Assembly: GCA_947569705.1 (NCBI GenBank) | Contig: CANOSP010000017.1 | Coordinates: 1-41,384 of the forward strand | Direction of reading: 5' to 3' | Origin: an uncultured Erysipelotrichaceae bacterium | GTDB taxonomy: Bacteria; Bacillota_I; Bacilli_A; Erysipelotrichales; Erysipelotrichaceae | Length of the DNA stretch: 41,384 nt | Shown here: positions 1 through 41,384 of the stretch, in pieces | How positions within the stretch are numbered: the stretch's first letter is position 1 | Layout: each line of letters begins with the position of its first letter | Notes under the pieces: generated by a model | The model's database searches: none | What the model was told of the DNA's origin: nothing | The model's input: the letters and a program-made list of their open reading frames with translations, nothing else | Program-made: the position numbers and the translations under genes

Positions 1-70
1 TTTCCACTATATATTTTTCGACCTTTAAAAGTGGAAGTTACTTTTGCACTTCACGCTCTATAAAAAAGAA

Positions 71-146
71 GTATCCACCAACTTCTGTGTTTGTGGATAC
101 GCTACTTCAAATAGTGTGGAGTAAAAAGTCCACACCAGTTGATGGA
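71..146. repeat. left subterminal palindrome cluster of the IS
   Basis: GTATCCAC at 71-78 pairs with GTGGATAC at 93-100, and GTGTGGA at 114-120 pairs with TCCACAC at 129-135. The motif CCACACCAGTTGATGGA at 130-146 recurs near the right end. Probably transposase binding sites (inference). Confidence 0.6.
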
Positions 147-196
147 ATCATGCCCTCTTTCTATAATGACTATGGTCTATATAAGAGGTTTTATTT

Positions 197-1477
197 ATGG
201 ATCAAAATGATAAATTACTTATTTCTTTATTAAACTTACATTCTTCGGATGTAAGCTCTTTCCATTCTGCTTGTGATGATACTAGTCATCTTTCTATTTT
301 CGTTTCTCTTGCCAGAAAGAAAATTTCTTGTCCCTTTTGTGGTTGTGATTCTTGTCGTTCTAATGGTTATTATTCTAGGAATATCTCTATTCCTCATCAC
401 GCTTTCAAGAATATCTCTGTTTTCTTAAAAGTTCCTCGCTATAAATGTCCTAATAAACATAGTTTCTCTGATTCTTATACAATGGCTCCCACTAATTCTA
501 AAGTTTCTTATGACTCTATTATCACTGTTATGGATCTCTTAAAAGACCCTAAGATGACTTTTTCTTCTGTTGCTTCTTTTACTGGTCTTTCTGAATCTAC
601 TATTGTTCGTATTTTTGATAAACATTGCCATATTCCTCGTATCCCTTTTCCTGAAGTAATCTGTATTGATGAAGTTTATACAAAAGTGAATAGTTTCGAT
701 GCTAAGTATTCTTGTATCTTCTATGATTTCTATAATCGTACTATTCTTGATGTTCTCCCTGACAGAAAGAAAAACTACCTTCATCATTATTTCCAATCCC
801 TACACAATTCTAAAGAACTTCTAAATGTCAAATACGTGTGTATTGATATGTATATCCCTTATAAAAAAATCGCTCAAATTTATTTTAAAAAGGCTCTCAT
901 TTGTGTTGACTCTTTCCACGTCATCAAACATCTAAATGAAAGCCTTCAAAAACTTAGAATCCGTATCATGAAATCTTTCTCTACAGATTCTATAGAATAT
1001 TATCTACTAAAACACTGGAAATGTCTATTGTTTGATCGAACAATTAATTTAGATAATAAGGGAAAATACAATAAGAAATTAGATCGTTATATAAATTACA
1101 GACAGCTTCTTGAACTTATTCTTTCTATTCATCCTCATTTGAAACTTGCTTATGAATTAAAAGAGAAATACACTATTTTTAATGCTACTTGTTCTTATGA
1201 AGATGCGAAGGAAAGTTTTGATTCTATCTATGATGAATTTGTTCTTTCTAATATTCCTGAATATTATGATTTTATTGTTTCTCTTTCTAATTGGAAAGTT
1301 GAAATTATCAATTCTTTTATTATTTATAAAGGCAAGAGAATCAATTCCAGTATTGCGGAAAGTATGAATGCTACCATTTCTACTCTTCTTTTCAACACTA
1401 AAGGTATTCGTAATATTGAAAGACGTAGAAAAAGAATCATGTATGCTGTTAATAAAACTGGTTTCTTACTCAAATAA
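197..1477 (+). CDS. ISL3-family DDE transposase
   Basis: This 426-aa protein has the ISL3 (IS204/IS1001/IS1096/IS1165) layout. An N-terminal zinc-finger-like section (CPFCGCDSC near residue 46, then a further C..KH pair) precedes a helix-turn-helix-like stretch (TFSSVASFTGLSESTI). The DDE core follows: ICIDEVYTK (first Asp), VCIDMYIPY (second Asp), VDSFHVIKHL, and a late Glu in SIAESMNATI. The length is usual for the family and the frame is intact, so it may be active. Codons are rich in TCT and other T-ending forms, unlike the neighbouring housekeeping genes, which fits recent arrival. It faces the minus-strand rnhB operon. Confidence 0.9.
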   Translation: MDQNDKLLISLLNLHSSDVSSFHSACDDTSHLSIFVSLARKKISCPFCGCDSCRSNGYYSRNISIPHHAFKNISVFLKVPRYKCPNKHSFSDSYTMAPTNSKVSYDSIITVMDLLKDPKMTFSSVASFTGLSESTIVRIFDKHCHIPRIPFPEVICIDEVYTKVNSFDAKYSCIFYDFYNRTILDVLPDRKKNYLHHYFQSLHNSKELLNVKYVCIDMYIPYKKIAQIYFKKALICVDSFHVIKHLNESLQKLRIRIMKSFSTDSIEYYLLKHWKCLLFDRTINLDNKGKYNKKLDRYINYRQLLELILSIHPHLKLAYELKEKYTIFNATCSYEDAKESFDSIYDEFVLSNIPEYYDFIVSLSNWKVEIINSFIIYKGKRINSSIAESMNATISTLLFNTKGIRNIERRRKRIMYAVNKTGFLLK

Positions 1478-1488
1478 ACATTCAAAAA

Positions 1489-1509
1489 CAGAGGCAAAAA
1501 ATGCCTCTG
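1489..1509. terminator. terminator-like hairpin after the transposase
   Basis: CAGAGGCA/TGCCTCTG forms an 8-bp stem with a 5-nt A loop, 11 bases past the transposase stop. The T-rich side follows the stem on the minus strand, so it may mainly block antisense readthrough into the IS. Confidence 0.6.
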
Positions 1510-1512
1510 CTT

Positions 1513-1587
1513 CTCCACACCAGTTGGTGGAGTGTATCCACATTATTTGGTGGTTATTTTTTCTCACTCCACACTAGATGGTGGAGT
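1513..1587. repeat. right subterminal palindrome cluster of the IS
   Basis: CTCCAC/GTGGAG lies at 1513-1518 and 1527-1532, with the CCACACCAGTTGGTGGA motif between. GTATCCAC follows at 1534-1541. ACTCCAC/GTGGAGT lies at 1566-1572 and 1581-1587. This mirrors the left cluster. Confidence 0.6.
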
Positions 1588-1591
1588 CCCT

Positions 1592-1629
1592 AAAAAAACA
1601 CCTGCCTTACAATATAAGTGAACAGGTGT
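1592..1629 (-). terminator. intrinsic terminator of the rbgA-rnhB operon
   Basis: On the minus strand ACACCTG (1629-1623) pairs with CAGGTGT (1604-1598) and is followed by seven T. It sits about 50 bases past the rnhB stop. Confidence 0.75.
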
Positions 1630-1679
1630 AGTTTACGGTTTGTATTTCCGTTAAAATAAGCTGTATGCTTATCGACTGC

Positions 1680-2300
1680 TTAGAGATCAAACTGAAGCTG
1701 ACACATATCCTTTACGGGCGCATAGCTTCTGCGATAAATATCCAATATGCCGTATCGATGAAGTGCTTCAATATGTGCCTTGGTCGGATAGCCCTTATGC
1801 TTGGCAAAGCCGTATTGCGGAAACTGAACATCATATGCTTTCATGATGCAATCTCTCGTTACCTTGGCTAAGATACTGGCTGCCGCAATACTGACACTTT
1901 TCTGATCGCCCTTTACAATCGGAATCACATCAAAAGCACAATTCGGTAAAGGCATCGCATCACTTAAAACACCGTCTTTATAACGGAAGCGCTCAACAAG
2001 TTCCTCCATTGCCTTCTGCGTTGCCCGATAAATATTTAATTCATCGATCTTCTTAGGTGATACGATTTCAATATGATATTCAAGCGCATCATGAATAATT
2101 ACCTGAAACAGCTCCTTACGCTTTTTCTCACTTATTTTTTTAGAATCATAGATCGCTTCATGGTGATAATTAACCGGAAACATGACTGCCGCTACCACCA
2201 AAGGTCCTGCGATCGGTCCTCTTCCCGCTTCATCTAAGCCGATGACGCCGCACCGCCCTTCCTTCCACCATTTTTTTTCATATTCATTAGTCGTTTCCAT
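1680..2300 (-). CDS. rnhB: ribonuclease HII
   Basis: RNase HII cuts the RNA strand of RNA-DNA hybrids and removes single ribonucleotides misinserted in DNA. The protein has 206 aa, normal for the family. The signature GLDEAGRGPIAGP places the first two catalytic acids at D23 and E24. YDSKKISEKKR and the conserved AAASILAKVTRD segment (a further catalytic Asp) follow. Its start overlaps the end of rbgA by 14 bases, so the two are cotranscribed and probably translationally coupled; rbgA-rnhB is a common Bacillota pair. A terminator lies directly downstream, followed by the IS. Confidence 0.95.
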   Translation of the reverse strand: METTNEYEKKWWKEGRCGVIGLDEAGRGPIAGPLVVAAVMFPVNYHHEAIYDSKKISEKKRKELFQVIIHDALEYHIEIVSPKKIDELNIYRATQKAMEELVERFRYKDGVLSDAMPLPNCAFDVIPIVKGDQKSVSIAAASILAKVTRDCIMKAYDVQFPQYGFAKHKGYPTKAHIEALHRYGILDIYRRSYAPVKDMCQLQFDL

Positions 2301-3162
2301 CGCAATACTCCCATGTGATTCGTCCTAATTTATCTTGGCGGACTTCTTTGATAAACGTATCAATCGTTCTTTTTTCATCAATTTCCTGACCGTTTCTGTA
2401 AAAGCCTCTTGCTTTCGCAATACGTTGAAACATCTCATAAGGGTCCTCACAGCATGTAATCTGATAGCGAGCTTCCAACACCTGCGGATTACGTGCGCAA
2501 AGCGTTTTCATCATCCAACATGCCACTTCCTCAATCGGCAGAATTTCATCTCTGATTGAACCGCAGGCGGCAAGACACAAACCGACTCGTTCATCCTCAA
2601 ACTTCGGCCACAGCACTCCCGGTGTATCCAGCAGTTCCAGCTGATCGTTTACCCTCGCCCACTGCAGCGCTCTTGTGACTCCGGGACGATCTCCGGTTTG
2701 AGCGATGCGCTTCTTTACAATTTTATTGATAAAGGTAGATTTCCCGACATTAGGAACTCCGACAACCATTGCCCGTATAGCTCGAGGACGAATTCCTCTG
2801 CGCCTTTGACGTTCCAGTTTTTCCTTCATCACCGCTTGTGCTGCCTGTACAACCGGCTTCGTAATATTCTCTTTCGGAATATCCAGTGCCAATACCTGTA
2901 CCTCATCGCTTGATAAATGTTGAATCCATCGCTTTGTTTGATTTTCCTCAGCCTTGTCCTTTTTTGATAATATGATCAATCTCGGCTTATTTTGACAAAG
3001 CTCATCGATCATAGGATTGCGTGAAGCATTGGGAATACGCGCATCTCTTAATTCAATGACCATATCGACCATACGCAGTTTTTCCTGCATTTCTCTTTTT
3101 GCCTTTGTCATATGACCGGGAAACCAGTTAATGTTTGTTTTTGTTTGATTATCGGTTGACAT
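2287..3162 (-). CDS. rbgA: ribosome biogenesis GTPase RbgA (YlqF)
   Basis: A circularly permuted GTPase needed for late assembly of the 50S subunit. The motif order shows the permutation: G4 (SKKDKA, about residue 85) comes before G1 (GVPNVGKST, about residue 139) and G3 (LDTPGVLWP, about residue 177). The 291-aa length is typical, and the C-terminal RNA-binding section is present (ETFIKEV-like, here DTFIKEVRQDKLGRITWE). The start ATG follows AAAGGAAGTGG. No clear promoter could be assigned in the 113 bases upstream, which separate it from ldcA. Confidence 0.95.
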   Translation of the reverse strand: MSTDNQTKTNINWFPGHMTKAKREMQEKLRMVDMVIELRDARIPNASRNPMIDELCQNKPRLIILSKKDKAEENQTKRWIQHLSSDEVQVLALDIPKENITKPVVQAAQAVMKEKLERQRRRGIRPRAIRAMVVGVPNVGKSTFINKIVKKRIAQTGDRPGVTRALQWARVNDQLELLDTPGVLWPKFEDERVGLCLAACGSIRDEILPIEEVACWMMKTLCARNPQVLEARYQITCCEDPYEMFQRIAKARGFYRNGQEIDEKRTIDTFIKEVRQDKLGRITWEYCDGND

Positions 3163-3275
3163 ACATCCACTTCCTTTATCAATTTATAAGTCTGCCATAT
3201 TATTAAATCTGTTGTATTCTTAGTAAAGATTGACAGTAATGATTGATTCTGTTAAACCTTTTTATTTATTGTTTT

Positions 3276-4265
3276 TCAATCATAAAGCGTCAATTCAGCG
3301 CCTCTCATACATGCATTCCCGCCGATCGGAAAGGTAAAAATCGGAGTTGTATGTCCGAAATTCATATTTACCATAATCGGAATATTCTGTAATTCCGGTT
3401 TTAGTTCTATCAACCGCTGCCATTTATCAAGTGACATGAACGAATTTATTTGCGCCCTGCCGAGTACCAGTCCTTTGATATTCTTCCCTTTGGCATGATG
3501 AAGCAGCGCCTGTAAATTACGATCAAACTCGCGTAAAAATTCTTTTTCAGAGAGATCATCATCCTCAAGGAATAAAATACTGTTATCTACATCCGGCATA
3601 TATTCGCTGCCAAGCAACAGATTCAGCGTACATAGATTGCCGCCGATGATTCTGCCCTCACTTATGCCCGGATTCAACACCAACCGTCCTTCGTTCAGTA
3701 TAAAATCTCGCTGTTCCTGATGAATATACCACAAATCATCACTCCACTGCTCAGAATCCGCAACAGTTACCGGTTCTTGTTTCATCAGCAGCCGCTTAAA
3801 ATAAGCAAGTGTATAATCACAGCCATGCTTCATACCAAAGGAAGAAAAATGCGGTCCGTAATAAGTGATCAAGCCGGTTTTTGCATAAATCGCATTTAAT
3901 AACGCCGTAATATCAGAAAAACCGCATAAGATTTTAGGATTGCGTTTAATCAGCTCAAAATCAATATCATTCAAAAGCTGATTAATATTAAAACCGCCGA
4001 TGGCTGTCAGAATCCCCTTTACATTAGGATCCGAAAACGCATCATGGAGATCAGCCACACGCTCTGCGATTGATGCACACGCATAATCCTCATCAATTTG
4101 TTGAAACACGTGCTTTCCGAAGGTTACACGTAATCCTAATGATTCTAACCTCTGCCTCGCAATCGCGATTGTTTCTTCACTCAATAAACACATACTTTGT
4201 GAAGGTGCGATTACACGAATTTCATCGCCCTTATTCAGCTTATCGGGTATTATCACAGAATTCAT
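3276..4265 (-). CDS. ldcA: LD-carboxypeptidase (peptidase S66, LdcA/MccF type)
   Basis: S66 serine peptidases remove the terminal D-alanine from muropeptide tetrapeptides during wall recycling; MccF relatives instead inactivate microcin C. The 329-aa protein has the nucleophile elbow GFSDIT (Ser117), a Glu-rich LFLEDDDLSEKEF segment where the catalytic Glu is expected, and NFGHTTP with the catalytic His (H305). There is no signal peptide, so it is cytosolic. The ATG follows AAAGGAAAGGTG. Wall recycling is the default reading; MccF-like immunity cannot be excluded from sequence alone. Confidence 0.88.
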   Translation of the reverse strand: MNSVIIPDKLNKGDEIRVIAPSQSMCLLSEETIAIARQRLESLGLRVTFGKHVFQQIDEDYACASIAERVADLHDAFSDPNVKGILTAIGGFNINQLLNDIDFELIKRNPKILCGFSDITALLNAIYAKTGLITYYGPHFSSFGMKHGCDYTLAYFKRLLMKQEPVTVADSEQWSDDLWYIHQEQRDFILNEGRLVLNPGISEGRIIGGNLCTLNLLLGSEYMPDVDNSILFLEDDDLSEKEFLREFDRNLQALLHHAKGKNIKGLVLGRAQINSFMSLDKWQRLIELKPELQNIPIMVNMNFGHTTPIFTFPIGGNACMRGAELTLYD

Positions 4266-4359
4266 TGTTATTCACCTTTCCTTTACATAAACAGCGTGAA
4301 GTAAGCTTTATCATAAAATCCATACTGTAATTCACTGCCTGTTTAATAATCGTTACCTT

Positions 4360-4368
4360 ATTATAACA
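4360..4368 (-). promoter_or_regulatory. extended -10 promoter of ldcA
   Basis: The minus strand reads TGTTATAAT, an extended -10 element about 95 bases upstream of ldcA. No good -35 is visible. Confidence 0.5.
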
Positions 4369-4422
4369 TGAAACACGAAAAAGCGGTAAATGCATATTTT
4401 CATAATTTTCTACCCCTAAACC

Positions 4423-4548
4423 TTATCCCTTAAGATTTACCGTGAACTTCTCATCAGTATCATAAAAGACTGCAGCCAAACGACCCGCAGCCTTATCATA
4501 AATTATTAAGATGCCTTTTATTTGATAATCAGAAGCCTTTCGTTTCAT
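4423..4548 (-). CDS. possible 41-aa protein downstream of signal peptidase
   Basis: An ATG frame of 41 codons starts 30 bases after the stop of the signal peptidase gene, on the same strand. The peptide begins MKRKASDYQIKGILIIYD and ends KFTVNLKG. It has a mixed hydrophobic and charged composition that would suit a small beta-rich fold or the remnant of a longer gene. No clear ribosome binding site precedes the ATG, so expression would rely on coupling or readthrough. I do not recognise the family. Otherwise the 313 bases between ldcA and lepB hold only the ldcA promoter. Confidence 0.3.
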   Translation of the reverse strand: MKRKASDYQIKGILIIYDKAAGRLAAVFYDTDEKFTVNLKG

Positions 4549-4578
4549 ACATAAACATCATGAATATTAACAGCTTCA

Positions 4579-5160
4579 TCAGTCATCATTTGTCACAATT
4601 CTTAAATTCGGATAAAACACATAGAAATGCTTACCGATTATATCCGAGCGTTGAAACGGACCGCGCTCGCGGGAATCACGTGATTCAGGGCGATTATCAC
4701 CAACTAGAAAATATTCATTATCGCCCAACGTTATCTCTGCCATATCAGAAGTAAAAGTACTGCGTGATTTACCGGTACCGGTAATATACTCATCATTTAA
4801 AAACGGCTCTTCCATCGCCTGATCGTTAATGTACAATACACCGTTACGATAAGCAACTGTTTCATTCGGTAAACCGATTACACGCTTCACCCACTGATCG
4901 CCGCTGTCAGGCTCTACGACCGCTACCACATCAAAGCGATGAATGCCGAAAACAAGCGTTGTAAAAATATTGGTCAACCCTTGATCGCCGTCCTGCAGTG
5001 TCGGAAGCATACTGCGACCGACTACTGTTTCCGGGCGCACGATAAAAATCGGTACTAAATAAACCAATACCACGACAATAATCACAATACGTAATAAATC
5101 AACTGCTTCCAGTAAAAAATTTTCTCTTTTTGTTTTTCTAGCTAAACGACGTTCATCCAT
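4579..5160 (-). CDS. lepB: signal peptidase I (second of tandem pair)
   Basis: A type I signal peptidase: one N-terminal membrane anchor (IVIIVVVLVYLVPIFIV) and a catalytic domain outside. The nucleophile Ser lies in VVGRSMLPTL and the general-base Lys in QWVKRVIGLPNE. The conserved box GDNRPESRDSRERG completes the active site. A GTG nine bases upstream (5169) is in frame, but GGAG sits eight bases before ATG 5160, which is therefore the better start (193 aa). It lies 21 bases downstream of a paralogue and shares its transcript. Confidence 0.93.
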   Translation of the reverse strand: MDERRLARKTKRENFLLEAVDLLRIVIIVVVLVYLVPIFIVRPETVVGRSMLPTLQDGDQGLTNIFTTLVFGIHRFDVVAVVEPDSGDQWVKRVIGLPNETVAYRNGVLYINDQAMEEPFLNDEYITGTGKSRSTFTSDMAEITLGDNEYFLVGDNRPESRDSRERGPFQRSDIIGKHFYVFYPNLRIVTNDD

Positions 5161-5181
5161 ACGCAACACTCCACTCTGTGA

Positions 5182-5757
5182 TTAATCCCCCGTATTATGA
5201 ACATATTGAAACTCATTGAAAGGAAAGAACACCAACACATCTTTACCGACCAATTCACTTTCCTTAAACGGTCCGTGAATGCGGCTGTCTTCGGAGCGGA
5301 TGCGGTTATCACCCATCAGCCAATACTCGTCCTCTTTGAGCGTAACCGGTCCGAAATCACTCGTAAAATTGCCTTCCTTCTGCATATCCTTTACATAGGT
5401 TTGATTCAGAAAGAATTGATCTACGACCTTTCCGTTGATTTTCAGCACATCATCCTTTGATTCCACCGTATCACCGGGAACACCGATCACACGCTTCACC
5501 CAATGCTCGCCGCGCTCTTCATTATAAACTATTACCACATCGAAACGAGATACATTTTGAAATTTCACCGCAAAAACATTGGTGATGCCGAGCTGTCCGT
5601 CCTGTAAAGTCGGATACATACTGCTGCCCTCAACCCGAATCGGTTTTGCGACATAATGCGTAAGAATAAAGACAATCACAAAGCAAATCACAAATATTTT
5701 AGCCAAATCAAGCAATTCCTTAAGAATTCGCTGTGACAGAGTTTTTGTTTCCTCCAT
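5182..5757 (-). CDS. lepB: signal peptidase I (first of tandem pair)
   Basis: This 191-aa type I signal peptidase has a membrane anchor near residues 18-37 and catalytic Ser in RVEGSSMYPTL. The catalytic Lys is in HWVKRVIGVPGDT, followed by the GDNRIRSEDSRIHG box. It resembles the gene downstream closely enough to be a duplicate, but the N-terminal tails differ (METKTL-like here, basic MDERRLARK in the other). The ATG follows AGGAGGAATTCATC. Two intact peptidases suggest split substrate preferences, as in other Bacillota with several Sip proteins (inference). Confidence 0.93.
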   Translation of the reverse strand: MEETKTLSQRILKELLDLAKIFVICFVIVFILTHYVAKPIRVEGSSMYPTLQDGQLGITNVFAVKFQNVSRFDVVIVYNEERGEHWVKRVIGVPGDTVESKDDVLKINGKVVDQFFLNQTYVKDMQKEGNFTSDFGPVTLKEDEYWLMGDNRIRSEDSRIHGPFKESELVGKDVLVFFPFNEFQYVHNTGD

Positions 5758-5781
5758 GATGAATTCCTCCTATACTCTAGT

Positions 5782-5809
5782 AAAAAAGCCGGATCCTCCC
5801 GGCCTTTTT
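5782..5809. terminator. bidirectional terminator after rplS
   Basis: GCCGG/CCGGC at 5788-5792 and 5799-5803 is flanked by six A on one side and five T on the other. On the minus strand it follows the rplS stop directly and separates rplS from the lepB pair. Confidence 0.8.
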
Positions 5810-5810
5810 C

Positions 5811-6161
5811 TTACTTGCGGATTTCTTTGATACGAGCAGCTTTTCCAGAACGACCGCGTAAATAATACAACTTATTTCTGCGAACCTTACCGTGACGAAT
5901 TACTTCGATCTTATCGATAATCGGAGAATGTAACGGGAAAGTTCTTTCTACACCGATCTGATTGGAAATCTTACGAACGGTAAACATTTCGCTGATTCCG
6001 CCGCCCTGACGTGCAATTACAAGACCTTCAAATACCTGAATACGGGATTTGTCGCCTTCCTTGATTTTTACGTGTACACGTACTGTACTTCCGGTTCTAA
6101 AGAACGGAATATCAGTTTTTAACTGATTTTTTGTTACTTCATTAACTAATTGTAAATTCAT
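5811..6161 (-). CDS. rplS: 50S ribosomal protein L19
   Basis: L19 lies at the 30S-50S interface. The protein has 116 aa with the expected ends: [14 protein letters not shown] at the start and a basic tail ([21 protein letters not shown]). [13 protein letters not shown] is the family core. An in-frame ATG seven codons upstream would place the AAAGGAG ribosome binding site inside the coding region, so ATG 6161 is chosen. The gene follows trmD but has its own strong promoter and a leader of about 100 bases. Confidence 0.97.
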
Positions 6162-6260
6162 TTTTCTGGCTCCTTTACACATATATACCGTTGAGGCTCA
6201 TGAATCATTCGTACATTGTTCAGCGGAACCTTCGTACCTTTTCCATAGGAATGCAAAAGG
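6162..6260 (-). promoter_or_regulatory. rplS 5' leader, possible L19 autoregulatory RNA
   Basis: The leader can form CCTTTT...AAAAGG and GTTC-cgct-GAAC hairpins and carries GTACGAA twice. Bacillota are known to have an L19 leader motif bound by L19. Position and structure fit, but I could not check the consensus. Confidence 0.4.
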
Positions 6261-6267
6261 CTTAATA

Positions 6268-6296
6268 ATAATAGCACATTTTATGTATTACGACAA
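6268..6296 (-). promoter_or_regulatory. sigma-A promoter of rplS
   Basis: The -35 TTGTCG (6296-6291) is separated by 17 bases from the -10 TATTAT (6273-6268). It lies directly after the trmD stop. Confidence 0.7.
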
Positions 6297-6304
6297 TACT
6301 TTTT

Positions 6305-7033
6305 CTATTTTTTTTGTTCCTCTTGCGTAATTTCCGCTAATAAAGCAGCTTCCTCTTTGGAAAACTCCCGATTTTCCAATAAATCGGGACGCTGTAACAG
6401 CGTTTTTCTGAGCGATTCTTTTAAGCGCCATGTCGCTATATTTTTATGATGTCCGCTTAACAATACCTCAGGTACCTTTTTACCGTCATATTCAATCGGT
6501 CGAGTATATTGCGGGTACTCCAACAAACCGTTTTCAAAGGAATCATCCTCATGCGATTGTGTTTGAATTACCCCGTTTAACAAGCGGATCACCGCATCAG
6601 AAATTACCATAGCAGCGCCCTCTCCGCCGGTCAAAACAAAATCACCGAGCGATACTTCCATATCTACATAATCACGAATACGCTCATCGAAGCCTTCATA
6701 ATGACCGCATAATAAAATCAAATGATTGACTTTCGCAAAGGAATGCGCTGTCTTTTGCGTAAATTTTTGACCTTGCGGTGTCATCATTACCACCAGAGAA
6801 TGCTCATCGCGCACCGCCTTAATACAGTCAATGATCGGTTGGCACATCAGCACCATGCCTGCACCGCCGCCGCACGGCGTATCGTCCACATGATTATGCT
6901 TATCCAACGTATATTGACGATAATCCACACAGGAAAATTCAACATGCCCTTGTTCAATCGCACGTTTAATGATTGACGTTTCGACAAAGCGATCAAAAAA
7001 TTCGGGAAACAGCGTCAGCACTGTTATTTTCAT
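6305..7033 (-). CDS. trmD: tRNA (guanine37-N1)-methyltransferase
   Basis: TrmD methylates G37 of tRNAs that read CNN codons, using S-adenosylmethionine, and prevents +1 frameshifting. The 242-aa protein has the trefoil-knot SAM site: LVVMMTPQGQKF, LILLCGHYEGFDERI and VSLGDFVLTGGE. The N-terminal MKITVLTLFPEFF is diagnostic. Its ATG overlaps the rimM stop by four bases, so the two are translationally coupled. The order rimM-trmD-rplS is standard. Confidence 0.97.
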   Translation of the reverse strand: MKITVLTLFPEFFDRFVETSIIKRAIEQGHVEFSCVDYRQYTLDKHNHVDDTPCGGGAGMVLMCQPIIDCIKAVRDEHSLVVMMTPQGQKFTQKTAHSFAKVNHLILLCGHYEGFDERIRDYVDMEVSLGDFVLTGGEGAAMVISDAVIRLLNGVIQTQSHEDDSFENGLLEYPQYTRPIEYDGKKVPEVLLSGHHKNIATWRLKESLRKTLLQRPDLLENREFSKEEAALLAEITQEEQKK

Positions 7034-7530
7034 AGCATTCCCTCAATAAGTCTTGCCACAAGAACATGTTCCTTCAGATCCACGTGAATAATAAAGCTTT
7101 TCACATAAGGGATCAGCAGTTCCTTTTCCCCTTTTACACGAATAATCGCATGTGCGCCGCTTTCAATAATTTCACTTACATGTCCCAGTTCGTGATCTTC
7201 CTCATCAACGACACGCATATTTAAAAGATCATGATAATAGATTTCATCCTCATCTAATTCATGAAGCTGATCCGCACTGACACACAGACGGCAGCTTTTC
7301 CAATCTTCCACCTCGTTCAGATTAAATATTTCTTTCATTTTCACCAGCAACATTCCTTTATGCGGACGTACTGTTTCAATCGTAAACGGAAGCATTTTCT
7401 GATCCTTTTCCAAATACACACAAGACCCGATCGCAAAGCGCTCATCCACAAAATCTGTCTGTACCTTTACACGGATTTCACCTTTGATTCCGTGTGTTCC
7501 TGCAACAAAGCCAATAGTTCTGTATTCCAT
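7030..7530 (-). CDS. rimM: 16S rRNA processing protein RimM
   Basis: RimM helps mature the 30S head by binding S19 and the 3' domain of 16S rRNA. The 166-aa protein has the N-terminal IGFVAGTHGIKGEIRV barrel signature and a C-terminal PRC-barrel (LLNMRVVDEEDHELGHVSEI, ending in LIPYVKSFI). The ATG follows GAGGAAGAT. A terminator-like hairpin overlaps the end of khpA just upstream, so entry into rimM-trmD may be attenuated. Confidence 0.95.
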   Translation of the reverse strand: MEYRTIGFVAGTHGIKGEIRVKVQTDFVDERFAIGSCVYLEKDQKMLPFTIETVRPHKGMLLVKMKEIFNLNEVEDWKSCRLCVSADQLHELDEDEIYYHDLLNMRVVDEEDHELGHVSEIIESGAHAIIRVKGEKELLIPYVKSFIIHVDLKEHVLVARLIEGML

Positions 7531-7544
7531 ATCTTCCTCACTAT

Positions 7545-7574
7545 CTGTAAAAAAGATGCGTTTTACAGCGCATC
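7545..7574 (-). terminator. intrinsic terminator with alternative hairpin between khpA and rimM
   Basis: On the minus strand GATGCG (7574-7569) pairs with CGCATC (7560-7555) and is followed by six T: a terminator overlapping the khpA stop. CTGTAAAA (7568-7561) can instead pair with TTTTACAG (7552-7545). The two structures exclude each other. Confidence 0.6.
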
Positions 7575-7826
7575 TCCATAAGATTCAAACTTGATATTGA
7601 TGCGCTTGTCTTCTTCCTTACGAGAAGCAACCGACATCATATGACGAATTGCGGAAGCCATACTTCCTTTGCGACCGATTAAACGAGCTACATCATCATT
7701 GTTCGCATAAACATAAACAAGAATTTCATGCTCATCTAAACTTTCCATGATCTTAACGGAAAGACTTTCCTTATCTTCGACGATTGGTCTTACAAGATTC
7801 ATTACGACAGCTTCGTAATCAACCAT
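7563..7826 (-). CDS. khpA: KH-domain RNA-binding protein KhpA (YlqC)
   Basis: A single type II KH domain of 87 aa, with the RNA-binding GxxG loop in ARLIGRKGSMASAIR. KhpA pairs with KhpB in other Bacillota to bind many RNAs and influence cell elongation. It lies one base after rpsP and is clearly cotranscribed; rpsP-khpA-rimM-trmD is the usual order. Its stop codon is inside the loop of the downstream terminator hairpin. Confidence 0.92.
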   Translation of the reverse strand: MVDYEAVVMNLVRPIVEDKESLSVKIMESLDEHEILVYVYANNDDVARLIGRKGSMASAIRHMMSVASRKEEDKRINIKFESYGDAL

Positions 7827-7827
7827 A

Positions 7828-8100
7828 CTATTTTGCGTTCTTTTCTTCGTGCAATTTTTTCATGATACCTTCTTTAGATAAGATATTACGAACAGTATCA
7901 GATGGCTGTGCACCGTTTTTCAGCCATTTTTCAGCTAACTCATTATTTAAAGTTACCTGAGCCGGATTTGTTGTCGGATTGTAAGTACCAATGCTTTCAA
8001 TAATACGACCGTCTCTCGGATAACGAGAATCTGCCGCTACAATACGGTAGAAAGGTTTACCTTTCTTACCCATTCTTTTTAATCTTAATTTAACTGCCAT
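7828..8100 (-). CDS. rpsP: 30S ribosomal protein S16
   Basis: S16 supports early 30S assembly. The 90-aa sequence starts [21 protein letters not shown] and includes [19 protein letters not shown], both hallmarks of the family. The ATG follows AGGAGGAAATATTTGA. It is the first gene of the rpsP-khpA-rimM-trmD unit and has a near-consensus promoter directly upstream. Confidence 0.98.
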
Positions 8101-8141
8101 TCAAATATTTCCTCCTATATGTTTCTTATCAAACCTGTATA

Positions 8142-8169
8142 ATTATAACATAGATAAAACAGGTGTCAA
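8142..8169 (-). promoter_or_regulatory. near-consensus sigma-A promoter of rpsP
   Basis: TTGACA (8169-8164), 16 bases, TATAAT (8147-8142) on the minus strand. Both hexamers are perfect. The -35 is built into the 3' arm of the ffh terminator. Confidence 0.85.
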
Positions 8170-8190
8170 GTATTTTTCCTTGCCACCTGT
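8159..8190 (-). terminator. intrinsic terminator of ffh
   Basis: On the minus strand ACAGGTG...CAAG pairs with CTTG...CACCTGT across one G/A mismatch, then TTTTA follows. The 3' arm contains the TTGACA of the rpsP promoter. Confidence 0.8.
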
Positions 8191-8216
8191 AAATTTCAGT
8201 ATTTTTCAATCATTTA

Positions 8217-9614
8217 TTATTTAAAACGCTTTTTTCCCATTCCCGGAAAGCCGCGCATTTTACCCATGCCCTTCATAGCAGCGCCCATTCCCATCGGCAT
8301 TTTGCCGCTTCCTGCCATTTGCGACATCTGTTTCATCATCTGCTTCATTTTATCAAATTCCGATAACAGACGATTGATGTCTTGTACTTTAGTTCCGGAT
8401 CCTCGCGCAATACGATTTTTTCTTGATGCCTTCAATAAAGAAGGATTCGCACGTTCTTCCTTTGTCATACTGTTGATGATTGCTTCACGTACCTTCATCG
8501 TATTTTCAGCCTTTGTCTCATCAATCTGTCCTGCCATTTGAGAAAATCCCGGTATCAGCTTCATCATTCCGCCTAAGGAACCCATTTTTTTGATCTGTTG
8601 GAATTGGAACAACATATCATCCATTGTGAACTGACCGCTCATCATGCGCTTGGCAGACTTGGCACCTTCTTCCATGTCCATCTTTTCCTGTGCCTGCTCT
8701 ACCAAAGATACAATATCACCCATGCCTAGAATACGATCTGCCATGCGATCCGGATGGAATACATCTAAATCATCGATCTTTTCACCGAGACCGACGAATT
8801 TTACCGGTACCTGCGTAATCGTTTTTACCGATAAGATACCGCCGCCGCGTGAATCACCGTCTAATTTTGTTAAAACAAGACCGCTGACATTCAGCTGTTC
8901 ATGAAAACTCTGTGCGACATTTACAATATCCTGACCGGTCATCGCATCAACGGTCAATAAGATGTCATCAGGATTGATTTCTGCTTTGATGTCGGATAAT
9001 TCCTGCATTAATGCTTCATCGATATGCAAACGACCGGCAGTATCGAAAATCACCGTATCAAACTGTTGTTGCTTCGCATAAGCAAGTGCCTGCTTCGCCG
9101 TTTCAAGTGCCGGTGTTTCAATACCTAATGAGAATACCTCGACACCGATGGATTCACCCAGCGTCTTTAACTGCTCAATCGCAGCCGGACGAATAATATC
9201 ACACGCAACCAAAAGTGGTTTTCGCGCCTGTTTTTTCTTAATGACATTGGCAATCTTAGCAGCCGCTGTCGTTTTACCGGTACCTTGCAGACCTACCATC
9301 ATAATCGCAGTGATTCCGCTCGGCTTATAGTTTAAAGGTGCATCCTCACTTCCCAGCAAATCAACGATTTCATCATGCACGATTTTTACGACTAACTGTC
9401 CCGGATTAATCGAGGTCATAACCTCTGTTCCTAATGCCTTTTCTTTGACTCTTTCAATAAAGTCCTTTACGACACGATAATTAACGTCTGCCTCTAATAA
9501 AGACATACGAACCTCGCGAAGCATATCATTCATATTCTTTTCCGTCAATTTTCCTTTACCGGTAATATTGCGGAACGCTTTATTCATTCTTTCGCTCAAC
9601 GATTCAAAAGCCAT
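8217..9614 (-). CDS. ffh: signal recognition particle protein Ffh (SRP54)
   Basis: Ffh binds signal sequences and 4.5S RNA and delivers ribosomes to FtsY. The 465-aa protein has the N domain, then the GTPase domain (G1 GLQGTGKTT, G3 DTAGR, G4 TKLDGDSRGGG) and a methionine-rich M domain with the SKRRRIARGSG-like motif here reading SRKNRIARGSG. It ends in a Met/Gly-rich tail. An in-frame TTG at 9623 would overlap the GAGAGG ribosome binding site, so ATG 9614 is preferred. The ylxM gene that often precedes ffh is absent; rlmA lies upstream instead. Confidence 0.97.
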   Translation of the reverse strand: MAFESLSERMNKAFRNITGKGKLTEKNMNDMLREVRMSLLEADVNYRVVKDFIERVKEKALGTEVMTSINPGQLVVKIVHDEIVDLLGSEDAPLNYKPSGITAIMMVGLQGTGKTTAAAKIANVIKKKQARKPLLVACDIIRPAAIEQLKTLGESIGVEVFSLGIETPALETAKQALAYAKQQQFDTVIFDTAGRLHIDEALMQELSDIKAEINPDDILLTVDAMTGQDIVNVAQSFHEQLNVSGLVLTKLDGDSRGGGILSVKTITQVPVKFVGLGEKIDDLDVFHPDRMADRILGMGDIVSLVEQAQEKMDMEEGAKSAKRMMSGQFTMDDMLFQFQQIKKMGSLGGMMKLIPGFSQMAGQIDETKAENTMKVREAIINSMTKEERANPSLLKASRKNRIARGSGTKVQDINRLLSEFDKMKQMMKQMSQMAGSGKMPMGMGAAMKGMGKMRGFPGMGKKRFK

Positions 9615-9657
9615 AATATTCAACCTCTCTTATTTCACCAGTCAATTCTATTTGTTA

Positions 9658-9666
9658 ATTATAGCA
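9658..9666 (-). promoter_or_regulatory. extended -10 promoter of ffh
   Basis: TGCTATAAT on the minus strand, about 45 bases upstream of the ffh start. The -35 is poor, as is usual with TGn elements. Confidence 0.6.
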
Positions 9667-9828
9667 TATTCAAGCATTGCTTACTATGCCTTATGTGAAT
9701 TTATCCTTATGTAATCAGCTTTTCAGTCTATTTTCTTAAAGTTCCGTGTTCTCTTTGTCAAATTATGATAACTATTTATCAAATGTTTTGATCGAAATAA
9801 AATTATCAATCATTTGAAAACACTCTGT

Positions 9829-10620
9829 TTACTGTTTCTGCCATACTTGAATATAGAAATCCAAGGTCGTATGCAGCTTCCCAATTGATTCCAAACACTG
9901 TATTGCGGATTTAGGAGTTCGATAAGCATACGGAGTCATCATCAATAATGCTTGAATATGTTGAGGCTGCTCAATGTCTACTTCATATTTCAATGCTTCT
10001 TCATGAATGAGTTTCAAGCATTCCAGCGGTTTAGGGGATTCATTTTCATAAACCGTATCATACAGCTGCTGCTTCAATTCCCATAAATGTCTCGCTCCGG
10101 GACCTACCTTAATGAAACAGCCGTTTGTTTTTAATAAGCGTTCAAATTCTTTTTCATAGATCGGCGCAAACACAGATACGAGAATGTCGGCACAGTGATC
10201 ACAAAGCGGCAGCTCGGCAACACTTGCCAGTGCATAATGAGCATTTTCCGCTTTACCGGCTGCCTTCTTTAACGCAAACTTTGATAGATCGAAGCCATAC
10301 ACCTCACTGAAAGGCATCGCTTTCGCAATTTCATTTGTATAATATCCCTGTCCGCATCCTGCATCAATCATACAATTAGCGGGATATTGCTTCATCAGTG
10401 CAATCAATCGCTGTCGCAGCGGCTCATAATATGCCTGTTGTAAAAACTCACTGCGTGCCTGTACCATTTCTTTATTATCACCCTGTGCTTTTCGCTGATG
10501 CAAGCAAAGGTTTACATATCCGCTTTTCGCTATGTCATAACAATGATGATTTTCACACACATAAGAATTCGCAAGCTTATTTAATTTTTCATGACATTTC
10601 GGACAACGATACATACACAT
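9829..10620 (-). CDS. rlmA: 23S rRNA (guanine-N1)-methyltransferase, RlmA family
   Basis: RlmA proteins methylate N1 of G745 or G748 in 23S rRNA. The 263-aa protein has the family's N-terminal zinc ribbon (CPKC, then CENHHC), the following FDIAKSGYVNLL-like motif (here YDIAKSGYVNLCL) and a Rossmann methyltransferase core with MIDAGCGQGYYT. Two in-frame ATGs lie two codons apart behind AAGGAAAGGGG; the first is given. In some Gram-positives the TlrB branch of this family affects macrolide and lincosamide sensitivity; the branch cannot be told here. Confidence 0.87.
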   Translation of the reverse strand: MCMYRCPKCHEKLNKLANSYVCENHHCYDIAKSGYVNLCLHQRKAQGDNKEMVQARSEFLQQAYYEPLRQRLIALMKQYPANCMIDAGCGQGYYTNEIAKAMPFSEVYGFDLSKFALKKAAGKAENAHYALASVAELPLCDHCADILVSVFAPIYEKEFERLLKTNGCFIKVGPGARHLWELKQQLYDTVYENESPKPLECLKLIHEEALKYEVDIEQPQHIQALLMMTPYAYRTPKSAIQCLESIGKLHTTLDFYIQVWQKQ

Positions 10621-10702
10621 TCCCCTTTCCTTGAGGATGATCTTTATTATTTAAAATTCATATATCCATACACTGCTGTTCATCATTATATCAGACTAAC
10701 AT

Positions 10703-10744
10703 AAAAAAAGCTATCTGCTTTCACTGAGAAAGAGACAGCTTTTA
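10703..10744 (-). terminator. intrinsic terminator of the Asn/Gln-rich gene
   Basis: On the minus strand AAGCTGTCT...CTTTC pairs with GAAAG...AGATAGCTT and is followed by seven T. It starts about 10 bases past the stop at 10755. Confidence 0.8.
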
Positions 10745-10754
10745 TCTCCCGCAA

Positions 10755-11039
10755 TTAACGGAAATTACGATTGTTTTGTTGGTTCTGATTGTTATTGCGA
10801 TTGTTGTTCTGACGCTCATTTTGTTCATTTGAACGATTCTGATTGTTCTGATTTAAAGAGCGTGAGTTGTTTGACTGATTATTGTTGCTTTTATAATCGC
10901 GGCACTGATTTTCCTTCTGATACTCATTTTGATGCTGTTGCTTCTGTTCTTCAACTTCGGCACCTAATTCAATGCCCATCTCATACTGATATAAATCCTG
11001 TTGTACCTGTTTTTCATTATACTGTTTTTTTCTTTCCAT
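10755..11039 (-). CDS. small Asn/Gln-rich protein, possible spore (SASP-like) protein
   Basis: This 94-aa hydrophilic protein has a charged, helical N-terminal third (MERKKQYNEKQVQQDLYQYE) and a repetitive tail made almost only of Asn, Gln, Arg and Ser. QYEMGIELGAE in the first part resembles the YEIAxELG motif of small acid-soluble spore proteins, and a Gln/Asn-rich body is typical of gamma-type SASPs. This is a resemblance, not a firm assignment. ATG 11039 is chosen because the GTG at 11048 lies inside the GAGGTGA ribosome binding site. It is monocistronic with its own terminator. Alternative: an unrelated low-complexity RNA-binding or coat protein. Confidence 0.6.
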   Translation of the reverse strand: MERKKQYNEKQVQQDLYQYEMGIELGAEVEEQKQQHQNEYQKENQCRDYKSNNNQSNNSRSLNQNNQNRSNEQNERQNNNRNNNQNQQNNRNFR

Positions 11040-11056
11040 TTTTATCACCTCGAGAT

Positions 11057-11085
11057 TAGTATGATACGAGGTTTTTATTTTATAC
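11057..11085 (-). promoter_or_regulatory. possible sigma-G-type (forespore) promoter
   Basis: GTATA (11085-11081), 17 bases, CATACTA (11063-11057) matches the classical sigma-G pattern. The leader to the ATG would be only about 12 bases, which is unusually short. Confidence 0.35.
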
Positions 11086-11170
11086 GTAAATTATGCTTAA
11101 ACAGTGTGCAAGCATTTTTTATTTGAATACAATAATCACATCTGAAACAGTATTTATCATAAGAAACAAT

Positions 11171-11200
11171 AAAAAGACAGCGAATATAATACCCACTGTC
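11171..11200 (-). terminator. intrinsic terminator of the rimP-nusA-infB-rbfA operon
   Basis: GACAG/CTGTC (11200-11196 and 11180-11176 on the minus strand) is followed by TTTTTATT. It lies about 30 bases past the rbfA stop. Confidence 0.65.
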
Positions 11201-11228
11201 CTATATCTATACTATTACTTTTAAATGC

Positions 11229-11567
11229 CTATTTATTCAAATCAGCGATAATCCGCTCAATCTTATTGCCGTTTTCCAATGCATGATCATGCAGAAAGAT
11301 TAACTGCGGCACCTTGCGAATTGTCATACGCTTAGCCAGTTGAGTGCGAATAAAGCCTTTAGAGCGCTCTAATGCCTTCATACCTGCCTCTTTGCGTGCT
11401 TCCTGTCCTAAAAATGAGACATACACCTTCGCAATGGATAAATCGCCGCTGACAATTACATCGGTAATCGTAATAAAACCGATTTTAGGGTCTTTTAACT
11501 CAAACTGAATAATTTCAGAAACTTCCTTTTGGATAATTCCGGCTATTTTATCTTTTTTCATACTCAT
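11229..11567 (-). CDS. rbfA: ribosome-binding factor A
   Basis: RbfA binds the 30S subunit and helps process the 5' end of 16S rRNA, notably in the cold. The 112-aa protein is a KH-like single domain with IIQFELKDPKIGFITITDV and VYVSFLG. A GTG at 11576 would lie inside the AGGTGAT ribosome binding site, so ATG 11567 is used. It is the last gene of the nusA-infB operon, 15 bases after infB, followed by the operon terminator. Confidence 0.95.
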   Translation of the reverse strand: MSMKKDKIAGIIQKEVSEIIQFELKDPKIGFITITDVIVSGDLSIAKVYVSFLGQEARKEAGMKALERSKGFIRTQLAKRMTIRKVPQLIFLHDHALENGNKIERIIADLNK

Positions 11568-11582
11568 AACAATCACCTAATG

Positions 11583-13442
11583 TTATTGTACTTCAACCTG
11601 CTGATCCTCATACGCCTCAATTACATCATCCATCTTAAGATCATTGTAATTTTCAATCGTTAAGCCGCAGTCAAAGCCGTTTTGTACTTCCTTCACATCA
11701 TTTTGGAAACGACGCAGAGATGCCAGCTTGCCGTTATAGATCACAACGCCGTCACGAATCAAACGTACGCTGCATTCCTTTTTCAAGCAACCGTCTGTAA
11801 CCATACATCCGGCAATTGTTCCGATTTTACTGACCTTGAATAATTGACGAACCTCTGCCTGTCCGATAACGACTTCCTCATATACCGGCGCAAGCATACC
11901 CTTCATCGCATTTTCCATTTCCTCTAATGCCTTATAGATAATGTTATGCAGATGAATTTCAATGCCTTCTTCCTCGGCTTTTTTACGGACTGTCGCATTC
12001 GGACGAACATTAAAGCCGTAAATCATCGCATTTGAAGCGCTGGCTAACATAATATCGGATTCTGTGATCGCTCCTGCCGAAGAGCGAATCACATTGACGC
12101 GAACGCCCTGTACATCGATTTTTTCCATGCTTGCCTTTACTGCTTCGGCACTTCCCTGAACATCCGCTTTGATAATAATATTGATCGTCTGTAAGTTTCC
12201 TTCTTCAATTTGACGAGCCAAATCATCTAATGACATTGCGCTTGTCGCATTGCGTTCGGAATCAATACGCTTCTGTAATCTTGTTTCGGCAATCTGACGC
12301 GCTTTTTTCTCACTGTCAAATACTTTAAATATATCACCGGCAATCGGTACATCATTTAAACCGATAATTTCCACCGGAGTAGACGGCAAGGCGGTTTTCA
12401 ATTCACGTCCTAAATCATCCACCATCTTACGCACACGTCCGAAAGCAGTTCCGACAACCAAACTGTCTCCCGCATTTAAAGTACCGCTTTGAATCAACAG
12501 CGTTGCGACCGGACCGCGCCCTTTATCAAGCTTCGCTTCGATCACAGTACCGACCGCTGATTTATTCGGGTTAGCCTTAAAGTCCTCGACCTCTGCCAAA
12601 ATCATAATCGTATCAAGCAGTTCTTTGACACCCTCACCGCTTTTCGCACTGATTTTACAGAAAATCGTATTGCCGCCCCATTCCTCAGGCATCATATCCA
12701 GCTCTGCCATTTCAGACATAATACGGTCGGGATTCACTCCCGGCTTATCCATTTTATTTACTGCAACGATTACCGGTACACCTGCTGCCTTCGCATGATC
12801 CACGGCTTCCTTAGTCTGCGGCATCACACCGTCATCGGCAGCTACAACGATAATAACAATATCGGTGATTTTCGCACCGCGCGCACGCATTGCAGTAAAC
12901 GCCTCATGTCCCGGGGTATCCAAGAAAGTGACTTTTTTTCCTTTCACCGTTACTTGATACGCACCGATATGCTGCGTAATTCCGCCGAATTCACCCGCTG
13001 TTACATGAGTCTTACGGATCGTATCCAAAAGTGTCGTCTTACCGTGATCGACATGTCCCATAATCGTAATTACCGGCGGTCTTGAAACTTTACTTGCATC
13101 ATCATCCTCATCTAGTGAAATCATTTCCTCAAAATCACTTTCTTCAATGATGATTTCCTTGTGTGTTTCCACATTGAATTCCATACAAATCAATTCAATA
13201 TTTTCTTCATCTAATGTGGAATTGATCGTTACCATTGTTCCCATCATAAACAACAGCTTTATAATCTCACTGGCATTGCGGTTCAGCTTTTCAGCTAATT
13301 CCTGAACGCTCATCGGACCGCTGTAGGTCAATTCCTTTACTTCCTCGCGCTTCTTAGGCTGTGCCTGTGCACCGCCGCCGTGATTGCGATTCGCTCTTTT
13401 CTTATTATTATTGTTATTTCTTCTTTGTGGTTGTCTTGCCAT
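11583..13442 (-). CDS. infB: translation initiation factor IF-2
   Basis: IF-2 is the GTPase that brings initiator tRNA to the 30S subunit and promotes subunit joining. The 619-aa form is short: the N-terminal extension is a brief Asn/Arg/Lys-rich tract (residues 1-35). The IF2-N helix domain ([19 protein letters not shown]) follows, then the G domain (G1 [10 protein letters not shown]3 DTPGHEAF, G4 NKMDKP) and domains II-IV. Translation could open 49 codons further up, but that stretch lies over the rplGA gene and lacks family similarity. AGGTGAT precedes ATG 13442. Confidence 0.97.
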
Positions 13443-13450
13443 AATATCAC

Positions 13451-13744
13451 CTAGCCTTTCAAGCAAGCATGAAGCTTTTGTGCAAAACCTTGATCTAATA
13501 CGGCAACCGCCTTGCGATTCCAAGTACCGATTGCCTGATTCATCATGGATTCTTCCATAAAAACATAAGGGATTTGATAAAAGGTACATTTATCAATCAG
13601 CTTTTTACGCATATTATCACCGCATTCTACGGTAATAATCACAAGATAAGCTGTTTTCTGCTGAACGGCGCGTATCACCTCATCGCCGTATTTCAGCTTG
13701 CGTGAGCGCTGTGCCAAACCCAACAGTCCCGACACATTACTCAT
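13451..13744 (-). CDS. rplGA: L7Ae-family kink-turn protein YlxQ
   Basis: A 97-aa L7Ae/L30e-fold protein that in Bacillota binds kink-turn RNA. Visible landmarks are [18 protein letters not shown] at the start and [15 protein letters not shown] in the middle. ATG 13744 lies ten bases after GGAG; an in-frame TTG two codons upstream is less likely. It overlaps rnpM by eight bases, so the two are probably coupled. The set nusA-rnpM-rplGA-infB is the standard order. Confidence 0.88.
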
Positions 13745-13997
13745 GTTCAAACATCTCCGCTAATTTCGCATAGACCTCATCGGGAATTTCACATTCCAAT
13801 GCCCTGACAAGTGCCTTGCGTTTCATCGCCTGTTCGAGTGCTTCCTTGCTTTTTTTCAAATAAGCACCGCGTCCGTTTTGACGTCCGCTTTCATCGATGA
13901 CAACTTCGCCTGACGGAGTGCGAACGATGCGCAGCAATTCTTTTTTAGGAAGGCTTTCACCGGTAGCCACACAGCGTCGCATCGGTATTTTTTTCAT
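13737..13997 (-). CDS. rnpM: RNase P modulator RnpM (YlxR, DUF448)
   Basis: This 86-aa protein shows the DUF448 signature RRCVATGESLPKKELLRIVR and the nucleotide- or RNA-contacting GRQNGRGAYLKKSKE. YlxR binds the RNase P RNA and modulates RNase P in Bacillus; older work linked it to transcription. It lies 18 bases after nusA and overlaps rplGA. Confidence 0.9.
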   Translation of the reverse strand: MKKIPMRRCVATGESLPKKELLRIVRTPSGEVVIDESGRQNGRGAYLKKSKEALEQAMKRKALVRALECEIPDEVYAKLAEMFEHE

Positions 13998-14015
13998 ATG
14001 CAGCTCCTCCTGTTC

Positions 14016-15701
14016 TTATTCCTCGTAATATTGATCGTATTCATCAAAATCAATATCGTCATTGATCCAATCGTTTTCCTGTTCCTCTGCTTCCTGACGA
14101 GCAATTTCCTCTAATTCCTCTTCGGTATAGATCGGTTTCAATTCATAATCCTTTTTACTTAAATCAAAGGTCGTCTTGCGCTTAGGTTCATCCTCATCTT
14201 TGCGCTTGAAGCTTTTCTTAACCGCAGAATGCTCATCTTTTGAAGTCTTGTTATCAAGAATCTTTTCAAATTTAGATACATATTCCTGCTTCTCTTTGAT
14301 ATTCAAGCCTTCCTGACGTTGTTTTTCCTTCGCCAAACGAGCCGCTTCCTCTAAATCACTTACAGCTTTATCCGCAGCTTCCTTCTCCGGTTTCTGCTCT
14401 GTTGAAACAACCGCTTCCTCTTTAACTTCTGCTTTGGATTCACTACCTGTCGCAGTCTGTGCTTCTTCACGAATCATTTCATCCACATGTGTATCTTCAA
14501 TCACATCATTGTAAGCAAAATCAGGTGTTTCCACCGGCTGCACTGACTCTGCTTCTACAGCTTCAAAGCGCATTGCCTGTGCTTTGGCTTTTTCTTCCTC
14601 TTTGTTTTTCAAATACAGAGCGCGTTGTTCGTCCGCGATAGAACGCCAATCAATACCCTTTTCATTAATATCGCTTTCTGACTTAATATCAATTTTAGAG
14701 CCTGTCAGCTTCACTGCCAAACGAGCATTTTTGCCTTTTTTACCGATCGCCAATGATAATTGATTATCACCTACGATGACCAGCAGACCGTTTTTGCGTT
14801 CATCACTCGGAATTACTGCCAATACCTCTGCCGGCGACAATGCGTTCTTAATCAGCTCTGTGACATCATCGCTCCATTCAAAAATATCAATTTTTTCACC
14901 GCGCAGTTCATCAATGACAACCTGAACACGAGACCCGCGAGGCCCGATACATGCGCCGATCGGATCAACATTGTCATTGTTTGAATATACCGCCATCTTA
15001 GTACGTTCACCGGCTTCACGAGCAATCGCTTTGATTTCAATTACTCCCTGATAAATCTCCGGTACTTCTTTTTCAAACAGACGCTTCACTAAAGTAGCGG
15101 CACCGCGTGATACAAGTACTTGAGCGCCCTTTGTTTCTTTGTTTACTTCGTTGATTACCACACGAAGACGCTGTCCCTCATAATACTTTTCACCGGGAAT
15201 CTGTTGGTTTTTCGGCATCAATGCCATCGTTTTACCGATATTGACTATCACAAATTTATCCTCGACTGTCTCTACCGTACCGATCACCATTTCTTCCACT
15301 TTATCACAGTATTCATCATAGACAGCCTGTTTTTCTGCCTCACGAATTTTCTGCTTCATGACATTCTTCGCCAAAACAACGGCAGCGCGTCCCATTTCAG
15401 CGATATTCACTTCCTGCTCCACCAAATCATCTAACTGAAATTCCTGTTTGATTCGTTTTGCATCGGTTAATGAAATCTCTAATTCATCATCTTCAACATT
15501 CTCCACAACTTTACGCTGCTGATAAACCTTAATCGTTCCCTTATCATTAATATCCACTCTGACAAGCGCATCAGGTATTTCAATATGTTTACGATAAGCC
15601 TTTTCCAGTGCTTCCGTCAAAGCATCAACCACAATCTCTTTTGATAATTTACGATCACTTTCAATAGCCTGCATCGCAGCCATAAAATCTTTTAAATTCA
15701 T
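14016..15701 (-). CDS. nusA: transcription termination/antitermination factor NusA
   Basis: NusA binds RNA polymerase and nascent RNA and modulates pausing and termination. Domains in order: N-terminal polymerase-binding part (1-125), S1 (about 135-200, MVIGTVETVEDKFVIV), KH1 (IGACIGPRGSRVQ) and KH2 (LSLAIGKKGKNARLA). An acidic, Glu/Lys-rich C-terminal extension of about 190 residues follows and ends in DDIDFDEYDQYYEE. Bacillus NusA stops after KH2, so this tail is extra; its low-complexity character suggests a disordered region. It follows rimP by about 20 bases in the same operon. Confidence 0.96.
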   Translation of the reverse strand: MNLKDFMAAMQAIESDRKLSKEIVVDALTEALEKAYRKHIEIPDALVRVDINDKGTIKVYQQRKVVENVEDDELEISLTDAKRIKQEFQLDDLVEQEVNIAEMGRAAVVLAKNVMKQKIREAEKQAVYDEYCDKVEEMVIGTVETVEDKFVIVNIGKTMALMPKNQQIPGEKYYEGQRLRVVINEVNKETKGAQVLVSRGAATLVKRLFEKEVPEIYQGVIEIKAIAREAGERTKMAVYSNNDNVDPIGACIGPRGSRVQVVIDELRGEKIDIFEWSDDVTELIKNALSPAEVLAVIPSDERKNGLLVIVGDNQLSLAIGKKGKNARLAVKLTGSKIDIKSESDINEKGIDWRSIADEQRALYLKNKEEEKAKAQAMRFEAVEAESVQPVETPDFAYNDVIEDTHVDEMIREEAQTATGSESKAEVKEEAVVSTEQKPEKEAADKAVSDLEEAARLAKEKQRQEGLNIKEKQEYVSKFEKILDNKTSKDEHSAVKKSFKRKDEDEPKRKTTFDLSKKDYELKPIYTEEELEEIARQEAEEQENDWINDDIDFDEYDQYYEE

Positions 15702-15720
15702 CTCTCTTTATCCTTTCTGC

Positions 15721-16188
15721 TTATATTTTTACCGCCAAACGAATGAGCGCAATGTTTTCACGTTCAATTTTCGCCTGTCGCTTCACTGCTTTATCCATAT
15801 AGGAAATTTCCAAAACTTGATCATCCGCATAAAGCAAGGTTCCCGTGATCTCACTTCTTCCTGCTTTGGGATTTTTATATTTGACATACACATGCTCATT
15901 GAGTGCCGATCTAATATCCGCATCACTTTTTAATTCCCGTTCTGCGCCGGGTGAGCATACTTCTAAAAAGTATTCATGTGCAATCAAATCACGTTCATCC
16001 AACACTTCGGATATGTGTTCACTGACAGCTGCACAAGTATCAATATCGATTGTGCCGTCATCCTTCATCAGTGCCACACGCAATATTGTCATCTGATTTT
16101 CTTTGTGCCAGCCGATTTCATATAAACGCAAGTTCATCTTTTGTAAAATCGGTTCAATCACCGTTTCAATATTTTTGGTATTTTCCAC
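15721..16188 (-). CDS. rimP: ribosome maturation factor RimP
   Basis: RimP assists 30S assembly. The 155-aa protein has the N-terminal alpha/beta domain (VEPILQKMNLRLYEIGWHKENQ), the conserved YFLEVCSPGAERELKSD segment and a C-terminal SH3-like domain. The start is GTG 16188, seven bases after GGAG. It opens the rimP-nusA-rnpM-rplGA-infB-rbfA operon and has a promoter and a leader hairpin upstream. Confidence 0.95.
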   Translation of the reverse strand: MENTKNIETVIEPILQKMNLRLYEIGWHKENQMTILRVALMKDDGTIDIDTCAAVSEHISEVLDERDLIAHEYFLEVCSPGAERELKSDADIRSALNEHVYVKYKNPKAGRSEITGTLLYADDQVLEISYMDKAVKRQAKIERENIALIRLAVKI

Positions 16189-16215
16189 TGCTTCGCTCCT
16201 TTAAACATAATAATA

Positions 16216-16234
16216 GAGTGGGCATGACCCACTC
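16216..16234 (-). promoter_or_regulatory. leader hairpin upstream of rimP, possible NusA-dependent terminator
   Basis: GAGTGGG/CCCACTC with a 5-nt loop is followed by TATTATTATG on the minus strand. The U-tract is imperfect, as expected for a NusA-dependent terminator. Bacillus subtilis NusA controls its own operon through termination in this leader. Confidence 0.55.
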
Positions 16235-16252
16235 CTGTTGAAGTTCTTTATT

Positions 16253-16281
16253 AATATACCACGATTTTCCTTTAAATACAA
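16253..16281 (-). promoter_or_regulatory. promoter of the rimP-nusA operon
   Basis: TTGTAT (16281-16276), 17 bases, TATATT (16258-16253), with TGG before the -10. Confidence 0.65.
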
Positions 16282-16436
16282 TGCTTTTTGCATATTTTTA
16301 TCATGATTGTGCTGTTTTACACCGCCTGTACTGCTTCTCAATAAATTTTTCATACAGACTCATAGGTTTATAAACAAAACATGCATGAATTCAAACAATC
16401 TAAAATCATTTGACTTCGCTACACTTTTCATGCAAA

Positions 16437-16460
16437 TAAAAAAAGAGCGAACGCTCCTCT
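16437..16460 (-). terminator. intrinsic terminator of rpmF
   Basis: GAGCG/CGCTC is followed by TTTTTTTA on the minus strand, directly after the rpmF stop. Confidence 0.75.
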
Positions 16461-16634
16461 TTATGCTTTTTCTACGATTGTGTTACCGTTGTACACACCA
16501 CATTCACACATCTTATGCGGTACCTTGTACTCACCGCAAGCCGGACACTTAACAAGTGTCGGTGCAGCTAATTTATAGTGTGTTCTTCTTTTTGCTTTTC
16601 TTGTTTTTGAATTACGTCTCTGTTGTACTGCCAT
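16461..16634 (-). CDS. rpmF: 50S ribosomal protein L32
   Basis: L32 has 57 aa here with the family start [19 protein letters not shown] and a zinc ribbon of four cysteines ([16 protein letters not shown]). All zinc ligands are present, so this is the zinc-binding form. ATG 16634 follows AGGAGGTGCTAACA; an upstream in-frame start would include that site. It is cotranscribed with yceD, 16 bases upstream. Confidence 0.96.
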
Positions 16635-16650
16635 TGTTAGCACCTCCTGC

Positions 16651-17157
16651 TTAATCTTCTTCTGCTTTAAATTCCATCAGCTTCGCTAATCGCGGATCAA
16701 TTTCATCCTTTTTTTGTTTTTGGTAATCAGATTCCTTCATCACTTCCCAGCCGTTGCCTTTTGGATAAGTAACTTCATTCTTTACTACCTTTAACGGGAT
16801 TTCCATTAAGATCAACTGAAAGATGACCGGTAATAATTCTACGACATCGCCCTTTGCCTCATGAACATCATCATTTGATTTCGTAAAGGCAAACACCTCG
16901 GTTGAGGCTGTTTCAAACTCATACGGTACATCTTCGTTAGTAACGGCACAAGGAAGAATCATTGTCCCGCAGATTTCTATATCAGCGAATACTCGATCTT
17001 CATCACTGTCATAACGAAGCTTTCCCGATACACGGACATCGTTTAATCCTCTGATCTGGTTCATAGCTGAAAACGCCGAAGCATCAAATGAAAGCGAATC
17101 ATCAAATGTGATCGTATGCTCGGATGCACGCAGCAGTTCCAATTTGGACCATCTCAA
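16651..17157 (-). CDS. yceD: YceD (DUF177) rRNA accumulation protein
   Basis: DUF177 proteins are linked to 23S rRNA accumulation and almost always precede rpmF. The 168-aa sequence shows the family core [19 protein letters not shown] with a single Cys in place of the usual metal-binding pair, and ends in [10 protein letters not shown], the typical tail. TTG 17157 is preferred: it lies seven bases after AGAGG and gives the common MRWSKLEL start. A GTG at 17166 falls inside that site. Its own strong promoter lies upstream. Confidence 0.88.
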
Positions 17158-17187
17158 AAGTATCACCTCTATGTTTCAGACGCACCT

Positions 17188-17216
17188 ATTATACGCTTTA
17201 ACGTGAATTACGTCAA
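17188..17216 (-). promoter_or_regulatory. sigma-A promoter of yceD-rpmF
   Basis: TTGACG (17216-17211), 17 bases, TATAAT (17193-17188) on the minus strand. Confidence 0.8.
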
Positions 17217-17321
17217 TAAAATCAAGCAATTTTGTGCGTTCCATATTATTAAACCATAAAACAGACAGAAAGAAAAGGTTTTTTTTCATTTATTTATGAA
17301 ATGCTTTGTAAGCTTAAACAC

Positions 17322-18266
17322 TTACTGCGGTTTCTTTGTCTCTGTCTCTTTCATCACCGACTTTAAAAACGCCGCGATGTCCTCATATACTTGTTCTTTG
17401 CCCTTTTCATTTAAAATTTCATGACGAAGCTTCGGATACAGCTTGGGCTTAATGTTTTGATATCCGATTTTTTTCAATATCGAAAAGGCTTGGATAAATT
17501 TTCGTTCATTGACAATGCACGGATCGTCTCTGCCGGCAATAAATAAAATCGGCAGTTTTGGATTTAATAATACCCAATCATCCTTATCATAAACATTTGC
17601 CATTAAATTCCATAAGGAACGAAAGCCGTTGGCGGTAAAAATAAAACCACAGCGCTCATCGCTGTCATAAGCCTTTACCACCGCATCATCACTGCAGATC
17701 CAAGCATTTTCACTGTCACTGTCACGAAAGCGTCTTGAAAAGGCGGAAAAAGCCAAGCGCTGAACGAGTTTACTGCGATAATGCTCCCCCTTCAGCTTTT
17801 GGATGAGAAGAATCAGTGCCTGCCCCAGCGGCAAAAGACTGTTTTTACTCGGAGAGCCGCAGACGATCAAACCGCTTAATTCATAATCATATTTCTTTGT
17901 ATAAGCTCTTACGACCAAAGATCCCATGGAATGACCGAACAGCACATAAGGCAAATCGGGATATTGCTTTTTCATGACATAAGTCAGCTGATGGGTATCC
18001 TCTACAATGTATGTACCGCTTGAATCATAGAAAAAACCTAAATCTTCTTGACTCTTCACACTGTCTCCGTGTCCGCGATGATCGTGAATGACGCAGCACC
18101 AGCCCTTTTGTGCCATTTCCTTCATAAACGAAAAATATCGCTGACGATGCTCACTCATCCCATGCACAAGCTGCAGAACTCCGATCGGTTCATCCGCTGA
18201 AATCATCGTTGCCTTAATCATTAAACCGTCCTGAAAGCTTTTGATCGAAAAATCTTTTCTTTTCAT
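17322..18266 (-). CDS. alpha/beta hydrolase, lysophospholipase/monoacylglycerol lipase type
   Basis: The 314-aa protein has the serine hydrolase elbow GHSMGS (catalytic Ser), HDHRGHGDS before it, an Asp in LFIAGRDDPC and a late His in KLRHEIL. This matches the Hydrolase_4 (YtpA/PldB-like) group, which acts on lysophospholipids or monoacylglycerols. There is no signal peptide. The natural substrate cannot be inferred. It is monocistronic, divergent from tmcAL, with its own promoter. Confidence 0.85.
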   Translation of the reverse strand: MKRKDFSIKSFQDGLMIKATMISADEPIGVLQLVHGMSEHRQRYFSFMKEMAQKGWCCVIHDHRGHGDSVKSQEDLGFFYDSSGTYIVEDTHQLTYVMKKQYPDLPYVLFGHSMGSLVVRAYTKKYDYELSGLIVCGSPSKNSLLPLGQALILLIQKLKGEHYRSKLVQRLAFSAFSRRFRDSDSENAWICSDDAVVKAYDSDERCGFIFTANGFRSLWNLMANVYDKDDWVLLNPKLPILFIAGRDDPCIVNERKFIQAFSILKKIGYQNIKPKLYPKLRHEILNEKGKEQVYEDIAAFLKSVMKETETKKPQ

Positions 18267-18299
18267 TGAATCACTTCCTACCTAAAACTCTGTATCTCA

Positions 18300-18328
18300 A
18301 TGATACAATATTCCTTACGAATCCTCAA
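18300..18328 (-). promoter_or_regulatory. promoter of the alpha/beta hydrolase
   Basis: TTGAGG (18328-18323), 17 bases, TATCAT (18305-18300). GTATC/GATAC form a short palindrome across the -10. Confidence 0.55.
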
Positions 18329-18403
18329 CACTTTTCATAGCGAAAAAGGATAAAGTATGTTAGTATTGTTATAGCAAATAACATAAAGGAGACTTAGATA
18401 CAT

Positions 18404-19498
18404 ATGAAGGCTGCCGGAATCATTTGTGAATACAACCCATTTCATAACGGACATATTTATCATATTCAACAAACCAAAGCGATCACCGGCTGCGATGTAC
18501 TCATCTGTGTGATGAGCGGCAATTTTGTACAACGCGGTGAACCGGCTATCGTCGATAAGCGCAAGCGCTGTCATGCCGCTTTGACACACGGGGTCGATCT
18601 TGTGCTTGAGCTGCCCTTTCCCTTTGCGACACAAAGCGCCGCTTTTTTTGCCGAAGGAGCAGTGCGGACATTGGCTTTGGCTCAAGTAAGCAATATCGTA
18701 TTCGGCAGTGAAAGCAATGATCTATATGCGCTCTCAAAGCTTGCGGATTTAGAACTCAATCAATTCAGCGATCTTACGAAAGAAGGCATGTCCAGTGCCA
18801 AGGCATATGAGATCTTATACGGCAAGCAACAGCCGAATGATATTCTGGCAATCAATTATATCCGTGAAATGAAGCAATACGGCATCACACCAATGTGTAT
18901 CAAACGAACCAATGATTACCACGACACTGCCTTATGCGGTGAGTTTGTCGGCGCTACTGCGCTGCGTAGTGCCCTGCTTCAAGATCAGAATATCAGCCGA
19001 TATACACCGATGCAGATCCGAAAGGATGAAATTCACACTTTAGATGAATATTATCCTTACTTGCAGGGCCTATTATTCAGCCTGCCGCGGGAACACTTGG
19101 CAAGCTTATTATTAATGGATGAAGGAATTGAGCAGCATCTTATCATTCACGCAAAGCAGTGCAGCACAATGGCAGAGTTTTTAGCCGCTGCGACCACAAA
19201 GCGCTATTCAACCTCACGCATCCGAAGAACCTTGATTCAGCTGCTTCATCAGGTGACAAAGCAAAGCATTGATTCATTGCCGCCGTTGACACATCTTCGC
19301 GTGCTGGGCTTTAATGAAACGGGACGCAGCTATTTAAAGCTGTTAAAGCAACAGGAAGATCTCACGATTGCCTCGCGAATGAATCAAATTCCCTTGCCCT
19401 ATCGCAAGTTAGAACTGACCTCAGCGCATATGTACGGCTTGTTTCATCCGGAACAAAAGCTGAATGAAAAGGAGCTGCAGCCGCCGTTATGCTTATAA
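18404..19498 (+). CDS. tmcAL: tRNA(Met) cytidine acetate ligase TmcAL (YlbM)
   Basis: TmcAL makes N4-acetylcytidine at the wobble base of elongator tRNA(Met) from acetate and ATP. The 364-aa protein has the nucleotidyltransferase-like GIICEYNPFHNGHIYHI with the HxGH motif, MSGNFVQRGEPAI and ELPFPFATQSA, all typical. It is slightly short of the usual length of about 400 aa. AAAGGAG lies before the ATG. The next gene overlaps its end by ten bases. Confidence 0.94.
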   Translation: MKAAGIICEYNPFHNGHIYHIQQTKAITGCDVLICVMSGNFVQRGEPAIVDKRKRCHAALTHGVDLVLELPFPFATQSAAFFAEGAVRTLALAQVSNIVFGSESNDLYALSKLADLELNQFSDLTKEGMSSAKAYEILYGKQQPNDILAINYIREMKQYGITPMCIKRTNDYHDTALCGEFVGATALRSALLQDQNISRYTPMQIRKDEIHTLDEYYPYLQGLLFSLPREHLASLLLMDEGIEQHLIIHAKQCSTMAEFLAAATTKRYSTSRIRRTLIQLLHQVTKQSIDSLPPLTHLRVLGFNETGRSYLKLLKQQEDLTIASRMNQIPLPYRKLELTSAHMYGLFHPEQKLNEKELQPPLCL

Positions 19499-20046
19499 TT
19501 TTATTATTGATCACGCTCCTGCTGTTATTCCCTTTTTTTATCATATCTAAACCAAAGCGTTACCAAAAAGAAGCGATTGACTGTTTATTAGTACTCGGCT
19601 GCCCGTGTGAGCGTAACGGAAAACTATCAAATAAACAAAAGCAACGCCTTGAAACGTGCATTCATTACCAAAACATCACCGAATGCAGACACATCATCAT
19701 CTCGGGCGGTGCAGTACACAATGAAGCGATCGAAGCTGAAGCAATGGCGCAGTATTTAAAAGAACAGCTGAACGCATGTCAGATTGAAACGGAATGCAAG
19801 GCACGTAATACCTTTCAAAACTTTCAGAACACAAAAAAGCTGTATGGCAAGGAGCGTATTCTTATTATTACAAGTGCTGCACATTGTCGCCGTGCCTATT
19901 TCTTTGCGAGAAAGTTCTACGCTCATGCTTATGCAGCAAAGGCATCGACAAAGGATTCCTTTCGCGAATATCTGATTGAATATTTCCGTCTTTGGAATGT
20001 GCTGTATTGGGAAGTGCGGCTGCGGATACAAAAAAAACATAAATGA
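19489..20046 (+). CDS. DUF218/YdcF-like membrane-anchored protein
   Basis: This 185-aa protein has one N-terminal membrane segment (LIILLLITLLLLFPFFII) and a DUF218 domain: LLVLGCPCERNGKLSNKQKQR, HIIISGGAVHNEAIEAEAM, and ILIITSAAHCRRAYFFAR, where the family usually has TxxYHxxRA. ElyC/SanA relatives act at the cell envelope, but the exact reaction is unknown. It overlaps tmcAL by ten bases and ends at a strong terminator. Confidence 0.82.
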   Translation: MLIILLLITLLLLFPFFIISKPKRYQKEAIDCLLVLGCPCERNGKLSNKQKQRLETCIHYQNITECRHIIISGGAVHNEAIEAEAMAQYLKEQLNACQIETECKARNTFQNFQNTKKLYGKERILIITSAAHCRRAYFFARKFYAHAYAAKASTKDSFREYLIEYFRLWNVLYWEVRLRIQKKHK

Positions 20047-20126
20047 CTCGTATGCATCTTACATTGACGCAAAATATGCTTATCAGACTTATGATTCTTT
20101 AGGTCAAAATTCATAAATTTACATCA

Positions 20127-20170
20127 AAAAAGATGATACCTCGGAATTTGTTCTCCTGCATCATCTTTTT
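20127..20170. terminator. bidirectional terminator between DUF218 gene and yebC
   Basis: AAAAAGATGAT (20127-20137) pairs with ATCATCTTTTT (20160-20170). The stem has T-runs on both strands and serves the convergent yebC gene too. Confidence 0.8.
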
Positions 20171-20183
20171 ATTTATTTCACTG

Positions 20184-20915
20184 TTACTCCTGATTCAGAT
20201 TAGAAACATTATGATATACATTCTGTACATCGTCAACGTCGTCTAATAGGCGAATCAAGCGTTGGAACAGCTCTAAGTCCTCGCCTTCCAACTCCACATA
20301 TTCATTAGGAAGCATTGTCAGCTCTAATGCATCAAAAGAAACATCGGGAATCATTGCTTCAATCGCTTCTTTTGCCTTATTCAAATCAGAAGGCTCTACC
20401 GTAATCGTCATTTGTCCTTCTTCGGTTTCAATGTCTTTTAAATCAACCTCAGCCATAATCAAGGATTCCATCATCGTTTCTTCATCTTCATATTTTAAAG
20501 AAATAAAGCCGACCTTTTCATAGTTAAAGGAAACCGATCCGCTGACCCCCATCTTTGCATGAGATTTATTGAAGCATGCACGTAAATCCGCGATGGTACG
20601 GTTTGTATTATCGGTTAAGCAATCGATAATCACGGTTGCCGCACCGCCGCTTCCGAAGCCTTCATAAGAAGCCGGAGAATAGTTTTCACCGGTACCGCCC
20701 TTAGCCTTGTCGATTGCACGCTTAATTACATCTGCCGGTACTTGATTCGCTTTGGCACGTTCAATTACCTTTTTCAAAGCAGCGTTCATATCCGGATCGG
20801 GAACACCGTTTTTCGCTGCCACTAAAATTTCTTTACCGTAACGAGAATACAGCTTTGCCTTCGCCGCTGCCGTTTTTGCCATTGATGCGGCACGTACTTC
20901 AAAATGTCTACCCAT
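20184..20915 (-). CDS. yebC: YebC/PmpR family translation or transcription factor
   Basis: The 243-aa protein starts MGRHFEVRAASMAKTAAAKAKLYS-like and carries NGVPDPDMNAALKKVIERAK and the YEGFGSGGAATVIIDCLTDN core. The MGRHFEVR start is the YeeN-type branch. YebC proteins have been described as transcription regulators and, more recently, as factors that help ribosomes through difficult peptides. ATG 20915 follows AAAGGTGATGAAACA; the longer upstream frame would read through that site. Confidence 0.93.
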   Translation of the reverse strand: MGRHFEVRAASMAKTAAAKAKLYSRYGKEILVAAKNGVPDPDMNAALKKVIERAKANQVPADVIKRAIDKAKGGTGENYSPASYEGFGSGGAATVIIDCLTDNTNRTIADLRACFNKSHAKMGVSGSVSFNYEKVGFISLKYEDEETMMESLIMAEVDLKDIETEEGQMTITVEPSDLNKAKEAIEAMIPDVSFDALELTMLPNEYVELEGEDLELFQRLIRLLDDVDDVQNVYHNVSNLNQE

Positions 20916-20983
20916 TGTTTCATCACCTTTCAAAATCAAACGGTAGTGTATTACTGATTATTTATGTAATCACTTCAATATTC

Positions 20984-21013
20984 ATTATACCATAAAGCAA
21001 AAGTACATGGCAA
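20984..21013 (-). promoter_or_regulatory. promoter of yebC
   Basis: TTGCCA (21013-21008), 18 bases, TATAAT (20989-20984), with TGG before the -10. Confidence 0.75.
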
Positions 21014-21051
21014 ATAAATATTGTCTCTGAAATCATCTTCTTTTCTGTACT

Positions 21052-22272
21052 TTAGGATCGCTGAAGCAGTGGATAATACCGTCGATCCATATGAATCAGC
21101 ACTGTTATAAGCAAGATGAGCGCAACACCGTAAATACCGATAAGACCCCAAACCTGTACAATGGTAATCAGCTCGACAAGACAGGCAACTCCCAGTCTGG
21201 AGAAAACCTCAAATAAATTTCTGAATACCATTTCCACCGCACTCATGCGTCCGCGATATAAGGCTGGAATGCGGCGGCTGACATAAGGAGCCATGCCGAG
21301 TGTAACGATCACCTCACCGAAAGTAAAGATCATAATCGCAACAAAATGCAGCCACAGAATCCCTTGAATAAACATAAACATCGTAAATCCGAGTACCTGA
21401 AGCGCCAAGCCTAAGCGCAATTTTTTGGTATCTTGAATGCGTGCCAGCAAAGTGGTGAACAGCGGTGTCGCCGCAATCACAACAAGCGCATTGACACTGG
21501 ATAACAGACCGTAATATCGCGCTCCGTCAACGCCGAAGCTTTGCTCCATATTGAGCGGCAGTAAAAAATTAAGCTGTGTATAGACGAGCGTTGAAGCACC
21601 GATGATAAAGATAAACAGTGCGACACACGGATTTTGTTTCAATACTTTCCAAACCGATAAATCACCGCTTCCCTGTTCATATATATTGTCCTGCTTTGAT
21701 TCTCGGCGTTTGATGTCTTTGACCAGAATAGCGATTAATAAAGTAGAACTCAAGGTCGCAATCGATGTCAGTAAAAACGCAACCGGTAGATAATGTTCAA
21801 ATAATAATCCGCCTAAGGCAGGCGCAATCACAAAGCCGAGATTCATGCCTAAATATGACAGACTGTATACTTGCTCACGCTCATCGGAATCGGATAAATC
21901 CGCAAGTAATGCCTGATATGAGGGATGTTCAAAGGCCGCAAAAGCACTTGCCGTAAACATGAAAAATAATGAAATTGTTGATAAGGGAATAAAAGCACAT
22001 ATCGCATAGCTGATCACCGTAATTAAATCACAAATAATAATGTTATTTTTCTTGTTAAAACGATCGGCAAGCACACCGCCGAACAGCGTAAAAGGCATTT
22101 GCCCGAGTCCGAAGATTAATAAAAGAAGAGCGGCATCAGAAGCTGCCATATTCATTTTATTGGTTAGAATCAAAGTCATCATCGGCCAAATCATTGCCCC
22201 CATGCTCGTTACGACACGTCCGTAAAACAGCACGTAGATTTCTTTTCTTAAGCCTCGATATCGCTGCAACAT
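21052..22272 (-). CDS. major facilitator superfamily transporter
   Basis: A 406-aa integral membrane protein with about twelve hydrophobic segments in two halves. The MFS signature loop between helices 2 and 3 is clear (GGVLADRFNKKN). The protein resembles drug-efflux or MdtG/YfmO-type carriers, but no substrate can be inferred. ATG 22272 (MLQRYRGLRKEIY) follows GAAGGGATAGG; the frame extends 13 codons further without a better site. It stands alone, with no regulator next to it. Confidence 0.88.
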   Translation of the reverse strand: MLQRYRGLRKEIYVLFYGRVVTSMGAMIWPMMTLILTNKMNMAASDAALLLLIFGLGQMPFTLFGGVLADRFNKKNNIIICDLITVISYAICAFIPLSTISLFFMFTASAFAAFEHPSYQALLADLSDSDEREQVYSLSYLGMNLGFVIAPALGGLLFEHYLPVAFLLTSIATLSSTLLIAILVKDIKRRESKQDNIYEQGSGDLSVWKVLKQNPCVALFIFIIGASTLVYTQLNFLLPLNMEQSFGVDGARYYGLLSSVNALVVIAATPLFTTLLARIQDTKKLRLGLALQVLGFTMFMFIQGILWLHFVAIMIFTFGEVIVTLGMAPYVSRRIPALYRGRMSAVEMVFRNLFEVFSRLGVACLVELITIVQVWGLIGIYGVALILLITVLIHMDRRYYPLLQRS

Positions 22273-22496
22273 CCTATCCCTTCTTTCTGTTGTTTTTTTA
22301 TAAAAAAACATTGTATTTTTATTAGTATCTCTTCATAAGCTCTTAAATGCCGTTATAACCTTTATTTATAGAAGTTTACGACATTTTTATTTTTGAAAAA
22401 TATTCACATATACTTTTATAATTTCTTATATTTTTGTTTTCAAAAGTAGTAAATTAGTAGTGATTTGTATTATTAGTTTTATGTTCGAATTAAAAA

Positions 22497-22597
22497 ATAC
22501 TATGACATTGCATAGTATAGAATATACCAATAAGCGAGACTAGTGGATTAGCCACTAAAGTTCTCGCCATAATAAGGATAGTATTACCCTTATTATG
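22497..22597 (-). ncRNA. three-hairpin RNA ending in an intrinsic terminator
   Basis: Read on the minus strand, a 10-bp stem CATAATAAGG/CCTTATTATG (22597-22568) comes first. A two-part stem follows: GCGAGA/TCTCGC enclosing TAGTGG/CCACTA (22567-22534). Last is an 8-bp stem ATACTATG/CATAGTAT (22518-22497) followed by TTTTTT. It lies 90 bases past the acetyltransferase stop. Three 7-base repeats (GTAGCAT, GAAGCAT, GTAGCAT at 22597-22617) precede it. The rest of the 414-base gap (22273-22686) is AT-rich with no gene. It could be a processed 3' UTR, a small RNA or a mobile remnant. Confidence 0.5.
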
Positions 22598-22686
22598 TAG
22601 CATGAAGCATGTAGCATATTAATCCTTTTAGATAAGCAAACAAAGATTTATAGCTAATTTAAATTTATCATATAGACTATTGTCAA

Positions 22687-23202
22687 TTATCTAGATATTT
22701 TCATATGAATATCTTCTTCAGTTTTGCCTATTCCATCTCTTATAAAGCCAACTTTTTCATAACAATGAATTGCTCTTGGATTGGTTGCATAAACATTTAA
22801 TTCCATTCCATCTAAGTTTAATTCTTCATAAGCATATTTAATCAAAGCCTTAATAGCTTCAGTACCAAAATGCCTATCTTGTTTTAAGGCCGTAATAGAA
22901 ATACCTAATTCTCCGATATTGTTTTTAATTTCCATTATCTCTATATTTCCAATATATTCGCCAGTGTTTTTTTCTATCATGGAATAACACAAAGCATTTT
23001 CTTCAAGTTTTGAATTTAACCAATTCAACTCTTGTTCATAAGTATAAGTGCGAACTTTATGACTAATCTTATTAGCAACATTAGGATCATTTACCATAAT
23101 TAAATAATCATTAACCAATTTTTCACTTAATTTTACATAATAAATATTTTCTGATTCAAAAACTACTTCATAGTTTTGTTTTATAAAATCTATTTTTTCC
23201 AT
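22687..23202 (-). CDS. GNAT acetyltransferase, RimJ/RimL-like
   Basis: A 171-aa GNAT-fold protein. The acetyl-CoA loop falls around ALKQDRHFGTEAIKALIKYAYEE, and NLDGMELNVYATNPRAIHCYEKVGFIRDG is the typical C-terminal half. Such enzymes acetylate amino groups of proteins, antibiotics or small molecules; the substrate is unknown. ATG 23202 follows AAGGAGG. Its codons and flanks are much more AT-rich than leuS or the MFS gene beside it, which suggests transfer. The structured RNA downstream may be part of the same unit. Confidence 0.85.
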   Translation of the reverse strand: MEKIDFIKQNYEVVFESENIYYVKLSEKLVNDYLIMVNDPNVANKISHKVRTYTYEQELNWLNSKLEENALCYSMIEKNTGEYIGNIEIMEIKNNIGELGISITALKQDRHFGTEAIKALIKYAYEELNLDGMELNVYATNPRAIHCYEKVGFIRDGIGKTEEDIHMKISR

Positions 23203-23345
23203 TTTGTTCCTCCTTAATCTAGTTTTATTATACACTATTGTGACAAGTAATTCTAGATGACAAAAGTAAAATAACTTTAAAAATTTCTATAAAGTCTTTA
23301 AAATAAAGGTTTTTGTCAAAAATCACTCTTTTTATTATAAACTAT

Positions 23346-23380
23346 ATAAACTAAAAAGCGATTAAAATAATCACTTTTAG
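23346..23380 (-). terminator. intrinsic terminator overlapping the leuS stop
   Basis: CTAAAAGTGATT pairs with AATCGCTTTTTAG around a short loop on the minus strand, with T-rich sequence in the 3' arm. The leuS stop lies within the 5' arm. Confidence 0.55.
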
Positions 23381-25773
23381 TTTGCGACAATATTTACAAC
23401 CTTGCCCTTTACGACAATGATTTTACGTACTGTTTTACCCTCGATCTGTGCTTGTACGTTTTGTACCTGTAATGCCTCCTGCTTGATTGTTTCTTCATCG
23501 GCTTCTGCATCAATCATGAATTTACCGCGCAGCTTTCCGTTTACCTGTACGATAATTTCGATTTCACTCTTGACCAGCTGTTTTTCATCATAAACCGGCC
23601 ACGCTTCATCGGCGATACATGGTTTTTGTGTCAAGGTCGTATACATTTCCTCACATACATGCGGTGCAACACAAGACAGCATTTTGATAAAATCAAGTGC
23701 ATACGGACGATAAATTTTATCCGCCTTGTAGCAGTCATTGATGAAGATCATCATTTGTGAGATTGCCGTATTCATATTTAATGATTCAAAATCATTGGTA
23801 ACCTTTTTTACCGTATAGTGATAGCTGTAATCCAACGTACCGTCATTTTCATCGCTCAGCTTATCTGATTCCATGAATAAGCGCCATACGCGATCAAGCC
23901 ATTTACGGCTGCCTTCGACGCCGCTGTCCGCCCATGGTTTGCTGGCTTCTAACGGTCCCATAAACATTTCATATAAACGTAAGGTATCGGCACCATAGCG
24001 CTCGGTAATATCATCGGGATTTACGACATTGCCGCGTGATTTTGACATCTTTTCGTTGTTCTCACCCAAGATCATACCTTGATGGAATAAGCGCTGAAAC
24101 GGTTCCTTTACCGGTACTAAGCCTTTATCATATAGGTAATTGTTCCACATACGGGAATACAACAGATGCCCTACCGCATGCTCACTTCCGCCGATATATA
24201 AATCGACCGGAAGCCAGTGCTTTAACAGGCGCTGATCGGCAAATGCTTTATCGTTGTGCGGATCGATATAGCGTAAGAAATACCAGCTGGATCCGGCACT
24301 GCCCGGCATCGTGCTTGTTTCACGCTTCCCTTTTTGACCGTCTCTTTCCACATTGACCCAATCTACCGCCTTTTCTAACGGACTGGCACCGCTCTTGCTC
24401 GGTGAGTAATCGGCTAACGGCGGCAATACGAGCGGAAGCTCTTCATCGGCTAAGGTAACACTCTTTCCGTCTTCCATATGAACGACCGGAATCGGCTCAC
24501 CCCAATAGCGCTGACGGGCAAAGATCCATTCACGCAAACGATAGTTCACCTGTGAACGTCCGCATTTATTTGTTTCTAAATAAGCGATCATAGCGGCAAT
24601 CGCATCTTCTTTATTCATACCGTTTAAGAAATCGGAATTGATATGTACGCCATCCTGTGTCCACGCTTCTTTGGTAATATCTCCGCCTTCAAGTACCGGA
24701 ATAATCTCAAGTTCAAACTTTTTCGCAAACGCATAATCGCGTTCATCATGCGCCGGAACAGCCATAATTGCGCCGGTTCCGTATGATGCCAATACATAAT
24801 CGGAAATCCAAATCGGAATCTGCTTATTATTCACGGGATTGATCGCATAGGCACCGGTAAATACCCCGGTCTTTTCTTTGTTTAACTCGGTACGCTCCAG
24901 TTCTGATTTATGAGCGCAGGAAGCTACGTATTTTTCCACCTCTGCCTTTTGTGCGGCAGTAGTGATTTTGGCAACTAACTCATGCTCAGGCGCCAGAACA
25001 CAATAGGTAGCACCGAACAATGTATCGCAGCGTGTTGTAAATACGGTGAATTTCTCATCATGCTCAGCGACTTTAAAATCAACATGCGCACCATAGGAAC
25101 GTCCGATCCAATGACGCTGCATTTCCTTTGTGGAATTCGGCCAATCTAAAGTGTCCAGTCCCTCTAATAAGCGATCGGCATATTTTACAATATCAATCAC
25201 CCACTGCATCATATTTTTGCGTACGACCGGATAGCCGCCGCGCTCACTTTTACCGTCAATGATTTCATCATTTGCCAACACTGTTCCCAGTTCCTCACAC
25301 CAGTTTACCGGGATATTGACATAGCGTGCCAAGCCGTCCTCATACAACTGCTTAAAAATCCATTGAGTCCATTTATAGTAGCTCGGATCGCATGTTGAAA
25401 CCTGCTTGTCCCAATCAAGTCCGAATCCCAGCATTTTTAACTGACGAGTAAAGGTCGCAATATTTTCTAATGTAAAGCCTTCCGGATGATTGCCGGTCTG
25501 TATTGCATATTGTTCCGCCGGTAAACCGAAGGAATCAAAGCCCATCGGATGCAATACATTATATCCCTGCATCTTTTTCATTCTGCATACAATATCACTT
25601 GCCGTATAGCCTTCCGGATGACCGACATGCAGTCCCTGTCCGCTCGGATAAGGGAACATATCTACCGCATAAAATTTCGGTTTATCAAAATCCCATACAT
25701 CACATACAAAGGTTTTATTTTCTTCCCAGTATGCTTGCCATTTCTTTTCAATTTTCTGATGATCAAAGCCCAT
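23377..25773 (-). CDS. leuS: leucyl-tRNA synthetase
   Basis: Class Ia synthetase of 798 aa. The HIGH-type motif is [14 protein letters not shown], the KMSKS motif is [11 protein letters not shown], and the CP1 editing domain contains [12 protein letters not shown] and [12 protein letters not shown]. The protein is complete, with the C-terminal VNGKLRGKF segment. AAAGGTGG precedes the ATG. Expression is controlled by a T-box leader. Confidence 0.98.
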
Positions 25774-25796
25774 CTTATTTCCACCTTTCTTAGCAT

Positions 25797-26015
25797 AAAA
25801 AAACGTCCCTGCGAGGACGTAATATACGCGGTACCACCTTGCTTCATATATTCATATAAATATATGCACTTCACCTTTTAACGCAAGGCTACGTATAACT
25901 TTTCATTATCGGCTCCTTAGTGAGTTCCCTAAAAGCATATAACAGTTTTTCACCGACCAACTGCTCTCTTAATACAGGCTTTTACGTACTACTCTAATTC
26001 TCTGCCTTTATTTCG
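25797..26015 (-). promoter_or_regulatory. T-box riboswitch of leuS
   Basis: The minus-strand leader has the T-box antiterminator core GGTGGTACCGCG (25838-25827). A terminator follows: ACGTCC/GGGACGT and seven T (25820-25797). A candidate specifier CTC (Leu) lies at 25924-25922 within GGGAACTCACTAAGG. Uncharged tRNA(Leu) would favour antitermination. Confidence 0.92.
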
Positions 26016-26020
26016 TAATG

Positions 26021-26050
26021 ATTATAACGGAAAAGGAAAGCGTTTGTCAA
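26021..26050 (-). promoter_or_regulatory. promoter of the leuS leader
   Basis: TTGACA (26050-26045), 18 bases, TATAAT (26026-26021) on the minus strand. Confidence 0.8.
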
Positions 26051-26133
26051 TATTTGATACAGAAATATCAAATATTGTTCCCTCTTTCCTTCTTAATGTT
26101 TCTCACTCTTGTTTTAGATATTTATACCATTAA

Positions 26134-28959
26134 TTAATAGACTGTTAATTTTTCCCGTCGGTAAAAGTAAAGTGTTAAAGAGCCACTTTTTATTTCAAAT
26201 GTTACTCTTGATAAGCCACCTATATAAGACCAAAAGTTTTGTTTACCGCTTTCTTCAATTACTTCTATATCCGGATCCCAACCAAAATGATTAGTGTAAT
26301 AGTAATTTTCACATGTTTCTTTAAATGACACATCATTTGAATAAGCATAGTATCTAATTGTTCCAAAATCATCATTTTGGTTATCAAAAGTTATTGTTTG
26401 CCCGGCTGATAATTCGTAAGCAATTAAAGGCTCTAATCCATTTAAATTATTATAATCAGCATAATTCGTAAGATCTTCACATGGACCCATATCAAAATCT
26501 TCGCTTACAAAAACGGTTAATAGCCCTGAATAAACTTTAATCTCCCAATGCGATCCATTATTAACAGGACTCCAAAATTCTGTTTTTGCCTCCTCTTGCG
26601 CATGATAGACTAGATTACTATCAAAAGCTGCACTATATTCAGTATCTTTATCAAATATTACATAAATATATTTTGATTTTTTGAAATTTAATTCATAAGA
26701 TTCTCCTGGATTAATTGTTAAAACCTTATAATCATACTGTTTATCTAGTCCTATATCTAAATGATCTCTATCAATAGTAAAATCTGATTGATAAGTATTA
26801 GGCGCATAATTTTTAGCATTTACATTAATTTTATGATTCCCTTTCGGAACTTCTAAACTATAATAACCGGCACCATCAGTAATTACCGTTCTATCTGTAT
26901 AACCATCTACAGAAACTTCTGCTTTAGCAATTCCCTCTTTTGTTTTTGAATCATAAATTTTGCCTTTTACAATAACTGAATCAGCATAAGGCTTCAATAA
27001 AATAATACCTAAATCTGTTTCTTTTCCGCCTTTCACTTCTGCTTTTCCTTTATAAGTTTCATAATAATTACTTCTTACAATAACATCATACTTCCCCTTT
27101 TTTATTTTATTAAAACTGAAATACCCGTTTGACCCACTTTTAACAGAATCAACTATTTTTCCTTCTTTACTTAATATGATTTCCGCATATATTAATGGTA
27201 AACTTTCAGTACCATCTTGTTTATGGATAAAACCTTTTAAATCGCCGTATTTCCTTGTACACTCATCGACAAAACCATCCTCTTCAAAATGTCCATAACT
27301 TTTGATTGATGTATTATCTTTATCAGTAAGTTTATCTGTGAATTTTTTATCCCATAAACCAGGTAAAAGAATTGTTGTTATTGATGAATGGTTATAATAA
27401 CCGGCATCTAAACAATATTTATAAGGTGCCAAGGATATTGTATCAACATCTATTTCATAAGTTCTGCCTAATTCAAACTCTGCACTGATCAAACCTAAGT
27501 TTAAAAAATCAATTTTTGGTTCTAATATAAAACCAAGTCCTATATTTGCATTAACATTGGCTTTCTTTAATTCATTATCCAATTCCCATATTCCCTTTAA
27601 CTTACCTTTTTTGTAATCAAAACCTCCGGTAGCATTTATTGTGTATTCTATAGAAACGGAACCCTTAGAATTAAAATATGCGTAAAGATTTCCTTCAGCA
27701 AAAAATCCATTACCAATAGGAGAAACAAACTCTGCTAATTTTATTCTTCTATCGCCAATAAACTCTTTTTCTCCTTTTGCATCAACTTCTAATGATGCAT
27801 CTAAAGTTGTATAGGCTCTCTTAATGTCACATCCGAATAAATCACAAGATACATTCAAATCATAATTAATTTTATCAATACCTAATGATCCGGACACCTC
27901 TAAATCATCAATATTAAATTTGAAATTTTTATGCTTATCTAACTGTATAGAATCAGAACCATTTATACCAAAACGTGCTAAGCTCGGATTATTTTCATTC
28001 GCTGAACCCTCATTAAACACAATACCTTCTGCAGGTGTGATTGTAATATCATCAGTTTCTTCTCCAACATAATTTATTGTTTGGATTACTTCTGAAAATT
28101 TTGGTACACTGTATTGAACATCTATTTTGTCATTACTAGAAATTATTTTTTCTACTTTAATTACAATTCCACTCTCATCATTACTTTTAATGACATATAT
28201 TTTGCCAATTTCAAACTTAAGATCACTATTATAAACGGTTATAATTTGATTAACATCATTATTTTTGAATTCTGAACGATATTCAGTTATACCGTTTTGA
28301 TAAACAACCGGATCATTAGGATTATGATCATTCATTATATTGTATGCTATTTTACTATTAAGATTAACAGATATATTATCATATTTTATCGTATGAGTAA
28401 TATTAATAGTATTCACCGTATTTGCATGTACTGTATCAATTTTGAAAGCTCCTGATACACCACTAACGATTAATAATGTCGGTAATAAAACCTTACCTTT
28501 TTTCTTTTTAAGTATAAAATATGATGCACCTGACCCTAACACTATCAGTATCAACCACATTTGATTTTGTTCTTTATCCGAAGTATTTTTAATTGGATTT
28601 AATTTATCATTTTCATTTAAAATAATTTCTGCCTGTCTCTTTTCAATTTTATTATGTAAATGAATTGTTTCGTTCGGGTTTAAAACTTTATTTTCTAGTT
28701 TATCTATTTCATTTTCAGATAATACAAAACCTTCAGGCAGTGTATTCTCTATATGATTTATATTGATAGGATATTCATTTTTATTAGTGACACTTAATTC
28801 AATCTGTACTTCCTCACCATTTTCATACTCAGATTTATCAGTAAGTAATTCCACAACTATACCGTCTTGATCCTTTTCGGCTGCATATGTTGCAGTAAAG
28901 ACAGGAAAAGCGGTTAAACATAAAAACACAATCATTCCCCATTTTATTAATTTCTTCAT
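26134..28959 (-). CDS. large surface protein with carboxypeptidase-regulatory-like domains
   Basis: A 941-aa exported protein. Residues 1-27 form a signal peptide (cut after TYAA). An Ig-like or DUF11-type section (30-110) follows, then a hydrophobic segment at 134-150, KKKKGK, and a second hydrophobic segment at 157-172 ending in VHAN. Most of the protein then lies outside. Two beta-sandwich carboxypeptidase-regulatory-like domains sit at about 573-655 (SGSNGYFSFNKIKKGKYDV) and 663-745 (TDGAGYYSLEVPKGNHKI). A C-terminal section of about 190 residues is unassigned. No LPxTG end is present. ATG 28959 follows AAGGAGAG. It is divergent from an XRE regulator whose operator covers its promoter. 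Function unknown; adhesion is a guess. Confidence 0.75.
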   Translation of the reverse strand: MKKLIKWGMIVFLCLTAFPVFTATYAAEKDQDGIVVELLTDKSEYENGEEVQIELSVTNKNEYPININHIENTLPEGFVLSENEIDKLENKVLNPNETIHLHNKIEKRQAEIILNENDKLNPIKNTSDKEQNQMWLILIVLGSGASYFILKKKKGKVLLPTLLIVSGVSGAFKIDTVHANTVNTINITHTIKYDNISVNLNSKIAYNIMNDHNPNDPVVYQNGITEYRSEFKNNDVNQIITVYNSDLKFEIGKIYVIKSNDESGIVIKVEKIISSNDKIDVQYSVPKFSEVIQTINYVGEETDDITITPAEGIVFNEGSANENNPSLARFGINGSDSIQLDKHKNFKFNIDDLEVSGSLGIDKINYDLNVSCDLFGCDIKRAYTTLDASLEVDAKGEKEFIGDRRIKLAEFVSPIGNGFFAEGNLYAYFNSKGSVSIEYTINATGGFDYKKGKLKGIWELDNELKKANVNANIGLGFILEPKIDFLNLGLISAEFELGRTYEIDVDTISLAPYKYCLDAGYYNHSSITTILLPGLWDKKFTDKLTDKDNTSIKSYGHFEEDGFVDECTRKYGDLKGFIHKQDGTESLPLIYAEIILSKEGKIVDSVKSGSNGYFSFNKIKKGKYDVIVRSNYYETYKGKAEVKGGKETDLGIILLKPYADSVIVKGKIYDSKTKEGIAKAEVSVDGYTDRTVITDGAGYYSLEVPKGNHKINVNAKNYAPNTYQSDFTIDRDHLDIGLDKQYDYKVLTINPGESYELNFKKSKYIYVIFDKDTEYSAAFDSNLVYHAQEEAKTEFWSPVNNGSHWEIKVYSGLLTVFVSEDFDMGPCEDLTNYADYNNLNGLEPLIAYELSAGQTITFDNQNDDFGTIRYYAYSNDVSFKETCENYYYTNHFGWDPDIEVIEESGKQNFWSYIGGLSRVTFEIKSGSLTLYFYRREKLTVY

Positions 28960-29040
28960 ATTTTCTCTCCTTCGTTTAATTATCCCTGATTTCAATAAAA
29001 TTTATTTTAATACATAAAGTATCAAGTTCGGGATAATTTA

Positions 29041-29069
29041 ATTATAGTACAAATATTTACTAAAATCAA
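29041..29069 (-). promoter_or_regulatory. promoter of the surface protein gene
   Basis: TTGATT (29069-29064), 17 bases, TATAAT (29046-29041) on the minus strand. The spacer contains the left operator palindrome. Confidence 0.65.
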
Positions 29070-29088
29070 TAGTAAACATTTGTACTAT
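29044..29088. promoter_or_regulatory. double-palindrome operator for the XRE regulator
   Basis: AGTACAAATATTTACT (29046-29061) and AGTAAACATTTGTACT (29071-29086) are mirror images of each other, and each is itself a partial AGTA/TACT palindrome, 25 bases centre to centre. They lie between divergent genes and over the surface-gene promoter. Confidence 0.7.
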
Positions 29089-29112
29089 GTTATAGTTTAA
29101 AAAAGTGAAAAA

Positions 29113-29331
29113 ATGAAGCAAAATATACTACTGAAAAGACTGCGAGACTTGCGTGAAGATAATGATCTGACTCAAAGCAATATTGCCGATGTTTTAAAGA
29201 CTTCACAAACAATGTATGCTCGGTATGAGCGAGGCGCTAATGAGCTTCCGATTCATCATCTTATTACATTATGCAAATTTTATCATGTTTCTTCAGACTA
29301 TTTACTTGGTTTAAAAAACAATAAAAAATAA
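29113..29331 (+). CDS. XRE-family transcriptional regulator
   Basis: A 72-aa protein that is almost only a Cro/C1 helix-turn-helix: LRDLREDNDLTQSNIADVLKTS, then YARYERGANELPIHHLITLCKFY and SSDYLLGL. The ribosome binding site is weak (GTGA), so it may be made at low level. Its position next to a double operator over the divergent surface gene suggests that it represses that gene and itself (inference). Confidence 0.85.
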   Translation: MKQNILLKRLRDLREDNDLTQSNIADVLKTSQTMYARYERGANELPIHHLITLCKFYHVSSDYLLGLKNNKK

Positions 29332-29356
29332 AGGATTCCTATTTAGAACCCTTTTC
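29330..29356. terminator. bidirectional terminator after the XRE gene
   Basis: AAAGGaTTC (29330-29338) pairs with GAAcCCTTT (29346-29354) with one mismatch, with T-rich sequence on both strands. On the minus strand it would also end the small RNA/peptide transcript. Confidence 0.6.
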
Positions 29357-29485
29357 TTATATTTTTTACAATGACATTTTAGATCAATTTAATAACTTTT
29401 TATTAATACCCAAACGTATAACGTGTTTATCTAAACAAATCATAATTAGAATCTCTATGCATTTAATGATAAAAGGTTTTTTTAA

Positions 29486-29620
29486 TCAACGGCTCTTTAA
29501 TTTTTCAGACATCAGCCTCATAAGCCACGAAATCATTCTTTGGGAGAACACCAACAGTATAATAGTTGCGAAAACAAGTCCTCTCACTAAGCGCTGTACA
29601 TCTTCATCCAATCCCCTCAC
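29486..29620 (-). CDS. possible 44-aa membrane peptide
   Basis: A GTG frame of 44 codons with a strong single membrane segment (GLVFATIILLVF), an acidic and basic N-terminal helix (LDEDVQRLVR) and a basic tail (MSEKLKSR). Such charge-flanked helices are typical of small membrane proteins and type I toxins, but no family is recognised. The ribosome binding site is poor for the GTG. The best site, GAGGGG, serves an out-of-frame ATG at 29607 that encodes only six codons. It begins ten bases after the closing stem of the structured RNA. Translation is unproven. Confidence 0.4.
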   Translation of the reverse strand: MRGLDEDVQRLVRGLVFATIILLVFSQRMISWLMRLMSEKLKSR

Positions 29621-29629
29621 TCTCTTACA

Positions 29630-29789
29630 GAATGAAAGACACGCTTGCCACGTGCCTTTCCGTAGTTAGTTATCGAAAGGAAATTCGATAATGATGAACA
29701 ATTCCTTGAAAAGAGGAAGAATAACGGAATCATTCATAATTCATAATCAAGTGCCGCTTCATTATGAATCAGAAATAAATCTTATTTCT
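29630..29789 (-). ncRNA. structured RNA/leader upstream of the membrane peptide
   Basis: On the minus strand two hairpins come first: AGAAATAA/TTATTTCT (29789-29771) and ATTCATAAT/ATTATGAAT (29769-29739). A multibranch structure follows, closed by GAATGA/TCATTC (29735-29730 with 29635-29630). Inside are TTCCGT/ACGGAA (29729-29724 with 29663-29658), TTATCGAA/TTCGATAA (29691-29670) and GGCACG/CGTGTC (29656-29651 with 29643-29638). Helices this numerous and nested are unlikely by chance. No known riboswitch is recognised. Of the 590-base gap 29332-29921, 29357-29485 and 29805-29921 show nothing else convincing. Confidence 0.55.
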
Positions 29790-29795
29790 ATAGGC

Positions 29796-29804
29796 ATTAT
29801 ATCA
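29796..29804 (-). promoter_or_regulatory. extended -10 promoter of the structured RNA
   Basis: TGATATAAT on the minus strand, seven bases before the first hairpin. The -35 is weak. Confidence 0.55.
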
Positions 29805-29921
29805 TAAAAACAACCAAAATGTAACCCCTATCATAAATAATATTTTCGTTATATTCACTCATCAAAATCAGTGATTTAAGCTCATCTGTTCTCATAAAGA
29901 ACCAAAAACGTTGTACTATTT

Positions 29922-30725
29922 TTATTTCATTTTAAAAAGTCCATCCTTTTGTAAATATAGATTATCCTCATACAGCATATCAAATAGATCTTGACCTAAG
30001 ACTCTTTCCATCTGAAAATCATCTGCTCGATATACGCGAAAATATGCTTGATTATAATTCTTATGTAATTCCATCCATGAATCAAAGAATAACCGGGCAG
30101 TATCTTTATCCATACTTAAATATTTTTTAGCTAAATAAAACGAAGCTATTGCACTTACACAATCAATATTCTCTTGATTTACTAATACTGAGCGTGCTTT
30201 ACGATCATCTGAACAGAAAATATACAAATTCTCAATTCCTGTTGCTTCTAATAATTGTGCAGTTGTATAAAGCTTAATTTCTCCTAGGTTATTATCCTTT
30301 CCGACACCTTCATCACACTTTTCCAACTGTTTAATAAAATCATTCATATTGCAATCTAACCAAGTGCTTTTATGATAATATATCAATGAAGCGTAATACT
30401 TTTCAAAATAACCGTAAGAAAACGTATCACAGCTTATTTTAAGCATATTTAGATACAAACCGTATGCCGCAGATCCGAAATAATCAAACAAAAGTCGGAG
30501 AAATGCACGATCTGTATAAACGGTAATCTTTTCATTATTTTCCACCCAATCAGATACTGATACATTATAGCTTTTAAGTTCAACCACTGTTTGATAATGA
30601 CAAACAAAATGAAATTTTTCAATGCTTACGATTCTTTTTATAAGCATATCCGACTCATTTATTTTTGTATCATACAGCTTAGAAATAAAATCAGTATCTA
30701 ATAAAGCACATCCTCTATCTCCCAT
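29922..30725 (-). CDS. PIN-domain-like putative ribonuclease
   Basis: A 267-aa protein with acidic residues spaced as in PIN nucleases: D10 and D12 in LLDTDFISK, E49 in VVELKS, E149 in LGEIKLYTTAQLL, and D173/D174 in FCSDDRKAR. About 85 further residues follow the PIN part; they are not recognised. PIN toxins cleave tRNA, rRNA or mRNA. It is the third gene of an operon with an XRE protein and an ImmA/IrrE peptidase, six bases after the latter. The assignment rests on the motif pattern, not on a database match. Confidence 0.65.
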   Translation of the reverse strand: MGDRGCALLDTDFISKLYDTKINESDMLIKRIVSIEKFHFVCHYQTVVELKSYNVSVSDWVENNEKITVYTDRAFLRLLFDYFGSAAYGLYLNMLKISCDTFSYGYFEKYYASLIYYHKSTWLDCNMNDFIKQLEKCDEGVGKDNNLGEIKLYTTAQLLEATGIENLYIFCSDDRKARSVLVNQENIDCVSAIASFYLAKKYLSMDKDTARLFFDSWMELHKNYNQAYFRVYRADDFQMERVLGQDLFDMLYEDNLYLQKDGLFKMK

Positions 30726-30731
30726 ATCATC

Positions 30732-31553
30732 CTACTTTCTTAAAAGATACGCTATCATATCTTCAAGCTGTTTTTCATCCTCAAGGATGCGAGATTCAGA
30801 TAAAAGTCCCGCTTCCTTATTTTGCTTTACCCGGTTTGGTAAAACACCCATATCAATTTCATTTAAAGTTCGTTTCTGCCATCGCTCCGCAATATTTCTC
30901 ATCTGCATAGAAGACCTTAATCTCTCCGGTGTTCCCTCTTCTGCCAATTGATTTACAGTTTTTTCACTGATTATATTTTCTTCAAAAAGACGAAGCAGTA
31001 TTACTTTATACGGTACCGCAAAAATATCCATTAAACGAACAACTGAATCCAAGTTCATTTGTTTGCGATCAATATCATATATTTCAATTTGTTCATATAA
31101 TAAGGATGCCGGTACAAGAAGCAAACCGGCAAAAGCATTCGCTTCAATATCTTCTCTGTTTACGGCTTGTTCATCCATACATTCCGCTGTTAAAAAAGAA
31201 CCGCTGTGAGATAGCATATCATCTTGATCAGAGATATAACACCAAATATGATACAGTTCATGTGCTGCCGCAAATATTTGTTTAGAAATAGGTAGTGCAG
31301 AATTGATAACAGTGAAAAGTTGCCCCTCACGAATACAGGTAAATGCACAAAAATCATCGTCTTGAATCGGCAGCTTAAAAATTTCTAAGTGATGATTATT
31401 TTTTGTCGCATAGTTTTTTAAAATATTATAAATATCATCTTGAATAATATTACTGCCGTTATAAGATATATTGAATTCTTTAACACATCTTTGAAGTTCT
31501 TGAAATCGTGCCGCATTTCGCTTAAACAAGCTGTTTTCTATCACCTTATTCAT
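30732..31553 (-). CDS. ImmA/IrrE-family metallopeptidase
   Basis: A 273-aa protein with the zinc motif HELYH (H98, E99, H102) and the downstream EANAFAGLLLVP, whose Glu is the third ligand in the family. ImmA and IrrE cleave a partner XRE repressor on a signal. Here the partner is encoded directly upstream: its stop overlaps this start as TAATG, which implies coupled translation. A helical C-terminal part of about 100 residues follows the peptidase domain. Confidence 0.85.
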   Translation of the reverse strand: MNKVIENSLFKRNAARFQELQRCVKEFNISYNGSNIIQDDIYNILKNYATKNNHHLEIFKLPIQDDDFCAFTCIREGQLFTVINSALPISKQIFAAAHELYHIWCYISDQDDMLSHSGSFLTAECMDEQAVNREDIEANAFAGLLLVPASLLYEQIEIYDIDRKQMNLDSVVRLMDIFAVPYKVILLRLFEENIISEKTVNQLAEEGTPERLRSSMQMRNIAERWQKRTLNEIDMGVLPNRVKQNKEAGLLSESRILEDEKQLEDMIAYLLRK

Positions 31554-31930
31554 TATAAATTGCTCCGTTTCTTCATACCGATAACACCGCTTTTATAAAT
31601 ACGTGCATGAAACAAATACATATCGATTAATCGATCTGCAATTTCAATTCCCTTTTTTGCTTCAGCTGAATTCACATCGCCCATAAATGCCCGAACAACA
31701 TTTTCTTCAACAGGATGTTGAGGTATTTCCACCAGACTGTCCATAGACACATTACAAAAAATCGCAATTCTTTTCAAATCCACTGCATTTACCGTACGAG
31801 AACCTAAAAGCATATTGCTGACAACCTGCTTTGAGTATCCCAGTGCATTCGCAAGTTCATATTGCTTCTTACCGGATTTTTTAAGTGCAAGACTGATATT
31901 CTTCGCAATAATCGCTTTCATATCGATCAT
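31553..31930 (-). CDS. XRE-family repressor, partner of the ImmA/IrrE peptidase
   Basis: The 125-aa protein has an N-terminal helix-turn-helix (KKSGKKQYELANALGYSKQVVSNMLLGSRTV), then a linker and an amphipathic C-terminal part that could contact the peptidase. ATG 31930 follows AAGGAGGTATTTGT; the longer frame reads through that site. It is first in the XRE-ImmA-PIN operon and lies beside a strong promoter, as expected for an autorepressor. Confidence 0.85.
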   Translation of the reverse strand: MIDMKAIIAKNISLALKKSGKKQYELANALGYSKQVVSNMLLGSRTVNAVDLKRIAIFCNVSMDSLVEIPQHPVEENVVRAFMGDVNSAEAKKGIEIADRLIDMYLFHARIYKSGVIGMKKRSNL

Positions 31931-31954
31931 ACAAATACCTCCTTTTTCATTTAT

Positions 31955-31984
31955 ATTATACACGGCTTATCGTTCTCCAGTCAA
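31955..31984 (-). promoter_or_regulatory. promoter of the XRE-ImmA-PIN operon
   Basis: TTGACT (31984-31979), 18 bases, TATAAT (31960-31955). The short leader leaves room for operator overlap. Confidence 0.75.
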
Positions 31985-32000
31985 TAAATTATTTACTTAA

Positions 32001-32330
32001 ATATGAACTGATTGATATAAATCAAGATATAATGTACAAAATAAGACTTAGTCGCTTACATAAAATAAGTTGTAGACTGCATAAATTATAATAGAAAGAA
32101 ACATGAAAACGCCAGAATAGGAAACCTTGTTCTTAATAACTAAAAGTATGCACCTGCTGTATATGCTAAGAACTTCCAAGTCAGATAAACTATAATCATA
32201 AACAAGTAGGACAGGATATTGCGAACTTCCGAAAACACTTATAACAATTATCTTGCAAATCCATCTATAAAAATGATAAAAATAAATTTTATGTATTGAA
32301 ATCTATTCAGCAATCTCTTGATTAATATCT
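32001..32330. other. intergenic stretch without a clear gene
   Basis: AT-rich sequence between two accessory operons. A minus-strand frame from about 32308 to the TAA at 32048 has no stop for about 86 codons and encodes a hydrophobic stretch. It lacks a start codon and ribosome binding site near its beginning, so it may be a gene remnant or chance. No terminator is obvious. Confidence 0.3.
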
Positions 32331-32651
32331 TTATTTTAATTTCAAACAATGGGACTTTATCCTATCTAAAAATTTGGTTTCCCTCTCTTCTTCAACACTT
32401 AAAGATGTTATATCAACAAACATACCGAATTCCTTTTCTAATTCATTTGTAAATAGTATTAAATCATTGCCCAATTTATTTGAATATTCTGTGTAGATGA
32501 TTAATATATCAATGTCATTATTAATTATTTTTAGCTCTAATGCAGAACCGAATAAGAATACATGCTTGAAAGAATCAAACTGCGATATATGTTTTCTTAC
32601 CCGTTTGATAATATCATTATTCAACTTACTTAATTCCGTTAATATATTCAT
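32331..32651 (-). CDS. MNT-type nucleotidyltransferase-domain protein
   Basis: A 106-aa minimal nucleotidyltransferase: FLFGSALELKIINNDIDILIIY contains GS and the DxD metal pair, and a third Asp falls in FGMFVDITSLS. Such proteins modify partners by AMP transfer in MNT-HEPN toxin-antitoxin modules. No HEPN gene is present; the partner is the HNH gene upstream, which it overlaps by 26 bases. ATG 32651 follows GGGTGAT. Confidence 0.8.
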   Translation of the reverse strand: MNILTELSKLNNDIIKRVRKHISQFDSFKHVFLFGSALELKIINNDIDILIIYTEYSNKLGNDLILFTNELEKEFGMFVDITSLSVEEERETKFLDRIKSHCLKLK

Positions 32652-33771
32652 AAAAATCACCCATAGTTAACAGCTGAACATTCATCTGTTTTGCCAACAT
32701 ATATGCTTGGCTGGAAATGCAGCCTTCTCCGTTCCAGTTATGTAAGTTGACAACAATGCTGTTTTTCTCTGGAGCGAGATGCATTAATTCAGATTTGCTC
32801 AAGCAATATTCATAAACAAAAATCAGCTTTCTGTTTTGTATAGTAATTACTCTTAAATTGCTATCAGACAAAAAATTAAAACTAACATTCCTTGAACGGA
32901 TATACTTCAAAGCATAATTTAAACTTTTCAAGCGCACTTTTGCCCCCATAAAGCAGCCATAATCAAAATACAACTGTCTCAATCTGGGGGTATCATCTAA
33001 GAAAACTCGAACTGATTTCCCTTCCTCATTCATTTGAATATACGGACGATCAACGCCAATAACTATGGCTTTATATTTACCTTGTACCTTTAGACTTTCA
33101 ATTAAAAGTTCCAACGACTCAGTGGAAGGGAGAAGGAAATCTTTGACAGGAGTAATTCCAAACATTGAATTTATTTCTGATGGAAAAAGAATTTCCCTGT
33201 TTTTCTCTTTTTCTGTACGAGTTGCTTCGAATTCGTCAACATGCGCTATAAAAGATTGAACATACGCCAAATTTGAGTAAGATTTATCTCGATGTCGTTG
33301 AATTAAATCAACATTTGTTAAAAATAGCTCCTTTAGTTTTCTGTTATTCACCAATACCTTACTTTCAAATTTATCCCACAAGGATCGGTTGTCACTCAAA
33401 TAGTATCTTTCATAAATAATTTTGTTTTCCTGAAGCAGAGGGACAACTTCCTTTTTTAACTCCTCAAATGATTCAAACTTTTTTCCGAAAAATCTTTCTA
33501 GTTCCTTCCTTCTGGTCTCTTTCCATCCCAAAACTTCTTCTGATGGAAAAGCATGGTTTTTATCAAACTTTGTATGACAATTTGGGCAAAGCAAAATTAA
33601 GTTATCAAATGAATTGTCAGCTGTTTCACAATAAGGATCAATATGAGCTTTTTCCATTATATCGCCATTTTTACAAAATAACTCTCGCTGACAACTTGGA
33701 TTCATACACCGTCCCATTGATTCCGCATATAATTTTCTTTTAACAGCTTCGTCTATGTATCTACTAACCAT
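32626..33771 (-). CDS. HNH endonuclease-domain protein
   Basis: A 381-aa protein. An HNH nuclease domain lies at about residues 20-75: C..C in RCMNPSCQRE, KAHIDPYC, then FDNLILLCPNCHTKFDKNH. The central part is helical (80-190). The C-terminal half (about 230-381) has alternating strands and helices (KAIVIGVDRPYIQM, IVVNLHNWNGEGCISS) and is not recognised. ATG 33771 follows AAGGAG. With the overlapping nucleotidyltransferase gene it forms a two-gene unit, a plausible defence or addiction module (inference). Confidence 0.75.
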   Translation of the reverse strand: MVSRYIDEAVKRKLYAESMGRCMNPSCQRELFCKNGDIMEKAHIDPYCETADNSFDNLILLCPNCHTKFDKNHAFPSEEVLGWKETRRKELERFFGKKFESFEELKKEVVPLLQENKIIYERYYLSDNRSLWDKFESKVLVNNRKLKELFLTNVDLIQRHRDKSYSNLAYVQSFIAHVDEFEATRTEKEKNREILFPSEINSMFGITPVKDFLLPSTESLELLIESLKVQGKYKAIVIGVDRPYIQMNEEGKSVRVFLDDTPRLRQLYFDYGCFMGAKVRLKSLNYALKYIRSRNVSFNFLSDSNLRVITIQNRKLIFVYEYCLSKSELMHLAPEKNSIVVNLHNWNGEGCISSQAYMLAKQMNVQLLTMGDFYEYINGIK

Positions 33772-33852
33772 TTTATATTCTCCTTCAGTATAGATTCCCA
33801 AATAAAAAGCAATTAGAGTTAATAACAGATAAGCCAAAAAAATATCATAAAT

Positions 33853-33861
33853 ATTATAACA
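33853..33861 (-). promoter_or_regulatory. extended -10 promoter of the HNH operon
   Basis: TGTTATAAT on the minus strand, about 80 bases upstream of the HNH start. Confidence 0.5.
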
Positions 33862-33983
33862 TGGAATGGTAATTTTTTCTATTATTTATGTAGTCGAAAA
33901 GTATTGTCACTCAGCCTCTTTTTATTTGATTACTCCTACATATTCATCATAGCCAACCGTCTTTATAAATTTACTAAATTAGC

Positions 33984-34016
33984 AAAAGGGACACTCCCTT
34001 ATGTGAAGTATCCCTT
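33984..34016 (-). terminator. intrinsic terminator of nfnAB
   Basis: AAGGGATACT (34016-34007) pairs with AGTGTCCCTT (33995-33986) and is followed by TTT on the minus strand. Confidence 0.65.
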
Positions 34017-34053
34017 CTCATGCCTTCTTTTTCTTTCAATCATCAAATCTTAA

Positions 34054-35439
34054 TTATTTATTTTGAATATATTCATCAATTGCTTTGGCAGCTGTTTTTC
34101 CGGCACCCATTGCCAAAATGACAGTAGCTGCACCGGTAACGGCATCACCGCCGGCAAATACGCCCTCTCTTGTGGTTTTACCGCTTTCATCAGTGATTAA
34201 GCAGCCTTTGCGATTTGTATCAAGACCTTCTGTCGTAGAGCGAATGAGTGGGTTCGGTGAAGTTCCGATTGCCATAATCATACAATCGGCTTCAATAACG
34301 AAATTGCTGTTTGCCTTCTCTACCGGACGACGACGTCCGCTTTCATCAGGTTCACCCAATTCCATCTCAACACATTCAACACCCTTGACCCAGCCTTCCT
34401 CATTGCCGAGTACACGCACCGGGTTACGCAACAGACAGAACTGAATTCCTTCTTCCATCGCATGTTCAACCTCTTCCTTACGCGCCGGAAGCTCTTCCAT
34501 CGATCTGCGATACACTACCGATACTTCCTTGACACCTAAGCGCTTTGCACAACGTGCCGCATCCATTGCGACATTGCCGCCGCCGACAATAACTGCTTTT
34601 TCAGGTCGTTGAATCGGTGTATCCACACCCTCTTGATATGCCTTCATCAGATTACAACGAGTTAAAAATTCATTGGCAGAATATACACCCTTTAGATTTT
34701 CACCGGGTAAATTCATAAAGTTAGGCAATCCGGCACCGCTTCCGATAAATACAGCTTCATAGCCTTCCTCAAATAATTCATCAACCGATTCACTGCGACC
34801 GATGACCGTATTGCATTCAATCTCTACACCCTGCTGCTTCAAGCCTTCGATTTCGTGCTGAACAATTTCCTTCGGTAAACGAAATTCCGGGATACCGTAC
34901 ATCAATACACCGCCCGCTACATGTAATGCCTCAAAGACTGATACTTGATAGCCGAGCTTCGCCAAATCACCGGCACAGGTCAAGCCTGCCGGACCGGAAC
35001 CTACTACCGCTACTTTATGACCGTTTGATTGCGGCTTCGGCAATGCTTCCTTACAATTTTTTCGATACCAGTCAGCGACGAAACGCTCCAAGCGACCGAT
35101 CGCAACGCTTTCACCTTTAATGCCGCGCACACACTTTTGTTCACACTGCGTTTCCTGCGGACATACACGACCGCAAACAGCCGGCAAAGAACTGGTTTCA
35201 TGAATCACCTCATATGCCTTTTTAAAATCACCCTTTGCGACCTCAGCGATAAAATCAGGAATTTTAACCTTTACCGGACAGCCGCTGACACACGGACGAT
35301 TTACACAATTTAAACAGCGTGTTGCTTCCTCAACTGCCATCGCTTCATCATATCCGAGTGCAACTTCATCAAAATTACCGCTGCGGACAATTCCGTCCTG
35401 CACCGGCATTTTCACTTTTTCATTCGCCATATTCGCCAT
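34054..35439 (-). CDS. NfnB/GltD-like NADPH-binding flavoprotein, large subunit
   Basis: A 461-aa protein of the glutamate synthase small-subunit family. The N-terminal iron-sulphur part has RCLNCVNRPCVSGCPV and VCGRVCPQETQCEQKC for two [4Fe-4S] clusters. An FAD site (VAVVGSGPAGLTCAGDLAKLG) and an NADPH site (VIVGGGNVAMDAARCAKRLG) follow, and the end is GDAVTGAATVILAMGAGK. With NfnA directly upstream it matches NADH-dependent ferredoxin:NADP oxidoreductase (NfnAB) or sulfide dehydrogenase (SudAB), which share the design. AAGGAGG for this gene lies inside the end of nfnA. Confidence 0.85.
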   Translation of the reverse strand: MANMANEKVKMPVQDGIVRSGNFDEVALGYDEAMAVEEATRCLNCVNRPCVSGCPVKVKIPDFIAEVAKGDFKKAYEVIHETSSLPAVCGRVCPQETQCEQKCVRGIKGESVAIGRLERFVADWYRKNCKEALPKPQSNGHKVAVVGSGPAGLTCAGDLAKLGYQVSVFEALHVAGGVLMYGIPEFRLPKEIVQHEIEGLKQQGVEIECNTVIGRSESVDELFEEGYEAVFIGSGAGLPNFMNLPGENLKGVYSANEFLTRCNLMKAYQEGVDTPIQRPEKAVIVGGGNVAMDAARCAKRLGVKEVSVVYRRSMEELPARKEEVEHAMEEGIQFCLLRNPVRVLGNEEGWVKGVECVEMELGEPDESGRRRPVEKANSNFVIEADCMIMAIGTSPNPLIRSTTEGLDTNRKGCLITDESGKTTREGVFAGGDAVTGAATVILAMGAGKTAAKAIDEYIQNK

Positions 35440-35444
35440 ACTGA

Positions 35445-36284
35445 TTACGCCTCCTTGTTCAGCAGATTACATGTTGCTTCACGTGCATGCTGTTCCTCAT
35501 TTCGATAGCTGCTGCTACGGGAAATCGCTTCATCGAAATCCACCGCATGACCGTCAAAATCAGGACCGTCCACACATGCAAAGCAGGTTTTTCCGCCGAC
35601 GCTTAAACGACAGCCGCCGCACATTCCGGTTCCGTCAATCATAATCGGATTCATACTGACAACGGTTTTAATATCATATTTCTTTGTCAGCTGACAAACA
35701 AACTTCATCATCACAAGCGGACCGATAGCGATTACCTCATCAAACTGCTCGCCGTTTTGAATCAATTCCTCAAGTACATTGGTAACCAACCCCTGTTTAC
35801 CTGTAGATCCGTCATCACTGACAAGGTGAAGATCCTTGCAAACCTTTTGGAATTCATCTTGTAAAATAACCAAGTTCTTATTTCTGAAGCCGGTGATGAC
35901 AGTAACCTCGGCACCGTTTTCATATAAAGCCTTTGCGGTCGGATATGCAATGGCACAGCCGACACCGCCGCCGATTACACATACCTTGTGCAGTCCTTCA
36001 ATTTCACTCGGTTTTCCTAACGGTCCGACAAAATCCAAAATTGCTTCACCAACCGTTAATTGATCCAACAGCATGGTTGTACGACCGACAATCTGATAGA
36101 TAATCGTGATCGTTCCCTGCTCGCGATCATAATCCGCAATCGTAAGCGGGACACGCTCTCCGTTTTCATGAACGCGTAAAATAATAAACTGCCCTGCCTT
36201 TGCTTTTTTAGCAACCTTAGGCGCCGATACAACCATTTTAGAAACAGTTGGATTTAATCGTTCCTTCTGTAATATCGTATACAT
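35445..36284 (-). CDS. NfnA/PyrK-like FAD and [2Fe-2S] subunit
   Basis: A 279-aa ferredoxin-NADP reductase-type subunit. An FAD-binding barrel (VPLTIADYDREQGTITIIYQ) is followed by an NAD-binding domain (VCVIGGGVGCAIAYPTAKAL). The C-terminal motif GTGMCGGCRLSVGGKTCFAC has four cysteines for a [2Fe-2S] cluster. The partner gene starts five bases downstream. In NfnAB this subunit binds NADH while the large one binds NADPH. ATG 36284 lies behind GGTGATGAACAG. A SudB role is the alternative. Confidence 0.83.
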   Translation of the reverse strand: MYTILQKERLNPTVSKMVVSAPKVAKKAKAGQFIILRVHENGERVPLTIADYDREQGTITIIYQIVGRTTMLLDQLTVGEAILDFVGPLGKPSEIEGLHKVCVIGGGVGCAIAYPTAKALYENGAEVTVITGFRNKNLVILQDEFQKVCKDLHLVSDDGSTGKQGLVTNVLEELIQNGEQFDEVIAIGPLVMMKFVCQLTKKYDIKTVVSMNPIMIDGTGMCGGCRLSVGGKTCFACVDGPDFDGHAVDFDEAISRSSSYRNEEQHAREATCNLLNKEA

Positions 36285-36366
36285 CTGTTCATCACCATTC
36301 CTTCCTGATTTCATTTGCCTACATTATTCATTGTATGCAGCTGAAATTATCGCTTATACCTATCGC

Positions 36367-36395
36367 AATTTATAGGCAGCTTCTGCTTATAAATT
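36367..36395. promoter_or_regulatory. long palindrome upstream of nfnA
   Basis: AATTTATAgGCAG (36367-36379) pairs with CTGCtTATAAATT (36383-36395) around a 3-base loop. On the plus strand all 13 positions pair, with one G-U. It lies about 85 bases upstream of nfnA and could be an operator or an RNA hairpin. The rest of the 429-base gap 36285-36713 is AT-rich, holds the aroD terminator and shows no gene. Confidence 0.5.
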
Positions 36396-36639
36396 ACATA
36401 GCTATTATTTTACATGTTTTTAGTTTGAAGTGCAAGTCAAACCGTATTTATTTTTTAAACAGATGTTCACAACATATAAACATCTCATCTTTTTTTGTAT
36501 ATGAGAAATTCAAGAATATCCTTTAGTATTAATTGATATGGTACTGCTGATAACAATCTCGAAACTCATAAACATCAGTGTGATTGACAGTATTTGATCA
36601 CATTACCCTAAAGTTTTTTAAAGCAGCAGCTTCCGCCGT

Positions 36640-36662
36640 AAAAAAACAGGCATTTATGCCCG
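36640..36662 (-). terminator. intrinsic terminator of aroD
   Basis: CGGGCA/TGCCTG with a TAAA loop is followed by seven T on the minus strand, about 50 bases past the aroD stop. Confidence 0.7.
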
Positions 36663-36713
36663 CTTCATTATTCTTGTATATATTATGATCATACTTGAAA
36701 CATACATTCGTTC

Positions 36714-37478
36714 TTATTCAGCTTTTTTACCTTGATAAGCCTGATGGAACTGATGTAATAACTGCTCCAGCTGTTTCCACGGTAGCTGACCTGGCGCACT
36801 TGCTTCCTTTAATGCCGCAAAACTGATAATCGATCCGCTCATTTCGGCACAAATACGACTGATGACTCCCATTTCCCCCATTGCCATAGTCACAAGATAA
36901 CAATCCTTTACCTGTTCATGGAAGCTTGTGCTTGTTTCCAATAATCTCCATACGTCCTGTACCGTATTCGGCATAACCGCAAGTTTTACAATATCAGCGC
37001 CCATTCTGCGCATCGCTTGTAAACGAATCATCATAGCTTCATTATCAGGCGTACTCGTTGTAGCATGATTGGAAATCACCACTGCCACTTCATGATCATG
37101 AGCATAAGCCGTTAAGTCCTTCACACAGCTTTCCGGCTGAAACAGTTCAATATCGATCATATCAACCAAGCCGCTTTGAATGATTCCTTTCAGTAATTCT
37201 TCATAAAAGGCACAATTTTGTCTGCCGCCTTCCTTTTCACTGCGCCATGTAGCTAATAACACATAATCGTTCATTAGCGGGCGAAGCTTTTTCAGCGCTT
37301 GTATCCAATCCTGTGCCATCTCTGCACAGAAACAATCCATGCGCCACTCTACCATATCAATGTCGCTTTCCAACAAAACAATTTCCTGCTTGAGTTCCTC
37401 AAGATTTGACCCGCATAACGGTACACAAAGATTTACCTTAGATGTATCTATCAAACGATTTACTATATGATCTCTCAT
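36714..37478 (-). CDS. aroD: type I 3-dehydroquinate dehydratase
   Basis: AroD dehydrates 3-dehydroquinate to 3-dehydroshikimate through a Schiff base. The 254-aa protein has VEWRMDCF, the catalytic His in VVISNHATTSTP, the Schiff-base Lys in ADIVKLAVMPN and the closing loop SAPGQLPW. The residues around the His (SNHATT) differ from the usual SxHNF, but the His is kept. The ATG follows GGATAGGAGCAGTT. It is divergent from aroEK-aroF, so it is regulated separately from the attenuator. Confidence 0.93.
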   Translation of the reverse strand: MRDHIVNRLIDTSKVNLCVPLCGSNLEELKQEIVLLESDIDMVEWRMDCFCAEMAQDWIQALKKLRPLMNDYVLLATWRSEKEGGRQNCAFYEELLKGIIQSGLVDMIDIELFQPESCVKDLTAYAHDHEVAVVISNHATTSTPDNEAMMIRLQAMRRMGADIVKLAVMPNTVQDVWRLLETSTSFHEQVKDCYLVTMAMGEMGVISRICAEMSGSIISFAALKEASAPGQLPWKQLEQLLHQFHQAYQGKKAE

Positions 37479-37767
37479 AACTGCTCCTATCCTTTTACCT
37501 ATTATTTATGTTTATGAATCAGTTGCTTACATTACTGTTGCTTATTTTATATGTTGATACAATATTTACGATAGTCTCTATCGTTCACGCTTCCTCGGCA
37601 TCAGTCATTCAAAGCTTGATCTTACAATAACAATCTTGACTGCTTAAATGTTTTTCATCCATACCGCACACTCATTTTTGCTAATCCTTATTATACAGGA
37701 AAACCGAAAAAAAGCCACCCCTATCATTTACATTATGTTACATTTAGTTTCATTTTATAAAAAATAC
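37479..37767. other. upstream region of aroD
   Basis: A TATAAT (37695-37690, minus strand) without a good -35 may start the aroD transcript, giving a leader of about 200 bases. The leader contains a perfect ACGATAG/CTATCGT hairpin (37568-37584). A 17-codon minus-strand frame follows the TATAAT but has no clear ribosome binding site. No other feature is seen. Confidence 0.35.
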
Positions 37768-37796
37768 TTGCAATTCATTTTCATTTCCTGTATGAT
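37768..37796 (+). promoter_or_regulatory. promoter of the aroEK-aroF operon
   Basis: TTGCAA (37768-37773), 17 bases, TATGAT (37791-37796), about 25 bases before the leader peptide ATG. Confidence 0.7.
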
Positions 37797-37820
37797 TATG
37801 GCAAAACAGGAGTGATATAA

Positions 37821-37865
37821 ATGAAACTGCATCATTCATTCTTTTACTGCTTTACCTTTAGATAG
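37821..37865 (+). CDS. 14-aa Phe/Tyr-rich leader peptide
   Basis: The frame MKLHHSFFYCFTFR has its own ribosome binding site (AGGAGTGATATAA) and ends in TAG at 37863. Four Phe codons and one Tyr codon out of fourteen recall the enterobacterial PheL leader. It lies between a good promoter and hairpins with U-tracts, directly upstream of aroEK and the DAHP synthase gene. Ribosome stalling at the Phe-Phe-Tyr codons would report low charged tRNA(Phe) or tRNA(Tyr). This is inferred from position and composition. Confidence 0.75.
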   Translation: MKLHHSFFYCFTFR

Positions 37866-37955
37866 CCCCGTAAAAAGCCAATCAAGAAGTTATTTGGTTG
37901 TTTTTTACCATATGGGGCATACAGGCATCGAACGATAACCGTTGGTGCTTTTTTT
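37841..37955 (+). promoter_or_regulatory. transcription attenuator of the aroEK-aroF operon
   Basis: Region 1 (CTTTTAC, 37841-37847, over the Phe and Tyr codons) can pair with region 2 (GTAAAAAG, 37870-37877). Region 2 can instead pair with region 3 (TTTTTAC, 37902-37908), extended by GCCCC/GGGGC (37865-37869 with 37914-37918). Inside, CAATCAA/TTGGTTG (37879-37885 with 37894-37900) is followed by six T. A second terminator GCATC...AACG/CGTT...GGTGC (37925-37948) is followed by seven T. The exact switching order is not resolved. Confidence 0.7.
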
Positions 37956-37978
37956 ATTCAAATTGAAGGAGGCAGGAT

Positions 37979-39223
37979 ATGGAATACGGACTTATCGGAG
38001 AAAAGCTCGGACACAGCTTTTCCAAAATCATCCATGAACAGTTGGCAGATTACAGCTATGAGTTGAAGCCGCTGAATCAACAGGAATTTAAAAGCTTTAT
38101 GGAACAACGGGATTTTACGGCAATCAATGTGACGATTCCTTATAAACAGGCAGTTATTCCCTATTTAGATCACATGGATACAAAAGCTGAAAATATACAG
38201 GCAGTAAATACGATTCTTAAAAAGGACGGTAAACTGTACGGTACAAATACAGATTATGACGGCTTCTACTATACGCTGAAAAAGCATCAAATCAACGTAA
38301 AGGACAAAAAGGTGTTGATCTGCGGTGACGGCGGTGCGGCACAGGCGGTAAAAGCAGTGCTGCAAGATGAGGGCTGTCGTGAAATGATCTCGATGCGCAG
38401 AACGAAAACAGCGGATACGATTACTTATGAGGAAGCATGCGCCAAGCATCATGACTGCCAAATTATCGTGAATACCTCGCCTTGCGGCATGTATCCGAAT
38501 CATTTGGACAGGCCGATAGACTTAGCCGCCTTTCCTGATTGTGAGGCAGTTGTCGATCTGATTTATAATCCGCTGCAGACAAGACTTTGCGTGCAGGCAA
38601 AGAAGCGCAATATTCGCTGTGCCGGCGGCTTGGAAATGCTTGTGGCACAGGCAAAATATGCCGTTGAATTCTTTCAGCAGACAAAGCTGGCAGATACTGT
38701 TATTGATACAATCGTTACACAGCTTATGAGTGAAAAACGCAATATCGTTTTAATCGGAATGCCCTCTTGCGGAAAAACTACGATTGCGCAATCCTTAGCA
38801 AAGCGTCTGAATCGCGAGGTTGTCGATTTAGATGAAATGCTTGTGAATCAAGAGCAGAAATCCATCAAAGCAATTATGGCAGAAGGCGGCGAAGCTGAAT
38901 TTCGCAGACTGGAAAGCGAGGTCGTCAAGCAAATCAGTAAACAACAGGGATTGATTATCGCAACCGGCGGCGGAGTTATTAAGAATCCGATCAATCCGGA
39001 GCTGTTATCAATGAACGGTACTTTGTTTTATATCAAGCGTCCGATCGAACAGCTGTCAGTCGATGACAATCGTCCCCTATCCTCCAGCAAGGAAGCAATC
39101 GCAGTCTTATGGAAAGAGCGCAAAGCATTATACGAACAATACGCAGATGTCGAGATTGAAAATAATGCCGATATTGAACAGGCAGTAACGCAGATTATAT
39201 CTGCGTTTACATATAACAAATAA
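37979..39223 (+). CDS. aroE/aroK: shikimate dehydrogenase-shikimate kinase fusion
   Basis: A 414-aa bifunctional protein. Residues 1-250 are AroE: IGEKLGHSFSKIIH, catalytic Lys56 in NVTIPYKQ, Asp92 in GTNTDYDG and the NADP loop GDGGAAQA. Residues 254-414 are AroK: Walker A GMPSCGKTT (260-268), the Asp pair in VVDLDE, FRRLE, ATGGGVI and the lid DNRPLS. All key residues are present, so both steps (3-dehydroshikimate to shikimate to shikimate 3-phosphate) should work. GAAGGAGG precedes the ATG. It is the first full gene after the attenuator. Confidence 0.95.
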   Translation: MEYGLIGEKLGHSFSKIIHEQLADYSYELKPLNQQEFKSFMEQRDFTAINVTIPYKQAVIPYLDHMDTKAENIQAVNTILKKDGKLYGTNTDYDGFYYTLKKHQINVKDKKVLICGDGGAAQAVKAVLQDEGCREMISMRRTKTADTITYEEACAKHHDCQIIVNTSPCGMYPNHLDRPIDLAAFPDCEAVVDLIYNPLQTRLCVQAKKRNIRCAGGLEMLVAQAKYAVEFFQQTKLADTVIDTIVTQLMSEKRNIVLIGMPSCGKTTIAQSLAKRLNREVVDLDEMLVNQEQKSIKAIMAEGGEAEFRRLESEVVKQISKQQGLIIATGGGVIKNPINPELLSMNGTLFYIKRPIEQLSVDDNRPLSSSKEAIAVLWKERKALYEQYADVEIENNADIEQAVTQIISAFTYNK

Positions 39224-39255
39224 AAAAAAGAAAATAGAAAAAAGGAGAAATTAAA

Positions 39256-40272
39256 ATGATTATTACAGTAAAGAAAGAAGCACCGCAACAGGAAATCGAC
39301 AAGCTGATTCAAGGCTTTGAGAAACGTGGATTACAGGTAACTCTGATTCACGGTGATAACTATAATGTTTTCGGCTTAGTCGGAGACACTGCCGGATTGG
39401 ATGATAAAACAATTCGTGCCAATCCGTTTGTCGAGGAAGTCACACGGATTGCGGCACCGTATAAAAAAGCCAATCGCTTATTTCACCCACAGGACAGCAT
39501 CATTGATGTTGCCGGCATTAAAATCGGCGGAAACGAAAAAATCGTCGTGATCGGCGGTCCCTGCTCAATCGAGGGGGCGAACGAAACCTTAGTAATTGCC
39601 GAAGCGGTAAAGGACGCGGGAGCGGATATGCTGCGCGGCGGTGCTTACAAACCGAGAACTTCCCCGTATGCGTTTCAAGGTATGGGAACCGAAGGTGTGT
39701 TGGCAATGGTGGAAGCACGCAAACAAACAGGTTTACCGATTGTTTCTGAATTAATGAGTGCCGATAAGCTGGACGAATTCGTAGAATATGTCGATCTGAT
39801 TCAAATCGGTGCAAGAAATATGCAGAACTTTGACTTGTTGAAAGCAGTCGGAAAAGTGAATAAGCCGGTGTTGTTAAAACGCGGCTTGGCAAATACGATT
39901 GAAGAATGGATCATGGCAGCGGAATACATTATGTCCGAAGGCAATCAAAATGTCATTTTCTGTGAACGCGGTATTCGTACTTTTGAAAAATATACACGCA
40001 ACACGTTAGATTTAAGCGTTGTGCCGATCATCAAAGAAAAAACACATTTACCGATCATCATCGATCCAAGCCACGCTACAGGAGATTGGAAACTGATTGA
40101 ATCTATGTCTTTAGCTGCGATTGCGGCAGGAGCCGACGGTTTAATCATTGAGGTTCACAACAATCCGGAATGTGCATGGTCTGACGGTGCTCAATCGTTA
40201 AAGCCGGAGCGCTTCGCCGAAGTTATCCGTAAAGGAAAAGCAATTGCGCAGGTTATCGGCAGAGATATGTAA
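39256..40272 (+). CDS. aroF: DAHP synthase with N-terminal regulatory domain
   Basis: The first shikimate-pathway enzyme: it condenses phosphoenolpyruvate and erythrose 4-phosphate. The 338-aa protein is the type I-beta form with a ferredoxin-like regulatory domain (residues 1-70, MIITVKKEAPQQEIDKLI), as in Thermotoga. The barrel has GGPCSIEG, RGGAYKPRTSPYAFQG, LLKRGLANT and IDPSHATG. In this class the N-terminal domain mediates inhibition by Tyr or Phe. AAAAGGAG precedes the ATG, 32 bases after aroEK. Confidence 0.96.
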   Translation: MIITVKKEAPQQEIDKLIQGFEKRGLQVTLIHGDNYNVFGLVGDTAGLDDKTIRANPFVEEVTRIAAPYKKANRLFHPQDSIIDVAGIKIGGNEKIVVIGGPCSIEGANETLVIAEAVKDAGADMLRGGAYKPRTSPYAFQGMGTEGVLAMVEARKQTGLPIVSELMSADKLDEFVEYVDLIQIGARNMQNFDLLKAVGKVNKPVLLKRGLANTIEEWIMAAEYIMSEGNQNVIFCERGIRTFEKYTRNTLDLSVVPIIKEKTHLPIIIDPSHATGDWKLIESMSLAAIAAGADGLIIEVHNNPECAWSDGAQSLKPERFAEVIRKGKAIAQVIGRDM

Positions 40273-40280
40273 AGCGATAG

Positions 40281-40325
40281 AAAAGCTGTATCTAAATACG
40301 TTATCGTATGATAGATACAGCTTTT
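40281..40325 (+). terminator. intrinsic terminator of aroEK-aroF
   Basis: AAAAGCTGTATCTA (40281-40294) pairs perfectly with TAGATACAGCTTTT (40312-40325), with an inner ATACG/CGTAT and a T run. Confidence 0.9.
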
Positions 40326-40497
40326 TTTATGTACAAAATGATAATCAATTTCTTATTACAATTTAAGTTTCACTGTAAAAATAGTTTAAGGAATTTGATG
40401 CATTTTCATATTTAATATTTCATTATAATTTTATTTTAACAGACTTTCAAAAATTTTGTACTTAAAAAAATTTACTCACTCAGCATATACCTTTAAA

Positions 40498-41384
40498 TTA
40501 AGTTTCAACTTTCTTTTTAGACATCTTAAAACTTATTGAAGTTTCAATTTCTGATTGCCAACTTTTTAAAATTTCCAAATTTTCTGTTCCTAAATAAGAA
40601 CTAATATGTTTATCGTTAAGTATGTCTAACATAATCAAAGATAACTTAGCCGTCATACGCTTTTCTTCACTAGAAAACATTTCATATCTATTAACTTCAT
40701 CATATGCATATGCTGAAAGCATTGAATGACTTTCATTATTAACTAAAATTCTATACATATAATCTTTTAAAATTATATTAATCTCATGATCTTCTTCTAT
40801 TTTATCTACAATTCTTTCTAAGCTTAGATTATATTCAAAAGATGAAAACATTTCTAAAATTCTTCGTAGTGAATTACCTATAGTGAAGTCATTTATTTTT
40901 GATTCTGCACCACATGAATATTTAAATACTTCTTGAAGTAATAATTTATATTGATTTTTACCTTGTGATAAATCAAAAACCGGGCTAGACACTTTACATT
41001 CTTTAATTTCAATATAATTTGTAATATGTTTTTGATCCTTTCCAGTTGGATTTCCTATACCATAAACATCATTAAATATTTTAGCTAGATTATACCCTAC
41101 CTCATAATTATGTGTTAAGAAAATAAAATTACTATTCTTAAATTCTTTTATTTTATTTCTTAACAAGCTATATATTCCAATCTTATTATCATGATCAAAA
41201 CTTGAAATTGGATCATCAATAAAAATCAAATATTCATCATTGTATCTGTGTTTAGTATTTTTTCGTTCTCCAATTGAGCAAAAAAAGTAACATAAAGATA
41301 TAATATTTCTTTCTCCTGTAGATAATTTAGAGAGTGTCTCAAATTTTGTGTAAACCGTAAACATCAGGATTAAGCGGAAGTAGT
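40498..41384 (-). CDS. AAA/ABC-type ATPase, C-terminal part (5' end outside window)
   Basis: The frame is open to the window edge; the ATG at 41364 is internal. What is seen is the C-terminal half of an SMC-like or RloC/PrrC-like (AAA_13) ATPase: signature KLSTGERNIISL, Walker B with following Asp (YLIFIDDPISSFD) and the His switch FLTHNYEV. About 180 residues of helical C-terminal sequence follow. The Walker A half would lie beyond base 41384. Codons are very AT-rich, as in the accessory region. PrrC/RloC anticodon nucleases and other phage-defence ATPases share this core; which one cannot be told without the rest. Confidence 0.75.
   Translation of the reverse strand, partial: YFRLILMFTVYTKFETLSKLSTGERNIISLCYFFCSIGERKNTKHRYNDEYLIFIDDPISSFDHDNKIGIYSLLRNKIKEFKNSNFIFLTHNYEVGYNLAKIFNDVYGIGNPTGKDQKHITNYIEIKECKVSSPVFDLSQGKNQYKLLLQEVFKYSCGAESKINDFTIGNSLRRILEMFSSFEYNLSLERIVDKIEEDHEINIILKDYMYRILVNNESHSMLSAYAYDEVNRYEMFSSEEKRMTAKLSLIMLDILNDKHISSYLGTENLEILKSWQSEIETSISFKMSKKKVET

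Follow-up and report, generated by a model that had tools for sequence, protein, structure and literature searches.

The window (the whole stretch of DNA analysed, 41,384 nucleotides) carries a structured RNA on its minus strand, read from ~29789 to 29628 (Table 1); the preliminary description of this DNA had left the strand unstated. In most genomes, gltA/nfnB is the immediate upstream neighbour of the RNA, and either leuS, with its T-box leader, or efp lies downstream. The leuS T-box lies 130–160 nt past the RNA in two relatives of the same genus (G003 and G001). The window keeps this ancestral order, opened by two insertions: ~4 kb now separate gltA from the RNA, and ~3.6 kb separate the RNA from the leuS T-box. 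The RNA is opposite in strand to its neighbours in three genomes (G064, G066, and G240). The locus order is kept and the RNA occurs between gltA and leuS/efp in both orientations, which leaves no fixed cis target. This speaks for an independent, vertically inherited gene and against a cis role for any particular neighbour.

Table 1 Features of the RNA locus in the window
Feature	Coordinates	Strand	Remarks
gltA/nfnB	34054-35439	minus	Ancestral upstream neighbour; TIGR01316, 582 bits
Operator-like box	29819-29834	minus	ATGATAGGGGTTACAT; pseudo-palindromic, 16 bp; overlaps the -35
Sigma-A promoter	29796-29825	minus	-35 GTTACA (29825-29820); extended -10 TGaTATAAT; TATAAT (29801-29796)
Small RNA, ~160 nt	29628-29789	minus	Covariance-model match G000:C17:29628-29789, 142 bits with R2
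Hairpin P1	29771-29789	minus	AGAAATAA-GAT-TTATTTCT; perfect hairpin
Hairpin P2	29739-29769	minus	Perfect hairpin; conserved GGC(U/A) loop
Hairpin P3	29695-29736	minus	C/U-rich loop UUAUUCUUCCUCUUUUC at 29708-29724
Hairpin P4	29670-29691	minus	UUAUCGAAUUUCCUUUCGAUAA; near-invariant sequence; second pyrimidine loop at 29676-29684
Terminator hairpin P5	29634-29660	minus	GAAAGGCACG-UGGCAAG-CGUGUCUUUC; short U-rich tail
44-codon frame	29486-29620	minus	GTG start; damaged remnant, outside the RNA
leuS T-box leader	25810-26011	minus	Ancestral downstream neighbour; RF00230, 124.9 bits
leuS	23377-25773		TIGR00396, 1067 bits

The gltA–RNA insertion is a minus-strand gene group (29922-33837) with the appearance of a defence or mobile-element island. 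It encodes an unassigned 267-aa protein (29922-30725), an ImmA/IrrE-type peptidase (30732-31553), an HTH protein (31553-31963), a nucleotidyltransferase (32331-32660), and an HNH protein (32626-33837). The HNH protein has weak similarity, below the cut-off, to the HNH regions of Cas9/IscB and is probably an ordinary HNH endonuclease. The second insertion encodes, on the minus strand, a 953-aa protein (26134-28995) that has an apparent signal peptide as well as CarboxypepD_reg repeats and is probably located at the cell surface. On the plus strand, between the ORFs 21052-22311 and 22687-23235, there is a match to the ssNA-helicase RNA motif (Rfam RF03070; 22568-22616, 47.3 bits), a little-studied RNA class.

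The RNA is preceded by a promoter of its own with an extended -10 (TGATATAAT), as the preliminary description had proposed. The -35 and -10 elements are separated by a spacer of 18 and match the consensus at 10 of 12 positions, and the arrangement is kept in homologues. The 19 bases 5' of the -10, ATGATAGGGGTTACATTTT, do not differ among the six copies of the window's genus. Transcription would start near 29789, and these signals suggest that the RNA is transcribed as a discrete unit. The 166-base stretch 29790-29625 folds with -51.3 kcal/mol, as compared with -30.0 ± 4.0 for shuffled sequences (z = -5.3), and none of 200 shuffles is as stable.

The family fold in the window copy is composed of five hairpins in a row (P1–P5), the last of which is a terminator hairpin. 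P1 and P2 are the two perfect hairpins that had been noticed after the -10. The closed multibranch structure described behind them is not retained, the conserved fold of this copy being the hairpin row. The P2 loop reads GCGGCAC in the window and UUGGCUC or AGGCUCA in other genera. P1 is restricted to a first subgroup of copies; the second subgroup instead has a helix, GGAUAAA/UUUAUUC, that closes P2 and P3 and is found only there. When the copies are folded separately, the common order is P1 (or the GGAUAAA/UUUAUUC helix), P2, P3, P4, and P5, with few exceptions. In several P1-bearing copies (L043, L045, L064, and L066), UUUAUUC is kept between P3 and P4. It could compete with P1, which hints at alternative folds.

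At the 3' end, the terminator hairpins of relatives are perfect and their U tails longer than that of the window copy, for example AAGAACGUGA..UCACGUUCUUUUU in G012. A consensus terminator scan calls no terminator in the window copy, where the U tail is weak. The homologues thus combine a conserved promoter of their own with an intrinsic terminator, as is expected of an autonomous small-RNA gene.

A DNA search finds copies in the window's genus at 91–98% (G002, G005, and G006) and ~71% identity (G001 and G003), and in several of them the match ends at the RNA end or shortly beyond. Covariance models were built from two copies (R1), 12 sequences (R2), and 15 sequences (R3). R1 finds further family copies, mostly in genera hardly alignable by BLAST. 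After inspection, the accepted set comprises 33 genomes of 18 genera of the GTDB family Erysipelotrichaceae, with one copy per genome: 15 copies mostly with P1, 15 with the closing helix, and those of G027, G211, and G216. Most of the 272 genomes of the family have no match with the covariance models; there the RNA has either disappeared or diverged too far. None of the inspected R3 matches in 395 genomes of the class outside the family is credible, all being terminator-like or chance.

An exact search for the P4 pattern in 84,980 species returns 12 stretches. Nine are from Erysipelotrichaceae, and the other three (L052, L059, and L060) are chance matches, rejected as copies since they are without any other part of the RNA. 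Among named genomes, the pattern search places the RNA in Longicatena caecimuris DSM 29481 and Amedibacillus dolichus DSM 3991. As to a mobile origin, there is no match of the P4 pattern in IMG/VR, nor any in phages or plasmids. One further locus (L148, in G117; 28.7 bits) is excluded from the copy count. It is a candidate C-rich small RNA with a GGCUC stretch, CCCCCC loops (CUCCCCCCUUA), and behind these a strong terminator, lies in a genus in which no copy of the RNA was found, and is possibly a distant relative.

Initial MAFFT alignments placed P1 and P4 wrongly, so model-based and subgroup alignments were used. The covariation test was made on a sequence-only alignment of the 15 copies of the second subgroup, with 43 pairs. 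In this alignment 93.6% of the cells are paired, and double-sided changes occur in 20 of the 43 pairs, as compared with 4–6 in slid structures. The double-sided cells number 52 (16.5 expected by shuffling); slid controls give 4–8. None of 500 shuffles reaches these numbers. Double-sided changes are found in all six pairs of helix 3, which corresponds to P2, and in 8 of the 13 pairs of P5. In the first subgroup, with the alignment anchored on the P2 loop, 90% of the P2 stem cells pair, against 29–46% after a slide of one or two bases; two or more pair types occur at most positions. The P3 stem varies with compensation. For P1 and P4, conservation fits the structure and covariation adds little; in the second subgroup four of the six P4 pairs never vary. 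The compensated pairs, 93.6% paired with 0 of 500 shuffles and 90% versus 29–46% in P2, indicate that the structure is under selection.

The preliminary description had made its case depend on homologues with compensatory changes and on silence in Rfam, and it withstands both comparisons. Many compensatory changes are present, as expected of a structured RNA family. Neither in the window nor in eight homologous loci is the RNA covered by an Rfam 15 family, at gathering or relaxed thresholds; up to E = 5, there are only chance matches over it. The view that the RNA belongs to no catalogued class is thus upheld.

A DNA-level element, such as an integration site that is not expressed as RNA, could account for the insertions on both flanks in the window (genes 29922-33837 and 26134-29331) and for the divergence of related genomes right beside the RNA. 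We consider this highly unlikely, as the compensatory changes, the U-tailed terminators, and the conserved promoters imply selection on a transcript.

The preliminary description had further proposed that the RNA leads into, and may control, a 44-aa membrane peptide. The frame is present in the window, and so is the overlapping six-codon frame (ATGAAGATGTACAGCGCTTAG), but the peptide is not conserved with the RNA. G002 and G006 have homologous DNA with a longer frame (DEDVQR..VRGLVFA...) after the RNA. Compared with these, the window copy has lost one nucleotide and a further ~47 nt, which alters the frame. Judged from this comparison, the 44-aa ORF is what a frameshift has left of the longer frame in its close relatives. 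A different sequence follows the RNA in G005, G003, and G001, where the 44-aa frame is absent. In other genera (G012, G064, and G004), unrelated-looking small membrane proteins occupy the site. The 44-aa frame has no Pfam match. The RNA and the peptide frame are therefore not linked in the way expected of a leader.

The frame begins shortly past the last hairpin, a position that would suit an RNA acting in cis on the gene behind it, as a leader or attenuator. Several genomes do have a same-strand gene within ~60–130 nt downstream. However, the downstream genes vary (leuS, efp, small membrane proteins, inserted genes), and in G003, G001, and several others a separate promoter-like sequence follows the RNA. 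The frame in the window is itself a remnant, the RNA ends in a terminator hairpin, and the copies antiparallel to their neighbours largely refute a leader. Such a role is thus very improbable, and control of the peptide by the RNA is abandoned. Still more remote is a type I or III toxin–antitoxin RNA with the 44-aa peptide as the toxin. A small predicted membrane peptide does adjoin a structured RNA, as this reading requires, but it is frameshifted, lacks a Pfam match, and is absent or different beside other copies. In addition, the RNA has no tandem repeats and occupies a fixed, non-mobile chromosomal site, with no phage or plasmid matches. The structured RNA is real, most probably an autonomous small-RNA gene, and not the leader of the 44-codon frame.

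Nearly all copies of the RNA have a box, TGWAAGGGTTTACA, upstream that overlaps the -35, and its half-sites and geometry are those of LacI-family operators. The family consensus is aTGWAAGGGTTTACAttt. Among 30 aligned loci, T and G at positions 3-4 are found in 29, each position of GGG is kept in 27–29, and TTACA is invariant. The canonical cre, TGWAANCGNTNWCA, does not occur at the promoter, as G or T replaces the central C in all 30 copies; in a further one, that of G216, GCG is present and the TG is missing. The box TGATAGGGGTTACA of the window deviates further from cre than the others. We therefore reject the box as a canonical cre: ordinary GCG-centred sites exist in the genome, and the box is not among them. 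A variant site, cre_var, has the core TGTAAA-spacer-TTTACA (PMC5263246). Its right half, TTTACA, is present in most copies, whereas the left half of the box, TGWAAG, differs at one or two letters. Of the 25 genomes checked, 23 have a CcpA-like protein, which scores under the equivalog cut-off. CcpA-type control of the RNA is plausible, though clearly less likely than not.

In P2 and P3, the loops are constant and the stems variable. P2 presents GGCU, and the P3 loop core reads UCCUUCC in 27 of the 33 copies and UUCUUCC in four more. The window's own group carries UUCUUCCUC as its P3 loop sequence, and the pyrimidine loop is missing or altered in G140 and G004. The P3 loop thereby exposes a pyrimidine-rich stretch complementary to the Shine–Dalgarno sequence. 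P4 has a second UUCC-bearing loop, UUUCCUU. Its stem is conserved along with the loop; this points to protein binding or a constraint of another sort.

We favour, with a probability of about 0.58, an autonomous trans-acting small RNA that is regulated through the cre-like box, carries anti-Shine–Dalgarno sequences in the P3 and P4 loops, and does not act on the adjacent peptide. The RNA would be made from its own sigma-A promoter and end at its own terminator hairpin, both of which are seen in the sequence. A LacI-family regulator, probably CcpA-like, would bind the pseudo-palindrome over the -35, and the RNA would be produced once the preferred sugar runs low. The hairpins would then present the constant loops, chiefly P3 UCCUUCC and P4 UUUCCUU. 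We infer from the loop sequence and from the pattern of constant loop and variable stem that these loops pair with the Shine–Dalgarno sequences of several mRNAs and so block ribosome loading. The P2 GGCU loop might, at a guess, lend specificity or bind a protein. The adjacent peptide would be no target.

A crude pattern search, AAGGAAGG(N)ATG, in 22 genomes yields 109 stretches. Most of the ATGs lie inside genes, and no conserved mRNA target is found among these stretches. The gene sufC, the one repeated candidate, stood out in two genera (G004 and G140) and is rejected as a target, as its other readable orthologues lack extended complementarity. Separately, many genera (L279–L303) have a conserved motif resembling AATCGTNTNAATTGAGATTT ~60 bases before sufC, at which a regulator of the suf operon possibly binds.

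RNAs such as CsrB and 6S RNA sequester proteins. By analogy, an RNA-binding protein could dock on the constant loops (GGCUC, ACAUCCUUCCUU, and P4) and be sequestered there. The simultaneous constancy of three separate loops and the invariance of the P4 stem and loop, which goes beyond the needs of an antisense loop, speak for such a role. However, each motif is present in one copy only, Rfam is silent, and there is no known sequestering motif: repeated GGA is absent on the minus strand, as is a 6S-like open bubble. We regard protein sequestration as unlikely. A wider version of the anti-Shine–Dalgarno reading, which we put forward only tentatively and think rather doubtful, is a lineage-specific master riboregulator of carbon/redox metabolism. 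It would be under CcpA-type control via the variant operator and act on many mRNAs with its two anti-Shine–Dalgarno loops. Its 5' part may switch between P1 and the UUUAUUC helix closing the P2/P3 junction, since P1 is seen in the first subgroup and the closing helix in the second, and UUUAUUC persists in several of the copies with P1.

The proposed mode of working resembles that of RsaI/RsaOG of Staphylococcus aureus (111 nt), an autonomous, CcpA-repressed small RNA that blocks translation via Shine–Dalgarno pairing (PMC9266662). The two RNAs are non-homologous by covariance search (Rfam), their helix order differs, and the operator of the Erysipelotrichaceae RNA is merely cre-like. In RsaE/RoxS, the C-rich motif UCCC has been proposed to pair with Shine–Dalgarno sequences (PMC9266662); Rfam gives no match here, and the Erysipelotrichaceae motif is UCCUUCC inside hairpin P3. 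The streptococcal csRNAs of the CiaR regulon have their own promoter with an operator, a terminator, and complementarity to the Shine–Dalgarno sequence and the AUG (PMC3091779). Similarly, distant Erysipelotrichaceae copies read CAU(U)CCUUCC, complementary to both. The csRNAs, however, carry the motif between two stem-loops, have two to six genes per genome, and use CiaR boxes (TTTAAG repeats), whereas the Erysipelotrichaceae RNA has a single gene, a loop-borne motif, and a different operator. Objects of a like kind are among the ncRNA motifs newly described by Narunsky et al. 2024. One of these, the idnO motif, a leader located between manX and idnO, is present in Erysipelotrichaceae too; their main text contains no gltA-associated motif (PMC11109978).

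In the literature searched, supplementary files aside, no regulatory small RNA is described in Erysipelotrichaceae. The RNA family, absent from Rfam 15 and from that literature, is new, and its kind is already known. Erysipelotrichaceae are common gut bacteria of humans and animals. Conservation over 18 genera, a fixed chromosomal site, and a regulated-looking promoter indicate that the RNA is probably important to these bacteria, and the family is directly testable in named strains. If our reading is true, the anti-Shine–Dalgarno small-RNA strategy of staphylococci and streptococci would extend to another lineage of Firmicutes, by way of an unrelated RNA.
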